Assembly (NCBI GenBank): GCA_963082975.1 | Contig: OY720345.1 | Location: 54,666,528 to 54,730,527 of the forward strand | Source of the DNA: Labia minor | Taxonomy: Eukaryota > Arthropoda > Insecta > Dermaptera > Spongiphoridae | DNA length: 64,000 nt | Direction: 5' to 3' | In this document: positions 1 to 64,000 of the stretch, one piece after another | Numbering within the stretch: the stretch's first letter is position 1 | How the letters are laid out: each line of letters opens with the position of its first letter | Position numbers and translations under genes: made by a program | Notes under the pieces: generated by a model | What the model was told of the DNA's origin: nothing | Database searches by the model: none | What the model saw: only the letters and a program-made list of their open reading frames with translations

Positions 1-735
1 TTTTTTATTTTTAATTTGAAGTGTAATTTATTCTAGAGACGCCCAAACGGTAGGGCTAATTTTTTTCTTTTTTTTATCTTGTAATTTCCTGTTTAATTTA
101 TCTAAAAAATGATAAATTCTGATAAATATTTATTCTTTCAATATCAATTATTTTCTGAGAATTCTACATGATTATCAAAATCAAAAATCAATTGAAATTT
201 AAATAGAAATGATTTTTACATTATCTTTTAATTATAGATAATAGAAAAGGTCAGTTTTTAATACTTTCATTTATTAAACAAGAATTTTATTATGTGTCTT
301 TGAAATATATCTAAATATTATTATATCATTAAAAGTAATAATAACGAAAAATTAATATGTGATACATTGATTAACAACAGTTTCAAAGTATTAAAAAAAA
401 TACAACTGATTATAAAGGCAGATATTTTATTAGAATGAATTAATTATAAATTTGGAAATAATTTTAAAGCTCGAAAGCTTCTATTAGCTAAACAGCGTAG
501 GCGTTACGTTATATATATTATATATTACTCGTATTTTATATTCTATTGTATATATGTCGAGATAACTCCCAATATATTTACTTGTTTTTCTTATCTTGAT
601 GATTTCAAGCAAGAATTATTGAACTAATATATATATTTTCATGTTTTCTTTTTTATAATTACACATAAAAAAACATCTGATCAGTTAATTTATAAAATAT
701 TTCAGTTAAATAGAATTTCTATGCTGAATTTAAAT
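1..735 (+). repeat. Dispersed repeat S, copy 1
   Basis: This stretch aligns by eye, in direct orientation, with about 55222-55880, starting before the shared motif AGACGCCCAAACGG (here near 36, there near 55269) and running on for over 650 bp with small indels. This copy has a short reading frame broken early that stays open for 74 codons in the second copy. No terminal repeats, poly(A) or known protein motif is visible, so it may be a segmental duplication or an unclassified non-autonomous repeat. The left edge may extend beyond the window. Confidence 0.75.
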
Positions 736-913
736 TAGAATATAAAAAATAGAAAAATTCGTAATTCTTAAATGTTATACCATTATGTATTGCTAAATAT
801 ACATTTATGGAATATTTTAAGTGTTTTATTTGTAATTTTTCAATTTTCACTTGTAAGTATATTGAATTTCTATTTATACAGAGACAATTATATATTATTT
901 TTTTATTTAAATA
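736..913. other. AT-rich spacer
   Basis: No feature is visible in this short AT-rich stretch. Confidence 0.5.
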
Positions 914-1122
914 CTAGCGCTCTTCACACCTAGACGGGGGCTCCGCCCCCTGTACCCCCGAGTGGTACATAGTATTTGGTTAAGAGTAGTAAAAGGTTTT
1001 CATCCATTTTGTTTCAATCAGTATATTACATAAAACATTCATTTCTTTTTGTGTTCTTATTTAAAATATATTTTATTTTAATCACAGTAAATTAATTATA
1101 TATATTATTATTGTATATGTTA
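914..1122 (-). mobile_element. Helitron-like family A, 3' tail (copy A1)
   Basis: On the minus strand this ~210-bp block matches 13522-13740 and 21755-21970, and on the plus strand 62864-63060. It includes the GC-rich patch around GGGGGCGGAGCCCCCG and ends at CTAG before a T. The terminal hairpin seen in other copies is lost here. The sequence preceding it in element sense is a LINE 3' end with a (GATA)n tail. The Helitron assignment is inference from the hairpin plus CTAG end of the sister copies. Confidence 0.55.
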
Positions 1123-1240
1123 TATCTATCTATCTATGTGGCTCAAAGATACTCGAAAGTTCTTGGCCGCAACAACAAATTACATTTCTCTAAGTGTCCC
1201 TATCCTGAGCCCATGTCCCATCTCTCTTAAATTTCTTAAA
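1123..1240 (-). mobile_element. LINE 3' end with (GATA)n tail
   Basis: The minus strand has the 3' terminal block shared by all LINE pieces here (CCAAGAACTTTCGAG, then GAGCCACATAGATAGATAG). Only about 110 bp of the LINE is recognisable. The microsatellite tail abuts the family A tail. Confidence 0.65.
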
Positions 1241-1999
1241 ATTCTATATATCAGTATTTTTTTTCTGAATTTAATTCCAAGTATATTTTCATAATTTTCC
1301 ATTCTTAATGCATTTGATTGATACATGTGTTAAAATTTAAAAAAATCAAATATTCTAATTTTTAAATTTATATACAATTTAATATTATTTTTTATTAATA
1401 TCATATCAAAAAAAGAGAATTTATTAAAAATTAAAAATAAAAAAGAAGTCTATTATAAAAAATAATTTTGATATAAAACAAATTTTAAAAAAGTACTCAA
1501 AATTTAAAACATCTCGTTTATATCATATGTCTAAATAATCATATTTTAATTTTTATATAACCAAGAAATCATTTTTTCACTTAAAATATAGTTGTAATTA
1601 ATAATTGAAACAAAAACAAAAAATAATATAATTTAGTCATTTTAATTGACGTTTTAAAAATATTTTTGTATTCATAAAATATTAAAAATAATACATATAT
1701 ATTCTGTTTTTTTAACCTTTCACTTTCAAATAGAAAAGAAGAAATATTCAAATATATAGAAAGAATAAATCAAAATTAAGTTAAATATGATCTTAATATT
1801 TTATTAAATTAATTAAAATGAGAACTCTCATTTAATTCCAGTATTGTCGAACATACCTTACATATAATTTCTCCATCTCTCTTAGTTGGAGAACTTGTTC
1901 CTGTACTCCCTTTTCTCTTTCATATATTTTCTTTATATTTCATAATCTTAATAGAATTTTAATTTTCTTATTATAAGAATTTTTTTCCCACTTATTTTT
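1241..1999. other. AT-rich spacer
   Basis: No gene is seen. About 45 bp near 1622-1668 (AATATAATTTAGTCATTTTA) recur near 31315-31355 inside a decayed family C element. Confidence 0.5.
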
Positions 2000-2114
2000 A
2001 CTATCTCGTAAGAGATAGTATTGCGATCACGAAAATTTTCGATGTTAATATTTTGATGTTTTTATACATTTTGAAGGTTCATGAATCATTTTCACTAAGG
2101 TTGAGAAAAATGTC

Positions 2115-2145
<31 letters not shown>

Positions 2146-2603
2146 GTGTATGTGTATGTGTGTGTATGTATGTAACCAAGATTACGCAAAAACGGTTTGA
2201 GCTAGAATGATGAAATTTGATACATGAGCATTATTCAAAATTCGTAGTTTTCTATCAACTTTTGAGAAATGTAGCTCAACCGGAAGAGAGTCATTACTTA
2301 CAACGTTTTGATTTTTTTTCCTCTAAAGTGACCGTAAAAATAAAGATATATGTTTGATAATTTTTCATTGTATAAAACTGCTATATATAGAATTTCAGCT
2401 TGATTGATTCGCTGAAATTACCAGAATTAATTTTTTAACACTGCAAAACTCACGCGCCAACACGTGACGTGGTGCCATCAACAAAAAGCCAAACATGCGC
2501 TGGTTTAATATTTATTATTTATAATTTATAATTAATTAAATTTAATTTAAATATAATATATTATGTTATTTAATCCTATTCGAGTGGAGACACTCCAGCT
2601 AAT
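2000..2603 (+). mobile_element. Helentron-like family B, full copy B1
   Basis: A non-autonomous element of about 600 bp. The 5' end ACTATCTCG is followed by its own inverted copy (AGATAGT). A (TA)n/(TG)n microsatellite at 2116-2172 comes after GTCTGTGTG, then the block around ATGAAATTTG near 2210, then a long AT-rich part. The 3' part has the inverted repeat GCGAGATAGT-like sequence, then a hairpin TGGAG-ACA-CTCCA at 2585-2597 and the end CCAGCTAATT. An inverted repeat that is terminal at 5' but subterminal at 3', plus a 3' hairpin, is the Helentron/Helitron2 (HINE) plan. No coding capacity. Nearly the same sequence lies at 53634-54240. Confidence 0.7.
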
Positions 2604-3360
2604 TTCTTTAAGATATGAACTTATCTTTTTTTTGGTTATCTTAAATATTTGGGAAAGTTTGTTTTATTAATATACTCGTATACTCCAATTAGAAGGAGAT
2701 TCCTATATTATATTTTTTCTCATATAAACAATCATTATATCACAATTATAGTGTTGAATAAAAAATCTATAATAGTTTTCATTCCTGACCTTACTTTGGC
2801 TTTCTCCGTGCTTTCACTGATTGCTGATAGTCTGCATTCCTCTTCCCATTTCCCCCTGAGTGTGTGTACTTCAAAACGACAAGTAGGCCTCTTCATTCAA
2901 CTGAATTAATCACAAAATCAATCAATAAATTTAATTTAATTATTTTAACATAAATTATTTACTATTCTCTTTTGTATGTTTCTTTTTTAAATAATAATGA
3001 TAACATTGAAAAGTGTGTACCTTTTCTCTACCTTTTTAGTTCTATATAAATTATTTACATTACATTAAAATTTAACAATAAATAACATTTACTTAATTTC
3101 ATTATTTTATAAAATATATTGTCGTATATTGGATGGAGGTTTAATATGGGTTGAGTTATCAAAAAAATAGGTTTTAAAATTAATAAATTTCATGTTTAAT
3201 TTAATTTTGTAGCACTTTGGTATTTATGAATAGAAAATAGTTGGGTGAAACTAACGACGGTTGATAAGGAAAGAGGTAAATTTGAATTCTTTCAGAATAA
3301 AAAAATCCAATATTAAATTAAGATAAAATTAATATTTAATAATAAAAGAATTTGATATAA
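2604..3360. other. AT-rich spacer
   Basis: No supported feature. An 86-codon open frame at 2649-2909 has low-complexity hydrophobic composition and no recognisable domain. Confidence 0.45.
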
Positions 3361-3645
3361 GGTTTTATTGACATCTTCTGTGGGCTGGCGACTGCTGGGG
3401 GGTTGGAAGTCGACCGTGATACCTGCTCCTGGGACTGTAATCCACTATGGGATGATTTGTCTCTACTCCGCTCTATTCGAAGACTAATGATCATTCATCC
3501 TTACATCCATAAGGAAATTTCTTTATCTCCCTCCAAGTATCCTTGGCTAATTTCAAATAACTCACCCCCTTCTTGCACACATGTGTTATCTAATCAATTC
3601 TCACAAATATTGAGTACATGCCATTTAATTTATTCGTTTTAAAAA
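3361..3645. other. GC-richer island, unassigned
   Basis: The first ~150 bp are clearly richer in G+C than the surroundings and contain no repeat I can match elsewhere in the window. A 79-codon frame (3403-3642, plus) spans it but resembles no family I know. It could be an exon, a regulatory island or an old repeat. Confidence 0.3.
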
Positions 3646-5737
3646 GAAGAATTGATTAAATATTTTCTCTCTTCATTAATTGATCATATTTTTTTTATAT
3701 TGTCGACTTTTTAGGTCTTTTGTTCTATTAATTTACAAAACATGTCATGTAATTTATTGAGGGTGTGGACTTGAGGATGTCAATAGTCGTTATAAATGTT
3801 TATTTATAGTATTTTAATTATATTTCCCTATTAAAGAGCGTTTTAATGCTTATATATTACAATATTTAATACTAGATTAATTAGCCTGAAATGTCTGGGG
3901 TGATTTAAAAACTTCTTTGGACCTGTGAATTGTGTTGAAAAGCCATAACCCCCAAGAACTCTTTAATTTAAATATATACAAATATATGTATATATATATA
4001 TAAAAATAAATTATAAATCATTATAAATTTTAAATGATTTTTAACACAATAGATCACCATAGTCAAGTATTCAATGAAATTGTTCTAAACAAAATTCTAT
4101 ATATATAAAAATTCAATATTTTACATAATTTGTTTTTAATCTCTTAGAAAAATTATAAATAATATGTAACATATAAAAAATAAGAGTTAATCAAGTAAAG
4201 AAATAAAATTTGATATCGTGACTAAAAGAGAGTAATTTATACAATTAGTCGAAATTGAAATTTGATTATAGAAATTAGCTTTTCTAGTTGCCTAGATAGT
4301 ATTACATGAAAAAGAGACACAAGGTGTTATTTAATAGAAGATTATTATCTATTTCCTCTTATAGGATACATTATCTCTATCCCTACAAAGTTTAATGAGC
4401 CCTTACAAGATCCATTGAAATTGTGGAAATTTGTAATGCCATTAAGTAATTGGCAAGTAATGATTTATCAGGTTTTAACTATATATAAAAAAATATTTTA
4501 AAAAAATATTGAATTTCCAATTTATTTTTTTAAATCTTACTTTTTGATTTATGATTATTTAATATTTTAATTTCATTTCTATTTTTGTATATCTCATTAA
4601 TATTTATACATACTTTCTATGAATATCTTACTATTTATTTATTTATTTATTTATGAATATTTACAATTTTTCTTCATGGCAGTAATTATTTTTTTATACT
4701 ACACATTTGAAAGTAACTGGAAAGTAAATTTCACAATTTTTATATACACTATTTCTTTAAATAATTTTACAAGTTTTTTTTTTATTTGAATGATCATGTT
4801 TCATTGGATGTTGTTTGTATTGAAAACAACTCATAATATACAATTATATTATCATTAGCTCGATTGGTTTTCCATTGGGCATTCAGATCTTCTCTTCCCT
4901 TTCTCCTATCTAGTTCAATTAAAAACTCTCAATGCCCCATTATATTCAAATCATTTTCATTATAATCGATAATTAGTGACCAGATTTTTAATTTCATTCA
5001 CATGATTGTGTTTTTCAAAAAGAATAATAAAAAATTTCATAATGTTTCCTATGTAGGTATATCATTACTTATATATAAAATATTAATTATAAAAAAAGAT
5101 ATTTTGATGGTGCCAAAACATATTGATTACTTTTTCATTAGATCTGTTTACTTCATCTCTTGTCAAGTTTTTGTTGAACTATTTGCAATTAGCACCTTTT
5201 TTTAATCCATTTCTATCTCTGTGCTATCTATATAAATATTATGTTACATTGATCGAGCCAACAAATGCACCTGTGTCCTGGTACATTCAATTCACTGACG
5301 TCATTATTCAAATAAAACGTCATCAGGTTTGCAAATTTATGACTATTTGATTATTAAATGGATTTGCCAACGACCGGGATTATTTATTATTTTAAAAGTA
5401 TCAAATGTCGAAATCCTGAAGGATAGTTTTCAAGAGAGGTGGGAGGGAATGGGTGGAGGGGATAAGGACAAAGAAATAGTAAAATATTATTATTGAATCG
5501 AATATGCTAAATAAATCATTTCTATTTTGAAAAATCGTTTTATTTTCTTAGAAAAATCTCTAATTAAAAAATAGTAGTAGAGAGGAAAGACAAAAGATAT
5601 GCTCCAAAATATATCATTGTTCTTGATAATATTTTAAATTTGTAAATTTTGGAAAGTTTTCAACATTTTTCTTTTACAAAAAGTCAGAATTAGATAAATG
5701 GATAGGTCTCCACTTACAAATATTACTATAAAAGAAA
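3646..5737. other. AT-rich spacer
   Basis: No gene, RNA gene or repeat family is recognisable over about 2.1 kb. There is a (TTTA)n run near 4634-4653. Open frames here are short and low in complexity. Confidence 0.5.
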
Positions 5738-6471
5738 TTGATTTTATGCATAGTTGAAAAGAAAAACAAAATTTTATTAATAAATATGAATAAAAAAACA
5801 AATAATAGTACTAAAACAAAATATTTAGTATCAGAGAGGTATAACATTCAATACGTAGATTTTGAAAATGTAAAAAAATTTAAACACTTAGGTGCTGTAA
5901 TTACGAAGATAATAATATTTGAGAAAAATTTAAATCGAGGTAACGCCTGTTATCACGCAGAAAAGGGACTTATCGTCAAATTTGTTATCAAAGGGAATCA
6001 AAATTAAAATATATAAAACAATTATTTTGGCGGTTGTATTAAATGCGGTGTGGTCCATTATTTTGGCAGACGAGCATAGTTTTAGAGTATTTGAAAATAG
6101 GATTTTTCGCACCATTTATGGGCCAAAGAAAGATAATAAAGTTACCAGGGAATAACAGAGACTACATAACGAGGAATTGCATGACCTCTATGCACCTCCT
6201 GACTGAATTTGAGTAATAAAATCAAGAAGTCAGGACACGTAACAAGATTGGAAAATGGAAAAGACTGACGAAAAGTCTATTTGTGGGGAGACCGATTGGG
6301 AAATATTTGTTTGAAAGACCAAGGATGAGGTGGACGGACAATGTAGGAAGGGACATGAGAGAGATGGGAGAAAAGGAGTTGGATGGGTATAGCTCTGGAT
6401 CTCTTGGAGGCATCTGGTTGCTGCCGCCTAGTACTTTCGAGTTCCAAAGAGCCACAGAGATAGATAAATAA
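5738..6471 (+). pseudogene. RTE-like LINE, 3' half (RT C-terminus to 3' end)
   Basis: Translation gives NKTKYLVSER and later FKHLGAVIT and GNACYHAEK, the region just after the reverse transcriptase core in endonuclease-reverse transcriptases. Further on in other frames come FENRIFRTIYGPKKDN, LHNEELHDLYAPPD and GRPIGKYLFERPRMRWTDNV, the conserved C-terminal tail. Several frame changes and stops break it. The element ends in GAGCCACAGAGATAGATAA, a short GATA tail. 5' truncation is typical of LINE insertion. The RTE-like clade call is tentative; the LINE identity is firm. Confidence 0.85.
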
Positions 6472-9375
6472 AAAAATATTATTTGTGGGTATATTAATTT
6501 TGAACGATTTGTAAATAAAATTTAAATTTTTCAAGAAGATTCGAGCATTAATCTAAACAATATTAATTAAAGTAGACTAGAGTAGCCTCATGTCCTTTTT
6601 CTAATTAAGAAGAATATGAGGAATATACTTACTCATGATTATCTTCGATTACATTACCACTAGAAGGAGAAAAATAGGGCCAAATGATCCATTTATTCTA
6701 CTAAACAAGAATATATAGATCTTTCCCATGGAGAATGCTCACTTTTAGAAAATTCTTTATTAACCTTGCTGCTCTATTTCGATCATTTACTGTACCGATA
6801 CTCATGTACTGTTTGAGTTCACTTTATATTAGTCCAATATAAATCAATTTAAAGCATTAATTAATTATAAAATATATTATTTACATAGATTAAACAATTT
6901 TAGATTTAATCACGAAAACAAAAATTATATTAATATTCATAAATATGTAAATATATATTGGATGTAAATAATTTAAATCATTATATTTAGAAAAATCATG
7001 ATATTTGCAAACTTATCAACTACACTTTCCACAAATTAACTTTGTTTTTAATCCCGAACGTGGGGCCTCCCCTTACAGGTTTTAATTTATTAATTTATTT
7101 TATTTTATATCATAAAGGTCACACCTTCATTTCCATTGTCTAACCTCCTTCACATTGCCAAAAGAAAGTAATTTCTAGAAAAGATCTCTGGTATATTTAT
7201 ATTTTTTATGGCAATATAATTTTAATACTAATTTCTTCTTTTTCTTAAATGTTAATTATATCCTATTCATAACTTAAATCACATTTTTAATTTGGATTTA
7301 TATTAGAAATCTCTTTATGTTTGATATTTTTAATTAATAAGTTACTTTTAATTAATTATTTACATATAATTATTATTGAAAAAAACAATAATATTTATTT
7401 ATTGATTAAATTAATTGTTTTTATACATAATGATACAAAAAATGATAGAAGGAAAAGTCATTCTCGTCATATATATAAATATAATAACATATATATATAT
7501 ATATATATATGTATAATAACATGAACAACGTTCTAGTCAGAATGCAAGTGGAAAGGGAAGAGAGAAACTGGCAGTTTTTAGTGGTTTATGATATCTGGCC
7601 AATACTGATAAAGCTTATTTCCATTTTGTTGTCAGGTAATGAAAATGACTAATAATTTCAATTCTTGAAAATTTTACTTTTAGATAACCAACAATATAGA
7701 TCAATGATTTATTTAACATGCATTTAGATTAAAGAAGATAATTTATTCTATTTATAATAAACAAATAAATATATATTTAATAAAAAATAGATTATTTATT
7801 TAATAATTAAACTTTTCAACAAATAATAATTAATTTGAAAAAATAATTGGTAAACTTAACCTATCATTTTTGTAAAAAAGCTTTATATATAAATTATTTG
7901 TAATATTTAAATTTTTCTGTCATAAATTGAGTAATTTTAAAGTTTTTCTAATTAATTAATTAAAAATAAAAATATAATTATATAAAAATATTATTATTAA
8001 GAGTTATTTATAATTTTATCATATGTAGATTTATTCCAAATATATACATACATATATATATATAATATATATGTATATATATATATGAATATCACAGACA
8101 TTTTTATGACAAGCCCGTAATAAAAAAGAGTTAACGGGCTAATAAATTGATAATTGGCCAATATCTTACCCTTCTTTTATTTTTTTTCCATCTCTCGCCA
8201 CTTTTTATTCACTTTATGATTTCTAAATCATAACAATCTACGATCTAATTAAATTTGTAATAAAAATATAAAAATAAAATATTATTAATAAAAGTTTATA
8301 CACATATCTGCACTTCTAATTAATTGTATAACAAATTAAAAGAAATTTTACTATCAACCACTATGAATTGAGAGAGGGCAACAGAGAAAGGTGGAAAAAA
8401 TTTAATTTAATTTTAATAAACCTCTCATCTTCAGGCAACAACCCGTTAAATCCTAATAAAGTTTCAGAATGAAAAAAATGAGAAAATACAAGAGAAAGTA
8501 ATAAATTGTCTATATTAAAATACTATATACTATATAGATATAATAACATCATTTATTAATTTAATCTTGGCTCAAAGGTAAAAACTGAATTTATGAGTGC
8601 ATGTGAGAGGGGGTGAGAGAGTTCCATTATATCTTTGAATTTCTCTAAAACGAGACGAACAAAAAAATTAAGCATATTTTGAGAAAAAAGGAAATGTATG
8701 AAATCAAGTCCCACACTTTGGGTTAAAATTTTCTTAAATTTTCTTCAATAACAACTGATATATATATATATATATAATATATATTTTTGTAATTCTCTTT
8801 CAATTTAGATTATGAAATTAAATCTTAATTCACTTGTAAATGAATAATGTATTATCGTTATTACCTGTAGATAATCATTATTATGCATTAACAAATGATT
8901 TGAATCATCCAATATTCGATTTGTGAATTAAATTAAAAGCTAATAATGAATATATGAATATAAGGATTTTCATTCCTTCATAAATTACTATCATTAAATT
9001 GTGTTTGGTATTAAAAAAATTAATTATTCGCGATTTTTTTCTAGTATTTGAGGTATTAAAAAAAGGTTTGATATTTTTCAATATTTTTAAAGAATTGAGA
9101 GGGCATCTTAAACTTTATAATTTTAACAATTCATTGTTGGTACAATATTACACATATCGCACTGAAACGGTTGGTTATTTTTAGAACCATTTAATGCATG
9201 CTTGTCTAAAGTTTGAGATGCGGCCCAAACGCAAATTATGAAAATATTTAAATTTACTCATTTCTACTAAAAATATTAATGTTTGCAATATTCATTTATA
9301 ATTTTAAAAATATATCTAATTTAAATAAAAAAAGTATAATAAAAAGAAGTTATTTTATTTTAATAAAACTATATA
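6472..9375. other. AT-rich spacer with TA microsatellites
   Basis: No gene is seen in about 2.9 kb. Microsatellites of TA type lie near 7488-7512, 8043-8088 and 8758-8790. A 61-codon frame (8999-9184) and a 67-codon frame (7321-7524) are low-complexity and not credible genes. Confidence 0.5.
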
Positions 9376-9704
9376 TACAGTAAAACCTCTCTATAAGGAC
9401 ATTCAAATCACTTAAAAACAATGTTTATTGTGAATTAAAATGAATGAAGTTAGTAAAGTCTATAGCAGTGATTCTCAACCTGAGCGATATCGCCCCCTGG
9501 GGGGCGATTATTTGACTATACGATTTTGGGGGACGATAAGTTATTTTTGGGGGGCTAAAACATTTTCAACAATAAAAATGGCTTTTTAAACATTTCTTTA
9601 TTTTTTCAATTTTTTTCAATATGGTTCAAAAAAAAAAAAAAAAAGTTCAGATGATTTTGCAATCAGTTTCTGAAACTCAATTTTTCAATATGGCTCTAAG
9701 TATC

Positions 9705-12700
9705 ACCTAGTGCAGTGATTCTCAAAGTGGGGGTCGCGACCCCTGAGGGGGTCGCGAAAAATATTTGGGGGGTCGCAAAAAAACTGATGACAAATTAATT
9801 TTTGTTTTAAAAATTTTATTAATTTAAAAATTGTTAAAAAATAAATTGTTATTATAAATATAAAAAAATAATAAAAATATTTTAATACGTGCCTGAATAT
9901 AACATTCAAAAATTTGTTCGATATTGGGGAATCCCCCGAGTTTCTCCTCTCCGCCTAATCTATGATAGAATAATGTTCTCATTTGGAACAGTCTTACCAG
10001 AAAGACGCAGTAGGGTTCCCCCGCATCTCCCCCCTTCATATCTTTTTCATTTCTGGCATCACTGATTTGGAACCGTGTTCGCTAAGTTCGTTAGCCGGGC
10101 TACGTCTGTATGCATGTCGATTTCAAAATATTGTAATTCAAACTAAAAGTGCTCATTAACTATTTTTGTGTGTTTTATATACTGTTATATATGAAAATAA
10201 AGGTAAGTATTTGTTTTTGTATTTATTTATTTACTTTTATTATGTGGTGAATAACTTGGTAATATGAGTGTTAATAATGAACAACCTACGCTAAAATACC
10301 CGTAATAACGTCTTGAATAAAATTAATAACGGGAGTGCAAGCTTAGGAAGCTATTCTAATTGACCTTTCAAAATCAAAGTTGTTATGCCAAAACTGGTAC
10401 ATAGTTCCACACAAAAAAACTTCATTTAATAATTATTTAAATTGATTTTTATACCATTTAAATTTATTTTAGAATATTATTCCATAAATATGGATAAATG
10501 GTTGAAAAGGAAAGCTACGAGTGTAGATGCAAATGATCTTGCCGAAGCTGGAAGCAGTAAAAAAACAGAAATGGATCCAAAATCGGAACCAGCTTTTAAG
10601 AAAAAGAGAAAGTATAATGAATCATATTTACAATACGGATTTACATTTACTGCTGGTACACATGACGAACAACTACCATTATGTTTATTATGTAATGATA
10701 CTTTTGCGGCTGAAAGCATGAAACCTTCAAAATTACTAAGGCATTTCAACATCAAACATGCTGCTTATACAACAAAACCTGTGGAATATTTTCAAAATTT
10801 ATTGAAGGTATCAAATCAAAGCAAATGTTTGTTAGAAAATTATGCCTTTACTCAGGAAAAATACCTTTTAGCGTCGTACCAAGCATCATATCTAATAGCA
10901 AAAGCTAAAAAACCATATACAGTTGGAGAAGAACTTGTTTTACCTACTGCAGTACAAATTACAGAAACTATTCATGGAAAAAAAATATGCAGATGAATTG
11001 CGGAAAATTCCTCTCTCCAATGATACAGTTGCTAGAAGGATTTCAGATATTAGTTGTGATCAATTTCAGCAACTTATACAAAGAATTAAGGAAAGTCCGA
11101 AATTTGCAATTCAGCTGGATGAATCGACAGATATTACAAATTTGGCTCAATTATTAGTTTACGTTCGATACAGCCATGCCTTCAATATACATGAAGATTT
11201 ACTGTTTTGTCGGCCAATGAAAAGTTATACAACAGGCGAAGACATATTTTTACAAGTTAATGAATTTTTCAAAGAAGAAGGATTGGACTGGAATAACTGT
11301 ATTGGTGTATGTTCTGACGGTGCAGCAGCGATGAAGGGACACCGCGCCGGATTTCTAGCAAAAGTTAAATCTATTACAAATAGGCATATCATGTTTACCC
11401 ATTGTATCATTCATCGAGAAGCGTTAGTAGCTAAAAAATTATCACCAGATCTTAATGTGGTGATAAATGATGCCATACGTATTATAAATTTCATAAAATG
11501 CCGTGCACTTAATAGTCGTTTATTTGCAAATTTATGTAAGGATATGGGAGCAGATTATGAACAGCTTTTACTACACACAGAAGTAAGGTGGTTGTCAAAG
11601 GGGCGAGCCTTAAAACGACTAATAGGGTTGAAAGATGAAGTAATGATATTTTTATCAGAAACAAAGTCCGATTTTTTAATTCTCTTCCACAATGAAATTT
11701 GGGTTTGCAAATTATGTTATTTGTCAGACATATTCGAGAAACTAAATGAATTGAATATGTCCTTGCAAGGTGAGAACACGAATATATTAATTTTGTACGA
11801 TAAAATTCATGCGTTTATTAAAAAGATAAATTTATGGAAATCAAGTGTGAAAAATGACATTTTCGTAATGTTTTCGAGTACATATGATTTTATCACAGAA
11901 AATAATTTGGATAATATTTTAATTAAGAAAAGCATAATTGATCATTTATCATCTATGGAAGAACAATTTAAAAAATATTTTCTATCCGATTTAAATACTG
12001 AACAGTTCATCTGGATACAACAACCATTCCTTGTAAAAATGGCACAAGTGAAACATCTCACATTAAGTGCCCAAGAAGAATTTGCCGAATTTAGTTGTGA
12101 CACAAATCTTAAAATCGAATTTAGTAAGCAAACATTAAATTGTTTTTGGCTTCGTCTGAAAACAAAGTATCCAATACTCGCTGAATTAGCAATGGATATT
12201 CTCTTACCATTTGCAACTACTTATTTGTGCGAAATGGCATTTTCAGTAATGACCAACATAAAAACAAAACAGCTTCTCGTCTTAGTAACATAGAAATTGC
12301 TATGAGACCTGCATTGACCGAACCCAATTTTAATTTATTGTGCCAAAATAAGCAAGCTCACCAATCGCATTAAATTTATTTTAAAACATGTTAAATAAAC
12401 TCAATTAGTTATGTTAAGTTAATGTCAGAATAAAAGTATATAAGCATAAAATATTTTGTTCAAAGATGTACCAAAGATAAGTTATTAATTTTTATTGATA
12501 CTAAAAATAAATTGGCTATGTATCAAAATTATGAGTGTTTCAATGCAATTAAACTAAAAAAAAAAACTCATTCTAAATGTAAATGATTTTCACCCCTTCT
12601 TCCTCCCTCTGAGATGTTTTCTACACATACCAATTCTTCGGGGGGTCCTTTGAAATTTTTAAGTGTAAGAGGGGGTCGCGGACCAAAAAGTTTGAGAAAC

Positions 12701-12712
12701 ACTGACCTAGTG
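9705..12712 (+). mobile_element. hAT element with BED-type transposase, innermost level
   Basis: A 2992-bp element at 9713-12704, flanked by perfect 8-bp duplications ACCTAGTG (9705-9712 and 12705-12712). The ends are CAGTGATTCTCAAAGT and TTTGAGAAACACTG, close to those of the hAT it landed in. Subterminal GGGGGTCGCG motifs occur at both ends. It carries a broken transposase gene at 10490-12373. The size fits an autonomous-length hAT, so the copy died by small lesions rather than large deletion. Confidence 0.93.
10490..12373 (+). pseudogene. hAT transposase, ZBED5-like, two frameshifts
   Basis: The start MDKWLKRK at 10490 was chosen because it matches the usual start of ZBED5/SCAND3-like hAT proteins. 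A BED zinc finger (C65, C68, H85, H90) follows. The frame breaks in a run of eight A at 10978-10985 and continues one frame over from YADELRKIPLSNDTV to 12268 or so. Then a second shift near 12263-12272 leads into ASRLSNIEIAMRPAL and a stop at 12371-12373. hAT landmarks are present: LDESTDITN (first Asp), CSDGAAAMKGH (second Asp), CIIHRE (C..H), EVRWLSKG (Trp) and YLCEMAFSVMTNIKTK (C-terminal dimerisation region with the Glu). Two single-base-type lesions suggest recent inactivation. Confidence 0.9.
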
Positions 12713-12871
12713 TACCTACCTTATATTAGGGATTATCATGCAATTTTTATCTGTAAAAATTTATAGGGGGCCAATTAAAAAGCGGGTCTTACAAAGGGGG
12801 CGTTTGGTCCAAAAAGGTTGAGAAACACTGGTCTATAGTATAAGTAAAGTGTATAAAGAGGTTTTACTGTA

Positions 12872-13149
12872 GTTAATTTTATTTCCATTTATTGAAAAAA
12901 TATTTATGTGCGGCACAGCATATTTTTTTTTGCATTGTAGCCCTCGATTTATCATATAATGTTTTTAATTATGATTGAATATACAGATAGGTTTTAAGTT
13001 TAAACTTTTTGAAAATATTGTTTCTAATTCGAGAGGCGAAATTAAAATTTTAAAATTTCAAAAATATTTTGCCATATTTTTATTTATTGAAATAAATATG
13101 TTTTTGTAAGAAAAATTCAAGAATTTTAGTATTGCCAATTATATATATA
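12872..13149. other. AT-rich spacer
   Basis: No feature is seen apart from a TA run near 13141-13157. Confidence 0.5.
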
Positions 13150-13159
13150 TATATATGTG

Positions 13160-13515
13160 TATTTGGTCTAGCTCTAGATTATAAGACATATTTGATAGAA
13201 ATAATTTAAATTTCATTAATTTTCAAAATACTATTTATTTTATTATAAATAATGAAATTATAATAATTTGTAAGATTTACAACTATAATATTAATTAACA
13301 GATTCAGTAGATCATTTATATTCATTTTGTTTCACCATTAAGAACAGATAATAGTGAAAATTTAGCAAATTAGATGGAAATAAAAATTGAAATAAAATGT
13401 GTCAAGATTCATCATTTCAATTCATTCTTTGTTGACTCGAAGATAAAATGTTCATTTAAGTGAGGCGTTTGTATATAGAATATATATATTTGTATATAGA
13501 ATATATATATATATA
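13160..13515 (+). repeat. Dispersed repeat X, copy 1
   Basis: Matches the reverse complement of 21432-21728, for example GTCTAGCTCTAGATTA and TTGACTCGAAGATAAAATG. In the other copy X runs straight into repeat Y; here X and Y are split by the ~2-kb element A2. A piece of X also occurs near 20860-20925. Confidence 0.75.
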
Positions 13516-13744
13516 TATATACTAGCTGCTCAGAGCTCCTTCGTCGATCTTCACATCTAGACGGGGGCTCCGCCCCCTGTACCCCCGAGTGGTACATAGT
13601 ATTTGGTTGAAAGTAGTAAAAGGTTTTCATCCATTTTGTTTCAAACAATGTAAAACATAAAACATTCATTTCTTATTGTGTGATTATTTAAAATATATTT
13701 TAATTTATTTAGTAAATTAATTATATATATTATTATTGAATATG

Positions 13745-14530
13745 TTATATCTATCTACTCGAAAGTTCTTGGCAGCTACAACCACATTTCTCCAAGTGTC
13801 CCCGGTGACCTCATCTTTCTTTGGCCAATAAATGCTGGAAAGAATAATCTGAATCTACTCTCATCTCCCAGGGTCATAGACCATGCGTGGCTCAACGGTA
13901 CTCGAAAGTTCTTGGCAGCTACAACCACATTTCTCCAAGTGTCCTTATCCTGAGCCTCTGTTCCATCTCTTGTACGTCATTCCCTGATGTACTCATCTTT
14001 CTTTGGCCCATAAATGCTGGGGAGAATCCTATTCTCAAATACTCTGAATCCACTCTCATCTCCTAAGATCATAGACCATGTCTCACACTCATATAATACA
14101 ACAGACAAAATAATTGTTTTACATATTTTAATTTTCATTCCCTTTTATAATAATTTTGATGAGATAAGCCTCTTTACTGCATGATAACAGGCGTTTCCCG
14201 ATTGCAACTTCGATTTAAATTCTTCTCAAATAGTATTATCCTTCGTGATTACATTCAATTTTTCTACATATTCAAATTCTACATTTTGTATGTTAATACT
14301 GCTCCTGTTTGTTTCTAAATATATTTATTTATCATTATTAATTTCAAACCTCATCTCTTTTCCTACCTCGATTAATTTTTCCTCGCTATCTGTAATTGCA
14401 ATTGCCGAATCTCCTATTATATTTAAGTCGTCTGGGTCACCTAATATTTTACAATTGATTTCCGCATCTTACTCTTTCTTTACTACCTTCAAGATAAATT
14501 TTAAGATCAAAATTTGAAAAAGTTTATCCG
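13745..14530 (-). pseudogene. LINE fragment inside A2 (RT to 3' end, partly duplicated)
   Basis: The minus strand reads DPDDLNIIGDSAIAITDSEE, the decayed YADD reverse transcriptase box and what follows. Then come KLIEVGKEMRFEINND, GNACYHAVKRL, FENRILPSIYGPKKDE and the 3' end CCAAGAACTTTCGAG. The last ~150 bp are present twice (about 13757-13895 and 13896-14030 on the plus strand). It is broken by shifts and stops and lacks the endonuclease and most of the RT. Confidence 0.8.
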
Positions 14531-15189
14531 GATCTATTGAGTCATGCGTAGGTTTTACTAAAGTCTACAAATAATTAGTGAACAGAATTATTGAATTCGT
14601 GGTTTTTTTAATATCTGTCATAATGAAAATATCTTAATTAATGTTGATCGATTTGGCATGAACCCGCAATGATATCGTCTAATATTTCCTCCGCCTATAG
14701 TTTATAAGTATTGTATATGTTATAATAGAGTATAATATTTCTTGATCATTTCATTTCGATATTTTAATTTCATTGCTTGATTTTTATTGAATATTTTTAA
14801 TTATAATAAAATTTGAGAAAATGTGAAGTTAGACTTGAGACAATTTATAAAAATTAATTTATAAAAATTAACGGTATAAAAGTATTGATAAAACTAAAGA
14901 TAAATTAACAATGGATTTATTTGATTTTTTATTATTTATTAATTTTTTTAGATCATAGTTAATTCCCTCCCTTAAAATAAAAGAAGTACCTATTCAAATA
15001 TGGAAAGAATAAATACAAAATAATTTAAGTTAAATATAATTTAAATATTTTATTATATTAATTAAAATGAGAACTTTTAGAATAAATTATTTAATTGAAA
15101 TGATATTTGAATATTTGAATTTAAAATAAAAAGTTAAATATTATAGTAATTCTTTGATTGGGAATCCCTAGAGTTATATACATTGTGTA

Positions 15190-15335
15190 AAATGTGTCCG
15201 CCAGTCAGTGGGCCACGCCTGGCTCTTGAATGAACACGGAGAACTATATATAAACTTTAAATCTCTCTCTCTCCCGCTCACACACACTCCCACCTCTCTC
15301 CTCAGCCCCTCCACCTCTCATTTCTTAGTTATTTC
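15190..15335 (+). promoter_or_regulatory. Possible TATA-type promoter-like patch
   Basis: A TATATAAA match near 15245 lies among otherwise AT-poor sequence (GCCAGTCAGTGGGCCACGCC before it, CT-rich after it). It lies inside element A2. No downstream gene is recognised, so this is only a resemblance. Confidence 0.12.
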
Positions 15336-15533
15336 AATTTCCACAAATTGTCTTATTTTTAAAATATTCACTAATTTACTTTCTATTTTTATTCTTTAAT
15401 CCTTAAATAATATATTTTCTATTTTATATAAATAACTTACATTTTAACATATTACACTATGGCAGCAAAAAAGTAAACGAATTACATACATACATACATA
15501 CAAACAGTCTCCTTATATATATATATATATATA

Positions 15534-15707
15534 TATTCTATATAGAATAAAAATTTCTTCATACTACTTTCATTAAGAATCAATAACAAATTGTTTTATT
15601 TTTAAAAAAAACATTTAAATTAAATTAAATTTAAATTTAAAAAATAGAGTTTGTTTAGCAAAAACTACAATAAGTTGAATAAAAACTTGTGAGAAAGGAG
15701 TCTTTAA
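15534..15707 (+). repeat. Dispersed repeat Y, copy 1
   Basis: Matches the reverse complement of 21250-21428 (AAAAATTTCTTCATACTA, then AACTTGTGAGAAAGGAGTC). In that copy it is joined directly to X, marking the empty site of A2. Confidence 0.7.
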
Positions 15708-16969
15708 AAAAATATACATTAACCGAATATTTGTGTTATAATAAGAATTAATAATAGTTATACAATACGTTAGCACTTGTTTTGTTGTTATTCTCAGTTT
15801 TATTACTGAATAACAGTGATTTTTTTATGAAAATGTCTCTTAAGGCGGTCTCTTATATGCTTACCCCGATGTTATAATGAAAAATTTCAATGCAAACCTC
15901 ATATATCATTCAACTACATTTCTGAAAAAAAATTGGGTTTATCATTTCATTTAAAGTTATTAAAAAATTATGAAATAATTGATAAACCTAAATAAAATTC
16001 TTTTAATATATTATATATTAAAATCAATATATATATTAAGAATTTTTAGATAAAAAAAATTCAATAATTTACTTTCTTTTTGAATTTTTATAGTCAGATT
16101 AAATAAGGTATATTATTTAAATGTTTCCATTTTGATATGCATATTTTATATAGAGAGATCATCCGTAAATCCATTTAATAAGAAAGGACGAGAGCCAATT
16201 TTTTTTATTCAAGCATAAATTTATTATCCAAGGGAATGGACATCTAATTCGTTGCTGTCTTTTATCTAATATAATAATATTATTTATAAAGAAAAATGGA
16301 AATAAATAAAGGATATTTTTTATTGAAGCACTCGATCCGTATTTTTTTTCCTCTCTTTTTGGTTTCTTCTTTTATTTGGCAATGTGTTTGATAGATGCCA
16401 AGCGATCAATCAATTCGATGTTTTTGCGAATAAAAATATTTCCATCTTGCATTCAATACAAAGAAATGAGAAAGAGCCTTCTCTTATAGTTTTTAGATTT
16501 TAGAAATCTCTCTCTATACATACATATATATATATATAATATATATATATACAATATAATAAATATATCTATGTATAATTTTTAAATACTCCATAAAAAA
16601 TAGCATTGCTGCATAACAAGATTTTATATCAAAATATGTTTTTCTGATATGTTATTAAATTTATATATTTATATATAGGGAGAAATATTCATACTCTTTT
16701 AAAAATAATCCATCAATTCTCAATTATTGTGTCAAATGGCAGGATTTGGTAAAAATATGATTTTCTTTCTCCTTAGTTATTCTTTTTTCTTAGAAGATGA
16801 AAAAGAATAAACAAATAAGAGCAACATCCATTTATGTCTCATCTCTTAAAAGAATTTAAATGTCAAGGAAAAAGAAAACATATATTACAAACTTAGTGAT
16901 ATTTTACCCAACCAACTTACCCAACCAACCTACCAATTTGAAAATTAAACATAAATAAAATAAATTTTT
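15708..16969. other. AT-rich spacer
   Basis: No gene is seen. A TA-type microsatellite lies at 16516-16560. Confidence 0.5.
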
Positions 16970-18134
16970 ACTATCTCGCCAGAGATAGTATTGCGACCAC
17001 GAAAATTTTCAATGTCGAGATTTTGATCTTTGTATACGTTTTGAAGGCCCCTGAATCATTTTCACTAAGGTTGAGAAAAATGTCTGTGTGTATGTAGACA
17101 AAATAACGCAAAAACGGTTTGAGCTAGAATAATGAAATTTGGTACACGGGCATTATTCAAAATTCGTAGTTTTCTATCAACTTTTGAGAAATGTAACTCA
17201 TTCGGAAGGGGACCATTACCTACCACGTATTCATTTTTTTCCTCTAAAGTGACCGTAAAAATAAAGATACATGTTTGATAGTTTTTTACATGATTAAAAA
17301 TTGTATAAAACTGCTATATATAGAATTTCAGCTTGTTTGAATCGCTGAAAGTACCGGAATTAATTTTTTAAAACGACTGTAAATATATGTTAATTAATTA
17401 ATTTAATTGAATAACAATACTATACTGTAAATTTAATTCATTAATGCAATTTAATTATACTTAATTTATAATTACTTAATTAAATTTAATTTAAATATAA
17501 TATATGTTAATTAATCCAATTCTAATTTGCGAGATAGGTAGGGGAGGTATTGTTTTCACACCAAATTTCACATGTGGAGATTTTTACATATCTCCACGAA
17601 TCATGCATTTTCTTAACAGAAAAAAGTATTTTTAGCATGATGTCTGTCCGTCCGTCCGTCTGTCCGTCCGTATAGATGTGTAGAGCCTGAACGGCTCAAC
17701 GGATTTTGTTGAAATTTGGTATATTTGCTTAATGCATCAGTGGGATGAATTGATCAACTTTTGGTGCAAATCCGGAAACCGGAAGTGGTAGTATTAGCGA
17801 TCGACGATAGGAAGGGAAGGGTTATTTTCACACCAAATTTCACATGAGGAGATTTTTTACATATCACCACGAATCATGACTTTGTATTGGTTTTATTCTC
17901 GAGAAAAATCATCTTTATTAGTTTTTTTCTTAATTTAAAATTATATGACGTCATCCAGCCTGGTCTTACATATATATTATAAATAAAATAAAATTAAAAA
18001 TATTTATGTTATACCCATATCTGTTTTTTATTACATTAATAGATATATTAAAATTATTTGAAATTGTTTCTGTAGCTGGAAATTAATTTATTTCAAACCG
18101 TCGGTCGGTTCGGACCTGGCCACAGGTCAACTTA
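16970..18134 (+). mobile_element. Chimera of families B and C (B2-C2)
   Basis: The left part is a B element: ACTATCTCGCCAGAGATAGT at 16970, GAGCTAGAATAATGAAATTT at 17121-17140, and the B AT-rich part down to GCGAGATAG at 17529-17537. In place of the B hairpin the sequence passes straight into a C element lacking its first ~10 bp (GGGGAGGTATTGTTTTCACA). It runs through the TGTCCGTCCG repeats at 17640-17670 to the C 3' end (CGTCGGTCGGT, hairpin GACCTG-GCCA-CAGGTC, then AACTTA at 18134). B and C share GATAG at exactly this point. Confidence 0.75.
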
Positions 18135-19501
18135 TTTTGTTTTAAATAAGTCAAATTGAATTGAACAAAGCAATAATAGGTTCCATATAAAATAAAATAA
18201 TATTATAAAACATATAAATTTGACAAATAGAGATGTTTTAAAGCATTTTAAAATTGAATTAAGTCTTCCTCCTGGTGACAATAAACATATTGGATTGTTT
18301 AACTGCCTACCCTTAAAGTAATCTAAATTGTTGAAATATTTTATTGAAAGGAAATAAGAGAATTAATTTTAATTCTAATTTTAAATGCAATGCTAAAGAT
18401 CTAAATTTTCTGGTTCATAAAATCAGACCTTAGATAAATTAATTAATTAATTGATATATATATATATATATATATATATAGAAAACATATTGGGGTACTA
18501 ATTAAATGAAACGTAAACATTACCAATACTATCAGGCTGTGAACCATTAAGCTAACGACTCAATTAGTAACTAGGGAGAAAAGGGAGAGGGAGATTTTAT
18601 TCAGATAAGTTATTTAATGGTTGTTGTGCACGTGTCTGTCTATGTGACTGTGTCGCGATGTGAAGCAAAAATTAAACAATAATCATCATTTTCAGAAGTT
18701 TAGGAAGATAGTAATTGAAGAGACATTAGCTGAGCAGAAAACAGATGCGTTCTCAGGATGGATATTAAATGTTAAGTATTCAGGCCTGTTAAAATATTAA
18801 AATAACTCATAATTTCGCTAAAGACATTTCTAGGATGAGAAAATGTTTAATGTTATAGTTTACACCTCATTTCAGAAATCAAAATTTCTTACTAGATATC
18901 TTGAGTGGGAGAGGGGGTTATTAATTATCTTTATATTAAGACTATTAAACTGTTATTAATGATTTTATTTCATTTCTACTTTTAATTTAAATATCATTTA
19001 TATTTTACGTTCCTCTTTGCTTATATAGTAGTTATGATAGTTCAAGGAAATATTTGGTTTTTATAAATCATAAAAATAAATATTCTATGGTAATTTAGAT
19101 GAAGTTCTAGATATGCAACCCTTGAGAATGACAAAGTGCTCTAATAGTGAAGTCATTAAGTAATGAGAGTAGGCAACCCTATTTTTATATTCTCTTAAGC
19201 GCTCGCTTTACTTTGACTAAAGCTAATCACACGTCGTTAGCCATTTTGCTCATAACCACTGCACCTCAGTCCAAATCCAAATTTCTTTATACAAAAAATA
19301 TTGTGTACCGCCAAGTATTTATTTTGATCTTGAATAGTCATTGCGAGTAACTCTATAAAAAAGTATTATAAAACACACAGAAATGATTTGTATAAAGAAG
19401 TTTTAGTCGAATCGGTGTGAGGCTAATCTTAAACTCCTCCCCAAATTATAAATATTCAATTATTTCTTTTAAATGAATGCGAATTATAAAAAAAAATTAC
19501 A
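18135..19501. other. AT-rich spacer with one exon-like stretch
   Basis: Mostly featureless. From 18696 an acceptor-like TTTTCAG precedes an open stretch reading KFRKIVIEETLAEQKTDAFS and on to a stop 35 codons in, unusually protein-like for this window. The donor after it is poor (GTTAAG). No start codon and no known family, so I do not call a gene. A TA microsatellite lies at 18452-18481. Confidence 0.3.
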
Positions 19502-20080
19502 TCTTAAAGCAGGGGGCGGCAAACCTTGTTAGGAAAGGGCAAAATATAAAATTTTTTAAAGATGTGGGGGATAGACATGTTAGAATATATATTTTACTGT
19601 CTAACAAAGAATCTAATAAAAAATAAATTTTAAATTAATTAATTAATTAAATAATAAATTTTGCATTAATGTGATGAATGAAATTGTTTTTTTTGAGATA
19701 TTATTTCATCATAATTGGGTACAAAGTTATCACTTCCTATAATTAAGTCTGTTAATAATGATCTGTATTGCAATTTTGTATACTTCATTTTCGAAAATGT
19801 TCTTTCACATTGGAATGTACTTCCAAATACAGAAATAAACCCAGAAATGTATTTAATTGACCGTATTCATTCTCGGGAAGATAGTCTTAGAATTTTGTTG
19901 GATGCCTTTGAACTTCATTTTTAGTGTGTCATAATTTCGTATATTCTAACTGAAGTTCGTCAATCGTACGTACATTCAAATGGACTTTGAAATATAAAAA
20001 TTTCTTTTGCATTTGCATAAAAAATGACAATATTTATACGAGGGCCGGATTTAGCCCGAATGCCGACCGCTGTTTTAAAG
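19502..20080. mobile_element. hAT MITE with 7/8 target duplication
   Basis: The element lies at 19510-20072. Ends CAGGGGGCGGCAAACC and GAATGCCGACCGCTG are imperfect inverted copies, flanked by TCTTAAAG (19502-19509) and TTTTAAAG (20073-20080). A 69-codon frame inside (19715-19924) reads HWNVLPNTEINPEMYLIDRI, a possible relic of a hAT or host-derived sequence, but no catalytic motif is seen. One mismatch in the duplication suggests an older insertion. Confidence 0.7.
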
Positions 20081-21249
20081 TACATATAGAGAAAACACTT
20101 TTTATTTACACTTGGTATTTTGGTAGGCAATTCACAGAATATTGGCAATGGAAGTTACTGACAATAAGAAGCAGGAGACAATGAATGTTTTCAACACCTT
20201 GAACAATATTTTAATGAAACTATGTTGAAATTCCTAAAAAACCCAAATTTTTTTCTGGAACAAATCAGTTTTCGTTAAATAATTGGTAACCATCCTGGTT
20301 TTTTTGCCTACCAATGACTTCTCGATGTTTTCTCCTATACAGCTCATTTAAATTCTTAAATAAATTTGTTCAACTTGTTAAGGTTCAGTCTCTCTTAAGT
20401 TCATCTTCATTAAGTTCAAAGTTCAGCACGCTTGCATATAAAATATCAATTAATCATATGAAAAGTATTAAAGACCTAACTATCAATTTTTTGTATTTTA
20501 TATAATATATACATAATATATATAGTCAGGAATATAGTATCCATTTAATTCAAAAGTATGTATCTATTCTATTCCCTTTGCTTCGTCTCCCATATTGAGT
20601 CTGTTTTTTTCTACTTATAAATTTATATGTTATAAAAACCATTTAAAGCTATTCAGAATGCAAATTCAAAATGAATAAAAATCAAATTTGCTTGTCCCAT
20701 AAATAAAGCTACCTCATCTTTTTTCTTCTTAAATTTATTCAGCCCCCATAAAGAATGCTTTTTTTCTCTTTTTATACCATTATTTTTTCCCATTAATAAT
20801 CAATTCATTTCATCTTTTTTAATATTACCCTCATGCAGTTTTTTATATTCATGAAAAAAAAAAATTACAACTATAATATTATAGTAGATCATTTTTATTC
20901 ATTTTGTTTCACTATTAGTTATTAATACTTAATGTGTCCAGGTATGTTTTTTTTTAAAACATATCTCATTTTTTATATTCCTCTTATAAATTATTTTTAA
21001 AAAAAATTTAATTATCACTTTTCTAGAAAAATTAAAAATGTCTTATAAATTATTCTTTAAAATTTTTAAGTATTCGTTTCGTTTTCAGTCCAATTATTCA
21101 TTTGCCATATTAAATTTAACCTTTTAAGAACTCAGAATATCAAGGTTTTTTTTTAATAATAAATATATATATATTCTCTTCATAATTAGAAACAAATATT
21201 ATTAACTTGTATATTTAAAACTATTTAAAATATTTAAAAATTTTCTTTT
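20081..21249. other. AT-rich spacer, includes a piece of repeat X
   Basis: No gene is seen. About 20860-20925 repeats part of X (AGTAGATCATTTTTATTCAT). Confidence 0.45.
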
Positions 21250-21720
21250 TTAAGAGTCCTTTCTCACAAGTTGAATAAAGGTTATTGTACAAACTCTATT
21301 TTTTTAATTTAAATTTAATTTAATTTAAATGTTTTTTTAAAAATAATTTGTTAATTGATTTTTATCAATTAACAAATTGTGATGAATGAAAATAGTATGA
21401 AGAAATTTTTATTTTTATTTAAAATAGAATACAAACGCCTCACTTAAATGAAATGAACATTTTATCTTCGAGTCAACAAAGAATGAATTGAAATGATGAA
21501 TCTTGACACATTTTATTTAAATTTTCACTATTATACCAACTCTGTCCTTAAGTAGTAATTGTGAAACAAAATGAATAAAAATCTGAATCTGTTAATTAAT
21601 ATTATAGTTGTAAATCTTACAAATTATTATAATTTAATTATCTTTAATAAAATAAATAATATTTAAAAAATAAAATTATTTCTATTAAATATGTCTTATA
21701 TCTGTAATCTAGAGCTAGAC

Positions 21721-21728
<8 letters not shown>
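21250..21728 (-). repeat. Repeats X and Y joined (empty site of A2)
   Basis: On the minus strand X (21728 down to 21432) runs into Y (21428 down to 21250) with no insertion. At 13160-15707 the same two blocks are split by element A2. A second A element (A3) starts about 25 bp beyond the other end of X, across a TA run. Confidence 0.7.
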
Positions 21729-21754
<26 letters not shown>

Positions 21755-21755
<1 letters not shown>

Positions 21756-22772
21756 TAGCTGATCAGAGCTCCTTCGGCGCTCTTCTCACCTAGACGGGGC
21801 CCCCTGTACCCCCGAAGTAATACATAGTATTTCGTTGGAAGTCTGTATGTAAAATGTTTTCATCCATTTTGTTTCAATCAGTATATTACATTATATTATC
21901 ATTTCTGTTTGTGTTCTTATTTAAAATATATTTTAATTTAATCAGTAAATTAATTATATATTACTGTATGTATTTTTATATCTATCTATCTCTGTGCCTC
22001 TACGGATCTCGAAAGCAACCCCATTTCTCCAAGTATCCCAATCCTGAGCTATAACCATCTAACTCCTACCCTGTCCCATCTGTCCAAGTCCCTACATTGT
22101 CCACTCACCGCGTCCTTGATCTTCCCAATTCCACCAGAAGTTTCCCAATATTTTTCGCCAATTTTTAATCTACCATTCTAGCCATGACCCCTTCCCATCC
22201 CAGCCTTCTCTATTTTATAACCTTAATAACCTTAACTATATCTGGAGATGCAATTGCTCGTTATGCCCCGGTGACCTCATCTTTCTTTTGTCCTTAAATG
22301 CTGCGAACAATCCTAATATCAAATTCTCTAAATCTACTTTCGTCTCCCAAGAACATCGACCACCCATATAATACAACAGGCAAATATTTCAATTTTCATC
22401 CGTTTTGATAAAAGTTTTGATGAGATAACCCTCTTTACTGTATGATAATAGGCGTTACCCGATTTAAATTCTCGCTTTAAATTCTTATTCAATATTATTA
22501 TCCTTTGTATCATAATTACAGAATTTAAGTATTTACATTTTTCTACATTTTGTATGTTAAGACTTTGTGTGTTAATAATGTATTAAATATTTTGTTTTAT
22601 CCCTATTAATTTCAATCCCCATCTTATTTCCTGCCTCAATTAATTTTTTTATGCTATCTTTAATTGCAATTGCCGAATATCCTATAATATTTAAGACGTC
22701 TGCTTAGCCTAATTTTTGAATTTTTTTGTTTCTATGACAGCAAAAAAGTAAACAAATAACATACATACGAAC
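21755..22772 (-). mobile_element. Helitron-like composite A3 carrying LINE sequence
   Basis: Minus-strand order: a 5' part GTTCGTATGTATG then TTTACTTTTTTGCTG (near 22770-22739), LINE RT and 3' sequence, GATA tail near 21985-21995, the A tail, then GAGCGCCGAAGGAGCTC and CTAG at 21755-21758 followed by T. It shares both ends and LINE content with A2 but has lost most of the region between the 5' end and the RT fragment. Confidence 0.6.
21985..22715 (-). pseudogene. LINE fragment inside A3
   Basis: The minus strand reads ADVLNIIGYSAIAIKD, KLIEAGNKMGIEINRDKTKY and later parts of the 3' conserved tail including the GGACAATGTAGGGAC-like block and TTGCTTTCGAG end. It is broken by several shifts. 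It corresponds to the same portion of the LINE as in A2. Confidence 0.75.
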
Positions 22773-22915
22773 ACTCGATGGGTGGATAATGTAGGAAGGG
22801 ACGTGAGAGAGATGGGAGAGGATGGAGGGTTGTGGCTCAGAATACGGACACTTGGAGAAATGTGGTTGCTGCGCCCAAGAACTTTCGAGTTCCGTAGAGC
22901 CACAGAGATAGATAT
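22773..22915 (+). mobile_element. LINE 3' end
   Basis: Translation RWVDNVGRDVREMGED continues to GEMWLLRPRTFEFRRATEID, the conserved last part of the LINE ORF. It ends GAGCCACAGAGATAGATAT. It abuts the 5' end of A3 head to head. No A tail follows, which shows that the A tail is not part of the LINE itself. Confidence 0.8.
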
Positions 22916-22989
22916 AATTTTAAAAAATTCAAATCAAATAATAATAAATCTAGTATATTATATATATATAATAATGTTTTTAATTATGA

Positions 22990-23238
22990 TTGAATATACA
23001 GACTGCAATTAAAAATATAGAATTCATAAATGATAGGATATCAATTTTAGTACTCAAGGGCAAAATTTATAATATGACGTTGATAAATGTGCATGCACCT
23101 ACAGAGGATAAAGTGGGGGATTTTAAAGATAAATTTTATGAGGAATTAGAAGCCTTAATAGATCACGTCCCAAATTATAACAGTAAAATAATATTAGGTA
23201 ATTTTAATGCCACAATCTGCACATTGCTCAGAATGTAA
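22990..23238 (+). pseudogene. LINE endonuclease-domain fragment
   Basis: The 82-codon frame reads MTLINVHAPTEDK, then FKDKFYEELEALIDHVP and KIILGNFNATI, matching the APE-type endonuclease of LINEs (NVHAPTED and the GDFNA box, here GNFNA). Only this part of the domain is present; the first catalytic residues and the RT are absent. The sequence runs into a truncated family B element at its 3' side. Confidence 0.8.
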
Positions 23239-23412
23239 ATTTTTTTTGCATATCTTCGCGTGTTATCAACAAAAAACAAAATACGCGCTGGTTTAATCAA
23301 TATTATTTATTAATTTTAATTTATAATTTAATTAATTAAATTTAATTTAAATATAATATATGTTAATTCAATCCAATTCAAATTGACGAGATAGTCTAGT
23401 GGAGACACTCCA
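23239..23412 (+). mobile_element. Family B, 5'-truncated copy
   Basis: Begins with TTTGCATATCTTCGCG, also seen at 52935 onward before another partial B copy. It retains the AT-rich part and the 3' end GACGAGATAGT, then the hairpin TGGAG-ACA-CTCCA near 23400-23411. The 5' terminal repeat and microsatellite are missing. Confidence 0.65.
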
Positions 23413-26280
23413 GATTTTTTTTATTTAAAAAATTATTTAAAAGTTTTGATTTTTTTCTTATGAAAAAAAGTTTAATTTATTTTATTCGATTTTTTTAAAA
23501 TTGCAAAATATTTTTTTTCCCCTCGAGTTGTCAAATAATATAGTTTATAGTTTAATGAAAGATCTTGTTTCTCTTTTTCTCTACAAACATCATTGGAAAT
23601 AATTTCTAGATAATAAATCCAATTCACTCTTTCGGAATAAATTGCATCATTTTTTTGCAACATCAAATCGTCTATGCCCACTAAGGAGTCATTTCTTTTA
23701 TCTTTCTTGACCCGTAAGCTTCTTTCGAAAGTTTTATTTAGATTAAACAGTCATAAACTTTCATTTGAATTTTTATTTCTCTACCAAAAGAAGGTAATTG
23801 ACCCAGATTTTTAATTCATATTTCCACTGGTTTATAAAATGAACAATTTAATTTCTCTAAGGGATTTCTCAACACTATATTTGATAACAGTGTAGATTTT
23901 TATGTTTAATGCCATAAAATTTCTTCCCTGTCACCTGGTGGTAATTTGATTTTTGAAAATAATCTTCTTATAAATATTGAATAAAATCATAAAGTTTATT
24001 TATTACTTCAATTGTCTTTATTGTTATTATTTTCTTCTTTATTATAATAATTAAATACTTGTAGGGAAAATATGAAAGTCCTTTTGTAATATCTATTTCT
24101 TTGTTTTTTACAAGTCTTTGCAAAAATTTTCATGCTATAGGCTTCTTCAAATAAAACTTTAACAAATAATCAAAAAATATCACTCATTAAATTTTTATTA
24201 TATTTACTATTTAATTAAATTATGAATATTTAAAATTGTTTAGCTTAGAATGATTAAATTTATGACCTACACTAATTTTATATTAATGATTATATAATCC
24301 GCAAACAATTTTTTTTTTTATTATTTGAATATTCTATTTCATATATAAGAAAAATTTATAGTCCATTATATCAAGTTAATATGAAATGTTATCAGTTATT
24401 GTTCTTTAATTATTATCTTGAATATTAAAACATTAAATTTAAATTTTATATCATATTTAGATTTAATTTATTACATTGAAAGTATATATTTTTCTAGGTT
24501 TATATATATATATATATACTATATATCTATTCTTTCTTTGAAGATTCACTTTGTTATAAGATTTTTTTTTATTATCTCATTTAATTTACAATCTGTTATT
24601 TTAACAATAATTAAAATTTATAATTAATTAATAATAATGACATTTAGCAACTAACCCAGGAGTTATTTCCTTATTATTTATTTATTACATTCTATTAGTA
24701 ACAATGTCTATTTACATTATTTACATATTAAAAAAATAAAATAAATAAATTAAATTATAATTTTGTTTGAAATCATTGAATTACATGTATGTTTTTATTA
24801 TAACGTTTTTATCAACTCCGTCCGACTTTATCAAATGCTTGTCTAATATCTAAAACACTGTAGAACATTATTGTCTTTTTTTACGAACTTCAGTTATTTT
24901 ATAGGTTATTCTATGTATCAAGGGTGAATCTAGGCGAACCATGAATATCCACTGCAAGACCATATCGTTTTGGAAAGAAAACAATGCTTTGCTTTTGAGG
25001 GAGATCAAAAGGTTATAATATATTATGAGCTACTAAAACTACTATACTTCTACACCTGGTAAATTTTCAACATTAAACCTAAAAAATTATTTTAATAAAT
25101 GAAAATTCATAATATAAATAAATGAAATAAATAAATCAAAATATTCATTTAAATATAAACCATCTAAATTTAATAATTAATATGTATATACTTTAATAAG
25201 CAACTTAAAAGTGCAATTAATTATCATTAAAAAATTAAACTATTAAACCAGCCTTTTAACTAGTTACATGTGATCTATGAATTTGAAATATAAAATATTA
25301 AACCATTTTTTTTCAAATTTGTAATGTATATATACAATTTTTAAATCAATCGATTAAATATTTTGCTTAAAAGAATCTTCGGTTACTATTTTCTCTCTTC
25401 TTATTAATTAATTAGTGAATGTATGTTCGTTTGTTTTGATTAAATTAAATCAAATTAATTAAAATTAATTAAATTAAAATAGTTTAAGAGTAAAATTTAT
25501 TTATAGTTATTTTTCATCTTTGATAATATAATTAATACAAAGATAACCGAATTGTGGGTGTTTTGACGGGAAATTGCACCACCTCAATGGTGGCCTGGCA
25601 CTTCTTGGATAGTTAGAGAGTGTACTGATTGGACCTTCAGACATCCTCTTCACCCTTTACTTCGCTGCTTTTAGCAAGTTTGTAATTTAGCTTGAACCTT
25701 AACTCATGTCCTCTGTCTGTCTGTCTATCTATAGATATCCTCGACCCCTAAGCGAACCTCTTTAGAGAAACTAACTCATCTAAACTTTAGTCTAATCAAT
25801 TACAACAAACAAACAAAGATAGACACAGTGAAATTCAATGAGCAAAACAACATACGAGTACTTCAAATATGCTAGATTGAAACTATTATTATTGGATATT
25901 TCTTAATTTAAAGTATTTATTTTATCTTTTCTTTAAACCAGTAGGTTTAAGTTACAATTATAATTTTATTATATAATAATATCTTAAAAATTCGTTTAAG
26001 AAAGGGTAAGTATGACCATGACCTAAATTAACGCAGAAACTCACTTAAATTGAAATGTTTATAATGGTGATGTGTAAAGTAAAAGTAATATGTAAAGTTA
26101 TCGTCATGAAAGCCCATTGTCATTGCCCGCACATTGCAATGTTGTCTTAGTTTTGGAAAGAGAAGTCCGTGAAGATTTCAGATCTTAATGATTGTTATTG
26201 AAACTTTTGATTTAAAAATTGTTTATTATAATAATAATTAAAAAATTTATAAATTTAAGTAGTTATATTTTGATAAAAAG
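23413..26280. other. AT-rich spacer
   Basis: No gene is recognised. 25550-25760 is richer in G+C and contains a CTGTCTGTCTGTCTATCTAT run near 25709-25730 like the LINE tails, but no LINE sequence is clear next to it. A TA microsatellite lies near 24500-24520. Confidence 0.45.
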
Positions 26281-26335
26281 GTAGCGCCGTCGATCAAGAA
26301 AGTTAATGCAAAGGTTATTAGGAGGTTAGGTTTCC
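26281..26335 (+). repeat. Possible SINE fragment
   Basis: TAGCGCC, CGATCAAGAAA and AAAGGTT in this order match 33591-33627 of the probable SINE. It is only about 50 bp and lies just beyond the end of the transposase relic. Confidence 0.4.
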
Positions 26336-26342
26336 CATGATT

Positions 26343-27285
26343 TCAATTATTATGTTTTTCTAGCAGCTGTAAACGAAACTCGGTTTGGGTCATGTCGACT
26401 CTTTCTTCACCGGCTAGAATTTGTGGCATTCGATTAGCTAAAATCTCTTTTGACATCAAATTTTAAGCTTGACCATGCGTGTTCGATAGCATTAAACATT
26501 GGGCTATATGGTCCAATCAGTCGATGACCAACAAATTCATTTTCTTGGAAAACTTCTTCGATTGATGCATGACATGGTGCATTATCAGTTATTAATATAA
26601 CTTTTGATTGATATATATTTTGAGCATTCCTGAGGCAATTACGCACGAATTCATTAGCTTCCGGCTTCTTAAAAGCACCTCTTCTAATTTCATGATAAAT
26701 CAAACCCATATTCCTAATACATCCAATGACATGAATATTCTCCCCTTCGTTGTACACATATTTCAGCTGGACAACGACTTCCTTTTTTAAATCTTCCCTT
26801 TCTTCTTGATATGAATAAATTAAAGTTTGTCTCATCCATGTAGATTATGGGGATATTCTCTGCATGGTATTCCAAAAGTTGTTGAGCATAATTATGCCTT
26901 TGAATTTTATTTTCTTCACTGTTTGCTTTTTCAGGTTCCCTATGAATATTTTTAATGTAAATAACATACCATCTAAATGCTTCCGTAAACATTCTATAGA
27001 AACAATAATTCGATGATTTTCTTGAAATTTTTGTTTTAATTCTTTCAAAGTTATTCTTGGATTCTCTTCAACATACTGTTCCATAAAGACATGATGTCCA
27101 GCTGTAATTTTAGATCTTCGTTTTCCACCACGTTGTTTTTTGGTTTCTTATTGATTGATCCATCGATAAGTCGTAGATTTTTTCACACCTAGTGTGTTTG
27201 CAAATGTTCTCCAGTCACCATTGTTATTATGCAATGCACAAAGTTGTTTTTTAATATTGTCGGCTTGATGTATGACATTTCTCAT
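26343..27285 (-). pseudogene. IS630-Tc1-mariner transposase, DD33E-type, broken
   Basis: The minus strand starts MRNVIHQADNIKKQLCALHN (ATG at 27285) with a helix-turn-helix-like region TFANTLGVKKSTTYRWINQ. An in-frame stop follows, then ENPRITLKELKQKF. Across a frame change come IPIIYMDETNFNLF (first Asp), VILITDNAPCH (second Asp) and LIGPYSPMFNAIEHAW (Glu). Counting residues between second Asp and Glu gives 33. A last frame shift leads to ILANRMPQILAGEERVD and a stop at 26343-26345. Length about 314 codons, normal for the superfamily. At least three lesions. The lineage is not one I can name. Terminal repeats were not found. Confidence 0.85.
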
Positions 27286-27344
27286 TTACAAAGAAGACGT
27301 GTATTTATGTTTAAGAAAAATATTAATTAGGCATATTAAATTTA

Positions 27345-27480
27345 TATGGTTTAATAAATATTATTTGTTAATTTTAATTTATAAATTATTTAATTAAATT
27401 TAATTTAAATATGATATATGTGTTAATTAATCATTGCAATTCAAATTTTTAAGATAGTCGAGTGGAGACACTCCAGCTTA
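27345..27480 (+). mobile_element. Family B, 3' fragment
   Basis: Holds the AT-rich part and the 3' end AGATAGTCGAGTGG, CACTCCAGCTTA at 27480. It begins about 60 bp after the start codon of the transposase relic. Confidence 0.7.
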
Positions 27481-27604
27481 TTCTTTATGTTTTTATTAAA
27501 CACCATCATCAAATTATAATAAAAAAAATATTATAAAATGAATATTAAGGTGTATTATTTCTCATTATTATATATACTCTTACAACATAGTATTTAATAT
27601 AGTG

Positions 27605-27720
27605 ATTAAATTAAAAAAATTTAATTTATAATTTAATTAATTAAATTTAATTTAAATATAATATATGTTATTTAATCCAATTCAAATTGCGAGATAGTCG
27701 AGTGGAGACACTCCAGCTTA
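27605..27720 (+). mobile_element. Family B, 3' fragment
   Basis: The same 3' part as the preceding fragment, ending GCGAGATAGTCGAGTGG, CACTCCAGCTTA at 27720. The two fragments lie 125 bp apart in the same orientation, so they may be a partial tandem. Confidence 0.75.
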
Positions 27721-28334
27721 TTTTTTATCAGATATCATAATTTCAGTATGTCTGAACATAAGAATATAATTTATTAATATGTCCATTCCATTATTATTTC
27801 TAGTTTCTATTAATATGTTATTTATTCGTTCTGTCCTTGTATAGATCATTTTGTTGAGAAGTAAAGTCCTAAGAAGTTGACTTAGGGACAAGATGTAGAA
27901 ACTACAAAGTAACCCACCCTCTAAGTTTCTATTTCGATCTCTATTTTCCTTTGCTTACCAACTCAATAAAGCATGAGTTGTTAAATTGTTAATAGAGTCC
28001 GTTTCGAGAGGCAATCCTTATTTTTCTCTCCATTTCTCTCTCTGTCTCAATCCGCATCACTTGAGTTGACAAAGAGAGATAATCTTCTTCTAAAATTAAC
28101 TTGTTAATAAATGAGGATAAACAGAATCCTAGCTTATGTTTGTCATACAAGATATAATATTAACAAACAATCTAACTTGAAATAAGTTGACAAGCTTGAA
28201 TGAATCGATTATATTTGTCTTATGGGATATGTAAAAATAATCAAATAAATATTTGCATAATTAAAATATTATTTAGTTCAGAACTATTATATTAATTTTT
28301 GAATTGATGTTATCCGTAAAATGCAACCTTCATC
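27721..28334. other. AT-rich spacer
   Basis: No feature is supported. Confidence 0.5.
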
Positions 28335-29005
28335 TTTTATAATCTGTGGCTCTACAGAACCCGAAAGTTCTTGGCCACATTTCTCCAAGTGTCCGTGTAC
28401 TGAACCACAACCATCCCACTCCTTCCATCTCTCTCATTTCCCTTCCTACATGGTTCACCCACCGCGTCCTTGGTCTTCCAAGCGGACGTTTACCAAACGG
28501 TCTCCCCAACAATATATTTTTCGCCATTCTTTCTTCTTCCATTTTAGTCACGGACCCTGCCCATCCCAGCCTTCTCGATTTTACTATGTCTGGAGATGCA
28601 TAGAGGTCATGCAATTCCTCATTATGCTTTCTCCCTCATTCTCCAGCGACCTCATCTTTCTTTAGACCATAAATGCTGCAAAAAATCCTATTGTTAAATT
28701 CTCTAAATCTAATCTCGTCTCCCATGGTCATAAACCATGCCTCTCACCCATATAACACAACAGGTAAAATAATTGTTTTATATATTTTAATTTTAATCCC
28801 CTTTGATGAGATAAGCCCCTTTACTACATGATAACAGGCGTTACTTTATTGTAACCTCGATTTAAACTCTTCTCGAATATCATTATCCTTCACCTAATTA
28901 TTTAAATTTTTCTACATTTTCAAATTATACGTAATGTATGTTAATGCTTTTCCTCTCTCTTACTAAATATTTTGTCTTAGCACTATTAACTTCCAGCCCC
29001 TTTCC
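28335..29005 (-). pseudogene. LINE 3' half, minus strand
   Basis: The clearest frame (28614 down to 28330) reads MHDLYASPDIVKSRRLGWAG, VTKMEEERMAKNILLGRP, then GRPRTRWVNHVGREMREM and GEMWPRTFGFCRAT, the LINE C-terminus. Upstream in element sense, broken frames give the GNACYH and FENRI regions seen in the copy at 5738-6471. It ends near 28340 without a GATA tail or A tail. Confidence 0.85.
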
Positions 29006-29021
29006 AGCTTCGATTAATTTT

Positions 29022-29190
29022 TCTACCCCATTTCTCCAAATGTCCCTTTCCTAAGTCACAACCATTCAACCACTACCCTCTCGCAACTCTCTGACGTCCT
29101 TTCCTACATTGACCACCCACCGTCCTTGGTCTTCCAAGCGGACGTTTCCCAATCGGTCTCCCCACCAATATATTTTATCATCTTTTATAA
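29022..29190 (-). mobile_element. LINE 3' fragment, second piece
   Basis: Repeats the GRPIGKRPLGRPR to GEMG portion on the minus strand (ACCAAGGACGGTGGGTGGTC, CACTTGGAG-like). It lies directly upstream, in element sense, of the preceding LINE piece, so it is either a second insertion or a local duplication. Confidence 0.7.
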
Positions 29191-29442
29191 TTAAAATTTA
29201 ATTTTCTTAGTCTTATTCCTAGGAAATTTTATCAGAGTGCCGCCCTCTCATAACGTTACAAAAATGTTTTATAAAAAAATTAGGTGATTAATATAGTTAT
29301 CCATTTTAATTGTTATAAAAAATGGACGTAATTATATATAAGGATTTATTCACAAGAATTTTTTTATATCATTACCAACAGCTACGGTATCTGTTAAGTT
29401 AGTCTGATTACTTTACCTTAGTGAATACATACATTTCTAGTG
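29191..29442. other. AT-rich spacer
   Basis: No feature is supported. Confidence 0.5.
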
Positions 29443-29535
29443 CTCCAAATCAGTGCTCCGCAACTTTTTCTTACCTACGACACACAAAAATTGTTTCTAG
29501 AATTTTTCTGAACATCAAAAGCTGAAATATATATA

Positions 29536-30440
29536 CTAGGTAGGGTCAAAAAGTTCGCGGAATGGTCGCTTATAGTCAAGTATTTCTTAGCTGAAAGGGA
29601 AATTTTGTTTGTGAGGTTGGCATAACTGGTAGTGAATGTGCTTTTGAGGTTAGCAGGCAGTTGTAGTTGGTTCCGTGCGTTCGGTGTTTAATATTGTAGA
29701 TCGTAGTTTCTTTCTTTCGTCGGATTGTGCAATGTCGTCATTAGAGCAGCGTGGCAATATTAAATTCTGTGTGTTGCTGGAGAAATCACCCTCGGAGACT
29801 CTTGAGATGGTAAAAAAAGCATATGGAAATTCTGCGATGAAGAAAACAGCAGTTTACGAGTGGCATAAGCGTTTTCGCGACGGTCGCACAACAATTGATG
29901 ATGACGTTCGGACTGGGCGGCCTTCCACTTCCACTACAGGCGACAATGTTGAGCGCGTTCGACAAATTGTGCGTGCGGAAAGACGAACAACCATCAATAA
30001 TATTGCCTCTGAAGTTGGTATTTCACATGGGAGTGTTCACAGCATTCTTCATAATGACTTGAACATGCATCGTGTTTGCTTGCACTTTGTTCCAAAAATG
30101 TTATCCCCTGAGCAAAAGGAAATGAGAGTGACCATGTCCAGGGACTTGATTGAAATGGCTGATGCAGATGACATGATTTCTACCTGTTTCCAAGGTTAAA
30201 AATGGCATTGAAGGGACATCGTTTTGCTGATTCGTCAGAGGTGATTGAAAATGCGACGGAGCGGCTGAAGGAACTTTCAAAAAACGGCTTTCAAGAGTGT
30301 TTCCAACAATTATATGTACGGTGGAATAAATGTGTAGATGCAGGAGGAGAGTATTTTGAAGGGAAATAATGTAAGAATGTTATAAATATTTTTAATAAAT
30401 TTTTAATAACCAATTCCGCGAACTTTTTGACCCTACCTCG
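29536..30440 (+). mobile_element. Internally deleted mariner
   Basis: A 905-bp element with terminal repeats of about 27 bp (TAGGGTCAAAAAGTTCGCGG in both), TA at 29534-29535 and 30441-30442. A full mariner is about 1.3 kb, so roughly 0.4 kb of the transposase gene is missing. The sequence at both ends is well preserved, which suggests it could still be a substrate for a transposase in trans. Confidence 0.88.
29732..30369 (+). pseudogene. Mariner transposase with catalytic core deleted
   Basis: The start MSSLEQRGNIKFCVLLEK at 29732 fits mariner starts; the longer frame from 29675 is less likely. The N-terminal DNA-binding half is intact (VYEWHKRFRDGRTTIDDD, RTGRPSTSTTGDNVERVRQI) up to DLIEMADADDM at about 30174. 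The sequence then jumps, out of frame, to DFYLFPRLKMALKGHRFADS and ends YVRWNKCVDAGGEYFEGK with a stop at 30367-30369. The deletion removes the first and second catalytic Asp. Such N-terminal-only products can bind ends; whether it is expressed is unknown. Confidence 0.88.
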
Positions 30441-30680
30441 TATATATATATATATATATATGTAGGTTTGTATGTAGAAATTAATTTAATATGTTTGTTT
30501 GCGCGAGTGTGTTATAAAGGTGACAAGCGCTTGTATTTATATTCTCAGAAAAATGACACTAATAGAAATGTTAATAAACTTACATATAAAATTATGCGAA
30601 TTTCTAAAAGTTTCATTTGATCGCGGCGGCACACCTGATTCACCTTTAAGACACACCGGTTGCGGAGCACTGCTCTAAAT

Positions 30681-30978
30681 GAAAGTGCACCAAGCTTATA
30701 ATTAATCTCCAATTATTCAATCAGAAGAAATTTTAATTTTTATTTTAAAGTAGTAGAACGAAGTTATAAAGTTTAAATTTTTTCTAAAATCTGCCACAAC
30801 TGTTAATGTTTCTCCCCACGCTACTAAGATATAATCATTATTTGAATTGGGGGAAGAAATTTAATTTTTTTTTTTTAGTAATATACAAACACTTTAATTT
30901 ATAATTGATTCTATTTTTTAGTGCTTATAAATAAAATTGATAAAAAAGGTAATTTTTTAATTAAATAATTAAATTTTT
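30681..30978. other. AT-rich spacer
   Basis: No feature is seen. Confidence 0.5.
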
Positions 30979-31440
30979 ACCGTCCAACGATAGGAAGGGA
31001 AGGTATTGTTTTCATACCAAATTTCACATGTGGAGATTTTTACACATCTCCACGAATCATGAATTTTCTTAACAGCAAAAAGTATTTTTAGCATGATGTC
31101 TGTCTGTCCATAGTGTGTCGTATAGACGTTTATAGCTTGATCGGCTCAACGGATTTTGATAAAATTTGGTATATTTATTTAATGCGTCAATATCATGAAT
31201 TCATTATTTTTTGGTGTATATCTTGAAACCGGAAGTGGTTGATTACAAAGTATTAATTTTATATTCATTGATCTTAAATAATTGATTAATTAAACTAAAA
31301 ATAAAAAGTAAGATAATATAATTTAGTCATTTTAATTCAAGTTTTAAAAATATTTTTTATTATACTTTATATATATTTCATATATAATGTTTGGAAATTT
31401 TTTTTAAATCGTCGATCGGTTCTGTGCCTGGCCACAGCGC
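30979..31440 (+). mobile_element. Family C, decayed and internally deleted copy
   Basis: Starts ACCGTCCAACGATAGGAAGG, carries GCATGATGTCTGTCTGTCC and a decayed GATAAAATTTGGTATATT block, then jumps into unrelated AT-rich sequence. It ends GTCGATCGGTTCTGTGCCTG with a weakened hairpin. It is more diverged than the other C copies. Confidence 0.65.
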
Positions 31441-32120
31441 ATTTTTATAAATAATATCTTATTTTTTCTTTTTTTAAAATGACCAACGATCTTCTTTCTT
31501 TGTAAATCATAATTAAATCTCAGGTTATATTTCATTATTTATACTGCATGGATTGAGCGTTAAAATGGTGAAGAGATGGCAACAGATTAATGATAAAAAT
31601 TGGTTGGTCTATGTGTAGTAATTGTAAAGCAACAACCACAAATAAAGATAATGGTAATTTAAAAATATGATTAAAGTTTATTAAAGTATTACAATAATAC
31701 ATTAAGAGAGCCCAAATAACTAGAAGGTGTGGATTGATTGTAGTCACTTCAAGGCAATATAATAATATATTATACAATATAATGTTGTCTTCTCTTTGAT
31801 CTTAAAATCTTAAATTGAAAAACTTTTTTTTTATATATTTTATATAAAATTTTTAGATTATTGAATAATTTTGTTTCAGAATATTGAATTGATATTTACA
31901 TAATTGTATTAATTTAAGGATATGAGTATGAATTAGGGTTAAAATATTCAATTAAATGTATATGTCGTTATTTGAAAAAGATAACATGTTTTAGTCTACC
32001 TTTTATCTATTATCTATGTGTGTTCTACTTTATCATTCCCGTTCTTTTTGTGGTTATCACCTTTAAGGGAAGAAAGAGGAGGAGAAGAATGCATAATTGT
32101 TGTTATTATTAATTCATAAG
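31441..32120. other. AT-rich spacer
   Basis: No feature is supported. An 80-codon minus frame (31777 down to 31535) is low-complexity. Confidence 0.45.
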
Positions 32121-32485
32121 AACAAAAACTCCGGTCGATTCCCGGGATTCACCAGCAGCCTGCCGTTTGGTATTCGAATCAGAGAGAAGAGGGTCCGAGG
32201 CCATTATGGGTCGTACTATCCACCCCCGCAACCCGCCCGCATCCACTTTATCCAGTTGTTCGGTCCAGCAAGGCTACGAATGGAATGGCTAACGATCTCT
32301 TTGGCTAGTCAAAGAACGCAGAATGTGGGTGCTAAAGGGAGAATGAAGGGAGGGGTGGATTTTCTAGCTTATCCAGCACCTTTGGACTCGATAACAAGCA
32401 CCGTGATGATGGCCGGTCAGGTAACCTGTCGATTCTTTATCATCATTGATATCCAAAAACAAAAAAAATAAAAAAAATAAAAATA
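32121..32485 (+). repeat. GC-rich block with A-rich tail, probable retroposed sequence
   Basis: About 330 bp of sharply higher G+C, beginning CCGGTCGATTCCCGGGA (which resembles a tRNA-type B box). It ends in an A-rich tail (32452-32484) followed by ATGATAATGATG-type and AAT-type simple sequence. An abrupt left edge and A-rich right edge suggest 5'-truncated retroposition. The 124-codon frame across it (32097-32471) resembles no family I know, and the tail supplies its C-terminus. It could instead be a processed host transcript. Confidence 0.4.
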
Positions 32486-32712
32486 ACGTAGATGATAAAC
32501 GAAATGATAATGATGATAATAATACTAATAATAATACAAAAATCAATAATAATAATAAATAAAATTGAAATTTTAACTTTATTTAAGCACTATTATATTA
32601 TACAAAAATAATATATTTTTAAACATATATATTAATATATAATAAATGACAAGAAATGAAAAAAATAGTTTTTTTTAGAAAATGGCTTTATTTAAATATG
32701 TTTGTTATATAC
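32486..32712. other. AT-rich spacer
   Basis: No feature beyond AAT-type simple sequence up to about 32560. Confidence 0.5.
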
Positions 32713-32974
32713 CAGCGTTTCCCAAATGGTTTTGACCGCGGCCCGGTACGAGATTTTAAAATTTTTCGCCGACCCACTTTATGAAAAAAAACATTTATTT
32801 ACAAAATAAAGATTATTTTTTATAATGTAACTAAATAGGTACTTACAGTGTATGTTGAGATCCTCTATCGTGGACCCCTTTTTCACTTTATGGACCCCCG
32901 AATTTTTTTTTTTTTGCTGACTTAGACCCTTTGCAGGTTGTCATAGACCCCTGGGGGTCGATATAGAATCACTG
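32713..32974. mobile_element. Decayed hAT MITE remnants
   Basis: CAGCGTTTCCCAAATGG at 32713 is a hAT-type left end; TCGATATAGAATCACTG ending at 32974 is a hAT-type right end. A second CAGTG start at 32846 suggests one MITE inside another. No clean 8-bp duplication was found, so the parts may be old or rearranged. Confidence 0.45.
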
Positions 32975-33445
32975 GTTTATTTCATACATAAAATTACAAA
33001 ATAATCATATAACAAAACATAAGTGATTTAAAAAATATCTAAAGTATATTCATTTGAATCTTTAGTAAATGAAGTAAACTTTGTATTACATATTTTGCCA
33101 TTAGAGTGAAGGATGATCTTGTTTGTTATCACATAAAAATTTTAAATTAAATATTGGTACGCGGGAGAAAGCAGTCAAGTTCTACATATTTGCTATTTGA
33201 AAGAGTACAAATACAAACTTTGATACTATTTCTAATAACTATATAATCAATGTAAGAATATTTAAAATAAATTTTTTTGTGTTTTTTCAATTTTTGCTTC
33301 GCCCCAGCTGATTTTTTTTTCTGCGACATGCTGCCGGGTTATATAAAAATGAATGTAATTTATTGTTCTATAATTCACTTTTTAAGTTATATTACAAATT
33401 TATTCAGTATACACATCAATTATTTTATTAAAAATTTATATAATT
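32975..33445. other. AT-rich spacer
   Basis: No feature is supported. Confidence 0.5.
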
Positions 33446-33722
33446 TGTTAGGAAGGCGCCATTGGGTGTGTGGGAAGAGAACCTGCCTCACATTCAAGTC
33501 CCGGGCCTGGGTAGGGAATTTCCCTTGCTGGGGTCTATGGGACGGAGTCAACCCAACCTCCGGGAACAACATTGGGGAAAAGCTACTTGATAGCGCCTCC
33601 GATCAAGAAAATCAAGGTAAAGGTTGAGAGGACCCGTTCTACTGATCATAGGACACCTTATTGATATAACCGGCTTGATAGGCGTTGTCCTTGCGTAAGA
33701 CGTAAAAAGTCAGAGGTTTTTT
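33446..33722 (+). repeat. Probable SINE
   Basis: A GC-richer block starting GGAAGGCGCCATTGGG and holding a B-box-like ATTCAAGTCCC near 33494-33504. It ends before a run of T (33718-33727) that would act as a polymerase III terminator. Part of its 3' region (TAGCGCC, CGATCAAGAAA) recurs at 26281-26335. The A box is weak, so the tRNA origin is uncertain. A 116-codon frame overlapping it starts in unrelated AT-rich sequence and is not credible. Confidence 0.5.
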
Positions 33723-34288
33723 TTTTATAATTTGTTAGACCTATACAAATGATAATTTGTATATAAATTTGATTTATAAATAAATATAATATATCATAGG
33801 AAATTTAATTCTTCATTTTTCAATTTATAATAATATTTATTTATTTAATTTATGTTCACAAATTAACTCTTTCAAGTAGTTTTTGTGTGGGTGAGAGGAA
33901 AAACAGCTGGTGCGAGTGTGTTTTCTAGAGTGGTATAGTACCAATTTCAAAAGTATTAAAAGTGTTTCTGTTATCACTCTGAAACACCTCAGGCAAGTTT
34001 TAATGTAATGAAAATGCGGGATTTATTGAAAGTTTTTAATTTAGCACTTTACATTTTAAATTTTTTTTATATGATTTTGTTTAAACATGATCATTTACTT
34101 AAAAATTAATGTAAATCTATTTCTTTTCAAATACACGTCATTATTACCGTCATATGTGTTTATTAATTAATAATTTATTATTAGATAAAAAAAATGAAAT
34201 AATATAAAAGTATTTTATATAATAGAAACTGCAAAGCTCTATTAAAATATAATATTATTGTTAATTTTAAATTTTCTAACGTAATATA
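33723..34288. other. AT-rich spacer
   Basis: No feature is supported. Confidence 0.5.
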
Positions 34289-34642
34289 CGAAGATCGGTC
34301 AACTTTTTGAATTTACCATTACATACGTAAATGACACTGCTCCTGTCCGCAGTCAATCATCAGCAGACACCTGTCGAAATTTGGACCAGATGGGTGTTTT
34401 AGTTTTTGTTTGACATTTAATAATAGCTGACTACCTCATGATTTGAGAAGAAAAATGGAATTTTCTTGAAAATCCATAAATTGGGATACGAAATGCACCC
34501 TCATTCGCCCTATTCTCCGGATTTAGCCCCGAGAGATTATTTCTTGTTTTCAAAGCTGAAGAAATAGCTTGGTGGAAAGAGATTATCTCCAACGATGAAA
34601 TAATCTCACAAACAAAGATAAGGACTTATTTACCTGTCCTCA
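34289..34642 (+). mobile_element. Deleted mariner, C-terminal remnant
   Basis: Reads MHPHSPYSPDLAPRDYFLFS, with the PYSPDLAP box that precedes the third catalytic Asp of mariners. The left end GATCGGTCAACTTTTTGAAT and right end AGGACTTATTTACCTGTCCT match the ends of the element at 38296-38809. Most of the gene is gone. Confidence 0.75.
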
Positions 34643-35441
34643 TATAATATTTTAATGTTATCTACTCTAATTTGATAAAATATAATTTGAAATATATTTG
34701 ATTTTTATTATTATAGTAGTTTAAAACATATTTTAAAGAAACATTTTTATAATAGAATGGATCTTTTTGTCTAATCCAGAATCAAGGAAGATATTTAGTT
34801 GAAATGGCGAGGCAAGTTGAGAACATAAGACACATGAAGATTGAAAAATTAGCTAATTTGCATTAATTTAATGGAATTCAAGTTCCAGGCTCTTGGCTAT
34901 GTGTGTGTATTATATAATCATGTTGGGAGAAGGGTGAGGAAGGATGAGGGATAGAAATAGGAGAGCAAAGGGTGTGTAAGAGATAATAGGGGTAGAAGAG
35001 GATTAAAGTTAAATAAGAGCAAGTGAGAGCGACTAATTGACAAGCGTCAAATCTCTCGTAGCTAATAATTTGTATGCACATGGTCTCGAAATTCACAAGT
35101 AAATGGCGTAATATTATATAATAATAATATTTTAATAAAATAAGAAAATAAAATAATTTTTTTATTATGTGTAATGAATACTAAACTTAAAATTAACAAC
35201 TCATGAATTAAGTCATTCACAAAACGATAATTCTTATTTTTTCATTTAATTTAAAATTTGACTAAAATATGTATTTAATATTTATTTTTTGACTAAAATG
35301 TCCCGATTTTTGTATTTTATAGTTGGAAAAATATATAAATCAAATTCAAATTTGGATTTTAAGATTTTAGTTTTTTATTTTGATTCATACAGGAATTGAT
35401 TGAAAAATTTATTATATTTTTACACAAAAATTGATCTTTTT
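34643..35441. other. AT-rich spacer
   Basis: No gene is seen. The patch 34880-35060 is purine-rich and unassigned. Confidence 0.45.
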
Positions 35442-36123
35442 ACCGACCGACGATAGTAAGGGAGGTATTGTTTTCACACCAAATTTCACATGTGGAGATT
35501 TTTACATATCTCCACGAATCATGCATTTTCTAAACAGAAAAAAGTATTTTTAGCATGATGTCTGTCCGTCTGTCCGTCCGTCTGTCCGTCCGTCTGTCCG
35601 TCCGTCTGTCCGTCCGTCTGTCCGTCCGTCTGTCCGTCCGTATAGATGTGTACAGCCTGAACGGCTCAACCGATTTTGATGAAATTTGGTATATTTACTT
35701 AATGCATCAGTGGGATGAATTGATCAACTTTTGGTGCAATTCGGGAAACCGGAAGTGGTAGTATTAGCGATCGACGATAGGAAGGAAAGGGTTATTTTCA
35801 CACCAAAGGAGATTTTTTTATATATCACCACGAATCATGCATTTTGTATTGGTTTTATCCTCGAAAAAAATCATATTTATTAGTTTTTTCTTGATTTAAA
35901 ATTATATGACGTCATCCAGCCATGCATGACGTCACAGCCTGGTCTTGCATATATATTATAAATAAAATAAAATTAAAAATGTTTATATTTATTATTTATG
36001 TATCCATATCTGTTTTTTATTACATTAATAGATATATGAAAATTATTTGAAATTGTTTCTGTAGCTGGAAATTAATTTATTTCAAACCGTCGGTCGGTTC
36101 GGACCTGGCCACAGGTCAACTTA
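35442..36123 (+). mobile_element. Helentron-like family C, full copy C1
   Basis: 5' end ACCGACCGACG; 3' inverted copy CGTCGGTCGGT at 36088-36098; hairpin GACCTG-GCCA-CAGGTC at 36102-36117; end AACTTA before TT. Inside are a TGTCCGTC-type minisatellite (35559-35640), the block GATGAAATTTGGTATA near 35678, and a second copy of the 5' module from about 35771 (CGACGATAGGAAGG, TTTTCACACCAAA). A TGACGTCA pair flanks a short spacer near 35907-35935. Non-coding; the 68-codon frame here is the translated minisatellite. Confidence 0.75.
35559..35640 (+). repeat. TGTCCGTC-type minisatellite in C1
   Basis: Roughly seven units of a 12-bp repeat (TCTGTCCGTCCG). The homologous tract is about 30 bp in the copies at 17640 and 43343 and about 60 bp in that at 52297, so it varies strongly between copies. 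Confidence 0.9.
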
Positions 36124-36129
36124 TTTAAA

Positions 36130-36746
36130 ATATATATATATATCAAGGTGAAATGGTCTCTCTCTCTTTCTCTCTCTCTATATATATAACCTATCTTATC
36201 ATATCTTAATATACTAGTAAAAATTGTCTATATATATATATATATTTGTATTTTTGAAATATTAAACCGCTCGAAGGATTTTATTGAAATTAACACCATA
36301 GATAATATTTATAAAGAAAAATCAACATGTATAGGTTTCAGCCTCGGGAAAAATTATCTTTGTTAGTTTTTTCTTAATTTAAAATAGGAATTCTAATAAT
36401 AAAAAAATTGGCACCGGGCAGCGCTTCCTTAAATACAAAATATTATAAATAAAATAAAATTATAAATATTTATTTTAATAATATTTTGTAATCAAATTAC
36501 GAAATATATATTATGTTATATCCACAGGCCATACTTTTCGGTCTTTCGGTGCATTAATACGTACGTTTAAGGGCTGTATGTTTTATGAATATTTTTTTTA
36601 ATTTATGTTCTTTTAAATTATTTGAAATTGTTTCATATATTTTGTCGTTTATTTATTTGAAATAATAATCTTTATCTTAAATATTCATAGTTCATAAGGA
36701 ATATTTTTTTTTAAAGTACCGAGCGGCGGTTCGGTGAACCAGGTAC
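36130..36746 (+). mobile_element. Family E, diverged relative of family C
   Basis: Begins directly after C1. AAACCGCTCGAAGGATTTTA near 36263 and GCCTCGGGAAAAATTATCTT near 36341 align with the corresponding C blocks. The 3' end has a hairpin GGTTC-GGT-GAACC at 36728-36740 inside an outer GTACC/GGTAC pair. No minisatellite. It follows the same plan but is too diverged for a full alignment by eye. Confidence 0.5.
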
Positions 36747-37390
36747 TATTATATTAAATGAAATAATTTTATAATTTTTCTTAATATAATTAAAATAATT
36801 ACAATATTCATTTCTATTTAATCTTTGTTTTGAAAAACAAATAATATAAATTCCAGAAAAATTTTATATAATTTTGTATATTTTGTATATATTCGTATAA
36901 TTTGTTAATGAAAAAATTATTTTAAATAAAGATCTTATATTATACATAATATATAAGTTTATTAAGATCAATAAATTAATAATCCATGCAAAAATTTATT
37001 CTCTTGTACTTTTTGATAACAATAAACATAAAATAAGAAGTCATCTCATTAATAAAATATCTCTTAAAACTTAAATCTATATTATTCTAGTATATATAAT
37101 AAATAAAAATAATAACAATAATTTATTGTTATCTATAAAACGTCACTGTACGTTTTAGAATATAATATGTTGCATTAAAAAGATAAAAAAATCAAAATGT
37201 TTTTTAAAATTTTAGTGTCTTAATAAGATTGTATAATCATTATCAAAATTAAACATTTCAATTTTATCACTGACCTCGGTTTTCAACAAGTGACATCATT
37301 TTATGCCATTATTTTCAAGATGAAAATACTTATATATATAATATTTTAATGAGAATAGAAAAATCAATATGATGATTGGGAGAGGAAAAA
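36747..37390. other. AT-rich spacer
   Basis: No feature is supported. Confidence 0.5.
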
Positions 37391-38000
37391 AGCGACTAAA
37401 GGACTAACAGTAAGAGTAGAGAAATGAAATGAGGGATAAGAGAGAGAGAGAGAGAAAAGGATAGAAAGGGTGAGTTGGTGGTGAAAAAATTAAAATTGAT
37501 TTCATATTCTCCAAGCGTGGCTTCTAAGATTGAACTTACTTTATATTCTTTTATTAATATTCTATATAGTGAATTTGATGGACGCCCCCCCCCCATCGCC
37601 ACCCTTTCTCCATTTTTTGAATCTTTTTTTAATCGATTCGATTTCTACTCGTCCGTCCTCGATGGGTGAATGGTCTAAAGGGGAGTGGGAGAGAGAAAGA
37701 GAAGAGAAAGAGTATACGTCCTCCTCTGCTTCATTGGGATCCCCGCCCCGGCCATTTTCTTTTGAAGTTTTTAAAATGTGTGCATTCAATTGGCTAACAG
37801 TTTTGTTCACCATTTTCGAATGCGCCCGTGAATAACTTGGTATTACTTGACACAATGCGTCTGAGTTGTGGAAAGGCGTGTGGGTAGAAATTGGGGGTGG
37901 GGGAAGCGTTCCATCGACGTGACTTGAATTCACAAATAAATTCACACGACAATGATGGTCGTGATTGTGTTCCAGTAAAATAAGGACGTGGGTTATTTGA
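37391..38000. other. GC-richer island, unassigned
   Basis: About 600 bp of non-repetitive, GC-richer sequence with a GAGAGAGAGAGAGAG run at 37440-37455 and a C10 run near 37586. Long overlapping frames exist on both strands (174 codons minus at 38086-37562; 101 codons plus at 37530-37835), but neither shows a known domain. It might be a promoter or enhancer island, an exon or an unrecognised repeat. Confidence 0.3.
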
Positions 38001-38295
38001 TTCCTTAAATTTCCCATTAATATTAACCAATGAAAAAAATTGTTTTCTAATATATATATATATATATGTATATTTTTTAATTTCAAATTCTACATACGAA
38101 ATTTAAATTACAAAACAACCATCATTTTTTTTGGTTAATTAAATCACAAACACAACGAGTTTGGTCTTTTGGTTCACAAATTATGTGCTTTCAAGTCTTT
38201 AGAAATAACTATAGTTTTGTCCAGTGAGTGGAATTTAACAAACTCATTTATTTAATTTCTAATCATTGAATATGATATATTCTAATTACTATATA
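38001..38295. other. AT-rich spacer
   Basis: No feature beyond a TA microsatellite near 38050-38070. Confidence 0.5.
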
Positions 38296-38809
38296 GGAGG
38301 ACAGGTCAATAAGTTCGTGACTTTTTGAATGATACACAGGTTTTTGGATAAAAAATTATTTTATTTTTGAACGGGGTCTCCTTTGAGCTCTATACACTTC
38401 GTCCAACGTTTGTCCAATTTTTTTATCCCTTCCAAAAAATAAGATTTGTCCAAGGCCACAACTTAGGTTTTTGAGATGTTTTCATCTTTGGAGTCAAATC
38501 TCTTTCATTTCTTCAGGTTTGGAAACAAGAAATAGTCACTCGGGGCTAAATCCGGAGAATAGGGAAAATGAGGGAACAATTCGTATCCCAATTCATGAAT
38601 TTTCTTGGAAATTCACTTTTTTCAATTTTCTTCTCAAATCACGAGGTAGTGTGCTATTAATGGATGTCATTCAGAATCTAAAAGACCCAGTTGGTTCAAA
38701 TTTTGACAGGCGTCGACTGATAATTGACTGCTGTCGGAAGTAGTGTTGCCATTTCATTTAACAGTCGGGAAATTCAAAAAGGCATGGACTTATTGACCTG
38801 CTCTCGTGC
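38296..38809 (-). mobile_element. Internally deleted mariner
   Basis: Ends ACAGGTCAATAAGTTCGTGA and GGACTTATTGACCTGCTC are inverted copies, flanked by TA. On the minus strand the gene relic includes the PYSPDLAPSDYFLF box and TKCIELKGD near the C-terminus. N-terminal and central parts are missing. Same family as 34289-34642. Confidence 0.8.
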
Positions 38810-39963
38810 TATACACTGTTATGATATTATTATATCCCACATTTTTCTTTATTATTATTTATTTAATAAAAATTAAATTAGTTTATATTGCTGATAATTA
38901 ACATCGTACTATGAGAAAAGAACAAAGGGATATCAACATTAGCCTTTTATGAAATTTCAGAGATAAGAATTTATTGTATCGTTCTAGAACGTTCAAGAAA
39001 ACGATTCACATTTATGTGACTATCAAAGATCAGAGATACGTTTTTTAAAATAAATAAGCACATTTTAGGACCAAACAAGGGAGATAAAAATTTCATCGAA
39101 ACACCTGCATTGATAATTTTAAAAGATTAAAAAGGAGGATGAAAAATGAAGTTATATTATTATTAGTGTTCTAGTATCTAGCATCTCTCTATGATAGATA
39201 GAAAGAGTTCTGACAGGTTTACTTTTTCGTGGGAGGAGGGATTTTATCGTTAATCGTGTCTTCCAATTTCTGTACATGCAAAATATTATAATATAATACA
39301 AGCAGATAATAATTTTCTTAAAGTAATTCTGAATATTTAAGGCGATTAATTAAACAAAAACATTTTTGATCGTATATTGTTACTTTAACATAATAAAAAC
39401 AAAATAGCAAGCTTTTAACATATCAAAGGCTTATCAAAAAAAAAAAAAGAAAAACAATATAATAATAAGCCAGGTATCAGAGAATTATGAATTCAAAAGC
39501 CCTTTTATATAACAATAATAAGGTTTAGAGTAAAATTAATAAATAATTATATTAATTATCCTTATTTTGTTTTAATATTTTAATTATAATAAATTTTTAA
39601 AATTAAATTTTGATAAATTTTTGAATTAATTATTTTTGCCTGTAATAAATCTCTTATCTAAAAAGAGATGAATAATTTTATTAAGATATCAATTGAACAT
39701 TTGTATTATCCACATACATAGATTATTAAAATAAAAACCTTGTTGTATTAATACCAGACATCTGACTATTAATAACAATGGCTTTTGATTTAAAACATCC
39801 AAAGAGACATGATTTTAACATAAACTAGCAATTTTAATTAAAAAACGATTTTCATAAATCATTTGGACTCATTAAAATAAAGTTTGGAAAAATTATAATA
39901 TTTACATTTTTAAAAATTTCATGCCTATTCTTTGTTATCTTCTTTTCACATTTCAGGTTTTTT
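38810..39963. other. AT-rich spacer
   Basis: No feature is supported. Confidence 0.5.
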
Positions 39964-40600
39964 ACTATCTCACCAGAGATTGAGCTAGAATAATGAAATT
40001 TGGCACACGGGTATTATTCAAAATTCGTTGTTTTCTATCAAATTATGAGAATTGTAATTCATTCGATAGGGGGTCATTACCTACCTCGTAATCAAACAAT
40101 CAAAGCACTTGGCTGCTCCTACCACATCCACCGTATTCACCAGGCTTAGTCCCTTCGGCCCTACCATTTGTTTTCATCGATGAAACGCATATTTTCTGAG
40201 CAGCACTTCGATTCCTACGAAGAAGTCGAAAATTAGGTATCTAGTTAGGTTAGGCGAACATTTCTATTGGGGTGGTTTTTCCTCTAAACTGTGTGATATA
40301 TGTTTGATAGTTTTCACATGATTAAAAATTGTATAAAACTACTATATAGAGAATTTCAGCTTGAATGAAAGTACAAGAATTAATTTTTTAACTTTTGACT
40401 TAATGAAAGTAAAAGATTTATTTACGTTGAAAAAAATCAAAACAATCTTGATATTATTTGAATGCCTTCTTATTTCAATACAATATTATCATTGAAAATT
40501 ATGTTAAAAACCTTAAATCTTATGATTCCATAGAATAAAATTTTAATTAATTTTCAAATATAGAAAAAAACTTGCTTTCCGAGATAGTCGAGTGAACACA
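39964..40600 (+). mobile_element. Family B copy with mariner fragment inside
   Basis: Starts ACTATCTCACCAGAGAT, then jumps straight to TGAGCTAGAATAATGAAATT, so the microsatellite part is deleted. At about 40092-40268 a mariner C-terminal piece interrupts the B sequence between CATTACCTACCTCGTA and CCTCTAAACTGTG. The 3' end is decayed (CGAGATAGTCGAGTGAACAC). Confidence 0.7.
40092..40268 (+). pseudogene. Mariner C-terminal fragment within a B element
   Basis: Matches the minus strand of 48000-48215: CACCGTATTCACCAGG, CCTACCATTTGTTTTCATCG and CGAACATTTCTATTGGG. There are no mariner ends here, so a whole-element insertion is unlikely; capture by the B element or insertion followed by loss are both possible. 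Confidence 0.75.
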
Positions 40601-40710
40601 TTTTTCTTGAGTTCTTTTCTTTTCTCACTTATCCATCATATCTAAATTCTTGACCAGACCGGCTTGTACCCCTTTACCAGACCTCACATCAAGTATTCAA
40701 TGTGCCTGTA

Positions 40711-41005
40711 AGGGATAAGCGATCCGCGGGCCGCATGCTGCCCACCGAAAATGTTAGTACGGCCCGCCAAACATAATAGTACAATATCATTTAACTTCTT
40801 TCGGACCACTAGATTACTCTATTAAGTTCAATATATATTATAATAATAGCTACAACAATAAAAGATCTTAAAAAACCGGACATTGGAAGAAACATGAATT
40901 ATGGATATTGTTCATTAAACATTTATTAATAATAATTTATTAAGTTGTTCTGTTTTCGTCGGCGGTCCGCCAAGAAATGTCGAGCTTTCGTTTGGCCATT
41001 TGATA
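40711..41005. mobile_element. Decayed hAT MITE
   Basis: GATCCGCGGGCCGCATG and ACGGCCCGCC near the left, and GGCGGTCCGCCAAGAAAT on the right, resemble the CGCGGGCCGC-type subterminal parts of the MITE at 42186. No target duplication was found. Confidence 0.45.
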
Positions 41006-41011
41006 AAAAAT

Positions 41012-41444
41012 CTGGAGTGTCTCCAGTCGACTATCTCGCATATTTGAATTCGATTAATTCACATATATTATATTTAAATTAAATTTAATTAATTAAATTA
41101 AAAATTAAAATTAATTAATACTATTTATTAAACCAGAACGGCTTTGACTCTTTATTGATGGCACCACATCACGTGCTGATTGGCAGTCAATGTGTTAAAA
41201 AATTATTTGCGGTACTTTCAGCGATTCATTCAAACTGAAATTCTATATATATCAGTTTTATTCAATTTTTAATTCCTTGTACTAAATTTCATTATCATAC
41301 CGTTTTTGCGTAATCTTGTCTACATACACACAGACATTTTTCTCAACCTTAGTGAAAATGACTCAGGGCCCTTCAAAACATATAAAAATATCAAAATCTG
41401 GACATCAAAAATGTTTGTGATCGCAATACTATCTCTGGCGAGTA
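41012..41444 (-). mobile_element. Family B copy B4, minus strand
   Basis: The 3' hairpin (TGGAG, CTCCA; shown as CTGGAGTGTCTCCAG at 41012-41027) comes first on the plus strand, then the inverted repeat ACTATCTCGC, the AT-rich part, a shortened central block, the microsatellite remnant and the 5' end CTATCTCTGGCGAGT. About 430 bp, deleted relative to B1. Confidence 0.75.
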
Positions 41445-42177
41445 AATAATTAGTAAATATTATTGAAATACCTTAGAATACCTATTTATTTACAAAAATT
41501 GATATATGAAATACTTAATTGTGTCATTGTTCTGGTTGTCTTTTAATTTAATATTAAAAGAGTATATCTATATATTAATAAACTTTCAGAATATATATTA
41601 TTAACAGTAGTAATCCTTGGTCGATACAGTCTATATATATAAGCTACTGTTTCTTTGAAAAAATATAAAACTGAAGCCACCTAAGTATAACAAATATTAT
41701 ATAATATAGGATCAAAAGTTGTATGTTTAATATTTTATCAAGTAAATTTGAATATTTTTTTTTTCTTATTGAAATGCCAATCGAGTTATTTTAATTAATT
41801 TGTATAATTTTTTGAAAACAAATTTTTGATCTGCCATTTTTATAAAACAAATTTAATAATTGTAATAAATAATTAAAAGATTGTAAAACAACACATTTTA
41901 AAGGGTTGAGCGATTGCTCGGTATTCCATGTCCTATGAATTTAAAAAGTGGAAAAATTTCAATAATCGATTGATTTGCTAGGAAAATTATTTTATTTAAG
42001 TAAAATACGCATTTTGTTAAATATTGTTCCAAAGGAGCTACACATTGCTCTGCTTTTATTATTTTAGGGTTATGTCGACTTCACTATTGTTACAATCATA
42101 GATCAAATTGTTGTTTTTGTATATTCAAGAGCGGAGAACTCTCATATTTGTGACTTATGAATAGTATAAATATTATA
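41445..42177. other. AT-rich spacer
   Basis: No feature is supported. Confidence 0.5.
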
Positions 42178-42567
42178 GTCTAGATCAGAGGTGGCCAACC
42201 CAAATGATCTTGCGGGCCACTTTGGAAATGCATCATAACTTCGCGGGCCGCATATAAAATTATACATACCCATTATAGATATTGTTTGGTGTGACAAATT
42301 GAAAAATAATGAATTTTTATTATGTTTACTATTATTTTTACATATAAACATATATAATTTAATAATAATGATACTGAATGCACATTGTAAAAAAAATATA
42401 ATACTAAAAATAAAAAAAAAATCAACAAAATAAAAAAAATGAAATCATATTTATTTCACTAGTGCGATATTTGTTTCATGAGGGCGCAGAATATAAAAGT
42501 GTGATGAATCTCGCGGGCCGCAAAAAAGTTTACGGCGGGCCGCGGGTTGGCCACCCCTGGTCTAGAT
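42178..42567. mobile_element. hAT MITE with perfect 8-bp duplication
   Basis: The element lies at 42186-42559. Ends CAGAGGTGGCCAAC and GTTGGCCACCCCTG are near-perfect inverted copies; GTCTAGAT repeats at 42178-42185 and 42560-42567. GC-rich subterminal CGCGGGCCGC motifs occur on both sides. Non-coding and probably young. Confidence 0.92.
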
Positions 42568-43247
42568 TATATATTTAAATTAGTCTTCTCATTCTAATCT
42601 AATTAATCAATAACTTAAAAGCACCTTTTATATGATCTTTTACATAAGTGAAGTTTAAATTATAATGATAAATTAATATAAAATGCATATTAAAGAGTAC
42701 TTTATTCCATTATATAATACAATATCTTGTTCATTTAATGATGAAATTAAAAAAATAATTTAGAAATGCGTTATAAATTATGACTATAGAAATTCATGTA
42801 ATTTGCTGTAAAGTTCAAACTAAAACAGGAAACGATTGAATTTGTGTCGTTAGATATAATCTTAATTATTTTGTAAATAATTGTATACATATTTAGTAAA
42901 AATTAAAATTATTTATAAATTTAAATGTAATATGAAATTAAATATTGTTCTGTAAATATAGGGATGTTCGAAACAAGTTAAATATCGTTTTAAAAATGGA
43001 TTAATTTTATAAATTTAAATATTATGAAAATGATGACATCTATGAACGCTCGGCGCAATTCGGTGTTAAATTTCTTTTTTATGCCACCTAGCTTCGTTTC
43101 CACTAGCGTCTTGTCTTTCCGCCTTGTTATTCCATCATTCATTGTAAACGGATCAATTTGGTTATCTTACTCGATTCTAACGCAATCAAACATTATAAAA
43201 CTTTATTAACACGAATTTAATTTAATAACGAATATCCTTGTATTTTT
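42568..43247. other. AT-rich spacer
   Basis: No feature is supported; a 61-codon frame at 43024-43209 shows no domain. Confidence 0.45.
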
Positions 43248-43859
43248 ACCGACCGACGATAGTAATTTCACATGTGGAGATTTTTACATATCTCCACGAA
43301 TCATGAATTTTCTTAACAGAAAAAAGTATTTTTAGCATGATGTCTGTCCGTCTGTCCGTCCGTCCGTATAGATGTGTACAGCCTGAACGGCTCAACGGAT
43401 TTTGATGAAATTTGGTATATTTACTTAATGCATCAGTGGGATGAATTGATCAACTTTTGGTGCAAATCCGGAAACCGGAAGCGGTAGTATTAGCGATCGA
43501 CGATAGGAAGGAAAGGGTTATTTTCACACCAAATTTCACGTGAGGAGATTTTTTACATATCACCACGAATTATATGCACTCTGTATTGGTTTTATCCTCG
43601 AGAAAAATCATCTTTATAGGTTTTTCTTAATTTAAAATTATATGACGTCATCCAGCCATTCATGACGTCACAGCCTGGTCTTACATATATATTATAAATA
43701 AAATAAAATTACAAATATTTATATTTATTATTTATGTATCCATATCTGTTTTTTATTACATTAATAGATATATTAAAATTATTTGAAATTGTTTCTGTAG
43801 CTGGAAATTAATTTATTTCAAACCGTCGGTCGGTTCGGACCTGGCCACAGGTCAACTTA
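43248..43859 (+). mobile_element. Family C copy C3
   Basis: ACCGACCGACGATAGTA at the 5' end is followed by a ~25-bp deletion in the first module. Short TGTCCGTC tract at 43343-43370, block GATGAAATTTGGTATA, second 5' module near 43498, TGACGTCA pair, CGTCGGTCGGT, hairpin GACCTG-GCCA-CAGGTC and AACTTA at 43859. Confidence 0.75.
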
Positions 43860-45271
43860 TTTATGGATAGATTGAACGTTTAAATAATAATATAAAACTT
43901 GTTTAATTATTTGAATCACATTCTACAATAGTGAAATGAATTATAATTTATTATATTAATTGGCATCATTTGAACTAGCAAAATATAATATAATCTTATA
44001 CTGAAGTGATATTTAATTTATTCAGTTTATACGAATAATTGAACATAAATCCGTATGGATGCCTAAATACATATATTGCGTGTGATGCTTAAAAATCTAC
44101 ATATCTTAAGCATCTTGGATGAGTGACTCGGATCAGTGACTTATATTTATAGGATTAATAGAATCATATATTTTATAAAATAATATAAAATACATCCTTA
44201 CACGAGTCACCACCAAAAATTTATTATAAAATTGCATCAAACGGATAATTAAGTTAAAATTGACCGAAAATATGGTTTACTCAAACAAACACTCCATTTT
44301 TATTTATAGGAGTAGAATATGTGAAAAAGAGAGGGTTAAAATGGCATTTATCATTTATCCCCTAAAGTAAATGTTGCAATTGTGAATTTCCAACAGGGAG
44401 GTAATTCATTAGTATATATAGCTAAATGAGTGGAACAAAAAAGATAAATATTACATTAAAATAAACCCCAGCAGTTTATTCTTAAAATATTAATATTATG
44501 TAAAAATTTTTTTTTACACCATATTTTTTTCTATTTAATTCCTCCGCCTCTTTTACTCTCTGTATTTTCTCCCTCTGGTCTCTTTTTTTTAATCTTACAT
44601 TTTTTAATTAATTCAAAAAAAGTTAGTATCCGATTACAAACGGATAGAGTTCTCATTTTATTCCATTCATTTGATCTCTCTCTCTCTCCCTTACTCTAAA
44701 AAAGAGCGAGAGAAAGATAGAAAATGAGCAAAAAAGGCTTCATTTTGAAAGAGGAAAATAAAAAAAGAAGAGAAAGTAGTCTCCTATGATATTTGTTCTG
44801 CATTCGCTCTCTAATTAAAGGTTGGGGCCTTTGGCCCTGGTACATTTGGTCGTTCCCATCATGCACGCTACTGGTGTCAATTCTCCTCTATTTCGGCTAC
44901 CTATCCCAAACCCTTTGATATGTTTGACCTCAAAAAACCTAATTCATTTGAAATAGAATATAGTTAGAAAGGTATTTTACAAAAAAATAAAATAAAATAT
45001 AATCTAAAAAATAATTTCATTTTTTTTTCTCGATATTCTCAATAAATTTGATTATTAATGATACAAAGTTTTGCATTATTTCAAAAATGTTCAATTCATA
45101 TATCATTATAATTAAATACTTCATAATATGAGGAGACGAACATTTGGAATATTCGAATACAAAATTTTTAAACTTAATTTACAGTTATATAGAAATTATT
45201 GTATTTTTTTTTATTTTCCAATAGATCCTGAGGATCATGCAGAACAAGAAAAATTATTAATTATTGAATTT
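43860..45271. other. AT-rich spacer with a small GC-richer patch
   Basis: No gene is seen. 44815-44945 is richer in G+C (GGGGCCTTTGGCCCTGGTAC) and unassigned; CT-rich and GA-rich runs flank it near 44680-44720. Confidence 0.4.
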
Positions 45272-45609
45272 CCCTAAGCCAGTGGTCGGCAAAGTGCGGC
45301 TCGCAAGCCGCATGTGACCCTTCCTTATCATGATGTGGCTCTCTGGTTCCATGCGTAAATATTAATAATTATATTATTTTATTTTCAAAACTCAAAATAT
45401 TATTTTATAAAAAAAAATAGCAAACTTGATAACAACACCTACAGAAACAGTTTATTTAGTTATTCGAAATCAAAAATAAAATCTATACCATCTAGCCAAA
45501 TCCTTTTCAAATACTATAATATTGAAAAAAAATAGTGGCTCTATAATAACAAGGAAATATTTTGTAATTTGTAACTTTTGGCTCTTCCGCCTCAACCTCT
45601 GCCCTAGGC
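45272..45609. mobile_element. hAT MITE next to a tRNA-like block
   Basis: The element lies at 45280-45601, from CAGTGGTCGGCAAAGTGC to CCGCCTCAACCTCTG. It is flanked by CCCTAAGC (45272-45279) and CCCTAGGC (45602-45609), 7 of 8 matching. Subterminal GGCTCGCAAGCCGCATGTG is characteristic of a common hAT MITE type. Non-coding. Confidence 0.75.
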
Positions 45610-45672
45610 CCTAACTCGAGACTAGTGTGGTAGACTGTCGTGCTAACCACTAAACCACTGAAGGGTCTAGAA
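45602..45672 (-). repeat. tRNA-like fragment (SINE head or tRNA pseudogene)
   Basis: The minus strand reads AGTGGTTTAGTGGTTAGCAC, a good polymerase III A box and D-arm, then a CTACCAC loop and CTCGAGTTAGGGC, a B-box-like T-arm. The acceptor ends do not pair well, so it is not called as a working tRNA. Confidence 0.5.
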
Positions 45673-47957
45673 ATTATTTTAAATTATAATTACATATAAA
45701 CTATTTTGTAAGGTAAGTTATGAATTCATAGAAGATAAATGATTTATATTCGTTTTTATCAGTTTTTAATCAATAATAACATAATATATATTTGTTTACT
45801 TCTTAACAATTATTTATTTTTTATAGGTGTTGTTTAGAAATGTATAAAAAGTTTTTGATTTCATAATTCATTGGATATCTATTTAAATTGCTAGTAAGTA
45901 TTCTCTTAGGATTGAATTTAATTGACACTCCGTTTTCGCTTTTAGTTTACATTCATTCATTATTTAAAGATCGCATTGATATGTAATTTATACGTGTCGT
46001 GTGGAAGATAGTTTGGTGGAAATGTCATTCGAGAGCACATATGGAAGGGGGTGCGTCTAGATGATTTTCCCTAAGGAAATTTCCTTTCCTTGCCCTTCAT
46101 TTTCTCTTTTATTTACCCATTTTTTATCTTTTTCCCTCTCTCACTTCTGTTATATTATAAATATATATTCTTTTTTGTCTTCTCTCTTTCTTTTTTTTTC
46201 TCTGTTTAACTTCTCCGTTTATACTCTTTTTGAGTATCTCCCATCAATCTATTCCCACTGTCAACAATAAAAATGAAAATGAGTTTATTTTTAAAATTAG
46301 GACCTGGAGATAGTTAAAAATAATTTCATTTTTATAAACATTCAATAACATTAGAAAATTATTTAAAAATTTATATAAAAGAAAAATTTTTTTTTTTTTT
46401 GTAACGTTCATTTCATTTAGTTTATTTGAAAATCTAATTCTAGCTAAAAAATTCTTCTTCAACTTAGTATTATTTTACCATTGTTTTGTAATCTGTCTCA
46501 CAAATAATAATAATATTAATATTTCTGAGATGTATTTTTTTTTATTTTCTGTTTTAGATCATGTTTCATTTCTTTATATAATTTTTCAGTAATTATTTTT
46601 TTGTTTGTTGGTGCTACTATTCCATTTCCTACTTTTTACTTCCTACTTTTTACTTTTCTCCAAAATACTTTGATATTTTTTTTCATAATATAGTTTGATT
46701 ACTTTTCTTTCTTAAGATCAATTCTATTTTCTGGTTACATAATTATTTTTTGCTCTTGCAGTTTTATATTTTAATTGTTTGAATTAAAACTCATTTTGAT
46801 TTTCATTCCTTTATATTCTTTTCTGTCTTTCTTTTTTTAAATTTTTTTCTTTATCTTTGAGTTCATTTTTAAATTCCTCTCCTTTTAAGGGTTATATATT
46901 CATAAACTCATCTATATATTGAAATAATTGGATGAGCATCTTCAATTTAAACTCAATTTTGAATACTATATATATGAAAATATTCTATTTTTTCATCTAT
47001 ATATTCATTTTTTATTGTTTTATACAAATTTTTCTTTGTTGACAATTACCAAAACATTTACAAATGTTCCTTTACCCAAGTATACAAGTAAATTTTAATT
47101 TACAATTTCCTTTCCTATTTCTATTTAATATTCTCATTCCGTTCTTGTTACATAATTCTATTAGTGCCAATTGGCCTTTATTATTATTTTGTGTCCAACT
47201 AGGAACTAAACCATTGTTTCATTCTTTGATTTCAAATATTAGATTAAGAATATTCTTTATTGCATTGTTCTCTTTATTCTAATAGCATTTTTTAAATTAA
47301 TATTAATTAAAATAATCTCAATGCAATTTTTAAAATTTAAAACTTTAATTATTCTTTTAAATAAATTTCTAATAGTACTATGCTGTTCTTTACTTTTTAA
47401 TTTTACTTTTGCATTATTCCTTAATTGTTTATTTGATTCTTTCATTTGTGTTGTATGGAATGTTGTACGCAAGTAAATCAATTTATTTTTATTGTTTTCT
47501 TTAACAATTGTAAACAATTTTTTATTTACTTTTTATTTAATTTATTTAATCCCTTCTAGAATACTATTATTTCAGTTTCAATTCCTTTACTTTCTTTTTA
47601 AAAGAGCATCCTTCCTGATAAATCACAAATAGTGATTGACTTTTAATATTTCAAATCAAGGGAAAAGTTAATATGAGAAGTTATATAAGGAAATCTTGCA
47701 TCACAAAAATTGTCGATGAGGTTACAAGAACAACATAATCTATTTCTATGATTACTTGATTACAAATGGCCATGAAGACAAAGTGAAGGGAACAATAACT
47801 ACTACAATGTGGCCCATATATATGAATGATCATGTAAATTTTACTAAAATTATTTAAAAAATAAATAAATATTCTATGTCTACCGGTATGAAATGATCGT
47901 TTTTTGTTAAAATAAAACACTAATTTTGAATGGGAAAGAAAAAAAAAAATTAATTAA
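45673..47957. other. AT-rich spacer
   Basis: About 2.3 kb with no recognised gene or repeat family. 46000-46260 is pyrimidine-rich. Frames of 69-86 codons here are low-complexity. Confidence 0.45.
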
Positions 47958-49012
47958 AGAAAGCATTGAGCATGGCTTTCTTCACATTTTGACCACCTTT
48001 ATGGATATCATCCCAATAGAAATGTTCGCCTTTTGAAGCAACTACTACTACTACTACTACTATCTAGCAACTAGATACCCAATTCTTCGTAAGAATAGAA
48101 GTGCTGCTCAGAAAATACGAGTTCCAACGATGAAAACAAATGGTAGGGCCAAAGGGACTAAACCTGGTGAATACGGTGGGTGTGGAAGCAGCTCACAGCC
48201 AAGTTCTTCGATTGTATCCTGAACCAGTTTTTCTTTGTGTCCGGGTGCATTGTCGATTAATAAAATTACTTTTCCAAATTTTCTGGTTCATTCTGGTCGT
48301 TTTTTGATCAACATATTGTTCATATTGATCATTTGTGTGTGTGTGTTTTTAGCGATTAGTATTAACTGTTTCACCAGGTTTTAGAAGCTCACGATTCACC
48401 ACACCTTTTTGAACCGTAGAATAGGCCTCGTCCGACATGAAGGTAAATGCTTACAAAGAATAACGAAGCTCCATTAGCATGTAAGGTTTGTAGAAGCCAT
48501 CCATAATTTATATCACGACAAATATGAACTACGCTAGAAAAGGCGTAATCAATATGAGCTACTTAATGCATTGGCAAAAATAATCCTATGGCAATTTGTA
48601 ACCCTAAACATAACCATAAAAGGATCCGAAATTTCATCATGCTTCCCACCAAACACAGATCATTGCCTTCTTACCGAATCGATCTGGTTTTACAGTCGAT
48701 GTTGATGATTGTCTCATTTTAACTTTTTACGTTTAGGATTCTTAAAATAAATCTATTTTTCATCACCAAAAAGTCAAAGTATCATCTTCATCCAATATTA
48801 CTCGCAATTCAACGTCTTCATACTATTTTGATGTTCCTCCCCGTTCTTCATTTCTAAACATCAAAATCATTATTTCTAAACTGTTGAAACATTCGTTTGT
48901 TTATTGCTTCTGAGAGCTTCATCACACCATATAGCTCAACAAGGATTTGATCCAACACTTTTCTTCAAACGAAAACAAAAATAATCACTTTCTGGTACAA
49001 AATTCGGCATTT
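47958..49012 (-). pseudogene. Mariner transposase relic split by a NUMT
   Basis: The minus strand begins MPNFVPESDYFCFRLKKS at 49012. Landmarks in order, across several shifts and stops: GDEK-IYFKNPKRKK (first Asp), SSTSTVKPDRFGKKAMICVW, then the NUMT, then [37 protein letters not shown] (second Asp) and ELLPHPPYSPG. The third-Asp region is degraded. A (TAC)n microsatellite (48040-48066) has grown inside the C-terminal part. It ends near 47958; its terminal repeats are not obvious. Confidence 0.85.
48412..48642 (-). pseudogene. cob: NUMT: mitochondrial cytochrome b fragment
   Basis: The minus strand translates, across one single-base frame change, to WWNFGS then [52 protein letters not shown] and [18 protein letters not shown]. 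This is the conserved N-terminal third of cytochrome b (haem-binding helix region). Both W codons at 48639-48634 are TGA, which is Trp only in the animal mitochondrial code, so the piece comes from mtDNA. One in-frame TAA stands where Tyr is usual. It sits between two parts of one mariner that would otherwise be contiguous (CVWW before, QKGVVN after). Confidence 0.93.
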
Positions 49013-50355
49013 TTATCAGGGAAAACTATGATGTGTGTGTTCAGTGACTTGATGTATATTAAATATCTATGATAAATACCATCAAAAAAAACAAAAAATG
49101 AAGGTTAGTTCACAACAAATGTCCTCTATCGACACATTTATATTTAAAACTCACTTTATACCGGAAGACCTGGTATATATATATATATATATATACAAAT
49201 AAATACAAAAATGCTCTAATTTGAATAATTTCTTTTGATATTAAAATTCTACTTTAATATTAGTTTTAAATGAAAGTAGTGTGTGTATGTATGATGCTCC
49301 TTCTCCATTATAAATTGTTGTTATTCTATTAAATTTTCATTTTTGCAATCAACAATAAATATACCTATTTATATATAAATTAAAAATAATTTACATATAT
49401 TAATTAAATAATTGGTGAGATATATGAGCCTATCTACAATTGTGCCACTCAGAAGCCAAACCGGTTTTGCTAGTAATGTAATGTAATGTAAGGTAATCTG
49501 CAACATATGAAGTGTATAATGAACTTGATTATCTTAATATTGCAATACAATATAAATTTTTCTGTAATCAATAAACCTGAATTTTCTACAAGCTCTTAAC
49601 TTTCGGCTTCACTTTCTCAGTTTCTTTAAATGTGGAGTTAATCGCTTTGGAGTGGTATAATTCAAGAATATAATTTTAAATTAGATAAATTTATTTATTT
49701 GTAAAATTAACTTCATGACATTCTGGGTAACGGGGTTCTTGCTCCCACCTAGATGGATAATATGTTAATTAAAATAAAAAAAAAATATACTAATAATTAA
49801 TGAGCTTTAGTGTGTTAAAACCAGACGAGCATCGTTTTTAACTTAGATGAATCCCCGGTGAGCCAGGTGTAATGCTTCATCTTGTCAATATTTAAAGAGA
49901 AACTCTGTCCCTGCATCAAGCTAACATTGACAATAACGAACAACCAGATACCGCATACATCGCTGCATTTCGCTGCCGTCATTTCGATAATACGAAAATT
50001 TTATGTTATGGTTAAAAAAAGGAAAAAAAATATACAAAATATATACATACAACAAACATATATGAAAAAGAGAGACAGGCAATCGATAACCATTGTAAAT
50101 ATTTAAATCTAATAACATATCGAATCACAGAGAAAAATAATACTGGATACATTTTATAAATTTCTATTCATACTATATTTTATATCAAAAAATTACCAAT
50201 ATTAATAAAATAAAATTTTCATTGAATATCATTTTAAAATTTTATTAATATTAGTATATTTATTATCATTGTTATTTTTAAATCGTAGAAATTCTCATTT
50301 ATTTATATATTATATACTCATGGTATTCCATATTTTCTTTTTATTATCAAAATTT
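49013..50355. other. AT-rich spacer
   Basis: No gene is recognised. TA microsatellite at 49172-49198. 49800-50000 is somewhat richer in G+C and unassigned. Confidence 0.45.
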
Positions 50356-51524
50356 TCTGGAGTGTCTTCACTCGACTATTTTAATTGCATTAAATAACAT
50401 AAATTATATTTAAATTAAATTTAATTAATTATAAATTATAAATTAAAATTAATAAATAATATTTATTAAATAAGCGTATGGCTCTTTGTTGATGGCACCA
50501 CGTGAAGGCGCGTGATTTGCAATGTTAAAAAATTAATTCTGGTACTTTCAGCGATACAATAAAGCTGAAAATCTATATATAGAAGTTTTATACAATTTTT
50601 AATCATGTGAAAAACTATCAAACATAAATCTTTATTTTTATTGTCACTTTAGAGGAAAAAAAAATCAAAACGTTGTAGGTAATGACTCTTTTCCGGTTGA
50701 GCTACATTTCTAAAAATCGGGAGTGTCCTCCCCTAGACTTTCCCGCATATAAATAGGTAATTAGGTTATTATTATTATGTTTTAACAACAATAAAAATAA
50801 ACAAACTAATTAATTTAAATTATAAAGTAAAATGGTTTAACACATATATTTATAATCTACACCTAACGCTACTTGTATAGGTAAAATATCACTTCCGGTA
50901 GTCAGATCATGATGAAATTTGGTATCTGAATTTTTTTCATATTTTTAAATCTATATACAAAATAGGAAGCAAATATCTCGAAGCAAACTGGGACTTTACT
51001 TGAAAGGTAAACGCAACTAGTGTAGGTAAAGTACGACTTCCGGTTAACCGATTTTGACGAAATTTTGATAGAAATCTACAAACTGTGAATAATATTGGTG
51101 TACCAAATTTCGAAGTCCTAACTTGATTAGTTTCTGAGTAAATTTGCTCACAGACAAACATTACATACATCCATACATACACACACACAGACATAATTCG
51201 AAAAATGGTATTTTCCGACTCAGGGAGGTCTAAAACGACAAGATCTATCGAACTCACGAAGTCGAAATTTTTGTCGATTCCAATACTTCCCTTATACGAA
51301 GTATGCGCGAAAGTAAAAAGTTGATAGAAAACTACGAATTTTGAATAATGCACGTATAGCAAATTTCATTATTCTAGCTCAAACCGTTTTTGCGTTTTCT
51401 TGTCTACATACACACAGACATTTTTCTAGTGACAATGATTCAGGAAACTTCAAAACGTATAAAAACATCAAAATCTCGACATCGAAAATTTTCGTGATCG
51501 CAATACTATGTCTGGCGAGATAGT
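50356..51524 (-). mobile_element. Family B copy B5 split by a family G element
   Basis: Plus-strand order: B 3' hairpin (TGGAGTGTCTTCA) at 50357, AT-rich part and GGTTGAGCTACATTTCT to 50712; then the family G insert; then AAGTTGATAGAAAACTACGA from 51319 and the B 5' end CTATGTCTGGCGAGATAGT to 51524. In uninterrupted copies ACATTTCT and AAAAGTTGATAG are adjacent. Confidence 0.75.
50713..51316 (-). mobile_element. Helentron-like family G
   Basis: On the minus strand: 5' end CTTTCGCGC (51313-51305), microsatellite ATGTCTGTGTGTGTGTATG, CGAAATTTGGTACACC block, 3' inverted repeat GCGGGAAAG (50746-50738), hairpin GGGAG-GACA-CTCCC (50732-50719), then ATTTT. The plan matches families B and C, with different end sequences. 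A second ATGATGAAATTTGGTAT block lies on the plus strand near 50910. A 141-codon minus frame (51362-50937) is spurious. Confidence 0.6.
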
Positions 51525-52178
51525 AAAAAAGAGAATACCAATAAGAGTAAAAAGAATGTCATTTCGATTAAAATAATGTTTCGGAAAAAATTTTATATTT
51601 ACATATATATTAAAAAAAATGTTTCTATGTTTAAGGAGTCAAATAAAAATTGAAGTTCAAATAAAACGACTCTTGGGTTGATTAACTAGATTTTTTTAAA
51701 AGACCTTTTAAATATGTTACTGTCTTTGCTGGCTAGAAGAAATTCCATGAAATTTAATTAATTGCTATTAGAGTGAATAGAGAAGATTACTTGGGACAAT
51801 CCTATTATCCGCCTTGTCTTAAAACTTTCAATAAAATTAAAATATTCGCTATAAAGTTACTTTTTTTTGTTTTTGTTACCTTTTAGTTGAACATAACATC
51901 AAGGTTTGAAACGATATATATAAAATATAAATGAATAGAGTTTATTTCATACCTAGTATTTTAAAAAGAAAATATTTCTTAAATTTAACCATAATCTTCT
52001 ATAAATTGTCTTTTCAGTTTTTTTTTTATTAGTATATTATAGTAATAAAATCCTATTTTCAAGCATTTTATCTTGTTTATAAAACAATATTGCTATTATT
52101 AAAATCTATCTCTAAATTGTCTTATTTTGTTTTATATACTTTTATAGAAAAAAATAATAAATTAAACAGTAATTAATT
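51525..52178. other. AT-rich spacer
   Basis: No feature is supported. Confidence 0.5.
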
Positions 52179-52840
52179 ACCGACCGACGATAGTAAGGGA
52201 GGTATTGTTTTCACACCAAATTTCACATGTGGAGATTTTTAAATATCTCCACGAATCATGCATTTTCTAAACAGAAAAAAGTATTTTTAGCATGATGTCT
52301 GTCCGTCCGTCTGTCCGTCCGTCCGTCTGTCCGTCCGTCTGTCCGTCTGTCCGTCCGTATAGATGTGTACAGCCTGAACGGCTCAACCGATTTTGATGAA
52401 ATTTGGTATATTTACTTAATGCATCAGTGGGATGAATTGATCAACTTTTGGTGCAATTCCGGAAACCGGAAGTGGTAGTATTAGCGATCGACGATAGGAA
52501 GGAAAGGGTTATTTTCACACCAAAGGAGATTTTTTTATATATCACCACGAATCATGCACTTTGTATTGGTTTTATCCTCAAGAAAAATCATATTTATTAG
52601 TTTTTTCTTGATTTAAAATTATATGACGTCATCCAGCCATTCATGACGTCACAGCCTGGTCTTGCATATATATTATAAATAAAATAAAATTAAAAATGTT
52701 TATATTTATTATTTATGTATCCATATCTGTTTTTTATTACATTAATAGATATATTAAAATTATTTGAAATTGTTTCTGTAGCTGGAAATTAATTTATTTC
52801 AAACAGTCGGTCGGTTCGGACCTGGCCACAGGTCAACTTA
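52179..52840 (+). mobile_element. Family C copy C4
   Basis: Intact plan: ACCGACCGACGATAG, minisatellite at 52297-52358, GATGAAATTTGGTATA, second 5' module near 52488, TGACGTCA pair, then AGTCGGTCGGT, hairpin GACCTG-GCCA-CAGGTC and AACTTA at 52840. Very close to C1 by eye except for minisatellite length. Confidence 0.78.
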
Positions 52841-52899
52841 TTTTAGGAATAGTATTATTTCTATGTCTAAATTCTGTATCTTTCTACATATATAAAAAA

Positions 52900-53372
52900 A
52901 GATTTTTGTCTGCACATTAATCAGAATTTAAAATTTTTTGCATATCTTCGCGTTTCATGATATCTAAAATCCAAAAGTGACTTTAGCATTATTTATATCT
53001 GTGTGTGTGTGTGTGTAGACAAGATTACACAAAAACGGTTTCAGCTAGAATAATGAAATTTGGTATACGGGCATTATTCAAAATTCGTAGTTTTCAATCA
53101 ACTTTTGAGAATTGTAGCTCTTTTGCTAAAGGACCATTGCAGATAAAAGCAGTTGAAAACAAATACATTTCATAAATTTGCGCAACTCACAAAAATATAC
53201 TATTAATCTAAAAAGTCTTCTTATTTGAATAAAATGTTATCAGTGAAAATTATGTTAAAAACTTTAAATCTTATGATCGGATAGAATAAAATTTTATTTA
53301 ATTTTTAAATATAGAAATAAAGCTTGATTATCCAATTCAAATTTGAGCGATTGTAGAATGGAGACTGCGAGA
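52900..53372 (+). mobile_element. Family B variant, partial
   Basis: Opens with TTTGCATATCTTCGCG, as at 23247, then (TG)n at 52999-53017, GGTTTCAGCTAGAATAATGA and the following B block to 53130. The remainder is diverged and the 3' end (GAATGGAGACTGCGAG) is decayed. Confidence 0.6.
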
Positions 53373-53633
53373 ATCACACACCTCATTCAATACAAAAGGT
53401 GATGGATGATCTTTTTTACCCCACTGTCATTTTTAAAGAAAGAAAATATGCAACACTAATTGACTTATTAAATAAAGTAAATTTGAAAATTTACTTATTC
53501 TTAATAATCATTTATCTATACCTACTGGTATAGACTGGTATAGACTTAAGGTATCTTAATCAATTTTGTATAAATTTTGTTTTTTTATCTCGTATTAAAT
53601 CATCTTTTGATAGCTGTTTACTTTTCTATTTTT
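53373..53633. other. AT-rich spacer
   Basis: No feature is seen. Confidence 0.5.
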
Positions 53634-54240
53634 ACTATCTCGTAAGAGATAGTATTGCGATCACGAAAATTTTCAATGTTGAGATTTTGATGTTTTTATA
53701 CGTTTTGAAGGTTCCTGAATCATTTTCACTAAGGTTGAGAAAAATGTCTGTGTGTGGAGGTGTGTGTGTGAGTGTGTGTGTGTAGACAAGATTACCCAAA
53801 AACGGTTTGAGCTAGAATAATGAAATTTGGTATACGGGCATTATTCAAAATTCATAGTTTTCTATCAACTTTTGAGAAATGTAGCTCAACCGGAAGAGGG
53901 TCATTACCTACAACGTTTTGATTTTTTTTCCTCTAAAGTGACCGTAAAAATAAAAATATATGTTTGATAATTTTTCACATGATTAATAATTGTATAAAAC
54001 TGCTATATATAGAATTTCAGCTTGATTGAATTGCTGAAAGTACCAGAATATATTTTTTAACACTGCAAATCTCACGCGCCAACACGTGCCATGGTGCCAT
54101 CAATAAAAAGCCAAACATGCGCTGGTTTAATATTTATTATTTATAATTTATAATTAATTAAATTTAATTTAAATATAATATATTATGTTATTTAATCCAA
54201 TCCAAATTGCGAGATAGTCGAGTGGAGACACTCCAGCTTA
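53634..54240 (+). mobile_element. Family B, full copy B6
   Basis: ACTATCTCGTAAGAGATAGT to CACTCCAGCTTA, about 607 bp. It shares the GTAAG variant in the 5' hairpin with B1 and is otherwise nearly the same sequence; the (TG)n tract at 53751-53783 differs. Confidence 0.78.
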
Positions 54241-55221
54241 TTATTAATTATATTTAAACCCACTTATGAAAATATATCAATAAAAAAATATTCCAAAAAC
54301 ACTTAACATGGGATATCTATCATCTTGATATTATCTTGATATTATACTATAATTCATATTGTGTTTTGCAATAGTTTCTTTTAAAATTTTTATTTGTTTA
54401 TTTTTTTTCGAAATTCCATTAAAATTTATAATCATTCGTTTTTATACTAGAAAATTCAAATATATAAATTTATTTTAAAATTTTTGCATGCTTATTAAAA
54501 ATTTTTATGGGAATATTAGATACAGAATTAATACGATAATTAATATGTTTACGATTTTAATATTACAAGTTTAAATTGGGTGGCTTGTATTGCAGGTTGC
54601 CTAAATGCCAGGGGCTCCTAGTCGCGTGAACGCTCGCTCAGTCAGTCAGTCGATTTCGTTGTGTGAGTGCGCATGCCAACTCAAATCAGGCGGCCGGCGA
54701 TTACGCTCTCTCTCTGTCTACTATATCATATTTTCTATCGAAATTATCATAATTCACCAATATAAAGCGATCAATTAACATCACCCCTACCATCATTGTA
54801 AAAGTCTCAAATGATTTTATGATTTTTTTTAATAATTATATTAATAAAAAATATCATATAAGATTTTTTTTATTTTATATTCCTATTATGAATGATACTT
54901 TTATTTATTAATATATATATATATATATATATATATTTAACGTTATATATCTGCACATTATTCAAAATTTAATTTAAAATTATTTACACATTTTATTAGA
55001 ATTTGAAAATGTACATATCTTCTTTTCTTTTAATTAATATCTTTTCTATTTCATTTTTCTCATATCAATTAATATAATAGGATATATTATATATCGTACC
55101 CTATATATATATATTTCTATTTATTATTATTATTATTATTATTCTATTTTTTGATATTTTCTATTCAATATGAGTTGGATTTTTTTAATATATATTTGGA
55201 TATTATATATTATTCATTTAA
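54241..55221. other. AT-rich spacer with one GC-rich patch
   Basis: No gene is seen. TA microsatellite at 54910-54940. Confidence 0.45.
54590..54720 (+). promoter_or_regulatory. Possible core-promoter-like island
   Basis: About 130 bp of high G+C in an AT-rich setting, containing three overlapping arthropod initiator-like TCAGTC motifs (GCTCAGTCAGTCAGTCGA near 54635-54652) and GCGGCCGGCG. It lies 2.2 kb upstream of the candidate gene at 56935. Strand and function are inference. Confidence 0.25.
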
Positions 55222-55880
55222 GCAAATATAATTTTTTTATTTTCAATTTAAAGTGACATTTATTCTAGAGACGCCCAAACGGCAGGGCTAATTTATTTTC
55301 TTTTTTTCTTTTATCTTATAATTTACTGTTTAATTTATCTAAAAAAATGATAAATTCTGATAAATATTTATTCTTTCAATATCAAATATTTACTGAGAAT
55401 TCAACATGATTATCAAAATCAAAAATCAATTGAAATTTAAAAAGCAATCATTTCAACATACTCTTTTAATTATAGATAATAGAAAAGGTCACTTTTTAAT
55501 ACTTTCATTTATTAAAAAAGAATTTTATTATGTGTCTTTGAAATATATCGAAACATTATTATTTAAAAAATTAATATGTGATACAGTGATTAATATATTT
55601 TGTTTGAAAGTATTTTGTTACTTTATATAATATATTTATTATATATGATATATTATATATTACTCGTATTCTATATTCTATTGTCTGTATCTCGAGACAA
55701 CTGCCAATATATTTACATCTTTTACTTAATTCGATTTTAAGTAATAGTTATTGAACTAATATATATATATAGTTTCATGTTATCTTTTTTATAATTAAAC
55801 ACAAAAAACGTCTGATCAATTAGTATATAAAATATTTCAATTAAATAGAATTTTTATGCTGAATTTAAATTTGAATATAA
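55222..55880 (+). repeat. Dispersed repeat S, copy 2
   Basis: Second copy of the repeat at 1-735, same orientation. Shared motifs include AGACGCCCAAACGG, TATAGATAATAGAAAAGGTC and TATGTGTCTTTGAAATATAT. Here a 74-codon frame (55406-55630) is open; it is lysine-rich and of low complexity, with no known domain. Confidence 0.75.
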
Positions 55881-56934
55881 GAAATATACTAAATATATAA
55901 TTATGTAATATAATAATTATGTTATATAATTATGTAATATTTCAAGTGCAAGTAATCTCATCTGTAAAATTGAATTTTTATTTGTAAAATAATTCGTGAA
56001 AAAAAATTTATTTTTTTTTTTAATATAATTATGAATATTTAATTTTTAAATGATTTTTGTCAGAAATGATTCTGTGTGTCAGAAAATCTACTTTAAAAGG
56101 GGCTTTCATTATAAAACTTTTCAAATAAATCCATATAAATAAATAATATATATACAAGTAAAACTATTCCGAAATTGCAAGAACAATTATCAATTTATAA
56201 TATTTTTAGATCTGCAATGAATAAGATTTCATCTACCTAAAATACAATACAATAAATATTATTAAAATAAAATGAAAAACTTAACATTCAATGGGTAAGT
56301 TTTTTTTTTATTTATTTACTATTTATTTTCTATTATTTTATTGAAATTGAAATATTATTTTAATTTTTTTCTATACTTACTTTCAAAATATTTCACTCAT
56401 TTTTATAATCCTTATCTTATTGATATACCTCTACAACTATTTCTATTATTAATATCCTTTATTTTTTGAGAATATATTTAACCAGTAAATATTCATTGAA
56501 TTGAATTTCTATTATTTATGATAGTTTATTTTATTTCTATAAAATGAAGAGATAATTAATTCAATTCTTTAATATTTCAAATATTATTTTTTAAGTTCAT
56601 TTTTAATATAACAATTGGTCTTCTATTCCCATCAGATAGATACGCGTATCTTCATGCCCGTGGATGATGTAGTCTTATTTCTACCTGGTCAATAATAATG
56701 ATGAATGATGCATTTCAAAATGAAGTACCAGCATGTAGGTATAATAATTAATACAATATCATTTCAATTATTTTTAAAATAATCCTTTTTTACTATACTA
56801 TACTCAATGTTGAATATGTTGTAGATTTATATTACATAAAAAGATACTTTTAGATATTTCTACATTGAGGAATTTACAAAGATACTATTTCAATTACCTA
56901 CTAATTGAATTTTTTATTTCTTATTTTTTTTTAG
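55881..56934. other. AT-rich spacer
   Basis: No feature is supported. Confidence 0.5.
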
Positions 56935-57022
56935 TCTTACTTAAAATATACCATTCAAGTTCATTTTATTGGAAAGAGAATAAAGAGCAGATCATCTGAA
57001 AGCAAGGGGTGAAAACCCCGCT
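56935..57022 (+). other. Candidate 5' untranslated exon
   Basis: Bounded by TTTTTTTTTAG before and GTAAGT after, both good splice signals. In the frame that would join the next exon it has a stop upstream, so it would be untranslated and the start codon would be at 57248. No transcript evidence is available. Confidence 0.3.
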
Positions 57023-57244
57023 GTAAGTATTTATGTTTTTGGTAAATATTTTAAAATTAATATTGGAATCTATTTTCAATCTTAATAATGTATGTCTTTT
57101 GTTCATCTTTTTCATGTAACATCGTTCGTTGTTGATGACTTTTGATCTTTCACCTTATTGGATCCATCATCAAAATGGTGAGTAGATATCCAAATATGAA
57201 TTATTCCAGGGAGACATTATTTCATCTTAGTTTTTGTTTTCCAG

Positions 57245-59122
57245 AGAATGAAGAACAGAAGTGTGTTGAAAAATTTGTCGATAGATTCATTATCTACCAT
57301 CAATAATCAATCAATTGTAAGTAATCTACACTTGCGTGCAGCTAAATCGACTCAAACCAAAAGCGCGAATACAAAGTCTTATTTTTTTGAAATGGCTAAG
57401 CCGATATTTATAAAATGTATATATTTTAAAAGCTTATTAATTTAGCTTTACATTGATATCAATATCAAGTAAATTGGTTGATTACTTTTTAAATTATTTG
57501 ATCTGAATTACTGAACTGGAAAAAATGTTGTTCCTAGCTGCCGCTAATGCTTATTTACAATTGCCTTATAAAATTCCATACAACCAATTATTCTTATTAA
57601 TCGCATTTCATATGTTTTTTGGATTAAATTTACACAAATTGACAACCATTTTTATCAGAAAATCATGGATACAAAACCAGAGGTTGCCTCTCAAGTTATT
57701 GTTTTGATAAAACAGGGTCATTGCCAAAGAGAAGTCGCTCGTCTGTTGAACTTAAGTCAGTCTGCTGTCTCAAGGATCTACAGGAGATTTCAGCAAACTG
57801 GTGGCTTTACTCGGAGACCAAATACCCGCTGCCGTCGGTCAACGTCTGCGAGAGATGACCGTTTTATCGTTACGACGTCTCTCCGAAATCGCCATCTCAC
57901 TGCCGTAAGTCTTCAGCAGCAGCTGAGAGAAGTTCGAGGTGTGGCTGTCAGTCAGTGGACAGTGAGAAGACGCTTGAAGGAAGCCAACCTCACTTGCAAA
58001 AGACCTGCCACTGGCCCGAAATTAACCACAACCCACCGTGTAGCTCGACTTCAATTTGCTCGAGAGCATCTCAATTGGAGTATCGACCAATGGAGGGCAG
58101 TTCTATTCACTGATGAGTGTAGAGTGTGCCTTTATGGTAGTGATAGGAGAAGTCGAGTGTACAGGCGTCCGGGTGAGCGATTTTCCCAATGCTGTTTCTC
58201 TGAAACAGTCTCTTATGGTGGTGGTTCTTGCATGATTTGGGGTGGCATTTCCTTGGACGGAAAAACAGACATTGTTTTTGTGCCTGGCGGAGGCCGTGGA
58301 GGGGGTCTAACAGCTGACCGATATATTGCGGACATTCTCGTGCATCATGTTGTTCCCTACGCCGGATTCATTGGCGAAAATTTTTTATTGATGCATGATA
58401 ATGCCAGGAGCCACACTGCGGTGGCCACTCGGAAATACTTGACTGAAGTTGGTATCGAGACCATGAAGTGGCCAGCGCTCAGCCCGGACATGAATCCAAT
58501 AGAGCATATGTGGGTCCACCTCAAACAAAGGGTACGATCAAGAAATCCCGCACCTTCGACCATTGTTGAGCTCCAAAGAGCTTTGTTAGAAGAATGGGAG
58601 AACATCCCCCAAGATTTTATAAAAAATCTTATAAGGTCGATGCGGGATCGCATGAGGGCTGTCATTAAAGCTAGAGGGGGGAACACCAATTATTAAGAAA
58701 ATAAATTTTCTTTATTATGATTAAAATTATTGTTTTATTTAAATTTTTAACATTCCTACTTTTCCTTTCCTTAACATCGTTTTTCACTTTCATTGTCATT
58801 CAAATAAAATAATTTAAAAAGTAATCAACCGATTTACTTGATATTGATATCAACGTAAAACTAAATAAATAAGCTTTAAAAATATATACATTTTATAAAT
58901 ATTGGCTTAGCCATTTCAAAAAAATAAGACTTTGTTTGCGCGCTTTTGGGTTGAGTCGATTTAGCTGCACGCAAGTGTATATATATTTAAAGAATAGTTA
59001 TATATTGTTCTTTTATAGTTTAGTTTAGTTTAATTTTTAATAAAACTTAATTTTTTAGATTAAACAAGTGTTAAATTTAAATGAGTTTATTTGTCAACGC
59101 CACCATAAAAGAATAGTTATAG
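57245..59122 (+). CDS. Candidate host gene fragment, two coding exons
   Basis: Exon 57245-57316 lies between TTTTCCAG and GTAAGTAA, with ATG at 57248. Exon 59059-59122 lies between TTTTTTAG and GTAAGT. They join in phase and stay open: MKNRSVLKNLSIDSLSTINN, then QSIIKQVLNLNEFICQRHHK and RIVI, ending in phase 1 at the next donor. Removing the Tc1 element leaves a 92-nt intron, a normal small size. I recognise no family and found no convincing further exons before the hAT at 59260. A ~35-bp direct repeat (AGAATAGTTATA and TATAGTTTAGT) near 58990 and 59110 overlaps the second exon's end, which weakens the call. Confidence 0.33.
57327..58978 (+). mobile_element. Complete Tc1-type transposon
   Basis: The element lies at 57329-58976 (1648 bp), flanked by TA at 57327-57328 and 58977-58978. 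Long terminal inverted repeats of about 180 bp (57329-57508 and 58798-58976) begin CACTTGCGTGCAGCTAAATC; by eye they differ at roughly a dozen positions. The transposase gene between them is uninterrupted. The long repeats fit the IR/DR type of Tc1 element. It sits 12 bp inside a putative intron. All the visible parts needed for mobility are present, so it is the best candidate for a recently active element in the window. Confidence 0.95.
57665..58696 (+). CDS. Tc1-type transposase, DD34E, intact
   Basis: A 343-residue protein that would cut and paste its own element at TA sites in the nucleus. Residues 1-45 form a first helix-turn-helix (REVARLLNLSQSAVSRIYRR), followed by a basic linker near 48-60 (TRRPNTRCRRST) and a second helix-turn-helix up to about 110 (VSQWTVRRRLKEANLTCKRP). 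The catalytic residues are D150 (LFTDECR), D245 (MHDNARSH) and E280 (DMNPIEHMW), with 34 residues between the last two. A Gly-rich stretch (GGGRGGG) lies near 208-214. Length is normal for the family. An AATAAA at 58700 may serve as poly(A) signal. G+C is clearly higher than in the flanks, consistent with recent arrival. Confidence 0.96.
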   Translation: MDTKPEVASQVIVLIKQGHCQREVARLLNLSQSAVSRIYRRFQQTGGFTRRPNTRCRRSTSARDDRFIVTTSLRNRHLTAVSLQQQLREVRGVAVSQWTVRRRLKEANLTCKRPATGPKLTTTHRVARLQFAREHLNWSIDQWRAVLFTDECRVCLYGSDRRSRVYRRPGERFSQCCFSETVSYGGGSCMIWGGISLDGKTDIVFVPGGGRGGGLTADRYIADILVHHVVPYAGFIGENFLLMHDNARSHTAVATRKYLTEVGIETMKWPALSPDMNPIEHMWVHLKQRVRSRNPAPSTIVELQRALLEEWENIPQDFIKNLIRSMRDRMRAVIKARGGNTNY

Positions 59123-59251
59123 GTAAGTTGTTCTTTTTTTCTTATAGTTTAGTACATATAGATTATAACAATAAATTTCATATATGTATAAAGCATAGAT
59201 ATATGTATTAACTTGTAAAAACCAGCACATAATGATTTACCAGTATCATCT

Positions 59252-61839
59252 TGTTACAATAGGGTTGCCATACGTCCCGGTACACCGGGACATGTCCCGG
59301 TTTCTAGCCCAATGTCCCGGTGTCCCGGTCCAAGCCTTAATTGTCCCGGTCCATCAAAAATTTAAGCATATCACTATCTCTGCATTGGAATTGGAACTTT
59401 GAAACAAAGCGCCGCGCCGACGCCACGGACATCGCATCGTCGAGTCCCCGTTGAGTCCTACCACTCAAAAGTTCCCACTCCTCAACCCCCCCCCCCCACA
59501 AGAACACGTATTACTTGCAAAGCGCACGCGGCACACACACAGGCAGTCGAATTCAACTCTTCGCTTTTTTCATTTGGTTCTGTATTGTTGCTTGTTTTAT
59601 GGAGACTGAAGCGTATGCATATCATAATGTAAAATTTCAGAACATCTTACAATAACTAATAAATTCACTTTTTTATTATTATTGTTGTGAAGACGGAACT
59701 GAAGATTGCATGGGTATTTAATTATTGTAATTTATATAGGAGGCATGCCAGTAATTATGATTAATTTTGCCTTTCAGATATTTGTTTGAACCTTATTAAT
59801 AATTAATTTCAAATACCATCAACAATGCCAAAAAGAAAATGCCATTTTTCTGACGAATTCACCAAACAGTGGCCATGCATTAAAAGGTGGAAAAATGAAT
59901 ACGAAGCATTTTGTTCCATTTGTAATATATATATATCGGTGAGTCATGGCGGAAAATCCAGTATCAGGGACCATATAAAATCATCAAACCACAAGTCTAA
60001 ATCAATTTCCGCATCTACATCAAAGGACGTATCTTCTTATTTTATTAAGAAAAATTCTCCGGAAAATATTTTAATAAGTGCTGTGGAATTAACGACAGCG
60101 TACAAAACAATCAAACACCACCAATCATTTAATTCGTTAGATTGCTCATCGAAATTGAATTCAATAATGTATCCCGATTCCGAAATTGCGAAGAAACAAT
60201 CATGTGGGCGGACTAAAGCAACTGCGATAATTAAAAACATATTGGCCCCTCTTTCTGTAAATGGAATTCAAAATGAAATGCAAAATATTCCTTTTTATGG
60301 AATATCTACAGATTCGAGCAATCATACGCATAACAAAATGTTTCTCCTGCTCATCCATTATTTCACGGAAAACGATGGCTTGAAAGTGAAGCTCCTAGAA
60401 TTGCAAACCTTGCCCAATGAAACGTCTAATACAATAACAGCATTTTGTATGGGTGCAATAAGAAGATATAATATTCCGTTGAAAGGCCTCGTGGCATTTG
60501 GGGCTGATAACACAAATACAAATTTCGGTGGAAGGGAGAGGAGTGGAACAAATAATGTTTATTACAAATTGAACCAAACATTGTCAGCAAACATAGAAGG
60601 AGTCGGTTGCCCTGCACATTCTACAGCTTCTACTGCCGCCGATGTATTATCGATTGATGTCGTTTTAAAATTATACAAATTCTTTTCAATATATACTGTG
60701 AGGAATGAACGTCTTAAAAATTTCTGCGAGTCTGCTGGGGTCACATATGCAAATATTCAATCTCATTCAAGAAGTAGATGGTTATCGCTCCTTCCAGCGA
60801 TTGAAAGAATTCTACAATTGTGGGAGCCATTAAAAACATTTTTTCTGGAAGAAGAAAATCCTCCACAGGCTATAATGATTTTTTTTTCAAATCCTTTATC
60901 CGAAATTTATACCTTGTTTGTACACAGTCAAATGTTATTGCTTGAGAAGCAAATTAAAAAGCTTGAAAAGTCAATCATAGGCGTCATTGAAGTGAAAAAT
61001 ATTTTAGAGGACACAAAAAGACAATTAATGCACAGATTGACCAGCAAATTCCTGGGTATTCAAACCACCCAGAAATATAATAAACTGAAAATGCATAAGG
61101 AAATTACGAAGGCACAGAAACACGAATTTGAAAATAATGTAGAGAAATTTTTCAACGTTGGTATCATTTACTTAAAGAGGTGGTCAGTTCCACTGGTGAA
61201 ATATGATGTTTTTTCTTAGATGCTTCTCCACGAAGAATCCGAATGGGAATAAGTTGAAAAAACCGTTGGGTATTTAAATGAACTGGGTATATTTTTTACG
61301 GATTCAATTTATGAGGAAGTAATGTATTTGAAGTCATTTATTCATAATAAAATCTGCAAAGAATGGGATAGCAAGGATGTGCACGGCAAATGGCAGTACT
61401 ATTTTACAAAGACTGAAGAGTCCGAAAGGAAAGCGAACCTACTTAAAATATGCCAATATTTGTACGCCATTCCACAATGCGCATGTTGAACGAGTGTTTT
61501 CGTTAATTAAAGCTCAGTGGACAGATGAGCGCAATTTGCTCTCAATCGACAAAAGGATTTGCTTGAAAAAGCAACAAAATCTGATAAATACGATAAGAAA
61601 GGAGAATCAAACGAGGAAGAATCAAACTGATCAACCCATTAATCAGAGTATCAAACAATTAATTATTTAATTATACCCAGTATTGTTGTTTTGTTCTTGT
61701 TGTTGTTTTATTATTGTTTTCTGATTTTTGGTTTGAAATTAATAAAGACGTAAGCGTACGTATTTGCCAAGTGTTTTTTTTTGGGGGAGCTGGGTGTCCC
61801 GGTCTGAAGTCCAACAATTATGGCAACCCTATGTTACAA
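59252..61839 (+). mobile_element. hAT element with GTCCCGGT subterminal repeats
   Basis: The element lies at 59260-61831 (2572 bp), flanked by perfect 8-bp duplications TGTTACAA (59252-59259 and 61832-61839). Ends TAGGGTTGCCATA and TATGGCAACCCTA are perfect 13-bp inverted copies. GTCCCGGT recurs at least six times in the first ~100 bp and once near the right end, as expected for transposase-binding sites. It carries a broken transposase gene. Confidence 0.95.
59825..61669 (+). pseudogene. hAT transposase with BED finger, C-terminal part broken
   Basis: MPKRKCHFSDEFTKQWPCIK starts the protein at 59825. A BED-type finger follows (C30, C33, H50, H56). hAT landmarks: GISTDSSNHTHNKM (D163), VAFGADNTNTNFGG (D228), GCPAHSTAS (C262, H265) and SRSRWLSLLPAIERI (Trp). 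The frame is open to 61217, where TAG interrupts it; a TAA follows 13 codons later in the same frame, and a frame shift between about 61377 and 61480 is needed to reach FHNAHVERVFSLIKAQWTDE, the C-terminal dimerisation region. That last part ends at 61669. Two stops and one shift. It is related to, but clearly different from, the transposase at 10490. Confidence 0.92.
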
Positions 61840-62124
61840 GCATATCCGGAGTAAAATTTTTTGTCAATTTTTGTCTCAAAGTTTCGCGAACATGCACTGA
61901 CTTATTCAATTCGTTTCAAGTTCAAATCACTTTATAAATACAAATATGAGACAAATTATTCGTTTCCTAAATCTTAAAAAGGAAAGTGCTAAGAAAATAT
62001 TCGAAAAAATATAAACTGGTAGTTAATGACACACAAAAACAGATTGGACATCATTAGCCGAGGAGATTTAAGATTAAACCTTACAAAATTGACGCCAAAT
62101 GTTGATAATTTATTATTAAAGCAT
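61840..62124. other. AT-rich spacer
   Basis: A short frame MRQIIRFLNLKKESAKKIFE from about 61948 looks mildly protein-like but ends after 22 codons and has no clear splice signals. Confidence 0.35.
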
Positions 62125-62407
62125 CAGGTTCCCACTAAAAGCATTTACTTATTGCTTAGTTTATTTTATATTTATTTTATATATTACGCATAATTTATAT
62201 AACAATACAAAATTTTATTTTAAGTAGTTTTAATTTCAATTCAAATAATATAAATAAAATATAAAACTTAACTGTGTTTTTCTTTAAGTTTTTAACACTA
62301 AACTTCACTAGTTAACAAAAAATCAATATTAGGTAAGTAGGGGGTCTACCCAAAACCAAAAAACATGGCAAGGGGCCTACGACACAAAAAAAGTTTGGGA
62401 ACCTCTG
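62125..62407. mobile_element. Probable hAT MITE
   Basis: Right end AAAGTTTGGGAACCTCTG at 62390-62407 is a common hAT MITE end, preceded by GGGGCCTACGACAC. The left end CAGGTTCCCAC at 62125 is a decayed match. No target duplication could be confirmed. Confidence 0.45.
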
Positions 62408-62574
62408 TTTTAGAGCCTCCACATGCTCAGTGAAGTAGACGATTCATTTACTACAATGAATATAAAATGAATAATTCTAGCAATTCCCATATAAAGAATT
62501 ATTATTATAATATATATTTAAATGTTTATTTTATTTAAATTTATTATAAAAATTTATTATAAAAGTAGTTCTCA

Positions 62575-62863
62575 TCTATATATTTAAAAGACAGTCCTAT
62601 CACATACTCCTCCTAAACGACTTATGCGATTTGGGCCATTCCAATGCCATTTGATAGCCCTCGGGCTAATCTATTAATAGCGCGAAATTCATTGGAAAAC
62701 AATAAATACTTTTTGAGAAAAGTGAAAAAATAATTTTTTTCTTACTTTTTATTTTTGACGTCATTTGTGACGTCACATCCAGTGCCTCCTATATCTTATA
62801 ATATTTTTCAATCTTTGCGTTTCAATTTCTTTGCGTGTGAGGGCTCTCACACTGGTCCGCTAA
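62575..62863 (+). mobile_element. Canonical short Helitron (family D)
   Basis: Starts TCTATATATTTAAAAGACAG after A (62574) and ends CTAA (62860-62863) before T (62864), the standard Helitron insertion between A and T. A perfect 7-bp-stem hairpin GTGTGAG-GGCT-CTCACAC (62835-62852) lies 7 nt before CTAA. Two TGACGTCA-type sites occur inside near 62756-62777. 289 bp and non-coding, so it needs an autonomous partner elsewhere. Confidence 0.82.
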
Positions 62864-63060
62864 TATATAATTAATTTACTGATTAAATTAAAATATATTT
62901 TAAATAAGAACACAAAAAGAAATGAATGTTTTATGTAATATACTGATTGAAACAAAATGGATGAAAACCTTTTACTACTTTCAATCAAATACTATGTACC
63001 GATCGGGGGTGCAGGATGAAGTCTAGGCGTGAAGAGCGCCGAAGGCGCTCTGAGCAGCTT
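62864..63060 (+). mobile_element. Helitron-like family A, 3' tail (copy A4)
   Basis: Same ~200-bp tail as at 914, 13522 and 21755, here on the plus strand. It has the best-preserved hairpin, GAGCGCC-GAA-GGCGCTC at 63034-63050, then TGAGCAGCTTG. It starts right at the end of Helitron D rather than after LINE sequence, so the LINE part is missing in this copy. Confidence 0.6.
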
Positions 63061-63116
63061 GTTTTATTTAATTTAATTTAAATATTTAGAGATCATATTT
63101 TTCTTCCAGGATAAAT

Positions 63117-63205
63117 ATTTGGTGGGTGTGGTTGCTGCGGCCAAGAACTTTCGAGTTCCGTAGTCATAGAGACAGACAGACAGACAGACAGAGAGAGAGA
63201 CATTT
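63117..63205 (+). mobile_element. LINE 3' end with GACA tail
   Basis: GGTTGCTGCGGCCAAGAACT, TTCGAGTTCCGTAGTCATAG, then (GACA)n and (GA)n. Only about 60 bp of LINE sequence remain. Confidence 0.65.
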
Positions 63206-63228
63206 ATCTTACATTTTTTTTTATTTAT

Positions 63229-63262
63229 TCCGACGATAGGAAGGGAAGGTATTGTTTATTTA
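63229..63262 (+). mobile_element. Family C, 5' end fragment
   Basis: CCGACGATAGGAAGGGAAGG followed by TATTGTTTATT matches the first ~30 bp of family C. Confidence 0.5.
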
Positions 63263-64000
63263 AAAGTGAAGAGTATAAATTTTATTTATGTATTTCTTAT
63301 AAAAAAACAGAAATTATTTATTTTAGTGTTTTATGAAGTCTCAAAACCATATTTTTAAAACTTCAATAAAAATGACGAAATTAAATTATCATTGTTTTTG
63401 TTTTTAATTTAATTATTAAATTAATTACTACTATATATTTTAAGTGCATAAACAATTTATTGATTAATTAATTAAAATAAAATATTATTCCTTAGACAAA
63501 AATGATATGAAGGACTTGTTTTAAATTTTTATCTTTTTAAAATTAGGAAAATTTTTTAAATTTGTGTTAAATAAATTAAAAGGTCTCTTTTTTTATTTAT
63601 TGTTTAATAAATTATCTTTTATGATGTGATATTAATAAAAATAAAATTAAAATTAAAAGTTTAAAAATTAGAATATTTGAATTTGTTTAAATTTTAACAT
63701 AGATGTATCAATCATAAGGAAATAATATTTTGAAAATCAACTTGCTATTAAATTCAGAAATATGAGTTATAATACTTTAAAATTTGAATATTAAATTATA
63801 ATATTAAAATATAGGTATCATTTGACAATATTTAGAATAAAATTAGAATAAAATTAAATAGAATTTTATGAAAATAAACTTGGTATTAAATTCAGAAATA
63901 CGAGTTTAATTATAATACTTTAATATTTGTATATTTAATTATAATATTAAAATAGGGATATTATTTGAGAATATTTAAAATAAATGTATGTATATATTAA
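63263..64000. other. AT-rich spacer
   Basis: No gene is seen. Around 63710-63800 and 63850-63960 there is a local imperfect duplication (AAATTCAGAAATA, GAGTTATAATACTTTAA-like). Confidence 0.5.

Follow-up and report, generated by a model that had tools for sequence, protein, structure and literature searches.

How does a piece of a mitochondrial gene come to stand inside a transposon, and which of the two was there first? One place in the 64-kb stretch of DNA analysed here (the window) raises this question. There, a short segment that reads as cytochrome b separates two parts of a mariner transposase gene.

Identity and extent of the insert

We found that the segment is a fragment of the mitochondrial cytochrome b gene (48413..48643, minus strand, 231 bp), most likely a NUMT (nuclear mitochondrial DNA segment), as identified from Pfam and PDB matches, from its translation and from the way the flanking DNA joins when it is taken out. 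Under the invertebrate mitochondrial code the insert reads AWWNFGS, followed by 70 residues one frame over. Pfam assigned PF00033 to its 71-residue frame (80.1 bits, E 2.5e-22; cut-off 27.2); a TAA stop was entered as X in this query. The same frame matched 44 distinct sequences in PDB at E<=0.001, the best being 5nmi_C (E 1.5e-26, 95.1 bits). When the query was extended by AWWNFGS (with TGA as W) and six trailing residues, the top PDB score rose from 95.1 to 108.1 bits (E 1.9e-30), and the alignment covered everything from the Trp-Trp pair through the Ser of YGS. The top-scoring entries include mammalian cytochrome b, which reflects only which structures have been solved.

The homology to cytochrome b begins with the codon GCA at 48642 and ends with the Ser codon at 48412-48410. 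Past this Ser codon the window has AAA, where the cytochrome b chains in the alignment have Tyr. The insert spans residues 29 to about 106 (numbered as in chain 1be3_C), and it contains neither the start nor the end of the gene. Its edges are ambiguous by 1-3 bases, as A48643 and TCA 48412-48410 can be assigned to the insert or to the mariner at either junction.

The first-pass annotation had described a cytochrome b segment at 48412-48642 with TGA at two Trp positions. The PF00033 and PDB matches bear out the identity, those edges agree with ours to within 1 base, and the two TGA codons are indeed both Trp codons of WWNFGS. A search for relatives of the fragment gave 11 pattern matches in viral contigs and 59 in bacterial and archaeal genome contigs, none of which was confirmed.

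Mitochondrial code and decay of the insert

The two TGA codons (48634..48639, minus strand; individually 48639-48637 and 48636-48634) were placed at the Trp-Trp of WWNFGS by the alignment to PDB cytochrome b and by the sequence. The donor used a mitochondrial code, since TGA stands at two conserved Trp codons; TGA as Trp is compatible with several such codes.

The insert no longer reads as one frame. From the translations, a 1-bp loss lies at 48620..48622, near 48621 (minus strand), between the frames of WWNFGS and LLxLCLGLQ, and it puts WWNFGS and LLW...YGS into different frames. The X entered at this position falls in a gap of the extended PDB alignment. A TAA stop stands in frame at 48563..48565 (minus strand; PDB alignment and sequence), at a position that is Tyr (MHY) in the PDB cytochrome b chains shown. 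Because of the frameshift, the TAA and the lack of both gene ends, the NUMT is judged to be non-functional and decaying. The insert also has W, P and Q versus Gly, Ala and Arg in the five PDB chains shown, which we take to be mammalian. These changes may add minor support for decay, weak when taken alone, because the five chains are nearly alike and the insert also departs from them at numerous further positions. We rejected an estimate of the age of the insertion from its decay: one frameshift and one stop in 231 bp are too little to give a number.

The mariner on both sides of the insert

On the same strand, translation upstream of the insert gives MPNFVPESD, NNDFDV, YEDVELRVILDEDD, GDEK, NPKRKK and STVKPDRFGKKAMICVWW, and translation downstream gives a 20-residue block and KVILLIDNAPGHKEKLVQDTIEELGCELLPHPPYSP. 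Judged by their sequences, the blocks on both sides are those of a Mos1-like mariner transposase. The 5' part (48644..49010, minus strand; Mos1 alignment, PF01359 and translations) starts from an ATG at 49010, chosen by eye, and reaches the junction with TGGTGGGA; its reading frame changes, it contains stops, and part of its interior is deleted. The 3' part (47950..48412, minus strand) runs from QKGVV on and contains frame changes, CA and TAG repeats and a DNAPGH block. It was delimited by the Mos1 alignment up to SPGLVPL, by a DDE_3 match and by translations; the sequence beyond SPGLVPL, and its end, were judged by eye.

Read through the frame changes, the joined C-terminal part of the transposase matched Mos1 in PDB with E 1.8e-34. 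The N-terminal pieces, read in the same way, matched Mos1 in two blocks with E 6.7e-26, and about 50 Mos1 residues are missing between the edges of these blocks. Pfam gave any match at E<=1 for 3/6 of the mariner pieces. The piece left of the insert alone scored 23.6 bits against PF01359, just under the curated cut-off of 24, and the score rose to 49.1 bits (profile positions 12-57) when the pieces were joined. Neither the stretch right of the insert nor the N-terminal 24 residues of the mariner had a Pfam match alone; a piece further right matched DDE_3 with 31.0 bits.

An inverted-repeat search located the ends of the element. One arm lies at the mariner 3' end (47861..47896, plus strand) and probably includes flanking bases. 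The other lies at the 5' end (49151..49186, plus strand) and runs into an AT repeat. The arms are 36 nt long and 78% complementary, and they form the longest of 16 inverted-repeat pairs.

The catalytic triad (DD34D) is not intact. GDEK and DNAPGH are present, the third block reads SPGLVPL versus SPDLAPS in Mos1, and the frame is broken. The third catalytic Asp belongs to this third block. The mariner is a remnant and not an active member.

The junctions and the empty site

Excision of the 231 bases 48413-48643 restores TGGTGGGATCAAAAAGG (WWDQKG) in frame, with the codons TGG TGG GAT CAA AAA GGT. The frame continues as WWDQKGVV, and 23 residues stand in one frame across the join. Over the same stretch Mos1 reads MLCVWWDQSGVIYYELLKPGETVN, in which CVWWDQSGV is contiguous. 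(The junction residue was entered as E in the PF01359 and Mos1 queries; the exact join gives D.) That the two mariner parts are contiguous in normal mariners had been claimed from the start, and had been set beforehand as a point on which the account of this site could fail; the in-frame join, as in Mos1, confirmed it. Since the empty site is exact and in frame, the insertion lost no mariner base and duplicated no target site.

The bases at the two edges leave room for microhomology. TCA 48412-48410 fits both the serine codon of YGS and the mariner GAT CAA, and A48643 fits either side, giving up to 3 bp at one junction and 1 bp at the other. By an independent-base estimate, matching bases at a random joint would number at least 3 in about 8% of cases and at least 1 in about 51%. 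Microhomology was ruled out as proof of mechanism, as TCA and A are not distinguishable from chance. The junctions have the form that end joining would leave: no target-site duplication, and joints that may be read as blunt or as microhomologous.

With the assembly as given, the insert is embedded in nuclear DNA, since mariner lies on both sides of it and the window holds other transposase genes. Could the assembly itself be at fault, with a mitochondrial read or contig misjoined into the mariner? mtDNA is plentiful in animal sequencing libraries, as is generally known. However, a misjoin with real mitochondrial reads should leave the frame intact, and this insert has a frameshift and a TAA, unlike living mtDNA; sequencing error could explain one of them, hardly both. 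In addition, two chance joins would have to lose or gain exactly zero mariner bases. A chimera with living mtDNA is made unlikely by the frameshift and the stop, and we consider misassembly of any kind to be very improbable.

Other copies of the mariner and of the mitochondrial segment in the window

A blastn search of the window with the mariner element found a single long match at 40096-40246, a short one next to it, and weak matches at 55289-55357 and 53281-53311; many further matches are to its AT repeat. The fragment at 40096-40246 (plus strand) belongs to the same mariner family and is 83% identical to the 3' part of the element over 155 columns. By eye, both it and the copy at 48 kb read GGCCCTACCATTTGTTTTC, at a position where mariners presumably code PSDYHLF. 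This shared reading suggests that the common ancestor of both copies was already defective.

A related possibility is that the NUMT is mobile. The mitochondrial fragment would have entered the mariner elsewhere, and transposition or duplication would later have produced the copy at this locus. If so, the transposase of an active relative would have moved the mariner, and copies of a mitochondrial fragment would have spread through the nuclear genome as the cargo of a transposon. The ends of the element are still recognisable, movement by the transposase of another copy is conceivable, and the same-family fragment described above lies in the same window. Against this, blastn with the cytochrome b segment found no second copy of it anywhere in the window and no other convincing mitochondrial piece (best other match, E 0.15), and none of the mariner matches in the window reaches the junction. 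The latter result also means that the window contains no sibling mariner in which the empty site could be seen. We regard a mobile NUMT as very unlikely.

The reverse order, in which a mariner would have transposed into mtDNA or into a NUMT already present, is so improbable that it can be set aside: it is contradicted by the geometry, with cytochrome b inside the transposase gene, mariner on both sides and the ends of the mariner about 500 bp outward, and we found no point in its support. A search of the window with 15 mitochondrial motifs, at an identity of >=50%, also speaks against it, as a weak negative; besides the insert, it gave 14 matches, all to one 8-residue motif, which we took as chance.

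Other features of the window

Under code 5 the window contains 330 open stretches of at least 60 residues. No tRNA was found in it with the bacterial code, and Rfam gave no match at the gathering score.

Several other regions resemble transposons. An uninterrupted ORF of 343 aa at 57665-58696 (plus strand) encodes a Tc1-type transposase (HTH_Tnp_Tc3_2, E 1.5e-17; DDE_3, E 3.8e-14), and this element is possibly young or active. Another mariner N-terminal half lies at 29675-30199 (plus strand; Mos1 transposase HTH, PF17906, 27.2 bits, cut-off 24.1) and by eye is of a different subfamily. Two overlapping ORFs at 10442-12293 (plus strand) probably make up a single transposase of the hAT type; at the end of the second lies a hAT dimerisation region that scores 21.4 bits, equal to the Pfam cut-off, and the first is without a Pfam match. 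An ORF of 464 aa at 59825-61219 (plus strand) had no Pfam match at E<=0.001 and by eye looks like BED-zinc-finger transposon-derived proteins. Two GTCC-type tandem arrays (35559-35641 and 52297-52358) are G+C-rich, in contrast to the AT-rich window.

Discussion

Our results are most consistent with an ordinary small NUMT that was captured by end-joining repair of a break in a resident mariner, and we hold this reading with high confidence. The cytochrome b match, TGA as Trp, the flanking mariner, the rise in PF01359 score on joining and the inverted repeats all counted for it. A Mos1-like mariner would already have been resident in the nuclear genome when its transposase gene suffered a double-strand break at the Asp-Gln of WWD/QKG. 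A cytochrome b fragment of ~230 bp that had escaped from mitochondria would then have been captured by end joining, with no mariner base lost. Today both the mariner and the NUMT have the look of DNA in neutral decay.

The first-pass annotation had proposed that mtDNA repaired a break inside a resident transposon. The part of this claim that concerns order stands: the nesting, the clean empty site and the decay of the insert can be read directly from the DNA. Repair of a break fits the junctions, and we infer it, together with the end-joining step, from those junctions and from the established behaviour of NUMTs.

Read in this way, the locus would illustrate on a small scale how mtDNA can patch a break in nuclear DNA, by a repair that lost no base. 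Such patching in general is already well documented, and the locus changes no view of it; what stands out is how clean and legible the site is. The interrupted DNA encoded a conserved protein, which makes the sequence before the insertion readable with no need of an outgroup genome. The insert also calls for caution in practice, as the nuclear copy could be amplified when cytochrome b primers or barcodes are used for this organism.

Comparison with known systems

The host element shares with Mos1-like mariners the GDEK, WW(D)QKGV, ELLKPGETVN and DNAPGH blocks and the inverted ends. In contrast to them, this copy is dead, with an internal deletion, frame changes, simple repeats and a 231-bp insert.

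According to the part of PMC2820518 available to us, NUMTs enter by non-homologous end joining (NHEJ) at double-strand breaks, with junctions that are blunt or have 1-7 bp of microhomology. Among 90 recent primate NUMT insertions described there, 35% of fusion points had at least 2 bp of microhomology, and over half of the events involved no deletion. In the respects tested, the present site fits this NHEJ route. It shares with the NUMTs in that account a short piece of mtDNA in nuclear DNA, no target-site duplication, no deletion, a possible microhomology of 0-3 bp, and decay (PMC2820518). It differs in that the site is a transposase gene, whose empty state can be read from protein conservation; the mechanism would not be different.

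The available parts of PMC5059674 and PMC12910113, which represent the literature partially, contain no NUMT inside a mariner. Fig wasps provide an association of NUMTs with transposable elements (TEs), in which, as far as the accessible part of PMC7600805 describes it, TEs lie near or inside NUMTs and affect them. Those cases and this one share close contact between a NUMT and a TE in an animal genome. In contrast to the fig wasp cases (PMC7600805), here it is the NUMT that interrupts the TE.
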